Shown piece by piece: positions 1-64,000 of a DNA stretch of 64,000 bases. Position 1 is the stretch's first letter, and every line of letters begins with the position of its first letter. The position numbers were made by a program, and so were the translations under genes. Under the pieces are notes generated by a model that saw nothing but the letters and a program-made list of their open reading frames with translations, had not been told where the DNA came from and did not search any database. This stretch comes from Rhizobium terrae (lineage in GTDB: Bacteria; Pseudomonadota; Alphaproteobacteria; Rhizobiales; Rhizobiaceae), in assembly GCF_003425685.1 (NCBI RefSeq), contig NZ_QJKM01000009.1, positions 248,001-312,000 of the forward strand, read 5' to 3'.

Positions 1-114
1 CCGAGACCCGCGACGATGAGCATGAAGAAAATCCCGTTCTGGACCGTTCGCCTTCACCAACGCGAAATGCCGGCAAAGTCAACCGCTTTCCTCGCGTGGC
101 GCCTCGATAGACCC

Positions 115-840
115 TCATTGGGGCAGGTTGATGCCGTACCTCTGGAGGATGGCGTTCTGGACGCCGTCCTTGATCAGTCGGTCGAGATTGGCCTGCATTC
201 TCGCGATCAGATCGTCGGGAACGTCGCGGTTGCATGCAATGCCGAGATTCTGTTCGGAAAGCAGCATCACCTTTTCGATCGGGATTCCTTGAGCGCGGAG
301 CTTCTCATAAACGCCTTCCGACATGGGCATCAGGTCGATGCGGTCCTGAAGCAGCTTGCGCAGCGTCGTATCGATATCGGCGCTGAGCTCGATCTTCGCA
401 AAGCCGGCGTTGGTCAGGATGCTTTCCGTATAGTCGGCCCGATGGGTGCCGACCGTATAACGCCGCGCCTCGTCGATCGTGGTCGCGGCAACACCCGATC
501 CGGCATGCCTGACGAGGACGTTTCGGTCGATGAAGAGCGGCACCACCCATTTGAAACGCGGCTCGCGTTCGGGCGTGCGGGCGGCGGCGAAAACGCAATG
601 CATGGATTGCGTCTCAGCAAGCGCGATGGCACGCGCCCAGGGCAGGATCTCCAGCGTGAACGGCGTTCCGATGTCGCTCATGATGAGCTCGATCTGGTCG
701 ATGCCGGCACCCCGATAGTTGCCGCCCGGTTCCTGATAACTGAAGGGCGGATAGGATTCGGTCGAAAAGACGATGGGTTGCTGGGCTCTCGCATCATTTG
801 CGAGGCTGAGGCAGGCGAGAAGAAGCATTGCGATTTTCAT
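115..840 (-). CDS. Periplasmic solute-binding protein (SBP_bac_3-like)
   Basis: 241 aa. A signal peptide is visible at residues 1-19 (MKIAMLLLACLSLANDARA, then QQ), so the protein is exported to the periplasm. The mature start (FSTESYPPFSY) and the GAGIDQIELIMSDIG segment are typical of family 3 extracellular solute-binding proteins, which bind amino acids or similar small polar ligands for ABC importers. Length fits the family. The start is fixed by a strong AGGAGG 8 nt upstream of ATG. No permease or ATPase genes are adjacent, so it is an orphan binding protein; the ligand cannot be inferred. Bases 1-114 upstream of its stop hold nothing I can assign. Confidence 0.8.
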   Translation of the reverse strand: MKIAMLLLACLSLANDARAQQPIVFSTESYPPFSYQEPGGNYRGAGIDQIELIMSDIGTPFTLEILPWARAIALAETQSMHCVFAAARTPEREPRFKWVVPLFIDRNVLVRHAGSGVAATTIDEARRYTVGTHRADYTESILTNAGFAKIELSADIDTTLRKLLQDRIDLMPMSEGVYEKLRAQGIPIEKVMLLSEQNLGIACNRDVPDDLIARMQANLDRLIKDGVQNAILQRYGINLPQ

Positions 841-907
841 CTGTTCCCCTCCTAACGATCATGCAGTCATTCCTGACCCAGCGTTCGTCCGGCGGGGGCG
901 ATCTTCG

Positions 908-3286
908 CTAACTCGCCATGGACCTCACTTCGGCCTGCCGGGCGGATAGGGCCGAAAGCAAATCGGATATTTCACGCGGCCTTGAGAAGAGGTAACCCTG
1001 GGCAAAATCGATGCCCATCTGCTGCAGCAGGGCGCGCTGCTCCTCGGTCTCGACGCCTTCCGCGACGACCTTGCAGTTCATCTTGTGCGAAATCGCGCTG
1101 ATGCCCTCGACCAGCATGCGGTTCTTGGTTCCGATGTCGCCGGCCATTTCGGTCAGGGACCGGACGAAGGACTGGTCGATCTTGACGATATCGACCGGGA
1201 AGCGGCTCATATAACTCAGCGAGGAATAGCCGGTGCCGAAATCGTCGAGGGCGATGCGGCAGCCGAAACGGTGGATCTCGTTGAGGATGGTGCGGATTTC
1301 CGGGTTGTCGTGCATCAGCACGGCTTCGGTGATTTCCACCACCAGCCGCGACGGCTGAATGCCGTAACGGGCGAGGAGGGCTGCAAGCCGGGTCGGCAGG
1401 CCCGGTTCGAACTGAAGCGGCGAGAAATTGACGGCCACGTAGGCGTCGCCCATGCCGGGCAGGCGGGAGACGCGGGCGAGGTTCGCCATGGCGTCTTCCA
1501 GGATGAGGTTGCCGATCTGCCCGATCGAGCCGGTCTCCTCGGCGACGCTGACGATGCCGCCCGGCGACATCAGGCCCTTGCGGGGATGGCGCATGCGCAT
1601 CAGCGCTTCGAAGCCCGAGGGGATGCCGGTTTCGATATCGACGATCGGCTGGAAATGCGCCTCGAACCAGCTGGCCGCGATACCGACCTCGATATCGCTC
1701 TCGATCTCGGCGCGTTCCCGCGTCTGGTCGAGGATCGCGGGATCGTAGACATGGGCGCCGTTCTTGCCGTCGCGCTTGCGGGCATACATCGCCATGTCGG
1801 ATTTCTGCAGAAGTTCGGCGGCGCTCGCTGCGTGGCTCGGATAGAAGGCGAGGCCGATCGAGGCGCTGAGCCTTACGCTGGTGCCTTCGACGCGGAAGGG
1901 CACTTCGAACATGTCGACGATCTTCTGGGCCAGTTCCGTGGCGCGGCGCTCCGTGCCTTCGCCGGTGATGAGAATGGCAAATTCGTCACCGCCGAGGCGG
2001 GAGGCGCTGTCGCCGTCGCGCAGCAACGGCTTCGTCCGCTCGACGAACTGGCAGAGCACGGAATCGCCTGCCGCATGGCCGAGATTGTCGTTGATCGACT
2101 TGAAGCGATCGAGATCGATGAAAAGGCAGGCAACTTCGGTGCCGGCCCGATCCGCCTCGACGATCTGCCGGTCGAGCATGGATTCAAATCCCTGGCGGTT
2201 CAAAAGGCCGGTCAGGTGGTCGGAAATCGCCTGCTGGTGGTTGCGCAGTTCCGACTGCTTCAGTTCGGTCACGTCGGTCATGACGCTCAGCGAGCCGGGA
2301 ATGTTTCCGCTTGCCGTTCCCAGTTCCGTTTCGACGATCAGGACGTCCATCATGCGCCCATCGGCGCAGAGGAAGCGGACCGTCACTTCGATGGCCGGAC
2401 CGCTGGTTTTTACCTGCGCCTTGCGCCTTGCGTAGATCTGGCGGTGCGATGGCGCCACGAGTTCGGAGAATGGGTGGCCGAGCACGTCCTCGCGGCGATA
2501 GCCGGTGGCGAGCAGCCAGTAGTCGCTGACCGCGGCGATCTGGTCGCTGGCCGTCAGCGAAAACAGCATGGCGGGCGTCAGGTTGTAGATTTCCGTCGTC
2601 TGCTGATGGGCGCGCTTCAGCTCGCGCTCCTCCCGTTCCAGCAGCGTCTGCATTTCGTTGAAGCTCCTGGCGAGCCGTCCCATTTCGTCGTTCGAGCGCC
2701 AGTCGACATGATGGCGCGAACCGAGCCGCCGGGTCGCCTCTATAGCGGCCGTCAGCCGCATCAGCGGTTTGATGACCATGACGCGATTGCCGAGGATCGC
2801 GGCGCCGAAGACCGTCAGGATGGCGATGATGAAGATGGAGATGAAGGCCATTTCCATCTGGTGCAGCGCCGAAAACCAGCCGAGTTTGGGCACGTAAACG
2901 GTGAGGCTGCCGACATTGCGGGTGCTCTGGGCGGTCTTGTAGAAGATCGGTTCGGAGATCGACTCCAGTCCGCGGAAGTCGGCCGGGTTCACGTCCACTT
3001 CGGAAATGTTCAGCTTGCCCACATTGTCGCTGATCTGCACGCCGTGGATGGCGGGATCGGCGATCAGCATGGACGCGATCTGGTGGATGCTGTCGGTATC
3101 GAGATCCCAGAGCGGCTTGCCGAGCGCCTGGGAATTGGTGATCAGCACGACATTGACGTGTTCGCTGAGATTCTTGGCAGCCTGCTGCGAGGAGAGCGCC
3201 AGGAAAAGCGTGAACAGCGGAGCCACGACGACCAGAAGGGCGCCCGAAATAATCGCAATAAAACGACTCTCAACGGAACGAGTCAT
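908..3286 (-). CDS. Membrane-bound diguanylate cyclase/phosphodiesterase (HAMP-PAS-GGDEF-EAL)
   Basis: 792 aa from the ATG at 3286 (GGGGAAA upstream); a GTG 15 nt earlier is possible. Order of domains: TM helix about 8-30, periplasmic sensor about 35-140, TM helix about 147-170, HAMP about 170-220, PAS about 230-340, GGDEF (RLGGDEF about 430-436) and EAL (FEAL about 559-562, EITEA, DDFGTGYSS). Catalytic motifs of both cyclase and phosphodiesterase look intact. An RxxD inhibitory site (RDGD) lies five residues before GGDEF, so product inhibition by cyclic di-GMP is expected. Its input signal is unknown. It is one of three cyclic-di-GMP-related genes in the first 25 kb. Confidence 0.93.
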   Translation of the reverse strand: MTRSVESRFIAIISGALLVVVAPLFTLFLALSSQQAAKNLSEHVNVVLITNSQALGKPLWDLDTDSIHQIASMLIADPAIHGVQISDNVGKLNISEVDVNPADFRGLESISEPIFYKTAQSTRNVGSLTVYVPKLGWFSALHQMEMAFISIFIIAILTVFGAAILGNRVMVIKPLMRLTAAIEATRRLGSRHHVDWRSNDEMGRLARSFNEMQTLLEREERELKRAHQQTTEIYNLTPAMLFSLTASDQIAAVSDYWLLATGYRREDVLGHPFSELVAPSHRQIYARRKAQVKTSGPAIEVTVRFLCADGRMMDVLIVETELGTASGNIPGSLSVMTDVTELKQSELRNHQQAISDHLTGLLNRQGFESMLDRQIVEADRAGTEVACLFIDLDRFKSINDNLGHAAGDSVLCQFVERTKPLLRDGDSASRLGGDEFAILITGEGTERRATELAQKIVDMFEVPFRVEGTSVRLSASIGLAFYPSHAASAAELLQKSDMAMYARKRDGKNGAHVYDPAILDQTRERAEIESDIEVGIAASWFEAHFQPIVDIETGIPSGFEALMRMRHPRKGLMSPGGIVSVAEETGSIGQIGNLILEDAMANLARVSRLPGMGDAYVAVNFSPLQFEPGLPTRLAALLARYGIQPSRLVVEITEAVLMHDNPEIRTILNEIHRFGCRIALDDFGTGYSSLSYMSRFPVDIVKIDQSFVRSLTEMAGDIGTKNRMLVEGISAISHKMNCKVVAEGVETEEQRALLQQMGIDFAQGYLFSRPREISDLLSALSARQAEVRSMAS

Positions 3287-3443
3287 TCGTTTTCCCCGCA
3301 CTCACTTTCCGGCTGACCGGCTTACCCCTCATGCTGAAGTAACGTCTATCGTTTCACCTATTCATTAAACTTCACTGAAACGAGCATGCCAAGATTCAGA
3401 TGAATCGCAAAAGTAGCGTTACGAAATCATTTCCGCGAACAAT

Positions 3444-3471
3444 AAAAAACCCGCCTTCTTCTGAAGGCGGG
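3444..3471 (-). terminator. Rho-independent terminator of rplY
   Basis: Perfect 9-bp stem CCCGCCTTC/GAAGGCGGG (3450-3458, 3463-3471) with a TTCT/AGAA loop. On the minus strand it is followed by a run of six T (3449-3444). It sits 28 nt after the rplY stop. Confidence 0.9.
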
Positions 3472-3499
3472 TCATCTCTATTCAAATTGCGGTGAAGGC

Positions 3500-4111
3500 T
3501 TATTCGGAAGCAGGTGCTTCTTCAGTCGTACCTTCATCGACGCCGGCAGCCGGAGCGACGATCGTCGCGATCGTGAAATCGCGGTCGGCGATGACCGGAC
3601 GCACGCCCTTGGGCAGCTTGACGGCGGAGATGTGCAGGCTGTCGCCGATCTTGGCGCCTGCGAGGTCGACCGTGATGAATTCCGGAATGTCGTTGGCCGG
3701 GCAGTACAGCTCGACTTCGTGGCGAACGATGTTCAGAACGCCGCCGATCTTGATCGCGGACTTCTCTTCGTTGACGAAGTGAACCGGAACTTCAACGGAA
3801 ACTTCCGTATCGCCGGAAACGCGCAGGAAATCCACGTGCATGGTGAAGTCGCGGACCGGATCCAGCTGGTAGTCCTTCGGCAGAACCTGGATCTTCTGGC
3901 CATCGATATCGATCGTGGCGACGGTGGTCATGAAGCCGCCGGCGTGGATGCGCTTCGTCACCTCGTTGGTGTTGAGCGCGATGGAAATAGGGGCCTGCTT
4001 GTCACCATAGATGACAGCGGGAATGAAACCGTTGCGGCGAAGTTCACGGGAGGACCCCTTACCTACCCGTTCGCGCGCCTCGGCCTTGAGCTCGTAAGAT
4101 GCGTGGCTCAT
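3500..4111 (-). CDS. rplY: 50S ribosomal protein L25/general stress protein Ctc
   Basis: 203 aa, starting [19 protein letters not shown] at the ATG at 4111, preceded by AAAGGA. A longer reading frame extends upstream but the extension is not L25-like. The N-terminal L25 fold binds 5S rRNA; the following beta domain (Ctc/TL5 type, to about residue 185) and an acidic Ala/Glu-rich tail complete the long form usual in alphaproteobacteria. Upstream on the minus strand CTTGCA (4267-4262), 16 nt and ATTATA (4245-4240) form a possible promoter. In many rhizobia rplY is followed by pth and ychF; here it is followed by a terminator and a GGDEF/EAL gene. Confidence 0.95.
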
Positions 4112-4239
4112 GGCATATCCTTTCGAGGTTGTTTGGAGAGTTTTCCGCAGGCGAGCAAATCGCCGCATCAAACCGAAGGGCACCATCCGATGCGCTTCAT
4201 CCGCGTTGCCTCCAAGGGTGTCTACGCGGACGGGCGGGC

Positions 4240-4267
4240 TATAATACAATGGAGCGGCGCGTGCAAG
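4240..4267 (-). promoter_or_regulatory. Candidate rplY promoter
   Basis: Minus-strand CTTGCA (-35-like) and ATTATA (-10-like) separated by 16 nt, about 130 nt upstream of the rplY ATG. It was identified by eye only; the TATAAT core also reads on the plus strand, so direction is uncertain. Confidence 0.35.
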
Positions 4268-4379
4268 CTTTTCGGTGGCGAACACGCGGGCAAATACCGG
4301 GGCAAACACCGTTAGCCGGCTTGACTTCGCCGTCGCTTCTTCCAAATTCACCCCGGCCAACGAGGGAAGGGCTCTATAC

Positions 4380-5825
4380 ATGAAGCGGACTTTGATTGCG
4401 ACCGGCATTGCGGCGGCGCTCTCCATCACTTTCGCCCAGGCGGCGGAGATCAACCAGAAGGGTGCCACCGCCCTCAAGGACAGCCTCACGCAGTTTCTGC
4501 CGGATCAGGCGCGCCGGAGCGGCTTCCTGACGGTCAAGCCGGCGGGGGAACGCTATGAGATTTCCTACGACTTCGCCAAGCTTGTGGCCAGCGTCGGCAT
4601 CAAGGATTTCAAGATTTCCGGCCTGAAACCGCTCCTGGTCCTCGCGGCGCCGCTCGACAACGGCCAGTGGAAGCTCAACAGCGACAACGACGTCAATATC
4701 GCCGTCGAAGGCAAGATGCCCGACGGCAAGCGGACGAATATCACCTATTCCATCACCGACATGGTCTTTTCGGGAATTTTCGACCCGGCGATCAGCTACC
4801 TGCGCTCGGGCGAGGCAACGTCCGGCCCGATCCGCATGGTGTCGAAAAGCGGACCTGAGGAGGTCGAAGCGAGCTTCGCCGGGATGACCTACTCGCTCGC
4901 GTCCGCCAATGGCAAGACGGCGGGTGCGGTGGATTTCACCGGCAAAGGGTCGTTTTCGAGATTTTACGAGCGGATCGTCGCGCCTGAAACGCCGCCGGTG
5001 CAGATCCGGGCCGAAAGCCTCGATTTCGACGTCGGGGTCGAAGGGGTGGTCGCGACGAAAATCCGCGACCTGATGTCCTTCATTCTGGCGCTGGTGAAAA
5101 ACGACAAACCTTCGGAAGCCGAGATCGCCAGCCTGAAGGAACTGATCCGCGGCGCCATGCCGTTCTTCACCGCGCTTTCCGAAAAGATCACCTTCAACCA
5201 GTTCACGGTCGCAAGCCCGGTCGGCGATTTCGGCCTTGGCAAGCTCGACTACCTGCTGACGATGACTGAGCCCGCCGAAGCGACACGGATCGGCATCGGC
5301 GCCCGCATCGAGAAAATATCCACACCGCCCGGCCTCGTTCCGGAAGTCTATGCGCAGCTGATGCCCGACATGGCGGATGTACAGGTCGGGATCGCCGATC
5401 TCAATTTTACGAATTTCGTCGACGTGCTGATGGAGGTTGATCTTTCCAAATCCGGTCCGCTGCCGGAGGAGCAGGGCGAGCGGCTGGGCAAGGCCTTCCT
5501 CAACGACGGGCAGCTCACCATCGATTTTCCGAAGGTGATCGCCAAGTCGTCGCTCTACGACCTGGAAGCGTCCGGCGAGATCAAGGGCAATCCGGAAGAG
5601 AAGGATGACTTCACGCTCGAAACCACCGTCTTCGCCCGGGATATCGATAGGCTGATCCAGTATTTCCAGGGGGCGGCGAAGGTCGATCCGCAATTCAACC
5701 AGGCTTCCTTTGCGATCATGATGGCGAAGGGCATGGCGAAGACGGAGCCGGATGGACGGCTGCGCTGGGATCTGAAGATCGAGGATGGGCAGACATTCAC
5801 GGTCAACGGGCAGACGCTGCAATGA
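4380..5825 (+). CDS. Secreted protein of unknown function
   Basis: 481 aa. The ATG at 4380 gives a clear signal peptide ([21 protein letters not shown], then AEI); an upstream in-frame extension lacks one. The mature protein is rich in beta-strand-like alternation (for example [26 protein letters not shown] at the end), with no Cys and no recognised catalytic motif. It probably lies in the periplasm or at the inner face of the outer membrane. It stands alone between divergent rplY and a plus-strand MHYT gene. I do not recognise the family with certainty; it resembles large rhizobial proteins annotated only as hypothetical. Confidence 0.8.
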
Positions 5826-6011
5826 TGTGGCGGAGGGATTTGACTGAGAAGGGATTTGACTGAGGGGAAATTTGGCAGGCGGGCTTGATTTTTCGCCCTT
5901 CGGAAATCGAACCCGGATGTCAGGTTCCCGTTTACCATCCGCGGGAACCATTCTAACATGTTTCGGTGTTAAAGTTTTTCAATCAAATCAATTGAAAAGC
6001 AACAGAGCTTC

Positions 6012-8063
6012 ATGTTTCGCGTCTTCTCCTGCCTGTTCCTTGAACACGACCTTCGCTATATCGGCTGCGCGGTCCTGATCTGTATCGTCGGGTCCTTTCT
6101 GACGATACGGCTTTTTTCGCGTGCCCGGCGCGGGCACGGTGTCGAGCAGGGGATATGGATCTTTTTGGCCGGATTCATCGGCGGATCGACGACATGGACC
6201 ACCCATTTCCTCGCGATGCTCGGGTTTCTCGGCGGTGGTCAGGCGGGGTATGCGCCCGGCCCGACGCTCTGGTCCTTCGCCGTCGCTGTGGCGACAGCCA
6301 CGGCGGGTCTTGGCATCGCCGTCGTCGGGCGCCGCTCGCTGGCGGTCGAGGCGGGTGGAACCATCATGGGCCTCGGTATCGCGGCGATGCATTATGTGGG
6401 CATGGCCGCCTACGAGGTGCAGGGCGTGATCGAGTGGGATCAACGCTATGTCGTCACGTCGCTGGTCTTTGCAGCGGTCTTCGGTGCGCTTTCCATCAGT
6501 CGTGTCGTCCGGCCGGTCACCCGTTTCTGCAAGTACGGCTCGGTGGTCATTCTGGTTCTCGCCATTGCCACGACCCACTTCACCGGCATGGGAGCTGTGC
6601 GCATCCTCCTCGATCCCCGTGCCGTGATGCCGGCGGAAGCCGTCCCGCCGATCGTGCTCGGCTTCGGCGTCCTGTCGCTGATGCTGATCCTGCTCGCGCT
6701 GACGGCCGCGACCTATCTCCTCGATGCCCGCACGACCCAGGCTGCGGTCGAGCAGTACCGCCATCTCTCGCTCCATGACCCGTTGACCAGCCTTGCCAAT
6801 CGCGCCGCCTTTAACGAGCAGCTGGCGGAGATCACCGCGCGGCCCGCGGACCCGACTGCCCGTATCGCCGTCCTTTCGTTCGATCTCAACCGTTTCAAGG
6901 AGATCAACGACGTTCACGGCCACGCGGCCGGTGACGCGGTGCTCCGTACGATCGGCAACAGGCTGGCGCAGGCGATGGGCGAGGGTGAGTTCATCGCCCG
7001 GGTTGGCGGCGACGAGTTCGTCGCCCTCAAACAGATGTATTACAGACGGTCAGACGCGCTGGTCCTCGCCAAGCGGCTGCTCGGCGAGATCTGCAAACCC
7101 ATCGAATGGAACGGCAATACGCTCTCCGTGGGGTCGAGTGTCGGCATCGCCCTTTATCCGGGAGAGGCAGAGAGCGTGGACGATCTGCTGGCGCATGCGG
7201 ATGTCGCCATGTACCGCGCCAAGCAGACGGGCGACAATGCGATCTGCTTCTACGACAGCTCGATGGATCAGGCCGTCCGCGAGCGCAACGCGCTGGCGAT
7301 GGACATGCGTTCGGGCCTCGCCTCCGGTCAATTCGAACTCTACTACCAGCTTCAGAACGACACCTATTCGGGCGAGGTGGTCGGTTTCGAGGTGCTGTTG
7401 CGATGGAACCATCCGACGCGGGGGCTCGTCTCGCCGAACGACTTCATTCCGATCGCCGAACGCACCGGCTTCATCAACGAGCTCGGCGAATGGGTGTTGC
7501 GGGCGGCCTGCGCCGAGGCGGCCACCTGGAGGAATCCGTTCGGGATCGCGGTCAATGTGGCGCCCCAGCAGTTGGCCGACCCCAAGCTCCCGCTCAGGGT
7601 GGACGCCATCCTGAAAGCGACGGGCCTGAGCGCCGATCGGCTGGAACTGGAGATTACCGAATCCGGCATCATCGCCGACCATCAGCGCGCGCTGCAGACG
7701 ATCCGGCACTTGAAAAGCCTCGGCGTGAAGATCGCCATGGACGACTACGGCACTGGCTATTCGTCGCTCTCGACACTGATGTCCTTCCCGTTCGACAAGA
7801 TCAAGATCGACCGCACCTTCGTCGACGGGATCGGCGCCAATGCGCAATCGGCGGCGATCGTCCGCTCGACGCTGATCCTTGCGTCCAGCCTCGATATTCC
7901 GGTGCTGGCGGAAGGCGTGGAGACCGACGAGCATATCGCATTCCTGCGCAAGGAAGGCTGCATGCAGGTGCAGGGTTATCTGTTTGGCAAGCCGAGCCCG
8001 CGGCTCGGGATCGAGCATATCGTCAACGACGAGAGCGCTCCCTCAGTCGCCAAGGTCGCGTAA
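6012..8063 (+). CDS. MHYT-GGDEF-EAL cyclic-di-GMP protein
   Basis: 683 aa. An N-terminal integral membrane sensor (residues 1-240, seven predicted helices) carries the three MHYT-type repeats THFLAM (64), MHYVGM (126) and THFTGM (188); MHYT domains are proposed to bind copper and sense O2, CO or NO. GGDEF is intact (VGGDEF at 331-336) but has no RxxD inhibitory site. The EAL domain has EVL in place of EAL (460-462), keeping the metal-binding Glu, with EITES, DDYGTGYSS, KID and EGVE all present. Both activities are therefore possible. It is monocistronic in appearance. Confidence 0.93.
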   Translation: MFRVFSCLFLEHDLRYIGCAVLICIVGSFLTIRLFSRARRGHGVEQGIWIFLAGFIGGSTTWTTHFLAMLGFLGGGQAGYAPGPTLWSFAVAVATATAGLGIAVVGRRSLAVEAGGTIMGLGIAAMHYVGMAAYEVQGVIEWDQRYVVTSLVFAAVFGALSISRVVRPVTRFCKYGSVVILVLAIATTHFTGMGAVRILLDPRAVMPAEAVPPIVLGFGVLSLMLILLALTAATYLLDARTTQAAVEQYRHLSLHDPLTSLANRAAFNEQLAEITARPADPTARIAVLSFDLNRFKEINDVHGHAAGDAVLRTIGNRLAQAMGEGEFIARVGGDEFVALKQMYYRRSDALVLAKRLLGEICKPIEWNGNTLSVGSSVGIALYPGEAESVDDLLAHADVAMYRAKQTGDNAICFYDSSMDQAVRERNALAMDMRSGLASGQFELYYQLQNDTYSGEVVGFEVLLRWNHPTRGLVSPNDFIPIAERTGFINELGEWVLRAACAEAATWRNPFGIAVNVAPQQLADPKLPLRVDAILKATGLSADRLELEITESGIIADHQRALQTIRHLKSLGVKIAMDDYGTGYSSLSTLMSFPFDKIKIDRTFVDGIGANAQSAAIVRSTLILASSLDIPVLAEGVETDEHIAFLRKEGCMQVQGYLFGKPSPRLGIEHIVNDESAPSVAKVA

Positions 8064-8115
8064 ATCGCGCGAGCGTCCGGGCCGGAGGCGTTTTTCAGCC
8101 CGCAGATCGATGGTT

Positions 8116-8373
8116 TCAGCGCCGGGGTTCGCCGCCCGGCGCATAGACCGTCTTCTGCTCGAACCGGAACTTGTGGCCGCACTGGCCGCAGCGCAGCATA
8201 TATTTCTTCGGATCGTCGGAAGCGAATTCCGTGAAGAAGCCGCGCGGCAATTCATCCATGCGGAAATCGCGGCTCTTGGCGCGTTTGTCGTCCGTTTCCG
8301 AGACTTCCGCAAAACCGGTATTGCCGCACTGGGAGCATTCGAGTTTTCTGGAATAGCGGTCGCGTGCAGCCAT
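8116..8373 (-). CDS. Small zinc-ribbon protein
   Basis: 85 aa from the ATG at 8373, preceded by GAAGGAG. Two CxxC knuckles, CSQCG near residue 14 and CGQCG near residue 62, should bind one zinc. The region between is charged (ETDDKRAKSRDF). This is a cytoplasmic protein of unknown function; similar short zinc ribbons occur across Rhizobiales. It lies downstream of the Kazal lipoprotein gene, separated by a terminator-like hairpin. Confidence 0.7.
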   Translation of the reverse strand: MAARDRYSRKLECSQCGNTGFAEVSETDDKRAKSRDFRMDELPRGFFTEFASDDPKKYMLRCGQCGHKFRFEQKTVYAPGGEPRR

Positions 8374-8426
8374 GCGGGTCTCCTTCTTCGGGAGCCTTCT
8401 AACCGAAGCCTTCCCGCAAGGCAAAA

Positions 8427-8448
8427 CACCGGAGCGACCGTTCCGGTG
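8427..8448 (-). terminator. Candidate terminator after the Kazal lipoprotein gene
   Basis: CACCGGA (8427-8433) pairs with TCCGGTG (8442-8448). On the minus strand four T follow (8426-8423). The hairpin lies 40 nt after the stop of the Kazal lipoprotein gene. The T-run is short, so termination may be partial. Confidence 0.55.
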
Positions 8449-8487
8449 CTTTTCTTCGGAGGTTCGACTTTATCCCGCGCCGATCGC

Positions 8488-9021
8488 TTACCGCCGGCAT
8501 TCACCCGAGGCTATGACGCCGAAGCCGGCATTCGACGCCTCGCACGCGTTCGGAAAAGTCTGGGTGCGGCCGCCGCTCTGGCCGCAGACCGGGCGGTATT
8601 CGCGGGTGCAGATGCCGGGACGCTCCGGCCGGCCCGGGCGGTCGGGCCGGTCCCAATCCGGCCTGTCGGGGCGGTTCGGGCGATCCCAGTCGGGGCGGTC
8701 CGGCCTGCCGGGCGGGTTCCAGTCGGGGCGGTCCGGCCGGCCTGGAGGCGGGTAGGTTCCGGAGCCGCGGCATTCGCCGGGGCTGACGATCCGGTAGCCG
8801 CGAGAGCCTGCCTGGCAGGCGTTGCCGAAGGTTTCGAACCGGCCGCTGCGCTCGCCGCAGACCGGGCGATATTCCATGGTGCACATCTGCTGCGGCTGGG
8901 GGCGCGGCGGCGGATAATAACCGCCAGGGCCGGGCCTCGGACCGCCTTCGACGCAGGCCGACAGCACCGGGAGCAGAAGGAGAAGAGATAATTTCTTCAA
9001 CGGGCCGGAATTGGAATACAT
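8488..9021 (-). CDS. Lipoprotein with two Kazal-like domains
   Basis: 177 aa. The N-terminus has a lipoprotein signal with lipobox VLSAC (Cys about residue 22), so it should be lipidated and anchored to a membrane. Two Kazal-type modules follow: PVCGERSGRFETFGNAC with SPGEC (about residues 54-87) and PVCGQSGGRTQTFPNAC with ASGEC (about 143-175). Kazal domains are classic serine-protease inhibitors. The linker between them (about 92-137) is a low-complexity array built on PDRPDW/PDRPG units; a second Pro/Gly-rich stretch (PGPGGYYPPPRPQ) precedes the first module. Protease inhibition in the envelope is an inference. Confidence 0.8.
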   Translation of the reverse strand: MYSNSGPLKKLSLLLLLPVLSACVEGGPRPGPGGYYPPPRPQPQQMCTMEYRPVCGERSGRFETFGNACQAGSRGYRIVSPGECRGSGTYPPPGRPDRPDWNPPGRPDRPDWDRPNRPDRPDWDRPDRPGRPERPGICTREYRPVCGQSGGRTQTFPNACEASNAGFGVIASGECRR

Positions 9022-9083
9022 GGCGACTCATCCCTCGTTGTGATCGGGGACGAGTCTATCTGATCACGGATAGTTGAAAAAGC

Positions 9084-10016
<933 letters not shown>

Positions 10017-10161
10017 TGCGGTCCGCCTGTTTTGAAGCTGGATGCGGGCCTTTTACCGCCGCCGCCTTCGAATGCAAGTGCGTTTCGCACCTGCTCACGG
10101 TTTTTTATGAAGAAACTATGACCAGTGGCTTTCGGGCTGCACTTCGGCTCGCCGTCGCGCC

Positions 10162-10968
10162 TCATCCCCCGCGCGACCGGCGCCAGCTCATGTAATCCTG
10201 AATGGTCTTGTTGCCGATGGCCTCCATGATGGAGGGCCGCACTGCCGCCCAGGGATCGGACCCGTTTGCCGGGATGCGCTCCTGCCCTTGCATGCGGTGG
10301 AGACGGGCGCCGGAACCGTCCAGAATGTCCCAGACATAAACGATGGTGACCCGGCCGCCATCGGCGAAGGCGGAGAAATAACCTTTGAGAATGTGTTCCG
10401 TATTGGTGTCGCCGGACGGACGGATGGTGAGCCCGCTGGCGCGTGCCTGGGCGCCGAGTTGGCGCGACAGCGGCGTGACTGCCTGGACCGGCGCCCCGAT
10501 GATCGGCAGGAAACGGATCGTTCCCGCTGCCGGGGCGGCGGAAGGGAGCGAGGCGTTCTGCTGCGGTTCGCCCTGCTGCTGGGCCTCCGGCTGGGCAGTC
10601 GCAGTTTGCTGCGACGGAGGGGAAGCCGCCGCCGTCTGCCGTTCGACCTGCTGCGCCTGTTGTCCCTGACCCTGCCATTGCGGCGGCGGGCCGGAGGAAG
10701 ACGGGGACACGCCGCCGGATTCGAGCGCGCGGGCCTGGGCTTCCAGGGTGTTCTGGGGGCCCTGCTGATAGCCGCCCGCCTGTCGCGGATTATAGGTTTC
10801 CGGCTGGGGCGAGCGCGCCATCCGGTCGGTGTCGGCCTGGGTCACGGGCCGGGAGGATCTCGTGCCGCCGCCGACATCCACCTGCGGCGTCAGGGCTTCG
10901 GTCGTGTTGCAGGAGGAGAGTGCGGCAAGCAGCAGCGCAGCGGAAAACCACCTTCCGAAACGCCGCAT
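10162..10968 (-). CDS. Lipoprotein, Gln/Pro-rich
   Basis: 268 aa from the ATG at 10968, preceded by GGGAGG. The signal ends in a lipobox (LSSC, Cys about 20). Residues 25-150 are low-complexity (Gln, Pro, Ser, Ala), probably disordered. The C-terminal 110 residues are folded: FLPIIGAPVQAVTPLSRQL, DTNTEHILKGYFSAF, TIVYVWDILDGSGARLHRM. This tail resembles conserved rhizobial lipoproteins of unknown function. A longer upstream reading frame exists but lacks a ribosome-binding site and buries the signal peptide. Confidence 0.75.
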   Translation of the reverse strand: MRRFGRWFSAALLLAALSSCNTTEALTPQVDVGGGTRSSRPVTQADTDRMARSPQPETYNPRQAGGYQQGPQNTLEAQARALESGGVSPSSSGPPPQWQGQGQQAQQVERQTAAASPPSQQTATAQPEAQQQGEPQQNASLPSAAPAAGTIRFLPIIGAPVQAVTPLSRQLGAQARASGLTIRPSGDTNTEHILKGYFSAFADGGRVTIVYVWDILDGSGARLHRMQGQERIPANGSDPWAAVRPSIMEAIGNKTIQDYMSWRRSRGG

Positions 10969-11072
10969 CCCAGCCTCCCGCCATAGATTTCTCGGCGGGA
11001 AGCTTAGAATTGGCCTTTGCTCACTGTCAACCGCCTGCTTCGTCGCCTGCCTTGGCGGGCGCTTTTTCGCGC

Positions 11073-12224
11073 TCAGCGCTGGATCAGTTCCAGCCCATGA
11101 CGGGACAAGGGCTGCGGATCGCCATCCGTGGTGAGATAGGTGTGGCCGAGCGTCATCGCGACGCCGCTGTCGGAATCCATGATGATCATGTGCACGAAGA
11201 GCGTCATGTCCGCGAGGATCTCCTGCGGGTTGCCGGCATGGAACATCTGGTGCTCCATCCATGAGGGCGAGAAGCGGGCGCCGAGCGAGTATCCGCAGGC
11301 GTTCAGCCGATGGCGCGACAGGCCGCGCTCGTCGAGGATGCGGGCATGGGTATCGAAGACGTCGCCGAAGGTCTGGCCGGGCCGCAGAACCTCCTCGATC
11401 GCCCCGATGGTTTCGAGGCAGGCCTTGTGAAGCTCGCGGTGACGCTGCGATGGTTCGCCGACCACGATCGTGCGCATCATCGCCGCGTGATAGTGGGCCG
11501 CCGTGCCTGCCCATTCGAGCGTCAGCTGATCCGTCGCGTCCAATGTGCGGCGGCCGGCCTTGTAGCGGCAGAGAAGCGCATCGGTGCCGGAACCGATGAT
11601 GAATTCGTTGGCCGGATAATCACCGCCGCCCAGAAAGACCGCGCCCTGCATGGCGGCCAGGATTTCCGCCTCGCAGCCGCCGGCCCTGACCAACGGCAGG
11701 GCCGCGTCGAGCGCGTTGTCCGCCAGTTCGGCCGCCCGTTTCGCATAGGCGATCTCGGCGGGGCTTTTGACAAGGCGCAGCGTGCTCACCAGATAGGAGG
11801 CGTCGCCGATCTGGCCGAACGTGGCGAGCTGGTTGTCGATCAGGCGGGCGACGCGGCCGGTCATGCCGTGGGTGTCGTATTCGATGCCGATCCTGGCGCC
11901 GAGCAGATCCATGTCGCTCAGGAGGTTCTTGAGATCGAGCGTCGGGTCGGCGTTGACGCGATCGACCCACACGACGATGTTGTCGATGATCGACGTGTGT
12001 CGCGCCTGGCGCAGGTCGGCGGCGCGCGTCAGCAGCGTCATCGAGCCGTCCGCCTTGACGATCAGGGTCTGGAAGAAGCAGTAGCCGAAGGTGTCGTAAC
12101 CCGTCAGCCAGTACATGCTCTCCTGCGCGAAAAGGAGCAGCGCATCCAGCTTCTCCGCTTTCATCCTTTCCGTCAGCCGCGCGAGGCGGTCGGTGTATTC
12201 GCTCCTCTCGAAGTGCAGGGCCAT
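11073..12224 (-). CDS. M24-fold (creatinase/aminopeptidase-like) protein lacking metal ligands
   Basis: 383 aa. It has an N-terminal creatinase-like domain (to about 160) and a C-terminal pita-bread domain. Such proteins are routinely named Xaa-Pro aminopeptidase, but the five M24 metal ligands are not recognisable. The usual Asp-Asp pair region reads LEWAGTAAHYHAAMMRTI, the usual GHGIG region reads ACGYSLGARF, and the usual TIEPG and IED regions read LFVHMIIMD and AMTLGHTYLT. The EWAG...HYHA pattern recalls DoeA-type ectoine hydrolases and other metal-independent creatinase relatives. GGGAGG lies 8 nt before the ATG; the gene follows pgeF by 12 nt, so the two are co-transcribed. Confidence 0.85.
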   Translation of the reverse strand: MALHFERSEYTDRLARLTERMKAEKLDALLLFAQESMYWLTGYDTFGYCFFQTLIVKADGSMTLLTRAADLRQARHTSIIDNIVVWVDRVNADPTLDLKNLLSDMDLLGARIGIEYDTHGMTGRVARLIDNQLATFGQIGDASYLVSTLRLVKSPAEIAYAKRAAELADNALDAALPLVRAGGCEAEILAAMQGAVFLGGGDYPANEFIIGSGTDALLCRYKAGRRTLDATDQLTLEWAGTAAHYHAAMMRTIVVGEPSQRHRELHKACLETIGAIEEVLRPGQTFGDVFDTHARILDERGLSRHRLNACGYSLGARFSPSWMEHQMFHAGNPQEILADMTLFVHMIIMDSDSGVAMTLGHTYLTTDGDPQPLSRHGLELIQR

Positions 12225-12236
12225 GGTCGTCCTCCC

Positions 12237-13028
12237 TTATCGCAATATGGAAATCGCTGAAATCTGGCGGCCGTAGTCCGGCTCTTTCTTATGGGTCGTG
12301 CGGCGGTACGAATAGAACCGTTCCGCATCCGGATAGGTGTCGAGGCCGAGATTTTCGGCACGCACGCCGGCGTCCGTCAGCCGCCTGATGGTCAGGGACG
12401 GAAGGTCGAACATCGCATGCCCCGGCTTTGAGGAAGGGGTGAAGAAGACCTCGTAGGATGCATCGTGGCCGAGAAAACGTTCGACGAATTCTGGGCCGAC
12501 CTCATAGCTTGCCGGGCCGATCGAGGGGCCGAGCACCGCGGTGATGTTTTCGCGGACCGCGCCGAGCGAGACCATCGCCTCGATGGTGTTTTCGAGCACG
12601 CCCGTCAAGGCGCCCTTCCAGCCCGCATGAGCCGCGCCGATCACGCCGTTTGCGCCGTCGGCAAACAGGATCGGCCCGCAATCGGCCGACAGCACGCCGA
12701 GCGCCACGCCCGGCACGGTCGTCACCATCGCATCGACCTGCGGCCGCTCGCCGGCATAGGTCGCGTCGACGACGAAGACATCGGGGGAATGGACCTGGTG
12801 GACGGTCGCCAGCTTTTCGACCGGCAGGCCGAACCAGCCGGCGACCCGGGCGCGATTCTCCATCACCTTCTCGCGGTCGTCATCCGAACCAACCCCGACA
12901 TTGAGGCCGGCGTAGAGGCCTTCGGAAACGCCGCCCTGGCGGGTGAAGAATCCATGCCGGATGCGGCTGCCGGCGCGTTCGTTCAAAACAGGGCTCTCGA
13001 TCGGCGTCGGCAAGGGACGGTCCTGCAT
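12237..13028 (-). CDS. pgeF: Peptidoglycan editing factor PgeF (former laccase-domain YfiH)
   Basis: 263 aa. Multicopper-laccase-like PgeF fold with the conserved His/Cys metal site: VHQVHS (about 80), SADCGPILF (about 118-126) and HAGWKG (about 135). The family removes mis-incorporated L-Ser-containing peptidoglycan precursors and shows purine-nucleoside activities. It follows midA on the minus strand, but the two are separated by 366 nt that contain a repeat element, so it may have its own promoter. Confidence 0.93.
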   Translation of the reverse strand: MQDRPLPTPIESPVLNERAGSRIRHGFFTRQGGVSEGLYAGLNVGVGSDDDREKVMENRARVAGWFGLPVEKLATVHQVHSPDVFVVDATYAGERPQVDAMVTTVPGVALGVLSADCGPILFADGANGVIGAAHAGWKGALTGVLENTIEAMVSLGAVRENITAVLGPSIGPASYEVGPEFVERFLGHDASYEVFFTPSSKPGHAMFDLPSLTIRRLTDAGVRAENLGLDTYPDAERFYSYRRTTHKKEPDYGRQISAISILR

Positions 13029-13285
13029 CGGCGTTTTCTATCCTATTGATTTCAAGGGGTTTTGCGCAGGCGTTAGAGACATATCCGCTGCTTCGATCTA
13101 GGGCGAGAGTGGCGCAAGGGAAGGGCGGATGTCAATTGGGTCGAGAGGAAAGAGCGGTTTTCCGGAAACCGAGATATTGAGGCCAGGCTCATCCCCTCAC
13201 CAACAAAATGCAGGACTCCGCTGAAGCTAAGATCTTGATTTTGTAACCTCTTCCACAAGGGTAGAGGTAGGATGCCGAGGGCGGG

Positions 13286-13368
13286 GCACCGTTATCTCTC
13301 CTTGTGGTAGAGAAGGCAATTTCAGCATATTAGCAAGGCTAAGTGCTGGAAATTGCAAGTGAGGGGAT
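13286..13368 (-). repeat. Intergenic hairpin repeat, copy 1
   Basis: On the minus strand this reads ATCCCCTCAC, a hairpin with arms AATTTC.AGCA.TTAGC and GCTAA..TGCTGAAATT, then a second hairpin (TCTCT/AGAGA) and CGGTGC. The same layout, with changed but still paired bases, occurs at 52049-52135. It lies in the 366-nt gap between midA and pgeF. It resembles rhizobial RIME-type mosaic repeats in size and palindromic design, though I cannot confirm that family. Confidence 0.7.
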
Positions 13369-13394
13369 TGGTGCGGATGGCACGAAGCAGCATT

Positions 13395-14495
13395 TCAATC
13401 CACCGCCCGGAAAGGCATTAAGTTGAGCGCCGGGCTCGACACCGCGATCACCTTGAAAAGTTCGCCCATTTTGCCGGCGCCCGCGCCTGCCAGACGATCG
13501 ACTGCGGCGGCGATCAGGCGCTGTTCGGCAGGCTCCTTGTCCTTGGCGAGCGCTGTCGCGCGTTCGGCAAGTCCGAGGCCATAGAGGAAATCGCCCTGAT
13601 GCAGGCCGCCGTTCAGGTGGGCGCCGGCAGCGACGGCAATCTTCGCAAGATCCTCGAAATCCACGTGGCTGGTCAGGTCCGCCTCGCCGGGGTTTGCCAG
13701 AGGCGGGTCGAAATCGTGGTTGCGGACGGCCTGCAGCGTATCGCCGAAACCGGTGACCATATGGCCGTAGTCGACGACGAGGGCGGTGCCGCCGAATGCC
13801 TTCAGGCGGTCGCAGAGCGTCAGCATGACGGCTTGGCGGGCCGGCGACACTTCGAAGATCGTGCCGTCGGGAATGGTGGCGGCAGGCGCCGGCAGCAGGG
13901 CGGGATCGAGGGTCGCGACGCCTGCTGCGAAGGCCAGTTCGTCGCGCGCGTCGAGACCGACGAGCCGTTCGCGAAAGCCGGTCGGCGTCTTGACGAACTG
14001 GCGGATCGGGATCGCGTCGAAAAGTTCGTTGGCGGCGATCAGCGTGAAGCCGTCCGGCACGTCCTCGAAACCGTCATGCCAGGAGACCTTGGTCGAAAAA
14101 GTTTCGAGCGTCACCCGCTGCACGCCGCGCAGACGCTCGCTGGTCTCGACGAGATGGACGTGAAGGCCATCGAAGAGGGGCGGTGCGATGCGCTTGATCA
14201 CCCGCAGCATGTCGGCCATCATCGTGCCGCGGCCGGGACCGATCTCCACCAGCCGGACGGAAGCCGGCGAGCCGTGCCGCTGCCAGGCATGCACCATGAA
14301 TACGCCGACCATTTCGCCGAAAAGCTGGCTGATCTCCGGGGCGGTGATGAAATCGCCGTGGCGACCGAAGGGTTCGCGGGTCTTGTAATAGCCGTATTCC
14401 GGGTCGGCGAGGCAGAGCGCGAAATAGTCGGTGACGCTGATCGGCCCGTTCATCCGGATCAATGTCTTGATTTTTTCGGCGAGGGGGGTGCTCAA
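13395..14495 (-). CDS. SAM-dependent methyltransferase, MidA/NDUFAF7 family
   Basis: 366 aa. The family signature is clear: PEYGYYKTREPFGRHGDFITAPEI split across residues about 32-55 and the SAM-binding loop LVEIGPGRGTMMADML (about 82-97). The mitochondrial homologue methylates an arginine of complex I subunit NDUFS2; bacterial substrates are unproven. The apparent start is a TTG at 14495 with GGAGG 8 nt upstream inside the end of lgt, 15 nt after the lgt stop, so translation is likely coupled. Confidence 0.92.
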   Translation of the reverse strand: MSTPLAEKIKTLIRMNGPISVTDYFALCLADPEYGYYKTREPFGRHGDFITAPEISQLFGEMVGVFMVHAWQRHGSPASVRLVEIGPGRGTMMADMLRVIKRIAPPLFDGLHVHLVETSERLRGVQRVTLETFSTKVSWHDGFEDVPDGFTLIAANELFDAIPIRQFVKTPTGFRERLVGLDARDELAFAAGVATLDPALLPAPAATIPDGTIFEVSPARQAVMLTLCDRLKAFGGTALVVDYGHMVTGFGDTLQAVRNHDFDPPLANPGEADLTSHVDFEDLAKIAVAAGAHLNGGLHQGDFLYGLGLAERATALAKDKEPAEQRLIAAAVDRLAGAGAGKMGELFKVIAVSSPALNLMPFRAVD

Positions 14496-14510
14496 GGGAC
14501 CGGCCTCCGC

Positions 14511-15368
14511 CTATGCCTTTGCCGATGCCGCAGCCGCCGCAGCCCGTGCCCGGAAAATGGCCCAGACACCGACGGCGATCATCGGCAGCGACAGAACCAT
14601 GCCCATGGTGAGCCAGCCCGTGCCAAGGAGGTAACCGAGCTGGGCATCCGGCTCGCGGAAGAATTCCACGAAGATGCGGGCCAGCGCATAACCGATCACG
14701 AAGGTGCCGGAGATGGTGCCGGGAACCTTCAGCGCCTTGAAACGGAAAATCATCAGGGCGAGCACCAGAAGCAGCACTATGCCTTCGAGTCCCGCCTCGT
14801 AGAGCTGGCTCGGATGGCGCGCGAAGGGGCCGCCGGTCGGAAAGACCACCGCCCAGGGCATGGCGCTGAGGCGCCCCCAGAGTTCGCCGTTGATGAAGTT
14901 GGCGATGCGGCCGAAAAACAGGCCGATCGGCACGACCGCTGCGACGATATCGAACATGCTCCAGACGGGGATCGCATTGCGGCGGGCGAAGACGATCATC
15001 GCAAGCGTCGCGCCGAGGAAGCCGCCATGGAAGGACATGCCGCCGTTCCAGATCTCGATCGCCCGGATCGGGTTTTGTGAGACGGCAGCGAGATCGTAGA
15101 AGAGAATGTAGCCGAGACGACCGCCGAGCACGATGCCGACCGCGACCCAGACAAGGAAATCATCGAGATGTTCGGCCGTGATCGGCGATTGCCCACCCTT
15201 CCATAGCGCCCCGTTCGCGGCGAGCCGGCGGGCATAGAGCCAGCCGAGCAGGATGCCGGCCACATAGGCCAGCCCGTACCAATGGACAGCGAGCGGTCCG
15301 AGGGAGAAAGCCACCGGATCGATGTTCGGGAACGGCAACAGAGCGAAAGGATGAAGCGCTTCGTACAA
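14511..15368 (-). CDS. lgt: Prolipoprotein diacylglyceryl transferase
   Basis: 285 aa, about seven membrane helices. It transfers diacylglycerol from phosphatidylglycerol to the lipobox Cys of prolipoproteins in the inner membrane. Motifs include the core [11 protein letters not shown] (about 82-92), SFHGGFLGA (about 113-121) and the Lgt signature [14 protein letters not shown] (about 153-166). The start at 15368 is a TTG without a strong ribosome-binding site, so the exact N-terminus is uncertain. The downstream operon includes two lipoprotein genes. Confidence 0.95.
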
Positions 15369-15557
15369 ATTACAGAGTTCTCATGCAAACCGTATTGTCG
15401 CGGAACATGGCGTTGCGCTCATCGCCGGTCAAGGCGAATTTCGGGAACGGATGACGCTAGCAGTGGATGATGCTTGCAAGCAGACCCCGCAGGCCCTACT
15501 TCACCCTCATGGACATTTGCCGGCCGCCGCATGCGGCCAGAGACGGGAGTTGGAACC

Positions 15558-15812
15558 ATGGTAACCGGCACGAACCGCATTCTTGACGATTTCGCGCGGC
15601 TGATGACCGATGCGGCGGGTGCGGCCCAGGGAGTGCGCAAGGAGGTCGAGACGGCCTTTCACGCCCAGGCAGAGCGCTTTCTCAACAGTATGGACGTGGT
15701 CAAGCGCGAGGAATTCGAAGCCGTGCGCGAAATGGCCGCCCGCGCCCGCGACGAGAACGAAGCGCTGAAGGCCCGGATCGAGGCGCTCGAGGCGAAGCTT
15801 TCGGGGCAGTAA
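15558..15812 (+). CDS. Accessory factor UbiK family protein (BMFP, YqiC-like)
   Basis: 84 aa from the ATG at 15558; a longer upstream extension is not BMFP-like. Two amphipathic helices: LDDFARLMTDAAGAAQGVRK and a C-terminal coiled coil (VREMAARARDENEALKARIE, then ALEAKL). BMFP/UbiK proteins trimerise through the coiled coil and act as lipid-binding accessory factors of aerobic ubiquinone synthesis in gammaproteobacteria. It is divergent from lgt, as in other rhizobia. Confidence 0.85.
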   Translation: MVTGTNRILDDFARLMTDAAGAAQGVRKEVETAFHAQAERFLNSMDVVKREEFEAVREMAARARDENEALKARIEALEAKLSGQ

Positions 15813-16021
15813 GGCCACCGCCTTCCCATTCGCTGCGAGGCGAGCCCGCTCGAATCCGCAGCCGTGTATGTCTGTGACCCTCGCACTTGAACCGCGGGTC
15901 GGGACGGAAGCAGCGGGAAATTGTATGCTTCATCGTTCCCCCGCGTGGATGTTTTGCCTGGCTGTTCCAATTCCGCCAACGGCTTAGCATATTCCTCGTC
16001 CCCGTTTCTCGGACCCGTGCC

Positions 16022-16027
16022 TATAAT
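16022..16027 (+). promoter_or_regulatory. Perfect -10 box upstream of the structured RNA segment
   Basis: TATAAT on the plus strand, 12 nt before the expected start at about 16034. No good -35 hexamer is visible at 16-18 nt upstream (the region reads TCCCCG). It would drive transcription into the hairpin-rich segment that follows. Confidence 0.45.
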
Positions 16028-16033
16028 CATCCC

Positions 16034-16510
16034 GCTTCCGTCGCCGGAGTGTTTCGCGAGACGTTCGCGGGCAGGCGGGGGCCGGCGCCCTGGTTAGACC
16101 TGTAACGTGCAGGAAAGGCCAGGGAGGTGAAAGCCACGGGAGAGGGGTCGCAAGATACTTTCCCTATCAAGCCTCCCCCTGGCCGCCGGGCCGGGTTCGG
16201 TTGAGCCGTGCAAGTGGTCTGAGAAGACTACGCAGCGAGGCGAGGTGATCACCTGTAGGGACCGGAAGTCCCGACAAGACGCCGAAGGCCACGCGAATGC
16301 GGAGCCACCCATATAAACTAAATGAGGTTCCGCATTCGTGTGGGCTCTCCGATGGAGCCGTGCCGGGCAGATAGCCGGCGCGGGCAAGTGTGCTGAAACC
16401 AAAAAAATCTCGGCCTGTGGACACTTGCAAAAAAGCAAGTCGGCAGAGTCGGTTATGACTCCGTTCTGATCTCCAACAGGAAGAAGTTTCAGGCCCAGTT
16501 TCAGCAAAAT
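16034..16510 (+). ncRNA. Candidate large structured non-coding RNA, class unknown
   Basis: No convincing protein is encoded between 15813 and 16716; instead the plus strand folds into many helices. They are: GGCCAGGG (16117-16124) with CCCTGGCC (16177-16184); GGGAGAG (16138) with CTTTCCC (16158); GTGGTCT-GAGA-AGACTAC (16214-16231, GNRA loop); GGGAC-CGGAA-GTCCC (16258-16272); an 18-bp helix 16289-16306/16326-16343; GCCGTGCCGG (16357) with CCGGCGCGGGC (16375); GCAAGTGT (16384) with ACACTTGC (16421); and GAGTC/GACTC (16446-16461). Every non-Watson-Crick pair in these helices is G-U on the plus strand (A-C on the minus strand). RNase P, tmRNA and 6S motifs are absent. It may be a free RNA or a long leader of ybjN. 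Ends are approximate. Confidence 0.6.
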
Positions 16511-16716
16511 TGAAGACGAGGGGATGGCAGCGGGACTCCGTCTAGGTACACTGATTTTAAAGGATGATTCGAAACGGCTTGGTAAGCTCCAGACAGGGTG
16601 ACTGCGTTATTCTGGTGGCGTCGGGCGATCGTCCAAAGTGTTGTTCCCGGTCATTGTTCGCGTGTTTTGGCGTTTTTCGCAGGAATCCGCATTCATTCCG
16701 GTCAAGAAGGTGCCGC

Positions 16717-17217
16717 ATGAGCCTTATGGAAATGGAAATCGAACGTCAGTCGAATCCGGTCGACATGATCGAATTCGTCGCTGCCTCGAACGACTGGACG
16801 TTCGAACGGTCGGGCGAGGATGAAATCGCCATGACCGTGGAAGGCCGCTGGACCGACTACCACGTTTCCTTCTCCTGGATGGAGGAGTTCGAAGCGCTGC
16901 ATCTCGCCTGCGCTTTCGACATCAAGATCCCCGATGCCCGCGTCAACGAGGTCATCCGTCTCCTGTCGCATGTCAACGGACAGGTGCTGATGGGGCATTT
17001 CGACCTCTGGCGCCAGGAGGACGTGGTCATCTTCCGGCAGTCGCTGCTGCTTGCCGGCGGTGCCGAACCCACCAACCAGCAGGTGGAAGTGCTGTTGTCG
17101 AGCGCGCTTGAAGCCTGCGAGACCTATTATCAGGCGTTCCAGTTCGTCGTCTGGTCGGGGATGGAGGCGAAGGCCGCCATGGAGGCCGTCCTGTTCGAAA
17201 CCGTGGGCGAATGCTGA
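16717..17217 (+). CDS. YbjN domain-containing protein
   Basis: 166 aa from the ATG at 16717 (AAGAAGG upstream). The fold resembles type III secretion chaperones: an acidic, cytosolic alpha/beta protein. Visible features are the N-terminal NPVDMIEFVAASNDWTFER and the central SWMEEFEALHLACAFDI. YbjN proteins are general stress or regulatory factors of unproven mechanism. Its stop overlaps the start of proC, so the two are translationally coupled; ybjN-proC pairing is typical of rhizobia. Confidence 0.85.
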   Translation: MSLMEMEIERQSNPVDMIEFVAASNDWTFERSGEDEIAMTVEGRWTDYHVSFSWMEEFEALHLACAFDIKIPDARVNEVIRLLSHVNGQVLMGHFDLWRQEDVVIFRQSLLLAGGAEPTNQQVEVLLSSALEACETYYQAFQFVVWSGMEAKAAMEAVLFETVGEC

Positions 17218-18035
17218 TGGTCTCGGGGCAGCTCGGGTCGATCGTTCTGGTCGGTGCCGGCAATATGGGCGGCGCCATGCTGTCCGGCTGGCTGAAAAAG
17301 GGCGTGCCCGGCGCTTCCGTGACGGTCATCGATCCGTCGCCTTCGGAGACGATGCGCCGGACGATCCTGGAGGCCGGGGCGCGGCATTTCCCGTCCCTGC
17401 CGGAAGGGCTCTCCGCCGACATCCTGTTCCTCGCGGTCAAGCCGCAGCTCATGGATACGGTCCTGCCGCCCCTGAAGGCGGTGGTCGGTCCCGGCACGGT
17501 CGTCGTGTCGGTCGCGGCCGGCAAGACGCTGTCCTATCTTCAGGCCCATCTCGGCGAGGCCGCGATGGTGCGCGCCATGCCGAACACCCCGGCGATGATC
17601 GGTCGGGGGGTGACGGGCGCCTATGCCAATCCCAGGGTAAGCGATGCGCAGCGGGAAGCGGTGCAGTCGCTTCTGAAGGTCAGCGGGCCGGTGGAATGGG
17701 TATCCGGCGAAGCGGATATCGACGCGGTGACCGCCGTTTCGGGCAGCGGCCCGGCCTATGTCTTCTATCTCGTGGAGTGCATGGCGGAAGCGGGCCGCAA
17801 AGCCGGCCTGCCGGCGGACCTCGCCATGCGGCTCGCGCGGGAAACTGTCTCGGGGGCTGGTGAGCTCCTGCACCAGTCCCCGGACGACGCTTTGAAGCTG
17901 CGCCAGAACGTCACCTCTCCGAACGGCACCACGGCTGCGGCCCTTGCCGTGCTGATGGCGGAAGACGGCATGCAGCCGCTGTTTGACAAGGCGATTGCCG
18001 CGGCCCGCAGAAGAGCCGAGGAGCTCGGAAGCTGA
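17211..18035 (+). CDS. proC: Pyrroline-5-carboxylate reductase
   Basis: 274 aa. It reduces 1-pyrroline-5-carboxylate to L-proline with NAD(P)H, the last step of proline synthesis. The Rossmann motif VGAGNMGGAML is at about 14-24; the conserved VRAMPNTPAMIGRG (about 119-132) and the signature near AVSGSGPAYVFYLVE (about 176-190) are intact. Two ATGs, 17211 and 17217, overlap the ybjN stop; either could be used. Confidence 0.96.
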   Translation: MLMVSGQLGSIVLVGAGNMGGAMLSGWLKKGVPGASVTVIDPSPSETMRRTILEAGARHFPSLPEGLSADILFLAVKPQLMDTVLPPLKAVVGPGTVVVSVAAGKTLSYLQAHLGEAAMVRAMPNTPAMIGRGVTGAYANPRVSDAQREAVQSLLKVSGPVEWVSGEADIDAVTAVSGSGPAYVFYLVECMAEAGRKAGLPADLAMRLARETVSGAGELLHQSPDDALKLRQNVTSPNGTTAAALAVLMAEDGMQPLFDKAIAAARRRAEELGS

Positions 18036-18044
18036 GTGGCGTCC

Positions 18045-18386
18045 ATGGCAGACGAAATCACCTATAACGACTTCGAGCGGGTCGATATCCGTGTCGGCAC
18101 GATCGTCGAAGCCGAGGCTTTTCCCGAGGCCCGCAAGCCGGCCTTCAAGCTGAAGATCGATTTCGGGGCGGAGATCGGAGTCAAGAAATCCTCGGCGCAG
18201 ATTACCGTGCATTATACGCCGGAAACACTCGTCGGACGGCAGGTGCTCGGCGTCGTCAACTTTCCGCCGCGGCAGATCGGCCCGTTCCGTTCTGAAGTGC
18301 TCACTCTCGGTTTCGAGGACGAGAAGGGTGCGATCGTGCTCGCTGCCGTGGAGCAGCCGGTGCCGAACGGCAGGAAACTGATGTAA
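18045..18386 (+). CDS. csaA: tRNA-binding protein/chaperone CsaA
   Basis: 113 aa from the ATG at 18045. A single tRNA-binding (EMAP/OB-fold) domain: [17 protein letters not shown] (about 9-25), [34 protein letters not shown]. CsaA homodimers bind tRNA and unfolded secretory proteins. It starts 9 nt after the proC stop, so ybjN, proC and csaA form one plus-strand operon. Confidence 0.9.
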
Positions 18387-18435
18387 CGGAAAGGCTTCGC
18401 CTCACTCGGCGTCAGCCTGTCGCCCGCGCCGACAG

Positions 18436-19017
18436 TCAGTGGATATCCCGATTTTCGACCTCGGCCGTGCTGAATGACCGGAATTCCACTTCGAAACCTT
18501 CCCGCTGCGGCGAGCAGAAGGTCATGCCAACGGCAAGCTCGGTGAGGTGGGGCGGGAAATAGGCGAGCCGCGCCATACGCCACTCGGGCTGCCGATCGGT
18601 GCGGTACTGGACGAAAAGCGCATCGCCCATGCGGGTGACGCGCGCAAACATCACCTCGAAGTCATCGACCAGGCGGAAGGCGGACCAGTCGGAATGGCCA
18701 TTGGTGACGACCACGCTGAAATGGCGGGCGCCATCGGTGAATTCGATACCGCATTTCATCCAGTGCCTCTCGTCGTGGCGGAGCATCAGGCCCGCTTGGT
18801 CGTAGAGCGCCTCATAGCGCCCGACGAAGGAAGTCTCGACGGTGAAGTCTCCCTTTCGAAAGCGATGGAGGAAATGACCGCTGTCGCGGTGGAAACCGTA
18901 ATAGGTGCCCTGCCAGAAATCGGTTTCCAGGCCGGAACGCGCGATCAGCCGGCCATCGATTTCACGGCTTTCGGGCGGCGGGTTCAGCCAGGTCATCCCG
19001 GAAAGATCGATGGGCAT
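18436..19017 (-). CDS. DUF1349 domain-containing protein
   Basis: 193 aa. The concanavalin-like beta-sandwich signature of DUF1349 is clear: DFWQGTYYGFHRDSGHFL (about 33-50), MLRHDERHWMKCGIEFTDG (about 87-105) and VGMTFCSPQREGFEVEF near the C-terminus. Cytosolic; function unknown, although the fold suggests carbohydrate binding. It is convergent with csaA and lies downstream of the histidine kinase gene, 50 nt away. Confidence 0.9.
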   Translation of the reverse strand: MPIDLSGMTWLNPPPESREIDGRLIARSGLETDFWQGTYYGFHRDSGHFLHRFRKGDFTVETSFVGRYEALYDQAGLMLRHDERHWMKCGIEFTDGARHFSVVVTNGHSDWSAFRLVDDFEVMFARVTRMGDALFVQYRTDRQPEWRMARLAYFPPHLTELAVGMTFCSPQREGFEVEFRSFSTAEVENRDIH

Positions 19018-19067
19018 TGGTTCTCCAGTGAATTGGCCGGGCAGACCGGCTTATGGATTGTCTTCGG

Positions 19068-20447
19068 TCATGCCGGGACACGGACGACCGCGCGAAGGCC
19101 GCCTTTCGGGCTGTCGCCGAGCGTTACGTTGCCGCCGTGGGCGCGGGCGATGTCGCGGGCGATGGCAAGCCCGAGGCCCGTGCCGGAGGCATCGAGGTTG
19201 CGCGCCTCGTCCAGCCGGAAGAAGGGCTTGAAAACGTCCTCGCGGGCGTCGGCCGGAATGCCGGGACCGTCGTCGTCGAGGGTCAGCGTCAGCCATTTGG
19301 CGCTGTGTCTGGCATCGACATGCAGGTTGCCGGCGTAGCGTTCGGCATTGGAGACGAGATTGGCGACAAGCCGGGTGAACGCGTTGGGCCGGACGGCGAT
19401 CTCGTCCTCGCCCTCGATCTCGTAGGTCATGGTCTTGCCGTGCAGCGTGAAATCGCAGCGCAGCTTTTCGAGAAGTTCGCTGAGGCGCAGTTCGCCCACA
19501 TCCTCCTCGGCATCGCCCTTGGCGAAGGCCAGGTATCCTTCGAGCATGGACTGCATGTCGTCGACGTCCTGCTCCATGCCGGCAAGTTCGGGCCTGTTGC
19601 CGGCGAGCGCAAGCTGAAGCTTGAAGCGGGTGAGGATCGTCCGCAGATCGTGGCTGACGCCGGCGAGCATCGCGGTGCGCTGCTCCATCTGCCGTTCGAT
19701 GCGTTCGCGCATCTGGATGAAGGCGAGGCCGGCGCGGCGGATCTCGTCGGCGCCGCGCGGCGAAAAGCCCTCCGTCTTCTGCCCCTTGCCGAAGCTCTCG
19801 GCGGCACGGGCGAGCGACAGGATCGGCCGGATCTGGCCGCGCAGAAAGAGGATCGAGATCACCACCAGCACGAAAGCAGTGCCGATCATCCAGACGAGGA
19901 AGATGTGCGTGTTCGAGGCATAGGTGGAGCCGCGCCTTGCAAAGACGCGCAGCACCCGGTCGTCGAACTTGATACGGATTTCGACGAGACGGCTGTCTCC
20001 CACGGTATCGATCCAGAACGGCATCTGGATCTGGCGGGTGATCTGGTCGGCGAGGATGTCGTCGAGAATGGAGAAGAAGGGACGCGGGCGGGGCGGCGGC
20101 AATTGTCCCTTCTCCTCCACCGCGATCGTCAGGCTCAGCGCATCGTCGGCGATCTTGGTGATCGCGTCGTAATTGGCATCCTGCGGATAGGCGCGGATGA
20201 CTTCGATGATCCCGGCTATGTCGCGGACGGTGCCTTCGGAAAGCCGCTCGGTGACCATGCGCCAGTGCCTCTCCATGAAGACGGCGGCGACGACGGTCTG
20301 CAAAAGCAGCATGGGCAGGATGACGATCAGCAGCGAACGGGTATAGAGGCCGGTCGGAAGATAGCGGCGCAGCCAGCGGACGAAGGATCGCCAGCCCGGA
20401 AGGCTGAACCGGTCCATGTCGCGCTTCAGGCTGTCGAAAAGTGCCAT
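19068..20447 (-). CDS. Sensor histidine kinase, EnvZ-like
   Basis: 459 aa from the ATG at 20447; a TTG 33 nt earlier is also possible. Layout: cytoplasmic N-tail, TM about 30-50, periplasmic loop about 50-145, TM about 148-168, HAMP about 168-220, dimerisation/phosphoacceptor helix with GVSHDLRTILTRFKLQL (about 232-248), and an ATP-binding domain with NLVSNAERYAG, DDDGPGIP and GTGLGLAIAR. It is the cognate kinase of the PetR-type regulator immediately upstream and is probably co-transcribed with it. Confidence 0.92.
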   Translation of the reverse strand: MALFDSLKRDMDRFSLPGWRSFVRWLRRYLPTGLYTRSLLIVILPMLLLQTVVAAVFMERHWRMVTERLSEGTVRDIAGIIEVIRAYPQDANYDAITKIADDALSLTIAVEEKGQLPPPRPRPFFSILDDILADQITRQIQMPFWIDTVGDSRLVEIRIKFDDRVLRVFARRGSTYASNTHIFLVWMIGTAFVLVVISILFLRGQIRPILSLARAAESFGKGQKTEGFSPRGADEIRRAGLAFIQMRERIERQMEQRTAMLAGVSHDLRTILTRFKLQLALAGNRPELAGMEQDVDDMQSMLEGYLAFAKGDAEEDVGELRLSELLEKLRCDFTLHGKTMTYEIEGEDEIAVRPNAFTRLVANLVSNAERYAGNLHVDARHSAKWLTLTLDDDGPGIPADAREDVFKPFFRLDEARNLDASGTGLGLAIARDIARAHGGNVTLGDSPKGGLRAVVRVPA

Positions 20448-20482
20448 CCTGCCATCCGTCCGTGCCCCGGCAAGGCCCAAGG

Positions 20483-21181
20483 CTAATCAATACTCAGCCG
20501 GTACCCGATGCCGCGCACCGTCTGGAGGTAGACGGGGTTGGCCGGGTCGTCCTCGATCTTACGCCGCAAACGGTTGATCTGCACGTCGATCGTCCGTTCT
20601 CCGACTTCGGCGTCGTCGCCGATCAGTTCGTGGCGCGGAATGGTGTCGCCGGCGCGCAACGCGAAAAGCAGCATGATTTCCTGCTCGCGATCGGTGAGGC
20701 GCACGGTTTCGGCTGCCTTGCGCAACTCCTTGCGGGGGATCGAGAAGGTGAAGGGCCCGAACATGACCTGCTCGATCTTCGGCGTATCGGGCGAGGTGGC
20801 GCGGCGCAGGATATTGTTGATGCGCAGCACCAGTTCGCGCGGGTCGAAGGGTTTTGCCAAATAGTCGTCGGCGCCGGCCTCGAGGCCTGCGATGCGGGAT
20901 TCGGCTTCCGCCCTGGCGGTCAGCAGGATCACCGGAATGGTCTTCTTCTGGTAGAGCGACTGGGTGAGCGACAGGCCGGATTCGCCCGGCATCATGACGT
21001 CGAGGATGATGAGATCGAAGTGCAGACCCTCCAGCTTGCGCCGCGCTTCGGCCGCATCGCCGGCCACGGTCACGCGAAAACCCTGTTCCTGCAGATAGCG
21101 GTTCAGGAGGTCGCGGATACGGGTGTCGTCATCGACCACGAGAAGGTGGGGCGCATCGTCGGAAAGGGGCGTCTTGTTCAT
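20483..21181 (-). CDS. petR: OmpR-family response regulator PetR
   Basis: 232 aa from the ATG at 21181, which lies 4 nt after the petP stop; a TTG start further upstream would overlap petP. Receiver domain: HLLVVDDDTRIRD with phosphoacceptor Asp in LIILDVMMPGESG (about 55-67), Thr in VILLTARAEAE and Lys in DYLAKPFDPREL. The C-terminal winged helix ends VYLQTVRGIGYRL. petP-petR were described in Rhodobacter capsulatus next to the cytochrome bc1 genes; here the pair is followed by its kinase gene. Confidence 0.93.
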   Translation of the reverse strand: MNKTPLSDDAPHLLVVDDDTRIRDLLNRYLQEQGFRVTVAGDAAEARRKLEGLHFDLIILDVMMPGESGLSLTQSLYQKKTIPVILLTARAEAESRIAGLEAGADDYLAKPFDPRELVLRINNILRRATSPDTPKIEQVMFGPFTFSIPRKELRKAAETVRLTDREQEIMLLFALRAGDTIPRHELIGDDAEVGERTIDVQINRLRRKIEDDPANPVYLQTVRGIGYRLSID

Positions 21182-21185
21182 CCGT

Positions 21186-21701
21186 TCAATCCATTTCGCT
21201 TTCAATGGGCTCCAGATTCTCGTCGCGGCCGCGCATGCGGCGCAGGAATTCCTTCACTGCGGAACGCGTCTCCGGCATCATGTCCTCCATGGCCCGAGCG
21301 ATACGGCGCGATTGCGGCTCGGAAAGGGCAAGCGCCAACTCGCGGCCGGCGAGCGTCGGATAAAGCCGGCGCTGGCGGCGATCCTTGGCACCGGCCATCT
21401 GGCGAATATAGCCGGATTCGATCAGTTGTTTGAGTACCCGCGCCAGGCTCTGCTTGGTGATTTGCAGCGTGTCGAGGAGATCGGTCACCATCATGCCCGG
21501 ATTGCGGCAGACGAAATAGACGACGCGGTGATGGGCACGGCCCATGCCGATCTTGGCGAGGATCGCATCGGGGTCGGACACGAAATCGCGGTAGGCGAAG
21601 AAAAGCAGCTCGATGGTCTCGAAGTCGATCTGGGCTTCGTCGACCGCCGGCATCGGCGGCAGGACCTTCTTGACGGATTTGACCGCCGTTGCGCGCGCCA
21701 C
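21186..21701 (-). CDS. petP: MarR-family regulator PetP
   Basis: 171 aa using the GTG at 21701, which has AAAGGA 7 nt upstream and is followed by VARATAVKSVKK. An upstream ATG at 21788 lacks a good ribosome-binding site. Winged-helix MarR core: LLDTLQITKQSLARVLKQLI (recognition region about 88-107) and the wing AKDRRQRRLYPT. First gene of the petP-petR-kinase operon. The 330 nt upstream (21702-22031) hold its promoter region and that of the divergent small gene; I see no other feature there. Confidence 0.88.
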   Translation of the reverse strand: MARATAVKSVKKVLPPMPAVDEAQIDFETIELLFFAYRDFVSDPDAILAKIGMGRAHHRVVYFVCRNPGMMVTDLLDTLQITKQSLARVLKQLIESGYIRQMAGAKDRRQRRLYPTLAGRELALALSEPQSRRIARAMEDMMPETRSAVKEFLRRMRGRDENLEPIESEMD

Positions 21702-22031
21702 TCGCGTTTCCTTTCCCTTGGGGGTCTCTCGCCATTTGCGGCCGAGGCTCTTCTTGCCGGTTCTTGAATGTAACCCGCTGCACGTCATAAAGCGCGAACG
21801 GCTTGAACAATCAACAGCATTTCTTCAGGGCGCGGAAGGACCCGAATACGCAAGGCGACTGCGAGACCGGGCGCCGCCGGATCGTTCCGCGATATAGGTA
21901 GCACGCGGCGATTGCTAGGCACGCGTATTGATTCTTCAAGGCTTATCGACCCAGGTTACGCAAAAAAGAAGCGCGGAACTTTTCACTTCGGCGTCCATTG
22001 ATCCAGCCAAAGGAGACTGGAGAGAAATCCG

Positions 22032-22241
22032 ATGACGAGCCCGACACTGACTGTGCCCACCTTTTCCGACATGCCGCCCATCACGACAGGAAAGCCGGAT
22101 TCCGGCAATCCGCTCAAAGGCCTACTGATCACGGTCTTCACCCTGAAGGTCGTCGTCGCCGCCTTTCTGCTGGCCACCGTCTCCCTGGCGCCGCCATATA
22201 TCGCGGACCAGCGTCACGCGATTGTCGCCTCCGCCGACTGA
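22032..22241 (+). CDS. Small single-span membrane protein, unknown function
   Basis: 69 aa. A good ribosome-binding site (GGAGA, about 10 nt before the ATG at 22032) supports it. One hydrophobic helix, LLITVFTLKVVVAAFLLATV (about 31-50), with a Pro/Thr-rich polar N-terminus and a short tail. Codon use matches its neighbours. No family recognised; it stands alone before a metallo-hydrolase gene. Confidence 0.6.
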   Translation: MTSPTLTVPTFSDMPPITTGKPDSGNPLKGLLITVFTLKVVVAAFLLATVSLAPPYIADQRHAIVASAD

Positions 22242-22339
22242 CTGCCGGCAATTGATCCCTGCCGGCTGATCTTTTCGGCTGAAATGCCCGCCGTTTCTCG
22301 TTATACCCCGGCTGATTTCACACTTCGCGCCGAGGCACC

Positions 22340-22987
22340 ATGGGCAAGCTCCAGGCCGGTATCATTCCGGTAACGCCATTCCAGCAGAACTGCACGATCC
22401 TCTTCGACGACGAGACCAAGGAAGGTGTCGTCATCGATCCGGGCGGCGATGTTCCGACGATCGTCGAAACCGTCAGGCAAAACGGCATCACGCTCAAGGA
22501 AATCTGGCTGACGCATGGTCATATCGACCATGCGGGCGGTGCCGACGAACTCCGGGAAATCCTCGGTACCCCAGTGATCGGCCCACACGAGGCGGACCGG
22601 CCGTTGCTGGAGAGGCTGGAAATCCAGGCGGAGAAGTTCGGCGTGACGATGGCGGTGCGGAACGTCGTGCCCGACCGCTGGCTGACCGAGGGGGAAAAGG
22701 TCTCCTTCGGCGATCACGTCTTCGAGGTCTTCCATTGCCCCGGTCATGCGTCGGGCCATGTCATCTATTACAACCGCAAGGCGGGTTTCGCCCATCTCGG
22801 CGACGTGCTGTTCAACGGCTCGATCGGACGCACGGACCTTCCGGGCGGCGATCACGAAACGCTGCTCGCCTCGATCCGCGACAAGGTCCTGCCGCTCGGC
22901 GACGAGGTCGGTTTCATCTGCGGCCACGGGCCCGGCGGCAAGATCGGCGAGGAAAGACGCACAAATCCGTTTCTGCGCGGTCTGTAA
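22340..22987 (+). CDS. Metallo-beta-lactamase-fold hydrolase (glyoxalase II-like)
   Basis: 215 aa. The binuclear metal motif THGHIDHAGG (HxHxDH) is at about 58-67; further ligands are in HCPGHASGHVIYY (about 132-144), FAHLGDVLFNGSIGRTDLPGG (split, about 150-169) and the C-terminal ICGHGPGGKIGEE. The GRTDLPGG and GHGPGG motifs place it with YcbL-like type II glyoxalases or hydroxyacylglutathione hydrolase relatives. Cytosolic; thioester hydrolysis is inferred. Confidence 0.9.
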   Translation: MGKLQAGIIPVTPFQQNCTILFDDETKEGVVIDPGGDVPTIVETVRQNGITLKEIWLTHGHIDHAGGADELREILGTPVIGPHEADRPLLERLEIQAEKFGVTMAVRNVVPDRWLTEGEKVSFGDHVFEVFHCPGHASGHVIYYNRKAGFAHLGDVLFNGSIGRTDLPGGDHETLLASIRDKVLPLGDEVGFICGHGPGGKIGEERRTNPFLRGL

Positions 22988-23012
22988 GGACCGCCTGCAA
23001 AGCTTTGCAAAG

Positions 23013-23037
23013 AAAAAAACCCGGCATTACTGCCGGG
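23013..23037 (-). terminator. Rho-independent terminator of cspA-type gene
   Basis: CCCGGCA (23020-23026) pairs with TGCCGGG (23031-23037). On the minus strand seven T follow (23019-23013). It lies 30 nt after the cold-shock gene stop and also faces the convergent hydrolase gene. Confidence 0.88.
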
Positions 23038-23067
23038 CTTCAACTCGAATAGAAAGCCTCTGAAGGC

Positions 23068-23283
23068 TTAACCGGCGATCTGCAGGTTGACGGCCTTGGG
23101 GCCTTTGCCGCGACGGTCCGGTTCCGTGTCGAAGCTTACTTTCTGGTTTTCCGACAATCCGGACAGGCCCGAAGCCTGTACGGCAGAGATATGGACAAAG
23201 ATATCGGCGCCACCATTGTCTGGTTTGATAAAGCCGAAGCCCTTGTCGGTGTTGAAGAATTTTACAGTGCCAGTTTCGGCCAT
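23068..23283 (-). CDS. Cold-shock domain protein (CspA family)
   Basis: 71 aa. The nucleic-acid-binding motifs RNP1 (KGFGFI) and RNP2 (DIFVHIS) are intact. Cold-shock proteins act as RNA chaperones that melt secondary structure. The leader is long: a perfect minus-strand TATAAT (23472-23467) would give a 5' UTR of roughly 170-180 nt, as in cold-inducible csp genes whose leaders regulate translation. Confidence 0.95.
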   Translation of the reverse strand: MAETGTVKFFNTDKGFGFIKPDNGGADIFVHISAVQASGLSGLSENQKVSFDTEPDRRGKGPKAVNLQIAG

Positions 23284-23466
23284 GCAGCAGGTCCTTTTCT
23301 CTCTGTCCGTGTTCAGCGGCGGACAGCATCACAGTGTTGCCCCGAAGGGCGGGCGGCAGGCAGCTTTAAGAAAGGGTCCCTGTCTTTACCGCGGCGACCG
23401 GCAGGAATAGCTTTGAAATCTCCGCCCCCGGTCCCGCCCGAAGTCTTAGCGCCTTCGGAGCGCGTC

Positions 23467-23472
23467 ATTATA
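23467..23472 (-). promoter_or_regulatory. Candidate -10 box of the csp gene
   Basis: Perfect TATAAT on the minus strand, preceded by CC. The -35 region at 17 nt reads CAATTT, a weak match. The interval 23284-23792 otherwise holds only this leader and the tail region of the EAL gene; I see no protein gene in it. Confidence 0.5.
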
Positions 23473-23792
23473 GGTCTTCCCATGCTCGTAAATTGCCCGA
23501 ACTTGCACAGAGTGCTGTGTTTATCGCAAATTGGCAAGAAAAAGTTTTTTGAATTGTTGCCATGAGCGAGAATCGGAAATTGCCGAAACGCCTGAAAATG
23601 CGGGCGTTGCGTTCCTGGGCACGTGTACGAAACCGGATTCCATCGCCGGCAATGCTTTGTTTACCCTCTTCTGTGCCGTTTTGGATCAACGGCTGAAGAA
23701 AGAAAAATTTTATCGCGCCCAGGTTGCTCCCCCCGCTTCATCGGATACCGGGACGGTCGCCAAGGAGATTGGAGAGACGGCAGGCTTCGTCT

Positions 23793-24737
23793 TCACGCGC
23801 CGTTCGAATGGCGCCGGCCGAAGGTGCGGGCCGGGCGGGACAGGGGCGTCCGGGCAGGCGAAACGGGGTTGGCGGGTAGGGACCTGTAGTCCGCCGCAGC
23901 AGCGTGGCGCGTCGTCGAAGCGGCTGCAAAACCGGCAAAGCTTTCCGGAAACGTTTCGTTGAAGTTCGTCGGGGCAAGCTCCGGCCGGGCCAGCGCATAA
24001 CCCTGCATCAGCGGGACGTTCAGTTCCTCGCACAGATCGACCTGCCAGACGTCTTCCAGGCCCTCGAAAATCGGTTCGATGCCGTCTTCCAGCATCTGGC
24101 CGACGAGGACGCGCAGCAGTGCGTATCCGGCGGAGTTGTCGAGGAAGTCCCGAACCCAGGACGCATCGAATTTCACGTAGTCGGGCCTGATGCGCTTCAG
24201 CCGGGCGAGATCGGAATCGCCGGCACCATAATCGTCGATCGCCACGCGAAAGCCGATCGCCTTCATGTGCTGGGTAAAGGCCACCACGATATCGTCGGCG
24301 GCGCCGGATTTTTCGGAGATTTCGCAGACGATGCGGTCGGGTCCGAGGCCCGCCTCATGCCCCGCGAGCTTGATGCGCTCGACTTCCTGGCGCATTTCGT
24401 TCGGCGTTCGGAAGAGACCGGGATGGAATTTGACGAAGATCCTGGCGCGCGAGCGGTTCAGCCGTCCGGTGTTGAGAATGTGGATGGTGCGCAGGATGCT
24501 GTCGATGTCGGACATGTCGGCCGGCGAAACGAGGCGGAAGAAATCGCCCGGCGCAATCGTCTCCCCGTCCAGGAGGACGCGGACGAGCCCTTCGAAGGCT
24601 TCGATATCGAGCCCGGCCTGGGGATTGTTGCGGAAGATCGGCTGCAGCGCGGAATTGAGCAGGTACGGTCCATAGGCGGTGGAAAAGGCACCGTCCTGAC
24701 CGCGTACCAGATTGGCGAAAATGCTTCTCGGCGTCAT
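23793..24737 (-). CDS. EAL-domain protein, possibly altered catalytic site
   Basis: 314 aa from the ATG at 24737 (a TTG at 24779 is possible). A stand-alone EAL domain: FEGL in place of xEAL (about 48-51), CEISE (about 138-142), IDDYGAGDSD (about 167-176), VKFDASW (about 188-194) and FEGLED. The Asn of the usual IN-S-P metal-binding segment is replaced in FVKFHPGLF (about 101-109). The residues after about 255 are a low-complexity tail. It may be a weak phosphodiesterase or a cyclic-di-GMP sensor; I cannot decide between them. Confidence 0.85.
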   Translation of the reverse strand: MTPRSIFANLVRGQDGAFSTAYGPYLLNSALQPIFRNNPQAGLDIEAFEGLVRVLLDGETIAPGDFFRLVSPADMSDIDSILRTIHILNTGRLNRSRARIFVKFHPGLFRTPNEMRQEVERIKLAGHEAGLGPDRIVCEISEKSGAADDIVVAFTQHMKAIGFRVAIDDYGAGDSDLARLKRIRPDYVKFDASWVRDFLDNSAGYALLRVLVGQMLEDGIEPIFEGLEDVWQVDLCEELNVPLMQGYALARPELAPTNFNETFPESFAGFAAASTTRHAAAADYRSLPANPVSPARTPLSRPARTFGRRHSNGA

Positions 24738-24880
24738 GCCCGTCGCTTCCGTTTTCGTTCCATAGGTTGTAGCAGCCAAGGGTTACGCTGCTGTAAAGAA
24801 GTTTCGAAGGTTTTAATCAGCTTCATTGATGGCTGCCATTCAAGCTTTCCGCTTGAAACGGCGTCATAGTTTAGACATAG

Positions 24881-26146
<1,266 letters not shown>

Positions 26147-26168
26147 TCGGTTTATACGGAACCAGTGG

Positions 26169-26209
26169 AAGCCCGCCGCAGTGGACTGACGGCGGGCTTT
26201 CTGTTTTTT
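26169..26209 (+). terminator. Bidirectional terminator between aatA and the sugar dehydrogenase gene
   Basis: GCCCGCCG (26171-26178) pairs with CGGCGGGC (26190-26197). On the plus strand TTTCTGTTTTTTC follows. The convergent genes end 23 nt before and a few nt after it, so it may serve both, though the minus-strand U-run is only two bases. Confidence 0.85.
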
Positions 26210-26212
26210 CGA

Positions 26213-27478
26213 TCAGCTCTTCGTCAGCCTGAGAATTGTGGAACCGCCGCCGCCGCGCTGTTCGGTGACGGCATAGACGGCGCCGTCGGGGCCGACCTTG
26301 ACGTCGCGGATGCGGGCCTCCAGCGGTACGCGCTCCTCGTATTTTACCCTGTCGCCGTCCATGTGGATGACGACGATACCCTGACTGACAAGACCTCCGA
26401 CCAGGAAGGCGCCTTTCCATTCGGGGATGACGTCGCCGCCGTAATAGGCCATGCCGGACGGCGCGATGACCGGATCCCAGTAGTAGACCGGCTGCTCCGT
26501 TTCTGCCCGTTGGGTGATGCCGTCGCCAACCGGGCGGCCGCTATATTCGATGCCGTAGGTGACTTCAGGCCAGCCGTAGTTCTTGCCCGCCTCAGGGCGG
26601 TTCAGTTCGTCGCCGCCGCGCGGGCCGTGTTCGACGGTCCACAGCCGCCCCTGTCCGTCGAGCGTGGCGGACTGGAGGTTGCGATGGCCGAGCGACCAGA
26701 TTTCCGGTCTGGCGCCCTTGCGATTGACGAAGGGATTGTCCGGCAGCGCCTTGCCGTTCATGTCGATGCGGAAGACCTTGCCGAGGCCGCTGGCGAGATC
26801 CTGGGCCTGGACGCGCGGTTCGGCGTCGGAGCGTTCGCCGACGGTGACGTAGAGTTCGTTGCCGGGGCCGAAGACGAGGCGGGAGCCGAAATGCTTGTTG
26901 CCGTCATAGCTCGGCATCTGCCGGAAGATGACCTTGACGTTTTCAAGCTTGCCGCCGCCCTGCCGATCGGGGACGAGTTTGGCGGAGGCGACCGACGTGC
27001 CGTTGCCGCCGTCCCGCTCCTCGGAGAAGGAGAAGAAGATCAAGCCGGACGTCGCGAAGTCGGGAGCGAGCGCCACGTCGAGCAGGCCGCCCTGGCCGCC
27101 TGAAAGGACTTTCGGCACGCCGGCGATTTCGGGGCCGGCTTCGCCTTCTTCGGAGATGATGTGCATGGCGCCCTGCTTGGCGGTGACCAGCATGCGGCCG
27201 TCGGGCAGGAACTCCATCGACCAAAGATGCGGCAGATCATCGGCAATCGTCTCATAGGCGATTTTCGGCATGTCTGCCGGCTGCGGCGCGCGCGTCTGGT
27301 TGGCGAAGGCAGGCTTCTGGTTGCGGGCGTTCGGCATCTGCGTTTCGGCGGGCTTGCCCGGAGGGACGGCCTCGGCGCCGGTCGCCGGCGGCAGGCCCTC
27401 GGTCTGGGCGAATGCGGAGCCGGCGACGAGGACGACGGCAAGGGTCGGGCAGGCAGGCAGCAGGCTGAAGCGTTTCAT
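26213..27478 (-). CDS. Soluble PQQ-dependent aldose sugar dehydrogenase family protein
   Basis: 421 aa. A signal peptide (about 1-24, ending SAFA) and a Pro-rich segment lead into a six-bladed beta-propeller of the sGDH/YliI family: LPHLWSMEFLPDGRMLVT, GGQGGLLDVALAPDF, SLGHRNLQSATLDGQGRLW and EHGPRGGDELN. The conserved His in GHRN and the EHGPRGGDE segment match the PQQ/calcium site. Periplasmic oxidation of aldoses is inferred from family. Confidence 0.9.
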   Translation of the reverse strand: MKRFSLLPACPTLAVVLVAGSAFAQTEGLPPATGAEAVPPGKPAETQMPNARNQKPAFANQTRAPQPADMPKIAYETIADDLPHLWSMEFLPDGRMLVTAKQGAMHIISEEGEAGPEIAGVPKVLSGGQGGLLDVALAPDFATSGLIFFSFSEERDGGNGTSVASAKLVPDRQGGGKLENVKVIFRQMPSYDGNKHFGSRLVFGPGNELYVTVGERSDAEPRVQAQDLASGLGKVFRIDMNGKALPDNPFVNRKGARPEIWSLGHRNLQSATLDGQGRLWTVEHGPRGGDELNRPEAGKNYGWPEVTYGIEYSGRPVGDGITQRAETEQPVYYWDPVIAPSGMAYYGGDVIPEWKGAFLVGGLVSQGIVVIHMDGDRVKYEERVPLEARIRDVKVGPDGAVYAVTEQRGGGGSTILRLTKS

Positions 27479-27699
27479 CGTGATCTCCCTTGGGTGAGGC
27501 GGCGTCTGCCGCAGGGCCAGGAACGAAACTCTCGCGCACAGCGAGAAAACATCGGACGATGGCCCTCATCTAGGGCGGTTGTCGGCAAGGGCCGAACACG
27601 GCTCGTTCAATATTACTTTATTGCCGCTTGAGGAATGGAAGCCCACCGGCGAGGACGGGCTTCCGGCATATTCGACCGGCATTCGAATTGAACCGATGC

Positions 27700-28146
27700 T
27701 CAGTCCGCGAGACCGGCCGGAACCTTGCCGCCGTTTTCGGCGAGCTTCTTCATCAGGGCCTTGTGCAGCCAGACGTTCATGGTCGCGGAGTCATTGGTGT
27801 CGCCGGTGTAGTGCAGCTCGGCCGCCAGCTCCTTGCGGGCCGACAGGCTGGAATCGAGATCGAGCGCCTTCATGAGATCGACGATGGAATGTTTCCAGTC
27901 GAGCTTCTGGCCGCTCTTCCTGACGGCCGCATCGAGGATCGGAGCGATATCGACCGGGCCGGACGAGGAAGGTGCTGCGGGCGCCGCAGATGCCGCCGGG
28001 GCTGCTGCCGGCGTCGGGTCGGGTATAGGCGCGGCGGATGCGGAAACCGGGGCTGCGGGTTTCAGAGGCTCGGCGGGCTTGGCCGCCGGTGCCGTTTCTT
28101 CCGCTCCGCCCCAGATTGCGTTCTTGATCTTGTCAAAGATACCCAT
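27700..28146 (-). CDS. DUF3597 domain-containing protein
   Basis: 148 aa from the ATG at 28146 (GGGAG upstream). N-terminal MGIFDKIKNAIWG motif, an Ala/Pro-rich linker (about 20-65), then the DUF3597 core: LDAAVRKSGQKLDWKHSIVD and LMKALDLDSSLSARKELAAE, ending WLHKALMKKLAENGGKVP. The core resembles the small helical LysM-associated domains of unknown function found in many proteobacteria. Confidence 0.88.
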   Translation of the reverse strand: MGIFDKIKNAIWGGAEETAPAAKPAEPLKPAAPVSASAAPIPDPTPAAAPAASAAPAAPSSSGPVDIAPILDAAVRKSGQKLDWKHSIVDLMKALDLDSSLSARKELAAELHYTGDTNDSATMNVWLHKALMKKLAENGGKVPAGLAD

Positions 28147-28252
28147 TTGCACTCTCCCTTTCGAGTTTGAACGTCAGGAGAAAGTCGGGCGAGGAGGAGA
28201 ATTCTCAAGAGGCCGGCCGCAGGTAAAATGGATACCTGCGGCCGGCGAGAGA

Positions 28253-29371
28253 TCAGGCCGTGCCCCAGATGGTTTCGGCGGTCTTGACGACGAGTTCGAG
28301 CTTGCGCTTCTGGTCGTCCTCGGTGATCGAGTTGCCTTCCTCGGTCGAGGCGAAGCCGCATTGCGGCGCAATACCGAGCTGGTCGATATCGACATATTTG
28401 GAGGCTTCGTCGAAGTGGCGGCGCAGATCGTCCAGGCTTTCGAGTTCACCGGTCTTGGTGGTGATGAAGCCCGGATAGACGCGCTGCCTGGAACCCTTCT
28501 GGAGAAGCGAGAGCGGCTGCAGGCCGCCGGAACGCTCGGTGTCATATTCCATGAAGAACATGTCGACGCCGGTCTTGTTGAAGATCGCGTCGGCTGCCGC
28601 GTCATAGCCGCCTTCGGCAGCCCAGGTGGAGCGGAAGTTGCCGCGGCACATATGCATGCCGATCAGCATGTCCTTCGGGCGGTCCTTGATCGCCTCATGC
28701 ATGGTTTCGGCATACTTCTGGATCAGCCAGTCAGGATCATAACCTTCCTCGCGCTTCATGGCGCGCTGCTTCTCGTCACCGAGATAGGCGAAATAGATGT
28801 CGTCCATCTGCAGGTAGCGGCAGCCTGCTTCGTAGAACTTCTGCACGGCCTTGGCATAGGTGCGGGCGAGAGCTGCGAAAAGCGCTTCGGGGTCCTGGTA
28901 TTCCGGATAGGTCACGTCGGCGCGGGCGGTGCGGTAATGCGCGACGCTCGGGCCGGGGATGGAAATCTTCGGCGTCACCTTGGTGTTGGCGGCGAGGAAC
29001 TTGAAGTGCTCCAGATGCGGGTGATCGTCCGGGAAATCGAGCTTGCCGTTGATGGTCGGGAAGGTCGGCGGCAGTTTGACGCCGTGGAAGGTGACGCCCT
29101 TGTGCGCTTCGCGGGTGACGAATTCGAGGCCGTCGAGCATGCCCATGAAATCGTAATGCCAGAAGTGGCGGCGCGCCTCGCCGTCGGTCACGACCTTCAG
29201 GCCGACGCTTTCCTGCAGCTTGACGAGGTCCTTGATGCCTTCGTCTTCGACGGCCTTCAGCTCATCGGCGGAAATGCTCTTCTCTTCGTAAAACTTCCTG
29301 CGGGCTTCCTTGATGGAGGCGGGACGCAGGAGCGAACCGACGTGGTCGGCTCTGTAGGGCGGTGTGGACAT
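28253..29371 (-). CDS. Cobalamin-independent methionine synthase-like protein (MetE C-terminal family)
   Basis: 372 aa, the stand-alone C-terminal barrel only. It opens PYRADHVGSLLRP, typical of this family. Candidate zinc ligands are seen as His/Cys in GMHMCRGNF (about 234-242) and Cys in IAPQCGFAS near residue 343, with Glu in FFMEYD between. Such short proteins methylate homocysteine or other thiols using non-folate donors in some organisms; the donor here is unknown. Confidence 0.88.
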   Translation of the reverse strand: MSTPPYRADHVGSLLRPASIKEARRKFYEEKSISADELKAVEDEGIKDLVKLQESVGLKVVTDGEARRHFWHYDFMGMLDGLEFVTREAHKGVTFHGVKLPPTFPTINGKLDFPDDHPHLEHFKFLAANTKVTPKISIPGPSVAHYRTARADVTYPEYQDPEALFAALARTYAKAVQKFYEAGCRYLQMDDIYFAYLGDEKQRAMKREEGYDPDWLIQKYAETMHEAIKDRPKDMLIGMHMCRGNFRSTWAAEGGYDAAADAIFNKTGVDMFFMEYDTERSGGLQPLSLLQKGSRQRVYPGFITTKTGELESLDDLRRHFDEASKYVDIDQLGIAPQCGFASTEEGNSITEDDQKRKLELVVKTAETIWGTA

Positions 29372-29630
29372 GGAATTCCTCCATTCTTCGGTTCAGCCGC
29401 AATCGCGGCAGTTCGTGTATACAGGACGACCTGTTTCGGGCCTCAAAATGCACATTTCAGAAATTGATTCAATCGTCTCTCAATCCGATTCCGTATGCAG
29501 CCGCAAGCCCTTGAACCAGAATCGCTTTTGCCGAAGAGGTGTTGCGAAATTCGAAGGGGGGCGCGGCCCGTAGTTGGCTCGCGTTTATACGCCGGTTTCT
29601 CAAGGATGGGCATTTTGACGGAGACATGCT

Positions 29631-30734
29631 TCAGAGGCCGAGCGCCGTCAGCATGACGAATGTCGCAAAAAGGACGAAGTGGGTCATGCCCTCGATGGCG
29701 TTCGTCTGGCCGTCGTTGAGGTTGATCGCGGCGGCAATCAGAGTGATGGCCACCATGACGGTCTGCACCGGCGTCATGGCCATGAGGAAGGGCTGGCCGC
29801 TGTAAAGCGCGATCGCTTCCATGACCGGAACGGTGAGGATGACAGTCGAAAGCGAGGCGCCCATGGCGATATTGACGACCGACTGCATGCGGTTCCGCAA
29901 CGCTGCGCGAAGCGCCGTCAGGATTTCCGGGGCTGCCGAGATCGCTGCGACGACGACGGCGGTCAAGGCCGGAGGCGCAGCCGTGCCCTCGAGGCCGGCC
30001 CCCATGAAGACGGACATGAATTCGGCGAGGAAGCCGATGATCAGCACGCCGAAGAGGATGATGCCGATCGAAATCGCCGCCAGCTCCTCGTCGGTCTGCT
30101 CGCTCGGCGCCGGCGAGCCTGCCGCCGGTTTGGGGCGCGGATAGCTGTAGCTGAAGAAATAGCTGTGGGGCCCGACCTGCATTTTCAGGAAGACCGCATA
30201 AAGCGCGATCATCGCGCAGATGGTGAAGGCGGAATAGTAGTGCCACCGGTCGGAGGGGATGAATTCCGGGACGATCATGGATATGCCCATGGCGGTCAGG
30301 ATCATCACGCTGTAGGTGCGGCTGGAATCGTCGTTATAGGGCTGTTCGCCGTGCCTGAGCCCGCCAAGCAGAGCGGCAAGCCCGAGGATGCCGTTGATAT
30401 CCAGCATGACGGCGGCGTAGATCGTGTCGCGGACCAGGGTGGGCGAGGTCGTATTGCCCATCATGATCCCCAGGATCAGCACTTCGACGGCGACGGCCGA
30501 AAGCGTGAGGATCATCGTGCCGTAGGGATCGCCGACCTTGTGGGCCAGTATTTCCGCATGATGGGCGACGCGCGTCGAGGCGAGGATGATGACGCCGATC
30601 AACAGGGCGGCGGCAATCACCGAAACCGACCTGCCGGCTTCCAGGACCGAATGTTCCAAAGCGTAGGCTGCGATGCCCGCCGCAAGCGCGATGACGAGAG
30701 ACCTTTCCTGCTTCAGCAGGGACAATACGCCCAC
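29631..30734 (-). CDS. Calcium/cation:proton antiporter (ChaA/y4hA-like)
   Basis: 367 aa from the GTG at 30734, which has GAGGAA 7 nt upstream; a longer frame starts at 30791 without a ribosome-binding site. Eleven predicted membrane helices in two homologous halves, each with the acidic CaCA alpha-repeat: SAVAVEVLILGIMMGN (first) and VAAISAAPEILTALRAAL (second). Inner-membrane exchange of Ca2+/Na+/K+ for protons is the family role. Monocistronic. Confidence 0.9.
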   Translation of the reverse strand: MGVLSLLKQERSLVIALAAGIAAYALEHSVLEAGRSVSVIAAALLIGVIILASTRVAHHAEILAHKVGDPYGTMILTLSAVAVEVLILGIMMGNTTSPTLVRDTIYAAVMLDINGILGLAALLGGLRHGEQPYNDDSSRTYSVMILTAMGISMIVPEFIPSDRWHYYSAFTICAMIALYAVFLKMQVGPHSYFFSYSYPRPKPAAGSPAPSEQTDEELAAISIGIILFGVLIIGFLAEFMSVFMGAGLEGTAAPPALTAVVVAAISAAPEILTALRAALRNRMQSVVNIAMGASLSTVILTVPVMEAIALYSGQPFLMAMTPVQTVMVAITLIAAAINLNDGQTNAIEGMTHFVLFATFVMLTALGL

Positions 30735-30970
30735 GTTGCTATTCCTCGTCTTTCCTGTTTCGCAATGTAAGGCGGCAACCTGCAGCATCAAGGCACTTGC
30801 GATTTCGCTTCAGGGGTTTGCGGCGGCGCACTTTGATGACATAATTTCGAATGTGGCCTGGAACTTCGCGGCGCCCTTTTTGCTTTTTCACCCCGATGCC
30901 GCGCTGGCCAAGTTTCCGAGGCGACTGATCCCCGAGGATCGATGCGGTCACGAGAAGAAAAGGAGGGAAT

Positions 30971-31234
30971 ATGACCAAGATTGTCTACAAGGTCGTGCAG
31001 CACGACGGTGGCTGGGCCTATCGGCAGGGTGACGTCTATTCGGAGACTTTTCCAACCCATTCCGATGCACTGCAGGCTGCCCGCATCGTTGCGGCCGAAC
31101 AGCAGGTGGGCGGCGATCCGGAAGAAATCAGCTGGCAGGACGAAAGAGGTGTCTGGCACACCGAATACAGCGACGGCGGCGACCGGCCGGAGGCCGAAGT
31201 CGAGGACGGCGACCAGGGGCAGACGACCCACTGA
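30971..31234 (+). CDS. DUF2188 domain-containing protein
   Basis: 87 aa, ATG at 30971 preceded by AGGAGG. The DUF2188 pattern is visible: VYKVVQHDGGWAYRQGDVYS, then FPTHSDALQAARIVAAEQ and a WQDERGVWHTEY segment. An acidic tail follows. Small cytosolic protein of unknown function; convergent with the LysR gene, 3 nt apart. Confidence 0.88.
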   Translation: MTKIVYKVVQHDGGWAYRQGDVYSETFPTHSDALQAARIVAAEQQVGGDPEEISWQDERGVWHTEYSDGGDRPEAEVEDGDQGQTTH

Positions 31235-31236
31235 TC

Positions 31237-32145
31237 CTACCGGCCGCGGACATAGGCCATCAGTCCTTCGACCAGCGCGTCGAAGGTGACGCGCCAGCGC
31301 GGCGAGGATTTCAGGTTCTCGTGCATGGCGACCCAGGTGTCGAGCGGCAGTTCGAAAACCTCGGGCAGAATCCGGATGAGGTCTGGCTCGCGTTCGGCGA
31401 TGCCCGCCTGGCAGATGCCGATGCCGACGCCGGCGCGGATCGCCGCCAACTGGGCCAGATTGCTGTCGGCACGGTAGCCCCAGCGGATATTCTCGATCGG
31501 AAAGTTCGGAGACGCCGTGCGAATCCGGTCGACGGCGGCGCGAACGAAGGCGGTGCGGCGATCGAAGCCGATCAGCCGATGGTCGGCCAGATCGTCGGGG
31601 CTTTGCGGATATCCATGCCGTTCCAAGTAGCGGCCATGGGCGAAAAGTCCGAGCGGAATTTCGCCGATATGGCGGGCGACGAGGGCGTCCTGGGCGGGGC
31701 TCGTCATGCGCACGGCGATATCCGCCTCCCGCTTCAGCAGGTCCTCCAGCGAATCCGATAGCGACAATTCGATCTCCAGTTCCCGATATTCGTCCTGAAG
31801 GCGCGCGAGGATCGGAGGCAGGATTTCGACGCCGATCACCTCGCTGGCGCTGATCCTGACCGTGCCCTTGACGGCGCCGATTTCACCGGAAGCCAGCCGC
31901 CGCATGGCGGCCGTCGTGGCGGCAAGGTTTTCCGCATAGGGTTTCATGGCGAGCGCCGGCTCCGTCGGCAGCAGGCCCTGCTGCGAACGGGTGAAAAGCT
32001 GGTAGCCGACCGCTTCTTCGAGGGCGTCGATATGCCGACCGACGGTCGGCTGGGTGAGCCCGAGTTCGCGGGCCGCCGCCGACAGCGAACCAAGCCGCAG
32101 GACGGCGAGAAAGGTGCGGTAGTAATCCCAACTGATGTCATTCAT
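31237..32145 (-). CDS. LysR-family transcriptional regulator
   Basis: 302 aa. N-terminal helix-turn-helix: LGSLSAAARELGLTQPTVGR (about 17-36). The effector domain follows. It is divergent from the NAD-epimerase-like gene at 32243, with about 97 nt between starts, so that gene is the likely target. An imperfect dyad ATATC-N12-GATAT lies in the shared promoter region; its role is not established. Confidence 0.92.
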   Translation of the reverse strand: MNDISWDYYRTFLAVLRLGSLSAAARELGLTQPTVGRHIDALEEAVGYQLFTRSQQGLLPTEPALAMKPYAENLAATTAAMRRLASGEIGAVKGTVRISASEVIGVEILPPILARLQDEYRELEIELSLSDSLEDLLKREADIAVRMTSPAQDALVARHIGEIPLGLFAHGRYLERHGYPQSPDDLADHRLIGFDRRTAFVRAAVDRIRTASPNFPIENIRWGYRADSNLAQLAAIRAGVGIGICQAGIAEREPDLIRILPEVFELPLDTWVAMHENLKSSPRWRVTFDALVEGLMAYVRGR

Positions 32146-32242
32146 TTTTGTATGGATGCCAAATAAATTCTCTCAATTCCGTATATCTGGGGAAGGCGCG
32201 ATATTCCAGTCGTCAGGTTCAATCAAACGAAGGAGTATCGCC

Positions 32243-33271
32243 ATGACCCATGCAGCGCATGCCAAACCCATCGCCCTCGTACTCGGCGCCACCGGCGGCA
32301 TAGGCGGGCATGTGGCCCGTGGTCTTGCTGCGCGCGGCTGGAGCGTCCGGGCGCTGAACCGCAAGGCCGAAGAGGCCGCCGGGCGCGAACCGCGTTTTCG
32401 CTGGCTGCAAGGTGATGCGATGAACGCTACAGATGTCCGCCGCGCCGCGCAGGACGCGAAGCTCATCGTCCACGCGGTCAATCCGCCCGGCTACAAGGAT
32501 TGGGAAAAGCTGGTGCTGCCGATGCTGGACAACACGATCGCCGCTGCCCGCGACGTCGGCGCACGCATTCTCCTGCCGGGGACGGTCTACAATTACGGGC
32601 CGGATGTCTTTCCGGAAATCTCGGAGGAGGAGCCGCAAAATCCCGTGACCCGCAAGGGCAGGATTCGCGTCGAAATGGAACGGCGGCTGGAGAAGGCGTC
32701 GGGCGAGGGCGTGTCGGTGCTGATCGTCCGCGCCGGGGATTATTTCGGGCCGGGTGCGGCCAACAGCTGGTTCAGCCAAGGTCTGGTGAAACCCGGCAAA
32801 CTGGTGACCTCCGTCAGCCGTCCGAATGCCAGCGGCGTCGGGCATCAGTGGGCCTTTCTGCCCGACGTTGCGGAAACCATGCTGCGGCTGATCGACCGGG
32901 GGAATGATCTGCCCGCCTTCGCCCGTTTCCATATGAGAGGGTTCTGGGATCGCGACGGCGAGCAGATGATCGCGGCGATCGGCCGTGTCGTCGGGCACCA
33001 GCCGAAGGTCAAGGCATTTCCGTGGTGGATGCTGAAGCTCGCGTCGCCCTTCGTGCCGCTGTTCCGCGAGCTTTCGGAGATGCGTTACCTCTGGAAGGAA
33101 CCGTTGCGGATGAACAACGGCAAGCTGGCCGCCTTTCTCGGCGAGGAGCCTTCGACGCCAATCGACGAGGCGGTGCGGGCAGCGCTTGCCGACCTCGGCT
33201 GCCTGAACAACGCCGGCGCCGGGATCAAGGTGCTCCCCGACGCCCGTCATCAGGCGGGGAGGATGGCGTGA
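32243..33271 (+). CDS. NAD(P)-dependent epimerase/dehydratase-like protein
   Basis: 342 aa from the ATG at 32243, with AAGGAG upstream. Atypical SDR fold: Rossmann motif GATGGIGGHVARGL (about 17-30). The usual YxxxK is not obvious; LPGTVYNYGPDVF (about 113-125) carries the Tyr. The C-terminal half holds substrate-binding elements. The substrate is unknown. Divergent from a LysR gene that probably regulates it. Confidence 0.88.
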   Translation: MTHAAHAKPIALVLGATGGIGGHVARGLAARGWSVRALNRKAEEAAGREPRFRWLQGDAMNATDVRRAAQDAKLIVHAVNPPGYKDWEKLVLPMLDNTIAAARDVGARILLPGTVYNYGPDVFPEISEEEPQNPVTRKGRIRVEMERRLEKASGEGVSVLIVRAGDYFGPGAANSWFSQGLVKPGKLVTSVSRPNASGVGHQWAFLPDVAETMLRLIDRGNDLPAFARFHMRGFWDRDGEQMIAAIGRVVGHQPKVKAFPWWMLKLASPFVPLFRELSEMRYLWKEPLRMNNGKLAAFLGEEPSTPIDEAVRAALADLGCLNNAGAGIKVLPDARHQAGRMA

Positions 33272-33418
33272 ACAGGACGCCTGTTGCCGCTTCGGGGGAA
33301 ATAGGAGGGGCTTGTCTGGACTGGTGTCGCTTTGAAATGTGGACTTAAATCAGGCGCATGATCCGGCGCCGGTCGCGATTTCCGCGACCACGGTCTTGAA
33401 TGTCACAGCAGGAATCCG

Positions 33419-33832
33419 ATGCGTTTCGTCAATCCCATCCCTTTCGTTGGCGACATCGATCGCTCCAGGGAATTTTACCAGAAAAGACTGGGCCTGAAGA
33501 TCCTGGAGGATTTCGGAAACTTCGTCCTGTTCGAAACCGGTTTTGCCATCCACGAAGGAAGCTCGCTCGAACAGACGATCTGGGGACAAGCATCCGGCAC
33601 GAAGGAACCCTATGGGCGCGGGAATGTGCTGCTGTATTTCGAGCATGAGGATATCGAGGCGGCCTTTGACGACATCGCGCCGCACGTGGTGCTGATACAT
33701 CCTATCGTGCGGCAGGCATGGGGACAGCGCGTGTTCCGTTTTTACGATCCGGACGGGCATGCGGTCGAGATCGGGGAGCCGCAGGAGCCCGGATCTCAGC
33801 CCGGATCTCAGGGCAAGTCTTCCCCTTCTTAA
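33419..33832 (+). CDS. VOC-family (glyoxalase/bleomycin-resistance-like) protein
   Basis: 137 aa, AGGA 7 nt before the ATG. One vicinal-oxygen-chelate module: FVNPIPFVGDIDRSREFYQK, then LLYFEHEDIEAAFDDI, ending GQRVFRFYDPDGHAVEIGEP with the typical metal-binding Glu and His. The C-terminal Ser/Gln/Pro tail is unstructured. Substrate unknown; separated from the upstream epimerase gene by 147 nt that hold no other feature I can see. Confidence 0.88.
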   Translation: MRFVNPIPFVGDIDRSREFYQKRLGLKILEDFGNFVLFETGFAIHEGSSLEQTIWGQASGTKEPYGRGNVLLYFEHEDIEAAFDDIAPHVVLIHPIVRQAWGQRVFRFYDPDGHAVEIGEPQEPGSQPGSQGKSSPS

Positions 33833-33952
33833 ATTCGCAAGCAGCAAAGAAAATCGGCCGCAGAGCTTTGAAACTCTGCGGCCGATTTCCGGGTGGGCAG
33901 GTGTTTAACGGCGGTCAGGGATGGTGCTGTCTGTCAGCCCCTTCTCCCATCG

Positions 33953-35077
33953 TCAGGCGACCACCGCTTCGAGCGCCGGATAGTCGGTATAGCCCTTTGC
34001 GCCGCCGCCGTAGAAGGTGGCCTTGTCCGCCTCGTTGAGCGGCGCGTTGTCCTTGAAGCGCCGGACGAGGTCCGGATTGGCGAGGAAGAGTTTGCCGAAG
34101 GCAACCGCATCCGCATAACCGCTTTCCACCGCCTCCTTCGCGCTGTCTCCGTCATAACCGTTGTTGACCAGCCAGCCGCCGGTGCCGCCGGCCTTCCGGT
34201 AGACGTCCTTCAGTTCCTGGTAGTCGAAAGGCTTGTCGCCCTGGAAGAAGGCCCGGTCGCCGCCGGTCGCGCCTTCGATCACATGGATGAAGGCGAGGCC
34301 GCGCGGGCCGAGCTGCTCGACCACATGGTTGAAGAGCGGCTGCGGGTTGGTCTCGGTGATGCCATTGCCGGGCGTAACCGGCGACAGGCGGATACCGACG
34401 CGGCCGGCGCCGATTTCCCTCGCCACCGCATCGACGACTTCCAGGAGAAAGCGGGCGCGGTTCTGGATCGAGCCGCCATATTCGTCGGCCCGCTGGTTGG
34501 CCCCGGACTTCAGGAATTGATCGATCAGGTAACCGTTGGCGCCGTGGATTTCCACGCCGTCGAAACCGGCATCGATCGCGGCACGTGCGCCCTTGCGAAA
34601 ATCATCGACGATGCCGGCGATTTCGGAAAGTTCGAGGGCGCGGGGCGCCGAGGTATCGACGAAGGCGCCGGAGCCATCCGGATTGATGACATAGGTCTTG
34701 CTGCCGGCCGGAATGGCCGATGGGGCGACGGGAGCGCCGCCATTCGGTTGCAGCGAGGTGTGCGAGACGCGGCCGACATGCCAGATCTGCGTGACGATCC
34801 TGCCGCCGCGGCGATGCACGGCGTCCGTCACCTTCTTCCAGCCGTCGATCGCCTGCGGCAGGTAAAGGCCGGGCACATCCGCATAACCCTGGCCCTGCTG
34901 GCTGACCGGCGTGCCTTCGGTGACGATGAGGCCGGCCGTCGCGCGCTGCTCGTAATAGGTGACGTTGAGGTCGTTCGGGATCGCTCTCGGCGAGCGGTTG
35001 CGCGTCAGGGGAGCCATGACGATGCGGTTTGCAAGTTCGATATCGCCGAACGTGGTGGGTTCGAAGAGGCTGGCCAT
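33953..35077 (-). CDS. Alkene reductase, Old Yellow Enzyme family
   Basis: 374 aa. FMN-dependent reduction of activated C=C bonds and nitrate esters (NemA/XenB-like). Motifs: RIVMAPLTRNRS (about 18-29), active-site HVGRVSH (about 99-105), GFDGVEIHGANGYLIDQF (about 171-188) with NQRADEYGGS, and the C-terminal phosphate-binding VAFGKLFLANPDL. It follows an arsR gene by 46 nt on the same strand, so it is probably controlled by that regulator. Confidence 0.95.
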   Translation of the reverse strand: MASLFEPTTFGDIELANRIVMAPLTRNRSPRAIPNDLNVTYYEQRATAGLIVTEGTPVSQQGQGYADVPGLYLPQAIDGWKKVTDAVHRRGGRIVTQIWHVGRVSHTSLQPNGGAPVAPSAIPAGSKTYVINPDGSGAFVDTSAPRALELSEIAGIVDDFRKGARAAIDAGFDGVEIHGANGYLIDQFLKSGANQRADEYGGSIQNRARFLLEVVDAVAREIGAGRVGIRLSPVTPGNGITETNPQPLFNHVVEQLGPRGLAFIHVIEGATGGDRAFFQGDKPFDYQELKDVYRKAGGTGGWLVNNGYDGDSAKEAVESGYADAVAFGKLFLANPDLVRRFKDNAPLNEADKATFYGGGAKGYTDYPALEAVVA

Positions 35078-35123
35078 CGGAAATTTCCTTTTTCTGCAGT
35101 TTCAGGGAGGGAGGCGGGCCGGA

Positions 35124-35420
35124 TCAAAGGGTCGATCGGAGCTCGTTCAGGAAGGCCGCAATGGTGTCCTCATTGCGGTGGTAGAATGCCCATTGGCCAA
35201 CCCGGTCTATCTTCACCAAGCCGGCTTTTTCGAGCGTCGAAAGATGCGCCGAGACCGTGGATTGGGAGAGGCCGCAGCGCTTTTCGAACTGGTTGGCGCA
35301 GATGCCCATGGTGAGCGGATGCGCCTGATCGCAGAAGTGACGCTCCGGCTCCCTCATCCATTCCAGGAATTCCATCCGGACGGGATGCGCCAGCGCCTTG
35401 AGGATTTCCGTTTTGTCCAT
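35124..35420 (-). CDS. ArsR-family repressor of the ene-reductase operon
   Basis: 98 aa from the ATG at 35420 (a TTG at 35432 is possible). Winged helix: ILKALAHPVRMEFLEWM, then CGLSQSTVSAHLSTLEKAG (recognition, about 49-67) and the wing VGQWAFYHR. Cys residues in RHFCDQAH, GICANQF and KRCGLS could sense electrophiles or metals. A perfect palindrome sits immediately upstream. Sensing of electrophiles is inferred from the downstream ene-reductase. Confidence 0.9.
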   Translation of the reverse strand: MDKTEILKALAHPVRMEFLEWMREPERHFCDQAHPLTMGICANQFEKRCGLSQSTVSAHLSTLEKAGLVKIDRVGQWAFYHRNEDTIAAFLNELRSTL

Positions 35421-35431
35421 CGTCAGGTCCA

Positions 35432-35451
35432 ATATCGGAGTTTTCCGATAT
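35432..35451. promoter_or_regulatory. Palindromic operator upstream of arsR
   Basis: ATATCGGA (35432-35439), GTTT spacer, TCCGATAT (35444-35451). An 8-bp perfect inverted repeat just 12 nt upstream of the arsR ATG, where an ArsR dimer would block transcription of arsR and the ene-reductase. Confidence 0.65.
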
Positions 35452-35508
35452 GTAGATCGGCTGAAGGCGATTTAAAGGGAAGCATTTTGCGAAGAACAGC
35501 AGGCGCGT

Positions 35509-35662
35509 AAAAAAATGGGCCGCTGGATTTCTCCAGGGCCCTTTTAAGTGTGAAGGTCAAAACCTCCAGAGGGGAACAGCCGGCACAGACAACGGGAAAC
35601 GTGGTCAAACGGTGCCGGCCGACACCAATATGGGAGCGGCCCCCGCCCTCGACAAGGGTGCG
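35509..35662 (-). ncRNA. abcR: AbcR-type (alpha-r15) small RNA, promoter-distal copy
   Basis: Minus-strand RNA of about 150 nt. It contains CTCCCA (35636-35631), the anti-Shine-Dalgarno-like loop CTGTTCCCCTCTGGAGG (35579-35563) and a terminator with stem GGGCC...GGCCC around CTGGA-GAAA-TCCAG (35541-35517) plus a seven-T run. These match the two target-pairing motifs and terminator of the Hfq-dependent AbcR sRNAs, which repress many ABC-transporter mRNAs. The 5' end is inferred from CAATAT (35674-35669) and is approximate. A second copy lies upstream. Confidence 0.82.
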
Positions 35663-35739
35663 CATGGGATATTGAGCAGAAGTTGTACCAGCGAATTTAA
35701 GGGGATTTGCCCGGAGGAACAACGGGCCTGTTTCAGGGC

Positions 35740-35859
35740 AAAAAAAGAGGGCCACCGGATTTCTCCAGGGCCCTATAAGTGTGAAGGTCAATAAAACCTC
35801 CAGAGGGGAACAGCTGCTGCGGTGGAACTGGGAGGAAAAAGCCACCATGTGCATCAGCT
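35740..35859 (-). ncRNA. abcR: AbcR-type (alpha-r15) small RNA, promoter-proximal copy
   Basis: Minus-strand RNA of about 118 nt. It shares with the distal copy CTCCCA (35834-35829), CTGTTCCCCTCTGGAGG (35813-35797), then GACCTTCACACTTATAGGGCC and a terminator (AGGGCC/GGCCCT, 35774-35748) with a seven-T run (35746-35740). A -10-like CATATC (35871-35866) lies upstream, and TTCGCT precedes the -10 by 14-15 nt in both copies. Tandem abcR1/abcR2 beside lsrB/vtlR is the arrangement known in Sinorhizobium, Agrobacterium and Brucella relatives. I do not assign numbers 1 and 2. Confidence 0.82.
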
Positions 35860-35881
35860 GTGTGCGATATGGTGGTTTTTT
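35836..35881. other. Inverted repeat between lsrB and the AbcR pair
   Basis: AAAAAGCCACCAT pairs with ATGGTGGTTTTTT across a 20-nt loop, giving a T-run on both strands. It could terminate lsrB transcription and any plus-strand transcript, but it overlaps the inferred start of the proximal AbcR RNA. Confidence 0.5.
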
Positions 35882-36038
35882 GTGCAGCGAACAATGCCTG
35901 TTTGTGCAGGACTGCCATGCATCGTCTGCAATGCTTTCGTCTTAAAAGCTCAACGATCGCATATCAGGTCGCCGCAGACCATTGAAATCCTTTAGATTTA
36001 AAGAAATCCGGCGGTGCTTTTAGCCTGTGGATCGCGGA

Positions 36039-36941
36039 TCAAAAATTCCAGTTCCGGGCCTTGCCGACGATGAAATCGCGGAAGACTTTCAGCTTCGCGG
36101 CGTTTTTCATCTCATCCGGATAGCAGAAATATGTGTCGAAGGACGGGATGTCGGCGTTGATCGCCAGCTGAATCAGTCCCGGGTCGCGGCCGACGATATA
36201 ATCCGGCAGGCAGGCTATCCCTATCCCGAGCAGGCAGGCCCGCTTGATCGAGGTCTGGCTGTTGATCTGCAGATGCGGCGTGCGGGTGTTGTCCGACGAG
36301 CGGCCGGCATATTCCAGCCAGTTGACGTCGAGCAGGTAGTTCGGCGCCGGCTCGCCGAAGGTGATGATCCGATGATGGTCCAGATCCTCGATCGACTGCG
36401 GTTCGCCGTAGCGGTTGATATAGGATGGAGCCGCATACACGTGCATGTGCACGGTGAAGAGCTTGCGCTGGATGAGGTCCGACTGCTGCGGCTGGCGGAG
36501 CCGGATGGCGCAATCCGCATGGCGCATGTTCACATCCACCTCCTCGTTGTCGAGGATGAGCTGGATCGACATTTCCGGATAGAGCTGCAGGAATTCCTGT
36601 ACCTTGTCGGTGAGCCATCCCTGGCCGAGGCCGACGGTGGTGGTGACGCGCAGCTTGCCGGACGGCTTTTCCGTCGTCTCGGTCAGCTGCATCTTCACGG
36701 TTTCAAGCTTCAACAGCACGTCGTGGGCGGTTCGGTAGAGAAGCTCGCCCTGTTCGGTGAGGATGAGGCCGCGCGCATGACGATGGAACAGCTTGACGCC
36801 GACATCCTGTTCGAGCGCGCTCACCTGGCGGCTGATCGCCGACTGGGACAGATGCAGCTTGTCGGCCGCGTGGGTGAAGGAACCTGCCTCCGCCGCAGCG
36901 TGGAAGATGCGCAGTTTATCCCAGTCGAGCGGAACACCCAT
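36039..36941 (-). CDS. lsrB: LysR-family regulator LsrB/VtlR
   Basis: 300 aa. Helix-turn-helix AGSFTHAADKLHLSQSAISR (about 19-38). Cys residues are at 144, 236, 244 and 273; S. meliloti LsrB is reported to sense oxidants through Cys residues, and the 144 and 236 positions appear equivalent to two of those with a two-residue offset. In Sinorhizobium LsrB controls LPS and oxidative-stress genes; the Brucella/Agrobacterium homologue VtlR activates abcR sRNA genes. It starts 9 nt after the trxB stop (trxB-lsrB operon) and lies directly upstream of the AbcR genes. Confidence 0.92.
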   Translation of the reverse strand: MGVPLDWDKLRIFHAAAEAGSFTHAADKLHLSQSAISRQVSALEQDVGVKLFHRHARGLILTEQGELLYRTAHDVLLKLETVKMQLTETTEKPSGKLRVTTTVGLGQGWLTDKVQEFLQLYPEMSIQLILDNEEVDVNMRHADCAIRLRQPQQSDLIQRKLFTVHMHVYAAPSYINRYGEPQSIEDLDHHRIITFGEPAPNYLLDVNWLEYAGRSSDNTRTPHLQINSQTSIKRACLLGIGIACLPDYIVGRDPGLIQLAINADIPSFDTYFCYPDEMKNAAKLKVFRDFIVGKARNWNF

Positions 36942-36950
36942 CGTAAAACG

Positions 36951-37925
36951 TCACTCCGCCGCCACTGCCACCGGCTGGATGCCGGCGAGATAACGTTCGG
37001 CCTCGAGCGCTGCCATGCAGCCCATGCCGGCGGCCGTGATCGCCTGGCGGAACGTATCGTCGGTCACGTCGCCTGCGGCAAATACGCCCGGCACGTCGGT
37101 CGCGGTGGAGTCCGGCGCCGTCCACAGATAGCCGTTCGGCTTCATCTTCAGCTTACCCTTGAAGAGCTCCGTCGCCGGCGCATGGCCGATCGCGACGAAT
37201 ACGCCGTGGATCGGGAAATCGGTGATGGCTCCGGTCTGGGTATTGCGCAGCTTGACGCCTTCAACAGACGGCGGCAGCGGCGCCTTGGCGGGCTGGCCGG
37301 TGATTTCAGCGATCTCGGTGTTCCACAGAACCTTGACATTGGGGCGCTGGAAGAGGCGTTCCCGCAGGATCTTTTCCGAACGGAACGAGTCACGGCGATG
37401 CACGACCGTCACCGACTTGGCGATGTTCGACAGGTAGAGCGCTTCCTCGACGGCAGAATTGCCACCGCCGACCACGATCACGTCCTTGTTGCGATAGAAG
37501 AAACCGTCGCAGGTGGCGCAGGCGGAGACGCCAAAGCCCTGGAACTGCTGCTCGCTCTCGATGCCCAGCCATTTTGCCTTGGCGCCGGTCGAAATAATCA
37601 GCGTGTCGGCCATCCAGACCTGTCCGGAATCGGTGCGCACCGTGAAGGGCCGATGGTCGAGCTCGACTTCCGTCACGAGGTCGTTGACGATCTCGGCGCC
37701 CACATGGGTCGCCTGCTTCAGCATCTGCTCCATCAGCCAGGGACCCTGGATCGGATCGCCGAAGCCTGGATAGTTCTCGACATCCGTGGTGATCATCAAC
37801 TGGCCGCCCTGTTCAAGGCCGGCGATCAGCACCGGTTTCAGCATGGCGCGTGCCGCATAGATCGCGGCGGTATAGCCGGCGGGGCCGGACCCAATGATGA
37901 GAACCTCGGTATGACGGGCCGACAT
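36951..37925 (-). CDS. trxB: Thioredoxin reductase
   Basis: 324 aa from the ATG at 37925 (AAAGGA upstream). FAD motif GSGPAGYTAAIYAARA (about 11-26), redox-active disulfide SACATCDG (CATC, about 140-147), NADPH motif VGGGNSAVEEALYL (about 158-171) and the C-terminal GVFAAGDVTDDTFRQA. It reduces thioredoxin with NADPH. The oxidative-stress link fits the downstream partner lsrB. Confidence 0.97.
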   Translation of the reverse strand: MSARHTEVLIIGSGPAGYTAAIYAARAMLKPVLIAGLEQGGQLMITTDVENYPGFGDPIQGPWLMEQMLKQATHVGAEIVNDLVTEVELDHRPFTVRTDSGQVWMADTLIISTGAKAKWLGIESEQQFQGFGVSACATCDGFFYRNKDVIVVGGGNSAVEEALYLSNIAKSVTVVHRRDSFRSEKILRERLFQRPNVKVLWNTEIAEITGQPAKAPLPPSVEGVKLRNTQTGAITDFPIHGVFVAIGHAPATELFKGKLKMKPNGYLWTAPDSTATDVPGVFAAGDVTDDTFRQAITAAGMGCMAALEAERYLAGIQPVAVAAE

Positions 37926-38217
37926 GAGCAATTCCTTTCAGAGACCGATCGCAAAGTTTTCCACCTCCCATATAGGGAGTCGATTTTCGGTCTGCGGCTT
38001 TAAAGCGCCATCTAAGAGTGATCCATGCATCAATGCAAGGGCAGCCTTGCATTAACAACAGATCAGTTGGCATGGAAGCCTCGTCCGTGCATCGCCGGAT
38101 GTAATTCCCCGTCATGCGGGAGATTAATTTCACTACAGGCATGGCAACGCCGCCGCCCGAGCTTGTTTCAGCGTTTATTTACCATTAGTGGACCTCCTGG
38201 GGATAAGGGGAACATCA

Positions 38218-38904
38218 ATGGTCATCAATTCAAGCCGGGTCTGGTTGGACCGCGAGCTGACGGAATTTGCCGCCACATTGGCGGACAATGCTTTGGTTCT
38301 GGATGCAGGGGCGGGATCGCAGAAATATTCCGGGAAATTCCTGCGACAGCGTTACGAAGCAGCTGATTTCGAAAAGGTCGACAAACCTTACGCCAAGAGC
38401 ACTTACGTGTGCGATCTGCGGGCCATTCCTGTCGAAGACCAGCGGTTCGACGCGATCATCTTCACTCAGGTGATGGAACATCTTCCCGAACCGCAGATGG
38501 TGCTGGCGGAATTCAACCGGATATTGAAGCCGGGCGGCAGGATATTCTTCTCGGCGCCGCTTTGCTTCGAGGAGCATGAAAAACCCTACGATTTTTATCG
38601 CTATACGCAGTTTGCCCTGCGCTACCTGTTCGACAAGGCGGGCTTCGAGGTCACCGATCTGCGCTGGCTGGAAGGCTTCATGGGCACAGCGGCGCATCTG
38701 CTTCGGTATCTCGGCAAATGCTTTCCACGCACGCCGGCAGGGTATGGGGGAGGCGTTACGGGCGCCGCATTGTTGATAATTTTCCAGTTTATCGCCCTGC
38801 AAATCCGTTTGGTCTCCTCATTGGCGCGTCTTGCTGATATCAGGCATCGCTACACATGCCGTGGAATGCCGCTGAACTACATGGCCGTCCTGGTCAAGCG
38901 CTGA
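38218..38904 (+). CDS. SAM-dependent methyltransferase (class I)
   Basis: 228 aa from the ATG at 38218, with AAGGGGAA upstream; a GTG at 38188 is possible. SAM motif VLDAGAGSQKYSG (about 26-38), acidic loop YVCDLRAIP, and FDAIIFTQVMEHLPEP (about 79-94), then LKPGGRIFFSAPL. A hydrophobic C-terminal segment (ALLIIFQFIALQIRL) suggests membrane association. It sits beside Lrp and LPS-core glycosyltransferase genes, so a sugar or lipid substrate is plausible but unproven. Confidence 0.88.
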   Translation: MVINSSRVWLDRELTEFAATLADNALVLDAGAGSQKYSGKFLRQRYEAADFEKVDKPYAKSTYVCDLRAIPVEDQRFDAIIFTQVMEHLPEPQMVLAEFNRILKPGGRIFFSAPLCFEEHEKPYDFYRYTQFALRYLFDKAGFEVTDLRWLEGFMGTAAHLLRYLGKCFPRTPAGYGGGVTGAALLIIFQFIALQIRLVSSLARLADIRHRYTCRGMPLNYMAVLVKR

Positions 38905-38959
38905 AAAGCGCTGTTCCGGCGGGAAGGCGGCAAGGACAGAAAGAAGACTGGAGAGCCGG

Positions 38960-39430
38960 ATGACCGCTCGTTTCGAGCTCGACGCCATCGATATCAAGAT
39001 CCTACGCGAGCTGCAGGCGGACGGACGAATGACCAATGTCGAGCTTGCCGAAAGAGTCGGTATTTCCGCTCCTCCCTGCCTGCGCCGGGTGCGCAAGCTC
39101 GAAGAAGCGGGGATCATCGAAGGGTATCACGCGCTGCTCAATGGGCCGAAACTCGGCTTCGACCTCGTCGCCTTCTGCATGGTGGGGCTGAAGCGCCAGT
39201 CGGACGCGGACCTGAAGGCGTTCGCGGCCAAAGTGCAGCAATGGCCGCTGGTGCGCGAGGCCTGGATGGTGAACGGCGACAGCGATTTCCTGCTGCGCTG
39301 CGCGGCCCAGAACCTCACCGTCTTCCAGGATTTCGTCATCGAGGTGCTGACGGCGGACGAACATGTGGACACGGTGCGCACCATGCTGACGATCCGGCAG
39401 GTGAAGCAGCTCGGGCTGGTGGAAATCTGA
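38960..39430 (+). CDS. Lrp/AsnC-family regulator
   Basis: 156 aa. N-terminal helix-turn-helix: MTNVELAERVGISAPPCLRR (about 24-43), then the RAM ligand-binding domain (about 70-150) with MVNGDSDFLLRCAAQNL. Lrp-like proteins sense amino acids and form octamers. In Sinorhizobium an lrp homologue is the neighbour of lpsD and trxB, as here. It is followed 6 nt later by a glycosyltransferase gene and may be co-transcribed. Confidence 0.93.
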   Translation: MTARFELDAIDIKILRELQADGRMTNVELAERVGISAPPCLRRVRKLEEAGIIEGYHALLNGPKLGFDLVAFCMVGLKRQSDADLKAFAAKVQQWPLVREAWMVNGDSDFLLRCAAQNLTVFQDFVIEVLTADEHVDTVRTMLTIRQVKQLGLVEI

Positions 39431-39436
39431 GGTCCC

Positions 39437-40261
39437 ATGTCCAGGCCCCCCAACTCCAGGCTCCCGATCTCTGCTTTCATCATCTGCCAGAACGAGGAGG
39501 CCTATCTCGGCAACTGCATCGAGAGCCTCATCGATTTTGCCGAGATCGTTATCGTCGATTCCGGGTCGACGGATGGCACGGTGGCCCTCATCCACTCCTA
39601 CGTTGAGAAGGGTTTTCCGATCCGGCTGTTTCACGAAAAATGGCGCGGTTATGCGGGCCAGAAGCAGTTCGCCCTGGAGCAGTGCCGGGAAGCCTGGTGC
39701 TTCAACATCGATTCGGACGAGCGGCTCGATGCGCCGCTGCGCAAGCTTCTGCCGGAGCTGATCGAGGCGCCGGGCGACATCGTCGGCTGGCGCGTCGCAA
39801 GGCGCCCCTATCTCATTGGTTACGGCTACACTCCGGAACACGTCAAGGAGCGAAAGAACCTCCGCCTCATCCGCAGGGGAAGCGGCGCCTACGACCTGAG
39901 CCAGGCGGTGCATGAGGGGATCGTGCCGCAGGGGCGGGTCGAGAAGGCGAGGGCCGGCAGCCTGCTGCACTATCGGCCGCTGATCATCGACGAACAGATC
40001 CTCAAGGAAAACAAATATTCGACGCTGAAGGCGGACCAGCAGGCTGCAGCCGGCAAGAAGCCGAAGGTCATCAAGCTGGTCTTCTCGCCCTGGCTCTATT
40101 TCCTGCGGCTCTATTTCAAGAATGGCCTGTGGCGCTGCGGCACGTCCGGTTTCGTCGAGGCGATGACGGGCGCGGTCTATGCATTTCTCACCCAGGCCAA
40201 GCTCTATCAGCGGCAGGCGCTGAAGGAGCGGCCGAATTTCGACGATTCCCAGAACAGATAG
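39437..40261 (+). CDS. lpsD: LPS-core glycosyltransferase, family 2 (LpsD-like)
   Basis: 274 aa. GT-A fold of the KdtX/WaaE type: FIICQNEEAYLGNCIES (about 14-30), IVDSGSTDGT (about 37-46), and the metal-binding DxD in FNIDSDERLD (about 90-99). A hydrophobic stretch (VFSPWLYFLRLYF) near 215 suggests membrane contact. Gene name follows its position in the S. meliloti lpsBED-lrp cluster; the acceptor sugar is not deducible. Confidence 0.85.
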   Translation: MSRPPNSRLPISAFIICQNEEAYLGNCIESLIDFAEIVIVDSGSTDGTVALIHSYVEKGFPIRLFHEKWRGYAGQKQFALEQCREAWCFNIDSDERLDAPLRKLLPELIEAPGDIVGWRVARRPYLIGYGYTPEHVKERKNLRLIRRGSGAYDLSQAVHEGIVPQGRVEKARAGSLLHYRPLIIDEQILKENKYSTLKADQQAAAGKKPKVIKLVFSPWLYFLRLYFKNGLWRCGTSGFVEAMTGAVYAFLTQAKLYQRQALKERPNFDDSQNR

Positions 40262-40262
40262 G

Positions 40263-41297
40263 ATGCCCGAACCGATGAAGGTTCATCATTACCATTTCGG
40301 CAAGGACGGCGGCGCGGAAAAGTTCTTCGTGCATCTGGTCGGGGCACTCGGCCGTCGCGGCGTCGAGCAGTCGGCGGTCATCCGACCGGACCGCATCTGG
40401 CGCAAGGATATCGAACCTTACGCGAAGGTCACCGAGAGCAATTTCCGCAACCTCTCGCCGGAGCGGCTGCTTTTGCCGATCAAGGTGAGCATGGCGGCGA
40501 AAAGGGAAAAGCCGGACGCGCTGTTTTCCTGGGCGACGCGGGCGAGCCGGCTGATGCCGGCCTACAAGGGTTGCATCAAGCTCTCGCGGCTCGGCGACTA
40601 TCCGACCAATCTCAGTTATTTCAAGAATACCGACATCCTGGTCTGCAACACGCCCGGCATCGGCGACCATGTGCGGAAGATCGGCTGGACGCGCGGCGTC
40701 GAGGTGATTTCCAACTTCACCGATACCGACGCGGTGACACCGGCCGCGCGCGCCTCAGCGGATACGCCGGAGGGCGTGCCGGTGGTGATGACCATGGGCC
40801 GGTTCGTGAAGCGCAAGCGGTTCCACACCCTGATCGAGGCGATGGTTTCGGTGCCGGACGCCTATCTTTGGATCGCCGGCGACGGAGAGGAGCGGGACGC
40901 GCTCGAGGCGCTGGTGCGCGAGCGCGGGATGACCGGACGGGTGCGCTTCCTCGGCTGGCAGAAGGATACGCGGCCTTATGTGGCGGCTGCCGATATCTTC
41001 GTCATGCCGTCGAGCCACGAACCGCTCGGCAACGTGATCCTGGAGGCCTGGGCGCAGAAAAGACCGGTCGTTTCCTCACGGTCGGAGGGGCCGAACTGGT
41101 TCATGCGCGACGGCGAAAACGGCCTGCTGGTGGATATCGACGACACGGCGGGCTTTTCTCGGGCGATTTCGCAGTTGATTGGCGACAGGACGCTTGCAGC
41201 GACGGTTGCCGAAGGCGGTTATGCGACGCTGATGCGGCAGTTCTCCGAAGAGGCGGTGGCCGGCGCCTATATCGAACTTTTCAAGCGGAAGCCCTGA
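40263..41297 (+). CDS. lpsE: LPS-core glycosyltransferase, family 4 (LpsE-like)
   Basis: 344 aa. GT-B fold: N-terminal acceptor domain with FGKDGGAEKFFVHL (about 11-24), C-terminal nucleotide-sugar domain with GRFVKRKRFHTLIEA (about 178-192) and the retaining ExxxxxxxE motif in HEPLGNVILEAW (about 257-268). Starts 1 nt after the upstream glycosyltransferase stop, so the two are one operon. Convergent with lpsB, 15 nt apart. Confidence 0.87.
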   Translation: MPEPMKVHHYHFGKDGGAEKFFVHLVGALGRRGVEQSAVIRPDRIWRKDIEPYAKVTESNFRNLSPERLLLPIKVSMAAKREKPDALFSWATRASRLMPAYKGCIKLSRLGDYPTNLSYFKNTDILVCNTPGIGDHVRKIGWTRGVEVISNFTDTDAVTPAARASADTPEGVPVVMTMGRFVKRKRFHTLIEAMVSVPDAYLWIAGDGEERDALEALVRERGMTGRVRFLGWQKDTRPYVAAADIFVMPSSHEPLGNVILEAWAQKRPVVSSRSEGPNWFMRDGENGLLVDIDDTAGFSRAISQLIGDRTLAATVAEGGYATLMRQFSEEAVAGAYIELFKRKP

Positions 41298-41312
41298 GCG
41301 GCGCCGGTCCGC

Positions 41313-42401
41313 TTACCTGATGCTGCGGTAGACGTTGCCGAGGCGCTTTGCCTCGCCTTCGATGCTGAAGTTCTCGATCGCATGGGCGCGGGAATGGGCG
41401 GCTGCCGCCTGTCGGCGACCGTCCTCATCCATGAAGAGGGCGGCGGCCTCGGCCATGGCGTCAAGGCTGTCGCGGGCGATGATCGTGCCGGTTTCTGCAT
41501 CCCCTGTAACCAGGAGTTCCGGAAAGGCGCCGACATCGGTGGCGATCACCGGTACGCCGGTCGCCATGGCTTCGAGCGGCGTCAATCCAAAACCTTCCCA
41601 ACGTTGCGGGGCGATGAAGAGATCGAGGGTGCGGTACCACTCGTTGATGTCCGTGTGTTCGCCGACGAACAGGATGCGGTTGGCAAGGCCGGCGGCCTTG
41701 ACCTTGTGCTTCAGGCCGTTTTCGAATTCGACATGCTTGCTCGTGGCACGGCCGGCGACGATCGCGATCCAGCCGGGCCGTGACGGCAGCAGCCGGATCA
41801 TCGACTCCACGAAGAGGTCCGTCCCTTTCTGGCGCCGCACCCGGCCGAAACAGCCGATGATCTTCATATCCGGATCGAGGCCGCGCAGGCGTTTCGCCTC
41901 CGCCTTGTCCGCCGGCGGTGAGAAGCGGTCGGTATCGATGCCGTGCAGGATGACCGTGTTGCGGACGGTCAGGTAATCGGCGGTCCTGCCGCAGACGGCG
42001 ATCACGCCGTCCATCCTCGAAATCAGCCATTTCGTCCAGCGGGTATGCCTGCGCTGCGAGGCCGAGGTGAAGACGATCTTCAGCGGCATCCGCAAGACGT
42101 CGCGCATAAAGATCGCCGGCAGCATCTCGACGTTGCGGCGGGCGTGCCAGATGCGAAAGCGTCTGCCGCGGGGAGGGCGCCAGAGAGCAAACAAATCGCG
42201 ATAACGGATATGCGGCAGGTCAGCGGGTAGGCCGGGGCCAAGTGCTGCGACCTTCTGGCCGAGCGAGCGCTGCACGGGGATCAACTGGATGATGGTTGAC
42301 GTGACGCCGGAGAGGCGCCGCTTGAAATTCGGCGCGATGACCTCGACGTCACGGATATCGACAATGGCGGGATCGCCGTTTTTACCCCCCCGGTTTTCCA
42401 A
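41313..42401 (-). CDS. lpsB: LPS-core mannosyltransferase, family 4 (LpsB/LpcC-like)
   Basis: 362 aa. The N-terminus APNFKRRLSGVTSTIIQL (about 24-41) is typical of rhizobial LpsB/LpcC, which add a core mannose. C-terminal motif ExxxxxxxE in WEGFGLTPLEAMATGVPV (about 273-290). Start is odd: the only in-frame start is a TTG at 42401, and the coding strand there runs through GGAAAACCGGGGGGG, a seven-G tract. Slippage in this tract would shift the frame. It follows greA by 6 nt on the minus strand, as in S. meliloti. Confidence 0.9.
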   Translation of the reverse strand: MENRGGKNGDPAIVDIRDVEVIAPNFKRRLSGVTSTIIQLIPVQRSLGQKVAALGPGLPADLPHIRYRDLFALWRPPRGRRFRIWHARRNVEMLPAIFMRDVLRMPLKIVFTSASQRRHTRWTKWLISRMDGVIAVCGRTADYLTVRNTVILHGIDTDRFSPPADKAEAKRLRGLDPDMKIIGCFGRVRRQKGTDLFVESMIRLLPSRPGWIAIVAGRATSKHVEFENGLKHKVKAAGLANRILFVGEHTDINEWYRTLDLFIAPQRWEGFGLTPLEAMATGVPVIATDVGAFPELLVTGDAETGTIIARDSLDAMAEAAALFMDEDGRRQAAAAHSRAHAIENFSIEGEAKRLGNVYRSIR

Positions 42402-42407
42402 AGGCGA

Positions 42408-42884
42408 TCAGCCCCAGGAAACGGCGAGAATCTCGTAGGCCTTGGAGCCGCCGGGCGCGACGACCTCGATGGAATCACCCTTTTCCTTGCCGATCATGGC
42501 GCGCGCGATCGGCGAGGAGATCGAAATGCGGCCGGCCTTCACGTCGGCTTCCTGGTCGCCGACGATCTGATAGATCTTCTCTTCGTCGGTGTCCTCGTCG
42601 ACGAGCTTGACGGTCGCACCGAACTTGATCTTCGAACCGGACATCTTGGACAGGTCGATCACTTCAGCGCGGGCCGTCAGGTCCTCAAGCTCGGTGATGC
42701 GGCCTTCGTTGTGGCTCTGGGCCTCCTTGGCGGCATGGTACTCGGCATTTTCCGAGAGGTCGCCATGGGCGCGCGCTTCGGCAATTGCCTCGATGATACG
42801 GGGACGCTCTTCCTGCTGGCGCCAGCGCAGTTCTTCCTGCAGCTTGGCAAAACCGTTCTGCGTCATCGGTACCTTTTCAACCAT
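42408..42884 (-). CDS. greA: Transcript cleavage factor GreA
   Basis: 158 aa from the ATG at 42884 (GAAGGAC upstream), the standard GreA length. N-terminal coiled coil with the catalytic acidic tip ([14 protein letters not shown], about 33-46, Asp and Glu present) and C-terminal FKBP-like domain ([20 protein letters not shown]). It rescues backtracked RNA polymerase. Its leader contains a terminator-like hairpin. Confidence 0.97.
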
Positions 42885-42924
42885 TTTCTTGTCCTTCAGG
42901 CGTGTGCCCGCGGATGCCGCGGAC

Positions 42925-42962
42925 ACAAAAAGAAACAGGTTCCGGAGTAAAACTTCGGAACC
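42925..42962 (-). promoter_or_regulatory. Terminator-like hairpin in the greA leader
   Basis: Minus strand: GGTTCCG (42962-42956), an 11-nt loop, CGGAACC (42944-42938), then TGTTTCTTTTTGT. It lies about 40 nt before the greA ATG. A second GC-rich palindrome (GTCCGCGG...CCGCGGGCAC) follows. A -10-like TATAGT is visible further upstream (about 42986-42991). In E. coli the greA leader also terminates early to give the GraL sRNA. Confidence 0.55.
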
Positions 42963-43184
42963 ATCGCAAAATCAGAATTTAGGTCACTATAACAGATTTT
43001 CGACAGCGGTTGCTAGGAATTTCGAAACTCTGTCAGGGAGGGCCTTCACGAACAGTATCTGACGGGAAGGGGATTCATTTGTCAATGACTTGACGCCCGA
43101 AAAAGAACATTCAGCGAACATTTCAATGGGGGAACAGGAGAGTCGATCGTAACGGAGGAGGGGGCGGATGTTGTTTGTCACAGG

Positions 43185-43228
43185 TCCACCGTCCTGCTGC
43201 GGCTTCCCGCCTCGAGCAGGAGGGTGGA
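43185..43228. other. Stable hairpin in the greA-DUF2235 gap
   Basis: TCCACC and CCTGCT (43185-43198) pair with AGCAGG and GGTGGA (43215-43228) around a 16-nt loop. No T-run follows on either strand. The 411-nt interval 42885-43295 otherwise holds only the greA promoter and leader. Confidence 0.4.
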
Positions 43229-43295
43229 GGAGCGCATACTGTTCCGGAAAGACGTGGGCCGGATCGGCCCCCATAAAGGAAGAACGAGCTCGTCC

Positions 43296-44483
43296 TCAGG
43301 GCACGAGCTGGAAATTGGTGGGTAGATTGGCTGGCCTGTAGGTGCCGGCAGCCTGGCGCGTCTGGACGGATTCATGGATGAGCGCGTCCTCCGGGATCAG
43401 CCGGGGATCGACGCAGGGAATATAATACCCCCCGGCTGCATCGCGTTTGCGCCAGGAGGTTTGGGGAACCTTGCGCGGGAAACATTCCACGACGCGCCAC
43501 GCCGCGTTCATGGAATCATGCAACGGGGTCAGCGGATCGAGCGGTGCATAGTCGGTCGCGCCTTCGCCGAGGACGATCTTGCTGATGACATCATCCTTAT
43601 AGTGCAGGCCGGTCGGCCGGGTTTCCCGGATCATCCAGTCCAGGGGGATCTTGATCTCGCCGCTTTCCTTTTCCGGATAACCGCCGCCCACATCGCAATG
43701 GAAACCTGCGAACCAGACCTCCCTGGCGTTCTGAGGACCCTTGGGCGGAGCAAAGGGGTTGCCGCGATAGACCTGGCCGGGTGTCCAATGTTCAGGCCTG
43801 AACATGGTCCGGCGCTCGTCTATTGCAAGGGCATGACGGACCCATTCGACGCTCGGATTGCGGTGCGTGAAGGGATGGGTCTTCAATTGCAGCCGGCCAT
43901 GGCCTGTCTCGATCATCGAGGCAACGGTATCGAACAGGCCGAGGAGCTTTATGGGCGGTCGGTCGTTGTCGAGCATGCGCTCATAAAGGCGCATGCCGGC
44001 GAAGGGCGAGGCATCGTCCCCGGTCGCTGCGCTAGGTTGTTCCGGGATATCCTTGTAGGTTCGATAGGCGTAATCGACCAGATTGAGGTGGTGGCGCGAA
44101 ACCAGCCCGAACGCGTGGATGAAGCCAGCTAGCACCCTGGCGGTATAGGCGCCGCGGCTGAAGCCGAACAGGTATATGCGGTCCCGATCGGGGTGGCGGC
44201 CATTTTCGACCGGCCCGCAATCGTAGTTCTCGACGAGGAAGCGATAGGCTTCCTTGACGTTGTGATCGAGACCCCAGCCGGTCGCAAGGCCCCACACCTC
44301 GGCGGCGTCCCGTGCCAAGGAAGACCAGCTCTCGTCCGCTCCGAACGTGCCGACACCGGGGTCGTAGTAGACGATCTGCCTTTCGGACCGCTCCAGCGTG
44401 CCGAAGAGGCGCAGGATGTTGGTTCGGTTGGCCTTGATCTGATTGGAAGTGCCATCCAACAGAATAACGATATTCTTGCCCAT
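43296..44483 (-). CDS. DUF2235 alpha/beta-hydrolase-like protein
   Basis: 395 aa from the ATG at 44483. Opens MGKNIVILLDGTSNQIKANR, typical of DUF2235. The nucleophile elbow is GFSRG in YLFGFSRGAYTARVLAG (about 111-127), followed by HHLNLVDYAYRTYK; a catalytic Asp/His pair is likely in FDTVAS and FHCDVGGGYPE. DUF2235 includes the Tle1 phospholipase effectors of type VI secretion, but no secretion or immunity gene is next to it. It sits between carB and greA, where many rhizobia have nothing or small genes. Confidence 0.88.
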   Translation of the reverse strand: MGKNIVILLDGTSNQIKANRTNILRLFGTLERSERQIVYYDPGVGTFGADESWSSLARDAAEVWGLATGWGLDHNVKEAYRFLVENYDCGPVENGRHPDRDRIYLFGFSRGAYTARVLAGFIHAFGLVSRHHLNLVDYAYRTYKDIPEQPSAATGDDASPFAGMRLYERMLDNDRPPIKLLGLFDTVASMIETGHGRLQLKTHPFTHRNPSVEWVRHALAIDERRTMFRPEHWTPGQVYRGNPFAPPKGPQNAREVWFAGFHCDVGGGYPEKESGEIKIPLDWMIRETRPTGLHYKDDVISKIVLGEGATDYAPLDPLTPLHDSMNAAWRVVECFPRKVPQTSWRKRDAAGGYYIPCVDPRLIPEDALIHESVQTRQAAGTYRPANLPTNFQLVP

Positions 44484-44578
44484 AGCTGATTTCCCCGGAT
44501 GCCGGTCGAACGGTAGCATCCAGAGGAACGATTCTCAACTTATGGGCGATCACGCGGCGTGCGATGCGGGATCGGCCC

Positions 44579-48064
<3,486 letters not shown>

Positions 48065-48219
48065 GGTCTCTATCCGCTTCTTTTCCTGCGCGAAAAGCCG
48101 GCACGGTGTGGTGGGCACCGGTCGGGTCGCGCGTCTATACGTCTTTTCAGGCTAGACGCGGCTTATAGGCAAATGTGTCGGCGAATGTAACCCCATAAAT
48201 CAGCAAATCGACAGAATCC

Positions 48220-49056
48220 TTAAAGGTGTCCGAAGCGTAGCCTGACGGCTTCCAGATTGGGGCGGCTTACCGGGATTTCAGTGCCGTCCTTCGTGATCAC
48301 GAAAAGCTTGCCGTTGTCGCGCTTGAACTTTTCCACATACGCATCCGCCACCCAGTGAGAGCGGTGAACCTGCAGGCCGGGAGTGCCGCCGAGCTCCTTC
48401 AGGGCGTCGGCGAAGCGCATGAGGACGAGTTCGTGACCGCGGGTCGTCACCACGTGGGTATAGTGGTCCTCTATGGAAAGGCGGACGAGCGGTCCGCGAT
48501 TCTGTGGTTTGAGGCGAGCGAGGATTTCAGGCTCGGAGCGCCGTGAAGCGGCTTGCTCGGGGGCCGGCGAGGGCTCGGCTGCCGAAACGGCGGGGGAGGC
48601 GGCCGGCACCGAGGCCTCGGCGATCTGACGGTGCATGGCCATGTAGGTCAGGAGACAGAAGAGGGCGCAGAGCGGCAAGGCGAACAGCGCCCGGTGCAAA
48701 CCGCTATCCATTTCTGTCCAGTATCCGCGGAAGGCGTAGTCGATGACGCCGAGCGCGAAGCCGATCGGCAGGGCGGCGATAAGCGAGCCGATCATCATGC
48801 GGGCGAGCGTATGGTTCAGGTGCTTGCGCAAGAGCACTTCCGCGACGATGGCAAGCGTGATCGCGATCGCCCAGGTGACGGTGTGGACGATCAGCCAGTA
48901 GCCGAACCGGACGCCGAGCGTCATCTTCTCCAAAGTGCCATAGGGGCCGCTGACGACGAAGATCAGGACGACGAGCGCGAAGGTCGTCCAGAAGCGCCGG
49001 GAGCGGGCGAAAAGCTGCAATTCACGAAGCGTGGAATTCAAGAACGGGTGATTCAC
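48220..49056 (-). CDS. Membrane-bound LytTR-type DNA-binding regulator
   Basis: 278 aa. Four predicted membrane helices in residues 20-145, a Pro/Ala/Glu-rich linker (about 150-180), then a C-terminal LytTR domain: SIEDHYTHVVTTRGHELVLM (about 195-214) and LQVHRSHWVADAYVEKF (about 229-245). LytTR domains bind two repeats in promoter DNA. The membrane part has no known ligand. Located upstream of carB on the minus strand and divergent from a DUF2306-like gene. Confidence 0.9.
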   Translation of the reverse strand: MNHPFLNSTLRELQLFARSRRFWTTFALVVLIFVVSGPYGTLEKMTLGVRFGYWLIVHTVTWAIAITLAIVAEVLLRKHLNHTLARMMIGSLIAALPIGFALGVIDYAFRGYWTEMDSGLHRALFALPLCALFCLLTYMAMHRQIAEASVPAASPAVSAAEPSPAPEQAASRRSEPEILARLKPQNRGPLVRLSIEDHYTHVVTTRGHELVLMRFADALKELGGTPGLQVHRSHWVADAYVEKFKRDNGKLFVITKDGTEIPVSRPNLEAVRLRFGHL

Positions 49057-49158
49057 GAAGTTTATCCGTCGTCTGCGCCATTCCGGTTGAGGACAGGCCA
49101 GTCATGGCGGAAACCGGCGGCAACTTCAATCTTCCGATAATTTCCGCAGGTGCTCTTC

Positions 49159-49641
49159 ATGAACCTCCAGCCGCTTCTCGACGCCCCGATCGCCGTTCAG
49201 ATCCATGTCGCCGCCGTGCTGCCGGCAGCCGTGCTCGGCGCTTACATTCTTCTGAACCGCAAGGGCACGCCGCTGCATCGGGCGCTCGGCAAGGTCTGGA
49301 TGGTGCTGATGGCGGTCACGTCGCTGTCGAGCTTCTTCATCCACGAAATCAATCTGTTCTACGGCTTCAGTCCGATCCATCTTCTGTCGATCTTCGTGCT
49401 CGTCGGCATCTGGCGGGCGATCAGCGCGGTCCGTGCCGGCAATATCAGAGCACACAAGGCGACGGTCATAGGCATGTATTTCGGCGGGATCGTCGTTGCC
49501 GGCCTCTTTACGCTGGCGCCCGGCCGCATCATGAACGCGGTCGTCTTCACCGGCGGGCCGAGCTGGATATTGTTGCTGACGCTTCTCGCCATCGCCGGCA
49601 CATTGTTCCTGCAGCAGCGATTTTCATCACGGCGCGCCTGA
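49159..49641 (+). CDS. DUF2306-like integral membrane protein
   Basis: 160 aa from the ATG at 49159. Four predicted helices: PIAVQIHVAAVLPAAVLGAY, VWMVLMAVTSLSSFFI, IHLLSIFVLVGIWRAISAV and the GMYFGGIVVAGLFTLAPGR segment. HRALGKVWM and RAHKATVIGMYFGG, with paired His, match DUF2306 (cytochrome-b561-like) proteins. Function unknown. The downstream fosmidomycin-type exporter starts 135 nt later. Confidence 0.82.
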   Translation: MNLQPLLDAPIAVQIHVAAVLPAAVLGAYILLNRKGTPLHRALGKVWMVLMAVTSLSSFFIHEINLFYGFSPIHLLSIFVLVGIWRAISAVRAGNIRAHKATVIGMYFGGIVVAGLFTLAPGRIMNAVVFTGGPSWILLLTLLAIAGTLFLQQRFSSRRA

Positions 49642-49776
49642 TTTTTCATCAAAGCGTACCGATCTTCGCCTTCCTGACATGGACAGGTGCGGCTTACGGG
49701 ACTAGAGCTGCACAACCGGAAAAACTTGCAGCAACGGCCATCCAAGACGACGACCGCTTGCGCGGAGGAAACGAAG

Positions 49777-51012
49777 ATGGCCGATGCAACCTCGAAGCCC
49801 GTCCCAGGGTCTGTCGCTGGCACCAGCACGGCAAGCGCCGCCGAAGCGACGGTGCTGCCGATCATCCTGGCGGTGAGCTTCTGCCACATGATCAACGACA
49901 TCATGCAGTCGATGATCTCGTCGATCTATCCGATGCTGAAGACGGATTATGCATTGGATTTCTGGCAGATCGGCATCCTGACGCTTGCCTTTCAATGCAC
50001 CGCCTCGCTGCTGCAGCCGGTGATCGGCATCGTCACCGACAAGAAGCCTTTCCCCTATTCGCTGCCGGTCGGCATGGGTTCGACCTTTATCGGCCTGTTC
50101 ATGCTGGCGAATGCGCACTCCTATATCGTACTGGTCATTTCAGCCTCGCTCATCGGCATCGGTTCGGCCGTCTTCCATCCGGAATCCTCACGTGTCGCGC
50201 GGCTTGCTTCGGGCGGGCGCTATGGCTTCGCGCAGTCGGTCTTCCAGGTCGGCGGCAATTTCGGCCAGTCGATCGGCCCGCTGCTCGCCGCCTTCATCAT
50301 CGTGCCCAACGGGCAGGGGAGCGTCGCCTGGTTTTCGATCGGCGCTTTGCTCGGCATCGTCATTCTCACCGGCGTGGCACGCTGGTACAAGGCGCATATG
50401 CTCGCCAACAAGGGCCGCAAGAAGGTCTTGAACGCCCATAACCTGTCGAAGCGCACGGTCGCCGTCGCCCTGGCCGTGCTGGCGCTGCTGACCTTTTCCA
50501 AGAACGCCTACATGGCGTCGATCGGCAGCTATTACACGTTCTTCGTCATCGAGCGTTTCCAGGTGACGGTGCAGCAGTCGCAGATCATGCTGTTCATCTT
50601 CCTCGGCGCGGTGGCGCTCGGCACGGTCATCGGCGGGCCGATCGGCGACAAGTTCGGGTCCAAGGTGGTGATCTGGTTTTCGATCCTCGGCGTGCTGCCG
50701 TTCACCCTCGCCATGCCCTATGCCAACCTGCCGGTGACGATCGGGCTTTCGGCGATCATCGGCTTCATCATGGCCTCGTCCTTTCCGGCGATCGTGGTGA
50801 TGGCGCAGGAGCTGGTGCCGGGCCGGGTCGGCATGATTGCCGGCATCTTCTTCGGCATCGCCTTCGGTATCGGCGGCATCGCCGCCGCGGCGCTCGGGGT
50901 CTTCGCCGACCATTACGGCATCGCCTTCGTGTACAGCGTCTGCTCTTTCCTTCCGGCGCTTGGGCTGTTGACGGTCCTGTTGCCCGGCAGGAAGGAGCTG
51001 AGGGTCGCCTGA
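49777..51012 (+). CDS. fsr: MFS transporter, fosmidomycin-resistance (Fsr) type
   Basis: 411 aa from the ATG at 49777 with GGAGGAA upstream; a longer upstream frame is unlikely. Twelve predicted helices. Fsr-like signature: FCHMINDIMQSMISSIYPML (about 32-51), GIVTDKKPFPYSLPVGMG and GSAVFHPESSRVARLASGG (about 128-146). Inner-membrane efflux of fosmidomycin or related phosphonates is inferred from family. Confidence 0.9.
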   Translation: MADATSKPVPGSVAGTSTASAAEATVLPIILAVSFCHMINDIMQSMISSIYPMLKTDYALDFWQIGILTLAFQCTASLLQPVIGIVTDKKPFPYSLPVGMGSTFIGLFMLANAHSYIVLVISASLIGIGSAVFHPESSRVARLASGGRYGFAQSVFQVGGNFGQSIGPLLAAFIIVPNGQGSVAWFSIGALLGIVILTGVARWYKAHMLANKGRKKVLNAHNLSKRTVAVALAVLALLTFSKNAYMASIGSYYTFFVIERFQVTVQQSQIMLFIFLGAVALGTVIGGPIGDKFGSKVVIWFSILGVLPFTLAMPYANLPVTIGLSAIIGFIMASSFPAIVVMAQELVPGRVGMIAGIFFGIAFGIGGIAAAALGVFADHYGIAFVYSVCSFLPALGLLTVLLPGRKELRVA

Positions 51013-51110
51013 GGCAAAATCTTCGGCTATGGGATGTGGGACGGATCGCTTTTGCGGCCGGCCGCATTATATCGCCATAGGCGCGTCGCCGCCGAGGAGG
51101 AGTAGCTCAG

Positions 51111-52016
51111 ATGGAATGGAAAGGTCGTCGTCAATCCGACAATGTCGAGGACCAGCGCGGCGCCTCCATGGGGAGCCCGATGGGCCGGGGCGGGTTCCGT
51201 ATTCCTATCGGCGGGGGTGGCCGCCGAGGTGGCGGGGGCCTGAGCATCGGCGGAATCATCGTCATCCTGATCATCTGCTGGATCACCGGCATCAATCCGC
51301 TGACGCTGCTTTCCGGCGGCGACGTCGATCTCGGCGGCAGTTCCGGCTATCAGCAATCGACCAACCGGGCGCCCGCCAGCGACGAGACGACTGCTTTCGT
51401 GCGCACGGTGCTGGCCGAGACCGAAGACACATGGCACGGCATCTTCCAGGCGAACGGCCAGCGCTACCAGGAGCCGACGCTGGTGCTCTTTTCCGGCCAG
51501 GTGAATTCCGCCTGCGGCTTCGCCTCTTCGGCAACAGGCCCTTTCTATTGCCCTGGCGACCATAAGCTTTATCTCGATACCGATTTCTTCCACGAGCTCG
51601 AACAGCGGTTCGACGCGGCGGGCGACTTCGCCCAGGCCTATGTCATCGCCCACGAAGTCGGCCACCATGTGCAGAACCTGACCGGCGTGCTGCCGCGCTT
51701 CAACCAGGCGCGTCAGCGCATGAGCGAAACCGATGCGAACCGCATGTCGATCCGCGTCGAGCTGCAGGCGGATTGTTACGCGGGCGTATGGGGCAAGTTC
51801 ACGGACCAGAAGGGCATTCTGGAGCGTGGCGACCTCGAGGAAGCGCTGAACGCCGCCCAGCAGATCGGCGACGACACGCTGCAGAAGCGCAGCCAGGGCT
51901 ACGTCGTGCCGGAAAGTTTCAATCACGGCACCTCGGCGCAACGCATGCGCTGGTTCAAGCGCGGCTTCGACACCGGGGACATGAAGGCGTGCGACACGTT
52001 CTCGGGGAATGTGTGA
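51111..52016 (+). CDS. Neutral zinc metallopeptidase, YpfJ family
   Basis: 301 aa. A Gly/Arg-rich N-terminus, then one membrane helix (IGGIIVILIICWITGINPL, about 45-63) leads into a large extracytoplasmic domain. The gluzincin motif AHEVGHH (about 180-186) is intact, followed by EADRMSIRVELQADCYAGVW-like ELQADC with the third ligand. CGFASSATGPFYCPGD is characteristic of the family. A membrane-anchored peptidase with unknown substrate. Confidence 0.92.
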   Translation: MEWKGRRQSDNVEDQRGASMGSPMGRGGFRIPIGGGGRRGGGGLSIGGIIVILIICWITGINPLTLLSGGDVDLGGSSGYQQSTNRAPASDETTAFVRTVLAETEDTWHGIFQANGQRYQEPTLVLFSGQVNSACGFASSATGPFYCPGDHKLYLDTDFFHELEQRFDAAGDFAQAYVIAHEVGHHVQNLTGVLPRFNQARQRMSETDANRMSIRVELQADCYAGVWGKFTDQKGILERGDLEEALNAAQQIGDDTLQKRSQGYVVPESFNHGTSAQRMRWFKRGFDTGDMKACDTFSGNV

Positions 52017-52048
52017 GGGTAACTTCCCTCAACTTGAGGAGTGGTGCG

Positions 52049-52135
52049 ATCCCCTCACGCGTGTCTTCCAACACTTAGCCTCTGGCTAAAATGTTGAAAT
52101 CGTCATCTCTCCCGCAAAGGGAGAGATGACCGTGC
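52049..52135 (+). repeat. Intergenic hairpin repeat, copy 2
   Basis: ATCCCCTCAC, then a hairpin with arms TTCCAACA.TTAGCC and GGCTAA..TGTTGAA, then CATCTCTCCC-GCAAA-GGGAGAGATG and CCGTGC. The order matches 13286-13368 (minus strand). Arm bases that differ are paired in both copies (AACA/TGTT here, AGCA/TGCT there). It lies between the metallopeptidase and SRPBCC genes. Confidence 0.7.
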
Positions 52136-52150
52136 TACAAACCCGGCCGC

Positions 52151-52633
52151 CTACTTGTACATTCCCTCACGCAGGTTGATGCCGTATTCCACATAGGCCT
52201 TCATGGCGCAGAGCATCTGCGACCAGCCTTGGCAATTGCCGTAGGAGGCTTCGAGCCCGCCCTTCGTTTCGCGCCAACCTTCCTCGGCTATCGTCACCAA
52301 AGTGCGGTCGCCTTCCAGCGGTTCGAAGGTCATGGTCACCGTCGTCTTATAATTGGCGGGTACCAGGTTTTCCGGTCCCTGTTCGGCGGGATTACCTTCG
52401 TTTGCTTCCCATTTCAGGACGATCCTCCTGTTCTTCTCCACCTCGACGACCTCCACCGGGAATGCGCCGGGAAAATCAGCGAAATCCCAGGTGACGGTGG
52501 TGCCGGTTTCCAGCCTGGCACTGGCGCCGCCGGTGGTGAAATAGCCGGACAGTTTCTTTGGATCGGCGACAGCCTCGAAAACGTCCTCGACCGGTTTGGA
52601 AATCCGGCTCGATACCTTGAATTTCAGTTCCAT
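52151..52633 (-). CDS. SRPBCC (AHSA1/START-like) protein
   Basis: 160 aa from the ATG at 52633 (GGGAGAAG upstream). Activator-of-Hsp90-type hydrophobic ligand-binding fold: SRISKPVEDVFEAVADPKKL (about 9-28), VTWDFADFPG and EGWRETKGGLEASYGNCQGW. Divergent from an arsR gene that almost overlaps its promoter; ArsR-SRPBCC pairs are common and the regulator usually controls both. Ligand unknown. Confidence 0.9.
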   Translation of the reverse strand: MELKFKVSSRISKPVEDVFEAVADPKKLSGYFTTGGASARLETGTTVTWDFADFPGAFPVEVVEVEKNRRIVLKWEANEGNPAEQGPENLVPANYKTTVTMTFEPLEGDRTLVTIAEEGWRETKGGLEASYGNCQGWSQMLCAMKAYVEYGINLREGMYK

Positions 52634-52663
52634 GGTCTTCTCCCTTGTTTGTACCCTCATGAT

Positions 52664-52679
52664 GTTATAAAAATATAAC
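52664..52679. promoter_or_regulatory. Palindromic operator at the arsR start
   Basis: GTTATA-AAAA-TATAAC (52664-52679). It directly abuts the arsR ATG at 52680 and lies 31 nt upstream of the divergent SRPBCC start. TATAAC on the plus strand and TTATAT on the minus strand could also be -10 elements. Confidence 0.6.
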
Positions 52680-53003
52680 ATGTCAAGCGACAAACAAAGC
52701 GACAGGATTTTCAAAGCCTTGGCGGCGCCGATTCGCCGGCAGATTCTGGATGTGCTGAAGGATGATCCGAAAACGACCGGCGATCTCTGCGCGCGTTTTC
52801 CAGACCTCGATCGCTGCACGGTGATGCAGCATCTGAAAGTTCTGGAAGGAGCGGACCTGGTGTTGGTGAAGCGCGAGGGGCGGGAACGCTGGAATCATCT
52901 GAACCCGCTGCCGATCAAGGCGATCCATGATCGCTGGATCGGCGCCTATGCGGCGCGCGCGGTCGACCTGCTCGACCGGATGAAGCGGGATCTGGAAGGG
53001 TAA
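52680..53003 (+). CDS. ArsR-family regulator, possibly leaderless
   Basis: 107 aa. Winged helix: IFKALAAPIRRQILDVLKDD (about 10-29), LDRCTVMQHLKVLEGADLV (about 42-60) and the wing REGRERWNHLN. No ribosome-binding site precedes the ATG; the operator palindrome ends at the preceding base, so the transcript may be leaderless or the true start may be internal. Divergent from the SRPBCC gene. Confidence 0.88.
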   Translation: MSSDKQSDRIFKALAAPIRRQILDVLKDDPKTTGDLCARFPDLDRCTVMQHLKVLEGADLVLVKREGRERWNHLNPLPIKAIHDRWIGAYAARAVDLLDRMKRDLEG

Positions 53004-53006
53004 TGG

Positions 53007-53486
53007 TTAGCGGATCAGCAGCGCGGTGCCGTAAAGCCCGAGTGCGAACACCGTGTGGGCGGCGAAGTTCAACAGACGAACCTTGTTCGGTCTCGGTGTC
53101 TTCGAGGCGGCCCAGCCGAGGCCGAGGCCGGGTTGCATCAGGAACCAGCCGGCGGCGATGGTGACGATCCCGAAGATCCAGGCCGGCACGAAGGTCGGAG
53201 CTATGAACCATCCGGTGCCCATGATCAGGCCGAAGATGACGCCGTAGGCGAGGCCGACGCCATAGTGTCCCGCCCAGCCGAGCGCGAGTTCGTGTTCATA
53301 CGGTTCGGCGGCCGCGATGCTCTCGTGAAAGACTTTTCCGCGCGCAATATGCCGGAACCAGCGACCGGCCGGCGCCCAATTCGCCTTTGGCTGGCCGAAC
53401 ACCTTGTTGAGCACGATCGCCCAGATATCCATCAGGACGGTGGCGCCGACGCCGATCAGGATGCCGCGCCAGAGAAGTTCGATCAT
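53007..53486 (-). CDS. DUF2938 integral membrane protein
   Basis: 159 aa. DUF2938 pattern: RGILIGVGATVLMDIWAIVL (about 7-26), NWAPAGRWFRHIARGKVFHE (about 37-56) and HYGVGLAYGVIFGL. Four predicted helices. Function unknown. Convergent with arsR, 3 nt apart. Confidence 0.9.
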   Translation of the reverse strand: MIELLWRGILIGVGATVLMDIWAIVLNKVFGQPKANWAPAGRWFRHIARGKVFHESIAAAEPYEHELALGWAGHYGVGLAYGVIFGLIMGTGWFIAPTFVPAWIFGIVTIAAGWFLMQPGLGLGWAASKTPRPNKVRLLNFAAHTVFALGLYGTALLIR

Positions 53487-53561
53487 GGGAAAGCCGCCGC
53501 AAGGTGAGAAGGTTCTTCCTTAAAAACCGTGCAGCGGCGTTTGTCGAGATGTTCGACGCGA

Positions 53562-53933
53562 TCAGGGGAACATCTTGTCGGCGCTGGCCGTCGCAAGCGT
53601 CTTGCCGCCCGCATCCAGCGCCTTCACGGTGAACCGGTATTTGTGCTTGCCGGATGGCGGGCAGGGGCCGGTATAGCTGAAGGCGCCGTAGGCGAGCGAT
53701 TTCTGCCCGGAATAATCCACCTTGCCGCCGCCATGGTTATAATCGGGCACGTCCATATCCTTCATGCGGACGTCGAGCACCTTGGTGCCGGCCGGCACGC
53801 CCGACAACGAAATCGGCGGCGATTTGGAATCGAAGCATTTTTTCGTCGGTCCCCAGTCGAAAGAGACCTTCATATCCGCCATTGCGGCGGTACCGGATGC
53901 CAGTAGGAATGCGATCGCCATCAGCCCGCGCAT
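53562..53933 (-). CDS. Secreted PEBP/YbhB-like protein, short
   Basis: 123 aa. Signal peptide about 1-19 (TAAMA, then DM). The mature part looks like a shortened phosphatidylethanolamine-binding-protein fold: CFDSKSPPISLSGVPAGTK (about 33-51), RMKDMDVPDYNHGGG (about 56-70), YTGPCPPSGKHKYRFTVKAL (about 91-110). Full PEBP proteins are about 150-180 aa and have a GxHR-type ligand site not seen here, so it may be a divergent member. Periplasmic. Confidence 0.7.
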   Translation of the reverse strand: MRGLMAIAFLLASGTAAMADMKVSFDWGPTKKCFDSKSPPISLSGVPAGTKVLDVRMKDMDVPDYNHGGGKVDYSGQKSLAYGAFSYTGPCPPSGKHKYRFTVKALDAGGKTLATASADKMFP

Positions 53934-54089
53934 GATATCTTCCCCTCAGCCATGACGGAAAGACAGCCTAGGCTTTCATATGAAGCTGTCAACGGAGATC
54001 ATGCGGTATCGGACCTGCGAGGCGGGTGTTTTTATCGACCTTCGTTGATGCCCGGCGCCGTCGGAGTTTTGACCGGAGGGATGGAGCCA

Positions 54090-54107
54090 CCCCGGCCTTC
54101 GCCGGGG
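54090..54107. other. GC-rich hairpin downstream of aldo/keto reductase gene
   Basis: CCCCGGC-CTTC-GCCGGGG, a perfect 7-bp stem, 60 nt after the aldo/keto reductase stop. No U-run on either strand, so a Rho-independent terminator is uncertain. Confidence 0.4.
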
Positions 54108-54166
54108 TCCGGACGTCCGCCGTTCGAGACGAAACGGATCGTCTTATCGGCTACATCAAGCCGTCC

Positions 54167-55162
54167 TCACTTCTCGCTATCCAGATGGGCGAGCATTGCC
54201 TCCGGATAACGCCCGCCGGCGGCAGCGCCTCTCGGGACCGCACTTTCGATCGCCGAAAGATCGTCTGCGGAAAGTGTGACGTCGAGCGCGCCGAGCGCTT
54301 CCGTCAGGCGGTCGCGGCGGCGGGCGCCGATGAGCGGCACGATATCCTTCCCCTGAACTGCGACCCAGGCGATGGCGATCTGGGCGACCGAGACCCCCTT
54401 GGTTTCGGCGATCTTGCGCAGTTCCTCGACCAGCGCGAGATTGTGATCGACATTGCCGTCCTGGAAGCGCGGGCTGTAACCGCGGTAATCTCCCTGGATG
54501 GAGGCATTCTCCTTCTTCCAATGGCCGCTGATCAGGCCGCGGGAGAGGACGCCATAGGCGGTGATGTCGATGCCGAGTTCACGGCAGGTCGGCAGGATGT
54601 CGTCTTCGATGCCGCGCGAGATCAGCGAATATTCGATCTGCAGGTCGCAGATCGGCGTCACCTCGGCGGCACGGCGTATCGTCTCGCTGCCGACTTCCGA
54701 AAGGCCGACATGGCGGATATAACCCGCCTTCACGAGATCGGCGATCGCGCCGACGGTCTCCTCAACCGGCACGTCGGGGTCGAGGCGGGCCGGGCGATAG
54801 ATGTCGATATAATCGACGCCGAGGCGGATCAGCGTATAGGCGAGGAAGTTCTTGACCGCGGCCGGCCGGCCGTCGAAGCCGCTCCAGCCGCCGGCGGGAT
54901 CCCGCAGCGCTCCGAACTTGACGCTCAGCAGGTATTTGTCGCGCGGGATGTCCTGGATGGCCTCGGCGATCAGCATTTCATTATGGCCCATGCCGTAGAA
55001 ATCGCCGGTATCGAGCAGGTTGATGCCGGTATCGAGCGCGGCATGGATCGTCGCGATGCTTTCGGTGCGGTCCGAAGGGCCGTACATGCCCGACATGCCC
55101 ATGCAGCCGAGGCCGATGACCGAAGCCTGCGGGCCGGTCTTTCCGAGTTGACGCATTTCCAT
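54167..55162 (-). CDS. Aldo/keto reductase
   Basis: 331 aa. (beta/alpha)8 NADPH-dependent oxidoreductase: [15 protein letters not shown] (about 18-32), catalytic Asp/Tyr in [16 protein letters not shown] (about 49-64), Lys in [10 protein letters not shown], and [11 protein letters not shown]. Similar to YakC/pyridoxal-reductase-type AKRs. Divergent from a LysR gene, 114 nt between starts, which probably regulates it. Confidence 0.93.
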
Positions 55163-55276
55163 GAAGCTTCTCCTGAGATCCTGAAATCGAATTGTCTGGT
55201 GCGGCCTCTATCTAAGCCTCTCCGCTTTGTGCGATAATCCGCATAGTCTTGGACAGGCTGTTTGGAATTCTGGACA

Positions 55277-56182
55277 ATGAGTGAACTGCCCCTTGCCGAT
55301 CTCGACGCTTTTGCAACCGTTGCCCGGCTGAGAAGCTTCCGGGCGGCGGGAAAGTTGCGCGGCGTATCGGCCTCATCGCTCAGCGAAGCAATGCGGCGGC
55401 TGGAAGCGCGGCTCGGGGTGAGGCTGCTCAATCGCACCACTCGGACGGTGACCCTGACCGATGCGGGAGAACGGCTTCTTGAGCGGCTGGCGCCAGGCCT
55501 TGCCGAGATCGAGTCGGCCATCGACGGCATCAACAGCTTTCGCGACACGCCGGTCGGGCGGTTGAGGCTCAACGTGCCGAGCATCGTGGCGCGCAATGTC
55601 CTGCCGGAGATCGCCGGACGTTTCCTCAGGCAATATCCGGGGATCACGCTGGAGGTGGCGACCGAAGATTCCTTCGTCGACGTCCTAGCGGAAGGCTTCG
55701 ATGCCGGCGTGCGATACGAGGAAGCGCTGCATCAGGACATGATCGCGGTGCCGATCGGCCCGCGCGTCCAGCGGTTCGTCGGAGCCGCCGCGCCGTCCTA
55801 TGTTGCGGAACATGGGGCGCCGCTTCATCCCCGCGACCTCCTGCATCATCGCTGTATCCTGCATCGTTTTGCGAACGGACATATCGTGTCCTGGGCGTTC
55901 GAGGAAGAAGGCCGCCAGTTTACCATCAGTCCGCCGGCCTGTCTGATCGCCGGGACGACCGAACTGGAGGTGAGCGTCGCGATCCAGGGGCTTGGAGTGA
56001 TCTTCGGTTTCGAGGAATTCCTGGCGCCGGCGCTGAAGAGCGGCGAACTGGTGCCGGTGCTTCAGGATTGGACGCAGAGTTTTTCCGGCCCGTTCCTCTA
56101 TTACCACGGCCGTCGGCACATGCCGGCGCCGCTTCGCGCCTTCGTTGATTTCATCAAGGCCGATCAGCGCCGCGCCGGGTGA
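55277..56182 (+). CDS. LysR-family transcriptional regulator
   Basis: 301 aa from the ATG at 55277. Helix-turn-helix: LRSFRAAGKLRGVSASSLSE (about 17-36). Effector domain LNVPSIVARNVLPEIAGRFL typical of the CrgA-like subgroup that often controls a divergent oxidoreductase. Likely regulates the adjacent aldo/keto reductase. Confidence 0.93.
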   Translation: MSELPLADLDAFATVARLRSFRAAGKLRGVSASSLSEAMRRLEARLGVRLLNRTTRTVTLTDAGERLLERLAPGLAEIESAIDGINSFRDTPVGRLRLNVPSIVARNVLPEIAGRFLRQYPGITLEVATEDSFVDVLAEGFDAGVRYEEALHQDMIAVPIGPRVQRFVGAAAPSYVAEHGAPLHPRDLLHHRCILHRFANGHIVSWAFEEEGRQFTISPPACLIAGTTELEVSVAIQGLGVIFGFEEFLAPALKSGELVPVLQDWTQSFSGPFLYYHGRRHMPAPLRAFVDFIKADQRRAG

Positions 56183-56322
56183 TCCTCATCAGGCGTCGAC
56201 ATGCGTTTCATCAAAAATTTTGAAATGTTCACGGATTGTTTCCTTTTTCTTTTGCAGCTATGTAGCAAACCCGGCGATCAGATCGTCTTTCCAGAAAACA
56301 CACCAAGCTAGAGAGACATCCG

Positions 56323-57582
56323 ATGCTCGACCCGAAATTCGTTCGCCGCGGCCTTTTCCTCGTCTTCATGATCCTTTTCCTCGATATCATCGGGATCGCG
56401 ATCATCATGCCGGTGCTGCCGACTTTCCTGCGCGAACTGACCGGCGACGACATGAGCGCGGCCGCCGTCGACGGCGGCTGGCTGCTGCTGATTTATTCGG
56501 CCATGCAGTTCCTGTTCGCGCCGCTGCTCGGAAACTTGAGCGACCGGTTCGGTCGCCGGCCGATCCTGCTGGCTTCGGTCTTCACCTTCGCGCTGGACAA
56601 TCTGATCTGCGCTGCGGCGACCAGTTTCTGGATGCTGTTCGTCGGCCGGGTGCTTGCAGGCATTTCCGGCGGCAGCTTCGCCACTTGCTCCGCCTATATC
56701 GCCGACATCAGCAATGACGAGAACCGTGCCAAGAATTTTGGCCTGATCGGGATCGCCTTCGGTGTCGGATTCACGGTCGGTCCCGTGATCGGCGGCCTGC
56801 TCGGCGAACTCGGCCCGCGCGTGCCGTTCCTCGGCGCAGGCCTGCTGTCGCTTGCCAATTTCATCGCCGCCTGGTTCCTGCTGCCGGAGACCCTCGACAA
56901 GGCGAACCGCCGCAGATTCCAGTTGAAGCGCGCGAACCCGCTCGGCGCGCTGCGTCAGATGCGGCATTATCCGGGCATCGGCTGGGTCATGTTGGTGATG
57001 TTCCTCTACTGGCTGGCGCATGCCGTCTACCCGTCCGTCTGGTCCTTCGTGTCGGCCTATCGCTATAACTGGAGCGAGGGGCAGATCGGCCTGTCGCTCG
57101 GCCTGTTCGGCATCTGCGCCGCCTTCGTGATGGGTGTCATCCTGCCGAAGCTCGTGCCGCTGCTCGGCGAATGGAAGACGGCGGTGGTGGGGCTTTGTTT
57201 CTCGTGCCTGGGCCTCACCGGCTACGCTTTTGCCTGGGAAGGATGGGTGGTTTATGCGGTCATCCTCATCACCACGATCGAGAACATCGCCGATCCGGCA
57301 CTGCGAAGCATCGCTTCTGCAAAAGTGCCGCCATCGGCGCAGGGCGAACTGCAGGGCGCCGTGACGAGCCTGACCAGCCTCACCACGATCGTTGGCCCGG
57401 CGATCTTCACGCAGCTTTTCAGTGCCTTTACCGGCGAACATGCGAAAATCGAGTTCGCTGGTGCGCCCTACATGATGGCGGCGATCTTCATGGCATTGGC
57501 AATCATCGTGTTTCTGGCGCGGATTTCGCGGAAGACGCAGGCTGTGCCGCTCGAGAAGGGACTCTCGCATCAAGTTTCTTGA
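56323..57582 (+). CDS. MFS multidrug/tetracycline-type transporter (TCR family)
   Basis: 419 aa, twelve predicted helices. TetA/DHA1 signature: IIMPVLPTFLREL (about 27-39), GNLSDRFGRRPILL (loop 2-3, about 67-80) and GFTVGPVIGGLLGELGP (motif C, about 147-163). Proton-driven efflux is inferred; substrate unknown. A strong terminator follows. Confidence 0.92.
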   Translation: MLDPKFVRRGLFLVFMILFLDIIGIAIIMPVLPTFLRELTGDDMSAAAVDGGWLLLIYSAMQFLFAPLLGNLSDRFGRRPILLASVFTFALDNLICAAATSFWMLFVGRVLAGISGGSFATCSAYIADISNDENRAKNFGLIGIAFGVGFTVGPVIGGLLGELGPRVPFLGAGLLSLANFIAAWFLLPETLDKANRRRFQLKRANPLGALRQMRHYPGIGWVMLVMFLYWLAHAVYPSVWSFVSAYRYNWSEGQIGLSLGLFGICAAFVMGVILPKLVPLLGEWKTAVVGLCFSCLGLTGYAFAWEGWVVYAVILITTIENIADPALRSIASAKVPPSAQGELQGAVTSLTSLTTIVGPAIFTQLFSAFTGEHAKIEFAGAPYMMAAIFMALAIIVFLARISRKTQAVPLEKGLSHQVS

Positions 57583-57629
57583 AGCGAGGTCCAAAAATTC
57601 TGCTGGATCGCGGGTAAGCCTTGCCGCAC

Positions 57630-57659
57630 GGATGATGCTACTTTAAAGCAGCATCATCC
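57630..57659. other. 30-nt near-perfect palindrome
   Basis: GGATGATGCT and AGCATCATCC flank A-CTTTAAAG-C. The single mismatch is A-C on the plus strand and G-U on the minus strand. It lies between the MFS stop and its terminator. Confidence 0.55.
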
Positions 57660-57691
57660 GCCGCTTGCCAGTTCCTGGTAGCGGCTTTTTT
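57660..57691 (+). terminator. Rho-independent terminator after the MFS gene
   Basis: GCCGCT (57660-57665) pairs with AGCGGC (57680-57685), extended by an inner GCCAG/CTGGT stem, followed by six T (57686-57691). Confidence 0.88.
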
Positions 57692-57813
57692 CGTCCAGAG
57701 CGTCGCGCGCCCGTCCGGTCGCTCGAAGCGCGCTCTGACCTATTGAGTCTACACGCCGTGCCTTTCGAAAATCGATCCCGGTTTTCGAGCCGGTGCGGTA
57801 TGGGAGGTCTGCC

Positions 57814-59196
57814 ATGTCGAGCCAAGTCATCGCCTTCGAGGGGACGACGGACAATTCCTGGTCGTCGCATATGCGTGCGACCTTTGCGCTCGGCGTGCCG
57901 CTCGTCGGTGCGCAGCTGGCGCAGATGGCGATCCATACGACCGACGTGATCCTCGTCGGCTGGCTCGGTACGACCGAGCTTGCGTCCGTCGTGCTCGCGA
58001 CGCAGATGTTCTTCCTCGTGTTCATCTTCGGCACCGGCTTCACCAGTGCCGTCGTGCCGCTCGTGGCGCAGGCGCTCGGCCGCAGCGATGCCGTCGGCGT
58101 CCGCCGTTCGGTGCGCATGGGGCTCTGGATCGTGCTTGCCTACGGGGTGGCGACCGCGCCGCTTCTGTGGCTCGCCGAGCCGATCCTGCTGAGGCTCGGC
58201 CAGGCGCCGGATGTCGCGGCGAATGCGGCAAGCTACCTGCATATCGCACAATGGGGGGTCTTCCCCGCGCTCGGGCTGATGGCGCTTCGAAGCTTCGTCA
58301 CCGGGCTCGAGAATGGCGGCATTGTGCTCTACGTGACGATCGGCATGTTCATCATGAACGCGATCGTCGCCTATGTGTTGATCTTCGGGCATTTCGGCGC
58401 ACCGGCGCTCGGGCTTCACGGCGCGGCGATCGCTTCCGTTGTCGCAAACGTGACCGGTTTCCTGATCGCGCTCGCCTATGTGGAAAGCCAGCCGAAGATG
58501 CGCGCCTACGAGGTCTTCGTGCGCTTCTGGCGTCCGGACTGGAGCATGCTGCGCGAGATTTTTCTGCTCGGCCTGCCGATCAGTTTCACCATCCTGGCTG
58601 AAACGAGCCTGTTTTCCGCTGCCTCGCTATTGATGGGAATGATCGGCAAACTGCAGCTCGCCGCCCACGGGATCGCGCTGCAGCTCGCTTCCATCGCCTT
58701 CATGATCCCGCTCGGCCTGGCGCAGGTGGCGACCGTGCGGGTCGGTCTTGCGAACGGTCGTGACGATCTTCTCGGCGTCAAGCGGGCAGCGGTCGCGGTG
58801 CTGGTGATCAGCGTCTTCTTCACGGCGGTCGGCAGCATACTCTATGCCGCGGTTCCGCGGGCGCTAGGCGGGCTGTTCCTGGACGTCCGTCAGGGCGAGG
58901 CGGAGACCGTGCTTACGCTTGCCGTGCCCCTGATCATGATCGCCGGTGCTTTCCAGCTCGTCGATGGGCTGCAGGCGGTCGGCGCGGGCCTGCTGCGCGG
59001 ATTGAAGGATACCAAGGTGCCGATGATCCTGGCGCTGATCGCCTACTGGCCGATCGGTTTCGCCTGTGCCTGGATCTTCGCGTTTCCGCTGGGTTTCCAC
59101 GGGCCGGGCGTCTGGTTCGGTTTCGTTACCGGTCTTGCCGCGGCGGCCGCACTTTTGTGCGGCCGGTTCTGGCTGCTCGTCGGCCGCCGGACGTGA
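57814..59196 (+). CDS. MATE-family efflux transporter (NorM-like)
   Basis: 460 aa from the ATG at 57814, with GGGAGG upstream. Twelve predicted helices in two bundles; MATE motifs include GVPLVGAQLAQMAIHTTDVI (about 25-44) and GLPISFTILAETSLFSAASL in the second half. Na+- or H+-driven export of cationic drugs is the family role. The upstream region (57692-57813) holds a TTTCGAAAATCGATCCCGG-type dyad common in rhizobial intergenic DNA. Confidence 0.93.
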   Translation: MSSQVIAFEGTTDNSWSSHMRATFALGVPLVGAQLAQMAIHTTDVILVGWLGTTELASVVLATQMFFLVFIFGTGFTSAVVPLVAQALGRSDAVGVRRSVRMGLWIVLAYGVATAPLLWLAEPILLRLGQAPDVAANAASYLHIAQWGVFPALGLMALRSFVTGLENGGIVLYVTIGMFIMNAIVAYVLIFGHFGAPALGLHGAAIASVVANVTGFLIALAYVESQPKMRAYEVFVRFWRPDWSMLREIFLLGLPISFTILAETSLFSAASLLMGMIGKLQLAAHGIALQLASIAFMIPLGLAQVATVRVGLANGRDDLLGVKRAAVAVLVISVFFTAVGSILYAAVPRALGGLFLDVRQGEAETVLTLAVPLIMIAGAFQLVDGLQAVGAGLLRGLKDTKVPMILALIAYWPIGFACAWIFAFPLGFHGPGVWFGFVTGLAAAAALLCGRFWLLVGRRT

Positions 59197-59239
59197 TCAA
59201 GCCCCCGGCGGGCCGGTTGCCGGGATACGGATGTGATGA

Positions 59240-59593
59240 TCAGGCCGGCAGAAGCTCGGCTTGCAGTTCGACCGGCGTGAAGAAGCCGACGCTCGCTTCG
59301 ACGCCGAGGCGACGGGTCAGCGTCTGTCTATCGATGCCGGCGGCCTCGTCCGATCGAGCCACCGCGGCGATGATCGGCTGAAGCACGTGTTCGCCTTCGA
59401 ACCGGATGACGGTCATCAGGTTGATCGCGCCGGCGCCGGCCTGCTGCTCCAGAATCATATCGTCGATGACACCCGGCTGCATACGGATCACCTCATGGGT
59501 CCGCTCGATCAACTGCATGAATTCGCGGCGCGCATCCGCCGGAACCGAGAACCTGTTGACGCGGACGACACGTACCTTCTGCATTTCGCTCAT
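59240..59593 (-). CDS. Antibiotic biosynthesis monooxygenase (ABM) domain protein
   Basis: 117 aa. Dimeric alpha+beta-barrel ABM fold: RVVRVNRFSVPADARREFMQ (about 8-27), MQPGVIDDMILEQQ (about 37-50), NLMTVIRFEGEHVLQPI. Relatives oxidise quinone-like aromatics without cofactors or act as quinol/heme-related enzymes. Start at 59593; AGGGG 8 nt upstream is part of a hairpin stem. It is preceded by a MerR/SoxR-type promoter, which suggests induction by redox-cycling compounds. Confidence 0.88.
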   Translation of the reverse strand: MSEMQKVRVVRVNRFSVPADARREFMQLIERTHEVIRMQPGVIDDMILEQQAGAGAINLMTVIRFEGEHVLQPIIAAVARSDEAAGIDRQTLTRRLGVEASVGFFTPVELQAELLPA

Positions 59594-59596
59594 ATG

Positions 59597-59626
59597 AAAA
59601 ACCCCTGTTCGAGCCAGAACAGGGGT
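59597..59626 (-). terminator. Hairpin between carA and the ABM gene
   Basis: ACCCCTGTTC (59601-59610) pairs perfectly with GAACAGGGGT (59617-59626); on the minus strand TTTTT follows. Most likely the carA terminator. Its 3' arm contains the AGGGG that would serve as the ABM ribosome-binding site. Confidence 0.75.
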
Positions 59627-59627
59627 C

Positions 59628-59658
59628 TTTATCGGACCTCAACTTTAGTTGAGGTCAA
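59628..59658 (-). promoter_or_regulatory. MerR/SoxR-type promoter-operator of the ABM gene
   Basis: Minus strand: TTGACC (59658-59653), a 19-nt spacer, GATAAA (59633-59628). The spacer is filled by the inverted repeat GACCTCAACT/AGTTGAGGTC (59635-59656). An over-long 19-bp spacer with a central palindrome is the hallmark of MerR-family activated promoters; CCTCAA-N6-TTGAGG closely resembles SoxR boxes. No merR-like gene is in the window. Confidence 0.72.
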
Positions 59659-59692
59659 GAGGGTGAGGGCGGAAATTTACGCTCTTGCAAGA

Positions 59693-60910
59693 TCAGCGTT
59701 CAGCGAGCGTCGGTTCGCCCTTCTTCTCGCGCACCAGATTGATGAAGCGGCGGAAGAGATAGTGGCTATCCTGTGGGCCCGGCGAGGCTTCCGGGTGGTG
59801 CTGCACGGAAAAGACCGGCTTGCCGGCGACGCGCAGGCCGCAGTTCGTGCCGTCGAAGAGCGAGATGTGAGTCTCTTCAACGCCTTGCGGCAGCGACTTC
59901 GAGTCGATCGCGAAACCGTGGTTCATCGAGACGATCTCCACCTTGCCCGTCGTATGGTCCTTGACCGGGTGGTTGGCGCCGTGATGGCCCTGGTGCATCT
60001 TTTCGGTCCTGGCGCCGAGGGCCAGGCCGAGCATCTGATGGCCGAGGCAGATGCCGAAGGTCGGGATGTCGGTCCTGATGATGTCCCGAATGACCGGCAC
60101 GGCATATTCGCCGGTGGCGGCCGGGTCTCCCGGGCCGTTCGACAGGAAGATGCCGTCCGGCTTCAGGGCCATGATGTCTTCCGACGAAGTGCTCGCCGGT
60201 ACGACGGTGACCTTGCAGTCGAGGCCGGAGAAGAGGCGCAGGATGTTGCGCTTCACGCCGTAGTCGACGCAGACGATGTGGTACCTGGCATCTTCCGGCT
60301 TCAGATCATCGTACCCTTCGTTCCAGACCCAGGGTTTCTGGCTCCACTGCGAGGATTGGCCGGAGGTCGCTTCCTTGGCGAGGTCGAGGCCTTCGAGGCC
60401 GCTCCAGGCTTTCGCTTCCGCCTTCAGGGCCTCGATGTCGAAGACGCCATTCGGATCGTGGGCGATGACGGCATTCGGCGCGCCATTCATGCGGATCCAG
60501 GCGGTCAATGCGCGGGTGTCGATGCCGGAGAGACCGATGACGCCGCGTGCCTTCAGCCAGGCATCCAGATGCTTGGCGGCGCGGTAGTTGGACGGTTCGG
60601 TAATGTCGGCCTTGAAGATCGTGCCGACTGCGCCGCGCCGGGCGGCGGGCGTCAGATCTTCGACGTCTTCGTCATTGGTGCCGATATTGCCGATATGGGG
60701 GAAGGTGAAGGTGACGATTTGGCCGAGATAGGATGGGTCGGTCAGGATTTCCTGATAACCGGTGAGTGCGGTGTTGAAGACGACTTCCGCCGCGACCTTG
60801 CCGGTTGCGCCGATACCGGTTCCTTCGATTACCGTGCCGTCGGCGAGAACGAGCACTGCGGTTGGCTTTTTCGTAGTCCAAGGGGAGGTGGCTGGAGCGG
60901 TCGCGGTCAT
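59693..60910 (-). CDS. carA: Carbamoyl-phosphate synthase small subunit
   Basis: 405 aa from the ATG at 60910. N-terminal CPSase domain and C-terminal class I glutamine amidotransferase with Cys nucleophile in PTFGICLGHQMLGLALG (about 276-292) and the His-Glu pair in QHHPEASPGPQDS (about 362-374). It hydrolyses glutamine to supply ammonia to CarB. Clear promoter upstream; leader about 120 nt. Confidence 0.97.
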   Translation of the reverse strand: MTATAPATSPWTTKKPTAVLVLADGTVIEGTGIGATGKVAAEVVFNTALTGYQEILTDPSYLGQIVTFTFPHIGNIGTNDEDVEDLTPAARRGAVGTIFKADITEPSNYRAAKHLDAWLKARGVIGLSGIDTRALTAWIRMNGAPNAVIAHDPNGVFDIEALKAEAKAWSGLEGLDLAKEATSGQSSQWSQKPWVWNEGYDDLKPEDARYHIVCVDYGVKRNILRLFSGLDCKVTVVPASTSSEDIMALKPDGIFLSNGPGDPAATGEYAVPVIRDIIRTDIPTFGICLGHQMLGLALGARTEKMHQGHHGANHPVKDHTTGKVEIVSMNHGFAIDSKSLPQGVEETHISLFDGTNCGLRVAGKPVFSVQHHPEASPGPQDSHYLFRRFINLVREKKGEPTLAER

Positions 60911-61039
60911 GTCTATCCTTCTGCCTTGCCTTCCCGTCCCTTGAAGGGACAGGTTGCGAGGGCCATCTATGGTCGCAGAAACGGGCGCGCAGGACATACC
61001 GGCGCAAGCCCAGAAATCTAAATCTCGTGCAGGTGCCGG

Positions 61040-61068
61040 AAAATAGACAAAGCAGGCGAGGCGGTCAA
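61040..61068 (-). promoter_or_regulatory. carA promoter
   Basis: Minus strand TTGACC (61068-61063), a 17-nt spacer, TATTTT (61045-61040). Transcription would begin near 61033, leaving a leader of about 120 nt with a small GTCCCTT/AAGGGAC hairpin. The rest of the 322-nt carA-YqeY gap carries a plus-strand TATAAT (61097-61102) that may serve the YqeY gene. Confidence 0.6.
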
Positions 61069-61232
61069 TCTCGCAAGCTCAAGAATCCATGGGGATTATA
61101 ATTCATGGGATTCGGGAGCTGGGGATTTGATTTGATCGCAGCCCACCCCTCGTCTATGACTGCGGCGTGAATGACAAGGAAAAGCCACAATTCCTGCCGT
61201 TTGCGCGGGCTTTTCCCAAGGAGAAAAACAAG

Positions 61233-61685
61233 ATGATGCGCGACAAGCTTTCCGAAGCGCTGAAGGAATCCATGAAGGCCAAGGACAATCGCCGGCTTTC
61301 GACCGTTCGGTTGATCCAGACCGCGATCAAGGACCGCGATATTGCCAATCGCGGTGCCGGCAAGGATCCCGTGAGCGATGACGATATCCTGCAGATCCTG
61401 CAGAAGATGGTGAAGCAGCGCGAGGAATCGGCGAAGATCTACGAAGACGCCGGACGGATGGAACTCGCCACCCAGGAACGCGAGGAAATCGTCGTCATCA
61501 AGGGTTTCATGCCCGAGCAGCTTTCCGACGAGAAGGTCCAGGAACTCATCCGCGCGGCAATCGCCGAGTCCGGCGCGCAAGGATTACGCGACATGGGCAA
61601 GGTCATGGCGGTGCTGAAGGAAAAATATCCAGGCCAGATGGATTTCGCCAAAGCTTCTGCGACGGTCAAGGACCTGCTGAAGTAA
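61233..61685 (+). CDS. GatB/YqeY domain-containing protein
   Basis: 150 aa from the ATG at 61233 with AAGGAG upstream; a longer GTG-initiated frame is less likely. YqeY fold: LSEALKESMKAKDNRRLSTV, then RLIQTAIKDRDIA and EIVVIKGFMPEQLSDEKVQE. Similar to the C-terminal tRNA-binding domain of GatB. yqeY upstream of dnaG is a widespread arrangement. Confidence 0.93.
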   Translation: MMRDKLSEALKESMKAKDNRRLSTVRLIQTAIKDRDIANRGAGKDPVSDDDILQILQKMVKQREESAKIYEDAGRMELATQEREEIVVIKGFMPEQLSDEKVQELIRAAIAESGAQGLRDMGKVMAVLKEKYPGQMDFAKASATVKDLLK

Positions 61686-61711
61686 ATTTCACAGAGCCGA
61701 AACACACAAGA

Positions 61712-61744
61712 GGCGGGAAACCAGGACCGGTTTCCCGCCTTTTT
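61712..61744 (+). terminator. Rho-independent terminator after the YqeY gene
   Basis: GGCGGGAAACC (61712-61722) pairs with GGTTTCCCGCC (61729-61739), followed by five T. The rest of 61745-62001 shows no gene. Confidence 0.92.
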
Positions 61745-62001
61745 GCTCTCCTCCCGCCGACCGACTGCGGAAGCGCGGTCGGCAGGAAAGTGGAAGGCCG
61801 CGAAACACGAGCGGCTCCATTCGAAGAGCCAGGGAAAGCCCTGCATCCGCCGGTGGGGCTCAGGTTTTCCGGAAAACCGGGCGTCTGCGGATGTTCGTAG
61901 ACGTTATGGTTCGTAAAACCGCTCTGCAAATTACAAAAAGATAATTTTTTGCAGACGTCAGCCGCCGCAAAATCGCCTGGTCCCGGCGCAGTGACGGCCG
62001 G

Positions 62002-62379
62002 TCAGGGTTGAGACGGATAGATGGCGATGATCCATTCGCCCAGATACGCCCCGAGAAAGATGGCGAGCACCGCCCCGCCGATAAAGCCGGCAAACCAGAC
62101 CAGCGCGGCGAGCGGCTTTCGCGACTGGAAGAAATAGATCAGCAATCCCAAAGGCGCGAAGAAAATCGTCATGGTTCTCGTGAGCGTGACCGCCTTGCCG
62201 TCGCGCAACTTTGCGTCCTCGATTTCCCACCAGACGCAGAGGACGACCGTGGCAACGAGTTGAGTGATGTCGTTGAGCGTGTATCCGGCATCCTCCCCGC
62301 TCCAGGTGAACACGTCGATGATCGAACCGATGGCAAGCGATATGAGCAGCGCGAGATAGATGAAATCCCGTTTCGTCAT
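62002..62379 (-). CDS. Small integral membrane protein, unknown function
   Basis: 125 aa. Four predicted helices: YLALLISLAIGSIIDVFTW, ITQLVATVVLCVWWEIEDA, MTIFFAPLGLLIYFF and ALVWFAGFIGGAVLAIFLGA. A cytoplasmic charged loop (EIEDAKLRDGKAV) separates helices 2 and 3. No family recognised. Divergent from dnaG. Confidence 0.75.
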   Translation of the reverse strand: MTKRDFIYLALLISLAIGSIIDVFTWSGEDAGYTLNDITQLVATVVLCVWWEIEDAKLRDGKAVTLTRTMTIFFAPLGLLIYFFQSRKPLAALVWFAGFIGGAVLAIFLGAYLGEWIIAIYPSQP

Positions 62380-62563
62380 GGAAAATATCTGCCTTTAAAA
62401 AATCGAATGCGCTGATGAGACTATGCGGGCAGGCGGGAATTTCAAGCGGTGGTGGACGGTCGCCGAGCATGCGGCCGCAGCCTGTGAATTGCGGGCAAGA
62501 CTTTGCCGGCCGGTGGTTTTCCTGCGATGCTGCGCTTATATGGAAGCTTGCCGAGAGGGTGAG

Positions 62564-64000
62564 ATGCGCTTTTCCAACAGTTTCCTCGACGAGATTCGCG
62601 ACCGTGTGCCGATATCGGCCGTCGTCGGCCGCCGGGTGACGTGGGACCGGAAGAAGACCAACGTCTCGCGCGGCGACTATTGGGCCTGCTGCCCGTTCCA
62701 TGGTGAAAAGAGCCCGAGCTTCCATTGCGAGGATCGCAAGGGCCGCTACCATTGCTTCGGCTGCGGCGTTTCCGGCGATCATTTCCGCTTCCTGACCGAT
62801 CTCGAAGGGCAGAGCTTTCCCGAGGCGGTGCAGACGGTCGCCGACATGGCCGGCATCGCCATGCCGCAGATGGACGCGCAGGCCGAGAAGCGCGAGAAGG
62901 AGCGCACGACGCTCCTCGATGTCATGGAACTGGCAACGCGTTTCTTCCAGGACCAGTTGCAGAGCGCAGGCGGCGCCAAGGCACGTGCCTATCTGCGCGA
63001 CCGTGGGCTGACGGGCCGGACGATCGAGACCTTTCGTCTCGGCTATGCGCCGGAAAGCCGCAATGCGCTGAAGGAGTATCTGGCCGGCAAGGGGGTGCCG
63101 AAGGAACAGATCGAGGCTTGCGGCCTGGTGCGGCACGGCGAGGGGATCGCCGTCTCCTACGACTATTTCCGCGACCGCATCATGTTTCCGATTCTGTCGT
63201 CGCGGGAAAAGGTGATTGCCTTCGGTGGCCGGGCCATGGCGCCGGATGCGCTTGCCAAATACATGAACTCGCCCGACACCGAACTCTTCCACAAGGGACA
63301 GGTCCTCTACAATTTCGCCCGCGCCCGGCGCGCATCGCAAGGCGGACCGGGGAAAAGCGAAGGCGGCAACATCATTGCCGTCGAAGGCTACATGGATGTG
63401 ATCGCGTTGCATCAGGCGGGCGTCGAGAACGCCGTGGCGCCGCTCGGCACAGCGCTGACGGAAAACCAGCTCGATCTCCTCTGGAAGATATCGGCTGTTC
63501 CGATGCTGTGTTTCGACGGGGATGGTGCGGGCCTACGCGCCGCAAGCCGCGCCGCCGACCTCGCGCTGCCGTTCCTCAAACCCGGCCGGTCGGTGCGGTT
63601 CGCGCTGCTTCCCGACGGCAAGGACCCGGACGATCTCGTCAAGCACGAAGGCCGTGCCCCCTTCGACAAGGTGCTCGGCGAAGCCCGGCCGCTCGTCGAC
63701 ATGATCTGGCAGCGCGAGGCGGCGTCGGGAACCTTCGACACGCCGGAAAAACGCGCCGAGCTGGAAGCGCGGCTGAAGCAGATCATCGCCGTGATCGCCG
63801 ACGAGAGCGTGCGACGGCACTATCAGCAGGAAATCCGCGACCGGTTGAACAGCTTCTTTTCACCATCCTCGCGTGGCGGCGGCGACCGGCGCCAGAGTTT
63901 TCAGCGCAGTGGAGGCCGGCCGGGGCAGGGCGGCATTCCGCAGGGGCCACGGGCTGCCGGACGCGCCGCGGGCGTTTCCGACCGGCTGACGCGGTCCGGC
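62564..64000 (+). CDS. dnaG: DNA primase (3' end beyond the window)
   Basis: 479 codons are present; the gene runs off the window. CHC2 zinc finger: CPFHGEKSPSFHCEDRKG (about 45-62) and CFGCGVSGDHF (about 65-75). RNA-polymerase-like TOPRIM core: AVEGYMDVIALHQAG (about 272-286) and CFDGDGAGLRAASRAA (about 316-331). The last visible segment is a Gly/Arg/Gln-rich linker (about 430-479) before the missing helicase-binding domain. It primes lagging-strand replication. Start ATG 62564 follows GAGAGGGTGAG. Confidence 0.95.
   Translation, partial: MRFSNSFLDEIRDRVPISAVVGRRVTWDRKKTNVSRGDYWACCPFHGEKSPSFHCEDRKGRYHCFGCGVSGDHFRFLTDLEGQSFPEAVQTVADMAGIAMPQMDAQAEKREKERTTLLDVMELATRFFQDQLQSAGGAKARAYLRDRGLTGRTIETFRLGYAPESRNALKEYLAGKGVPKEQIEACGLVRHGEGIAVSYDYFRDRIMFPILSSREKVIAFGGRAMAPDALAKYMNSPDTELFHKGQVLYNFARARRASQGGPGKSEGGNIIAVEGYMDVIALHQAGVENAVAPLGTALTENQLDLLWKISAVPMLCFDGDGAGLRAASRAADLALPFLKPGRSVRFALLPDGKDPDDLVKHEGRAPFDKVLGEARPLVDMIWQREAASGTFDTPEKRAELEARLKQIIAVIADESVRRHYQQEIRDRLNSFFSPSSRGGGDRRQSFQRSGGRPGQGGIPQGPRAAGRAAGVSDRLTRSG

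Follow-up and report, generated by a model that had tools for sequence, protein, structure and literature searches.

A multi-copy structured RNA of the Rhizobiaceae, probably of a new class, and the small Cys4 protein often encoded beside it

Introduction

What lies between the ubiK-like gene and ybjN in Rhizobium terrae? The window analysed here is a stretch of 64,000 nucleotides from the assembly GCF_003425685.1 (contig NZ_QJKM01000009.1, positions 248,001 to 312,000, forward strand). An earlier note, made from the letters alone, had placed at this locus a large plus-strand structured RNA of unknown class. To our knowledge, few large structured bacterial RNAs have a dedicated protein, and some still have no known function. 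The question is thus where this RNA begins and ends, whether it occurs elsewhere and in what company.

Results

Limits and fold of the RNA

The structured RNA covers approximately positions 16033 to 16350 of the plus strand, about 320 nt. Its predicted 5′ end is placed from the -10 element, and its predicted 3′ end where the sequence shared by the copies stops after the 3′ hairpin. The locus has the following parts, in window positions.

16000 to 16005, plus strand: -35-like element CCCCGT, 16 bases upstream of the -10 element
16022 to 16027, plus strand: -10 element TATAAT
16033 to 16350, plus strand: structured RNA, supported by repeat limits, alignment, covariation and G-U bias
16034 to 16082, plus strand: 5′ hairpin with a conserved CCGGAGTG internal loop and an inner CGCGA hairpin (helices 1 and 2)
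16083 to 16284, plus strand: multibranch body of variable helices, with closing helix 16083-16087/16280-16284 (helices 3 to 13)
16287 to 16344, plus strand: long 3′ hairpin with an A/T-rich loop (helix 14, 99.0% of cells paired)
16345 to 16350, plus strand: CTCTCC tail, its CTCC(G) being the complement of (C)GGAG in the loop of the 5′ hairpin (possible pseudoknot)
16403 to 16560, plus strand: conserved block 5′ of ybjN, separate from the RNA and kept in relatives without it

Folding of positions 16031 to 16520 gave z scores of -7.2 on the plus strand and -3.6 on the minus strand, with none of 100 shuffles equally stable on either. The 18-bp stem proposed earlier (16289-16306/16326-16343) is present as drawn, and TATAAT does stand at 16022-16027, just 5′ of the helix starting at 16034. 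The GNRA-capped stem at 16214-16231 also exists here, but it is not a general trait, the length and sequence of this helix differing among copies.

Copies in the genome and in relatives

Searched with 16020-16560, the genome shows 11 places, the window and ten others. The ten other copies cover query positions 1-335 only, at 72-96% identity, and thus share with the window only about 16020-16354, which speaks against the single 490-nt RNA (16022-16510) of the earlier note. Furthermore, the piece from about 16403 is kept beside ybjN in genomes lacking the RNA, so that this interval holds two things. In 18 relatives this RNA is missing between ubiK and the ybjN-side block (16403 onward), and both are still present, with a spacing of 83-460 bases, or of 852 where a gene is inserted; it follows that the RNA is limited to about 16033-16350 and that the 3′ part is separate. 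The switch proposed there, pairing GCAAGTGT with ACACTTGC (16384-16441), falls outside the RNA, and a 3′ switch is unsupported. The ubiK-ybjN location is common to some relatives (the RNA then the ybjN block, in the same order, in seven genomes), but it is just one of 11 places in this genome. All 11 copies are intergenic, as seen by reading translations, and the genes adjoining them presumably include ftsK, flagellin, dapF, peptide-transporter ATPases and trpS. At least four (L039, L042, L043 and L044) lie between convergent genes; since several of the genome's own copies face convergent genes, the idea that these are leaders of a downstream gene was rejected.

Among 150 relatives, 53 were matched by 16020-16560. 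Counting only the matches listed, 41 genomes (own included) match in the RNA part, all of the same genus; the remaining 12 of the 53 relatives have a ybjN-side match only, or none among the matches listed. Five genus relatives searched singly gave 6, 5, 5, 5 (one a 64-base fragment) and 2 matches. A pattern scan returned at least 114 loci; among the matches listed, 90 have the RNA profile, 82 of them over at least 250 positions, and the other 24 listed loci comprise 23 records from other bacteria and one viral contig. The latter carries the 18-base pattern and lacks the RNA profile. In a wider search, a model of the RNA matched 3 of 385 genomes of the class, own included, and the two others (E 0.006-0.008) were not convincing on reading.

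Several observations made along the way deserve mention in their own right. At L222 (genome G049) the ubiK-ybjN gap has a gene of its own inserted, the start of which resembles, on reading only, a nucleotidyltransferase-type protein. In three of the 18 relatives mentioned above (L225, L226 and L227) the same gap holds a different structured element, which by reading resembles the RNA in its promoter and ends in a long hairpin on its 3′ side, and which has no match in Rfam. The 16403-16560 block, kept across the genus independently of the RNA, has a CCTGTGGACA...AAAAAAGC stretch whose flanking arms co-vary between species by reading; its TGTGGA core recalls what we take to be a DnaA box. Five genus relatives (L293-L297) have a short-bodied RNA with a smaller middle, retaining 5′ hairpin, 3′ hairpin and CTCTCC tail; the gene that follows it is the same in several species. 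Finally, the window contains two adjacent copies of the alphaproteobacterial sRNA ar15 on the minus strand, at 35511-35620 and 35743-35859 (74.6 and 110 bits, gathering score 40).

Covariation, strand and promoter

Full-length copies were extracted, excluding partial ones, to a total of 98, of which 48 with less than 88% mutual identity were kept and aligned. The consensus comprises 91 pairs, 32 of them compensatory on both sides, and the multibranch body (helices 3 to 13) holds most of these double changes. Paired cells amount to 97.7%, against 91.9% in shuffled and 37-48% with slid partners, and the covariation score is 0.239 against 0.129 and 0.046-0.074, respectively; in these comparisons taking the structure from the same alignment gives it an advantage over the slid versions, and kinship an advantage over the shuffles. 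None of 500 shuffles attains any of the five measures, and a chance origin of the paired structure is very unlikely despite both biases. A lack of conservation at this locus is excluded.

The non-Watson-Crick cells of these 48 copies and 91 pairs divide into 595 G-U, 27 A-C and 74 other mismatches. The G-U bias noted earlier in five pairs thus extends far past them, and since G-U cells far exceed A-C cells it points to the plus-strand RNA as the form under selection. In the 96 copies where promoters were counted (2 of the 98 being left out), a -10 element that departs from TATAAT in no more than one of its six positions stands at a fixed place in 85, TACAAT being the commonest form (64/96), and 69 combine it with CCCC[GA][CT] at -35 spacing. 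A CCCC-type motif is found upstream in 74 of 96 copies, against 16 of 96 after shuffling. Such conserved promoter-like motifs suggest that the copies are transcribed.

A partner protein

Reading 3′ of distant copies, and then scanning loci, brought to light a small open reading frame downstream of the RNA, with the invariant pattern C-x-L-x-x-C-R-R-A-x-x-C ... P-P-C (hence Cys4) and a product of about 95-140 amino acids in the genus set. Its profile matched 35 of 150 relatives, of which 30 belong to the genus, mostly with a single gene each, and 5 do not. At all 28 genus loci examined (L311-L338, excluding weak matches in G044 and G053), the RNA profile is situated immediately upstream of the Cys4 gene and on the same strand, and no genus genome with a protein match lacks the RNA (30 of 30). 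The two Neorhizobium plasmids that hold either one are a further case, the RNA lying directly 5′ of the Cys4 gene in both records. The converse does not hold: 11 of 41 RNA-bearing genus genomes, some of them drafts and one of them (G015) with 5 RNA copies, have no protein match at E 0.001. The consequence is that the RNA can persist without the protein. In two genus genomes, G031 and G005, the Cys4 gene is broken or split.

Across the family, a second Cys4 profile matched 35 of 297 genomes, spread over 21 of 109 genera. RNAs built on the same plan stand upstream at about 20 of the 24 loci of other genera (L347-L370), as judged by patterns and reading, in a set where L369 was not followed and L357 and L358 are cut by contig ends; none was found upstream at L347. 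At L339 and L340 the genus RNA profile found none, and L340 carries the subtype B described below. Among 289 genomes of the class, the protein profile matched two, own included, the other without RNA upstream by reading.

Comparison of 11 Cys4 genes over all pairs gave 2026, 1914 and 3079 differences at codon positions 1, 2 and 3, with 2923 codon changes altering the residue and 1366 keeping it; to judge from this moderate third-position excess, the gene is real but fast-evolving. The Cys4 product is probably zinc-binding. Similarity to known families is sub-threshold in Pfam (best E about 0.005), with E 0.24 in NCBIfam for two proteins and E 0.15 at best in PHROGs. The PDB sequence search up to E 5 gave no match, and a low-confidence model of the protein (pLDDT 64.7) matched no fold in the PDB (best E 5.8). 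A role as a defence system was rejected, PADLOC giving a single match at E 0.072, as was a phage origin, RNA and protein being without match in 50,697 phage records.

A second subtype and a possible pseudoknot

In other genera of the Rhizobiaceae the protein-linked RNA takes a diverged form that we call subtype B. Its own alignment (16 protein-linked RNAs) has 77 pairs, 34 with double changes, and, with the proposed pseudoknot included, a covariation score of 0.351, where shuffled versions reach 0.183 and slid ones no more than 0.113. A single subtype-B RNA used as query had 1-17 matches, some of them pieces of one copy, in each of ten genomes belonging to eight genera, and in all ten of these genomes a match lies, by coordinates, beside the Cys4 gene.

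Complementarity between the 3′ tail and the loop of the 5′ hairpin was seen in the subtypes read, and is suggestive of a pseudoknot, no more. None of its five pairs is changed on both sides within subtype B. In a weak test on 14 hand-picked pairs, the mean loop/tail score was 15.0 for real combinations, 12.1 across subtypes and 10.4 with shuffled loops, 6.1% of which reach the real mean; at L276 the complementarity is absent by reading.

Homogenisation and modules

Within a genome, the copies are homogenised. Of 90 copies drawn from genomes represented more than once in the set, 47 have their nearest neighbour among copies of the same genome, where 2.7 would be expected. The window copy is closest to a copy on another contig (94.7%), its ubiK-ybjN counterparts elsewhere reaching 76-84%. 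In G393, nine copies, the protein-linked one included, are near-identical in the body and differ in their flanks, and in G015 two copies are identical over 553 nt, extending beyond the RNA on both sides. This likeness is, as far as sequences tell, that of concerted evolution or of recent duplication. The identical unit of the two G015 copies (L243 and L246) starts inside a REP-like palindrome, CCCCCCTTGAGGGGGAGATG, in the upstream flank, and this palindrome might mediate recombination between them.

In genome G219, a single contig, the protein-linked RNA is accompanied by eight more RNAs that, by reading, have its promoter and 3′ hairpin but belong to two other body types. RNA-only copies also often have a distinctive 3′ side. 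The motif TYTTTGA stands just 3′ of the RNA in 33 of 73 RNA-only against 0 of 25 protein-linked copies of the genus set, and in 16 of 16 RNA-only copies counted in G393 and G219 (leaving out L390-L399, ten loci without tail match) against 0 of 1 linked. It resembles what we take to be a boxA antitermination site. At L381-L389, at L402-L409 and in the genome's own copies, TYTTTGA precedes a small hairpin, an arrangement confined to RNA-only copies.

Discussion

What was foreseen as a large plus-strand structured RNA of unknown class stands, backed by covariation, strand asymmetry and absence from Rfam; its copy number, partner protein and spread over the family lie beyond what had then been observed. 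The sequences establish a genuine multi-copy structured RNA of the plus strand, linked to a small protein: they show its fold, strand, conserved promoter-like motifs, copy number, protein linkage and homogenisation, while transcription, RNA ends, zinc, protein binding and action in trans are inferred. We take it for a new multi-copy class, outside the catalogues searched, and probably for the RNA of a ribonucleoprotein. Every copy would be its own transcription unit, a promoter followed by an RNA of about 320 nt (5′ hairpin, multibranch body, long 3′ hairpin), and one 'master' copy would often precede the gene of the small Cys4 protein. The protein would bind the RNA, the two would form a trans-acting ribonucleoprotein, and the RNA-only copies would provide dosage or variants; duplication would spread the copies and gene conversion keep them alike. 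We give this reading, taken whole, an even chance. In its favour we counted covariation with its controls, G-U bias, promoter motifs at fixed spacing, protein linkage, same-genome nearest neighbours, the near-identical bodies of nine G393 copies and the copies that face convergent genes. We counted against it the genomes with RNA and no protein, the broken protein genes and the low-confidence protein model, together with patchy copy number and decayed copies, which fit a selfish element equally.

Such a selfish mobile element is the next most probable reading, possible though less so. RNA with protein would be autonomous, RNA-only copies non-autonomous, and the fold would serve the element's own copying or maintenance, in the manner of REP/RAYT with RNA replacing the DNA hairpin. 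Copies are indeed dispersed, variable in places and number, and amplified in a lineage-specific way; several RNA-only copies go with a single protein gene, truncated copies exist (L291, L292, L272 and L273), and the 553-nt identity in G015 fits as well. However, the Cys4 protein matches no transposase or other family, and in G015 RNA copies persist and duplicate without a protein match. Moreover, insertion ends or target-site duplications were not found, the identical unit of G015 extending past the RNA on both sides, and some places are common to several species, as for the ubiK-ybjN copies of seven genomes. To be sure, this reading and that of a ribonucleoprotein are compatible in part. A cis-acting leader of the Cys4 gene, for autoregulation or sensing, with RNA-only copies as relics or decoys, is improbable. 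It would account for the RNA being placed, at each of the genus loci examined, between the promoter and the Cys4 gene and on the strand of both, and for the lack of a U-run terminator after the 3′ hairpin in the loci read; yet RNA-only copies retain promoter motifs and fold, have been homogenised together with the linked copy, and often carry a distinct 3′ flank (TYTTTGA, 33/73 against 0/25 linked). It is hardly credible, in the end, that a single RNA of about 490 nt (16022 to 16510) has a 3′ switch belonging to ybjN: RNA and ybjN block do stand together, in this order, in seven genomes, but each piece also exists without the other, the RNA ten more times in the same genome and the block in relatives lacking the RNA there.

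Returning to the ribonucleoprotein, a bolder extension can be proposed tentatively, and we hold it rather doubtful: a superfamily of modular rhizobial RNAs with a constant frame and exchangeable bodies, where one Cys4 protein would recognise the frame and the bodies would be specificity domains. The frame would consist of a TCCCC[GA]C promoter, a 5′ hairpin with a GGAG or GGGA loop, a long 3′ hairpin and a tail that may pair back to the 5′ loop. This view is based on G219, where protein-linked type B coexists with two other body types in eight RNAs, by reading. If true, it would describe a diversifying ribonucleoprotein with no known counterpart.

Whatever the outcome, an RNA with strong covariation is present in many genera of Rhizobiaceae, with as many as 11 copies in the genome studied here, linked to a protein undescribed in the family libraries searched, and this linkage makes function directly testable. 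If selfish, it would be an unusual RNA-coded repeat with copies kept alike.

Comparison with known systems

The main text of PMC11109978, in the part available, contains no rhizobial term, and in the open-access literature no paper was found that describes the RNA or the Cys4 protein in its title or the start of its abstract. Against Rfam 15, the whole of this segment has no match at gathering score; lowering the threshold, for it and for relatives, yields nothing but sub-threshold miRNA and lncRNA matches at chance level, and identity with an RNA known to Rfam is excluded. For retrons and group II introns, there was no Rfam intron or Pfam reverse transcriptase match, the immediate neighbours of the genome's own copies having been read.

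OLE RNA is about 600 nt long, found mostly in Bacillota and included in Rfam. It is, in the portions available of two papers, a large structured bacterial RNA thought to act with dedicated proteins (PMC10898510, PMC12054373). The likeness would lie in being a large structured bacterial RNA with a dedicated protein, the latter being proposed here; by contrast, the rhizobial RNA is about 320 nt long and multi-copy, has no Rfam match and gave no covariance match to OLE RNA. RAYTs are Y1 transposases, with one protein gene beside one copy of a dispersed REP repeat. Here, too, one protein gene adjoins a dispersed repeat, but the repeated unit is an RNA that has promoter motifs and the G-U bias, and the Cys4 protein has no Pfam match at cut-off to a Y1 (HUH) transposase. 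In HEARO, the omega RNA of IscB, a structured RNA stands upstream of a protein gene and RNA-only copies exist. Both traits recur here, whereas the protein is small, and neither a HEARO RNA match nor a nuclease-type protein was found in Rfam and Pfam. Type III toxin-antitoxin systems have a promoter, an RNA of short tandem repeats and a small protein gene; the order of promoter, RNA and small protein gene is the same here, but in the loci read the RNA appears, from alignments, as one large unit per locus rather than as short tandem repeats, and no toxin family was matched in Pfam, in NCBIfam (two proteins) or in PADLOC.

Nearer to the organism at hand, the Sinorhizobium families SmelA003, SmelB126 and SmelA075 are described, in the available part of the source, as multi-copy with fragmented microsynteny, with intragenomic transfer being proposed, and SmelA075 and SmelA099 as built of repeated single hairpins (PMC3927594). 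On that same partial account, SmelA075 and SmelA099 differ from the rhizobial RNA in being made of such hairpins. The Smel families are like it in having several copies per genome, a likeness that for SmelA003 and SmelB126 is drawn from the available published description, not from sequence.
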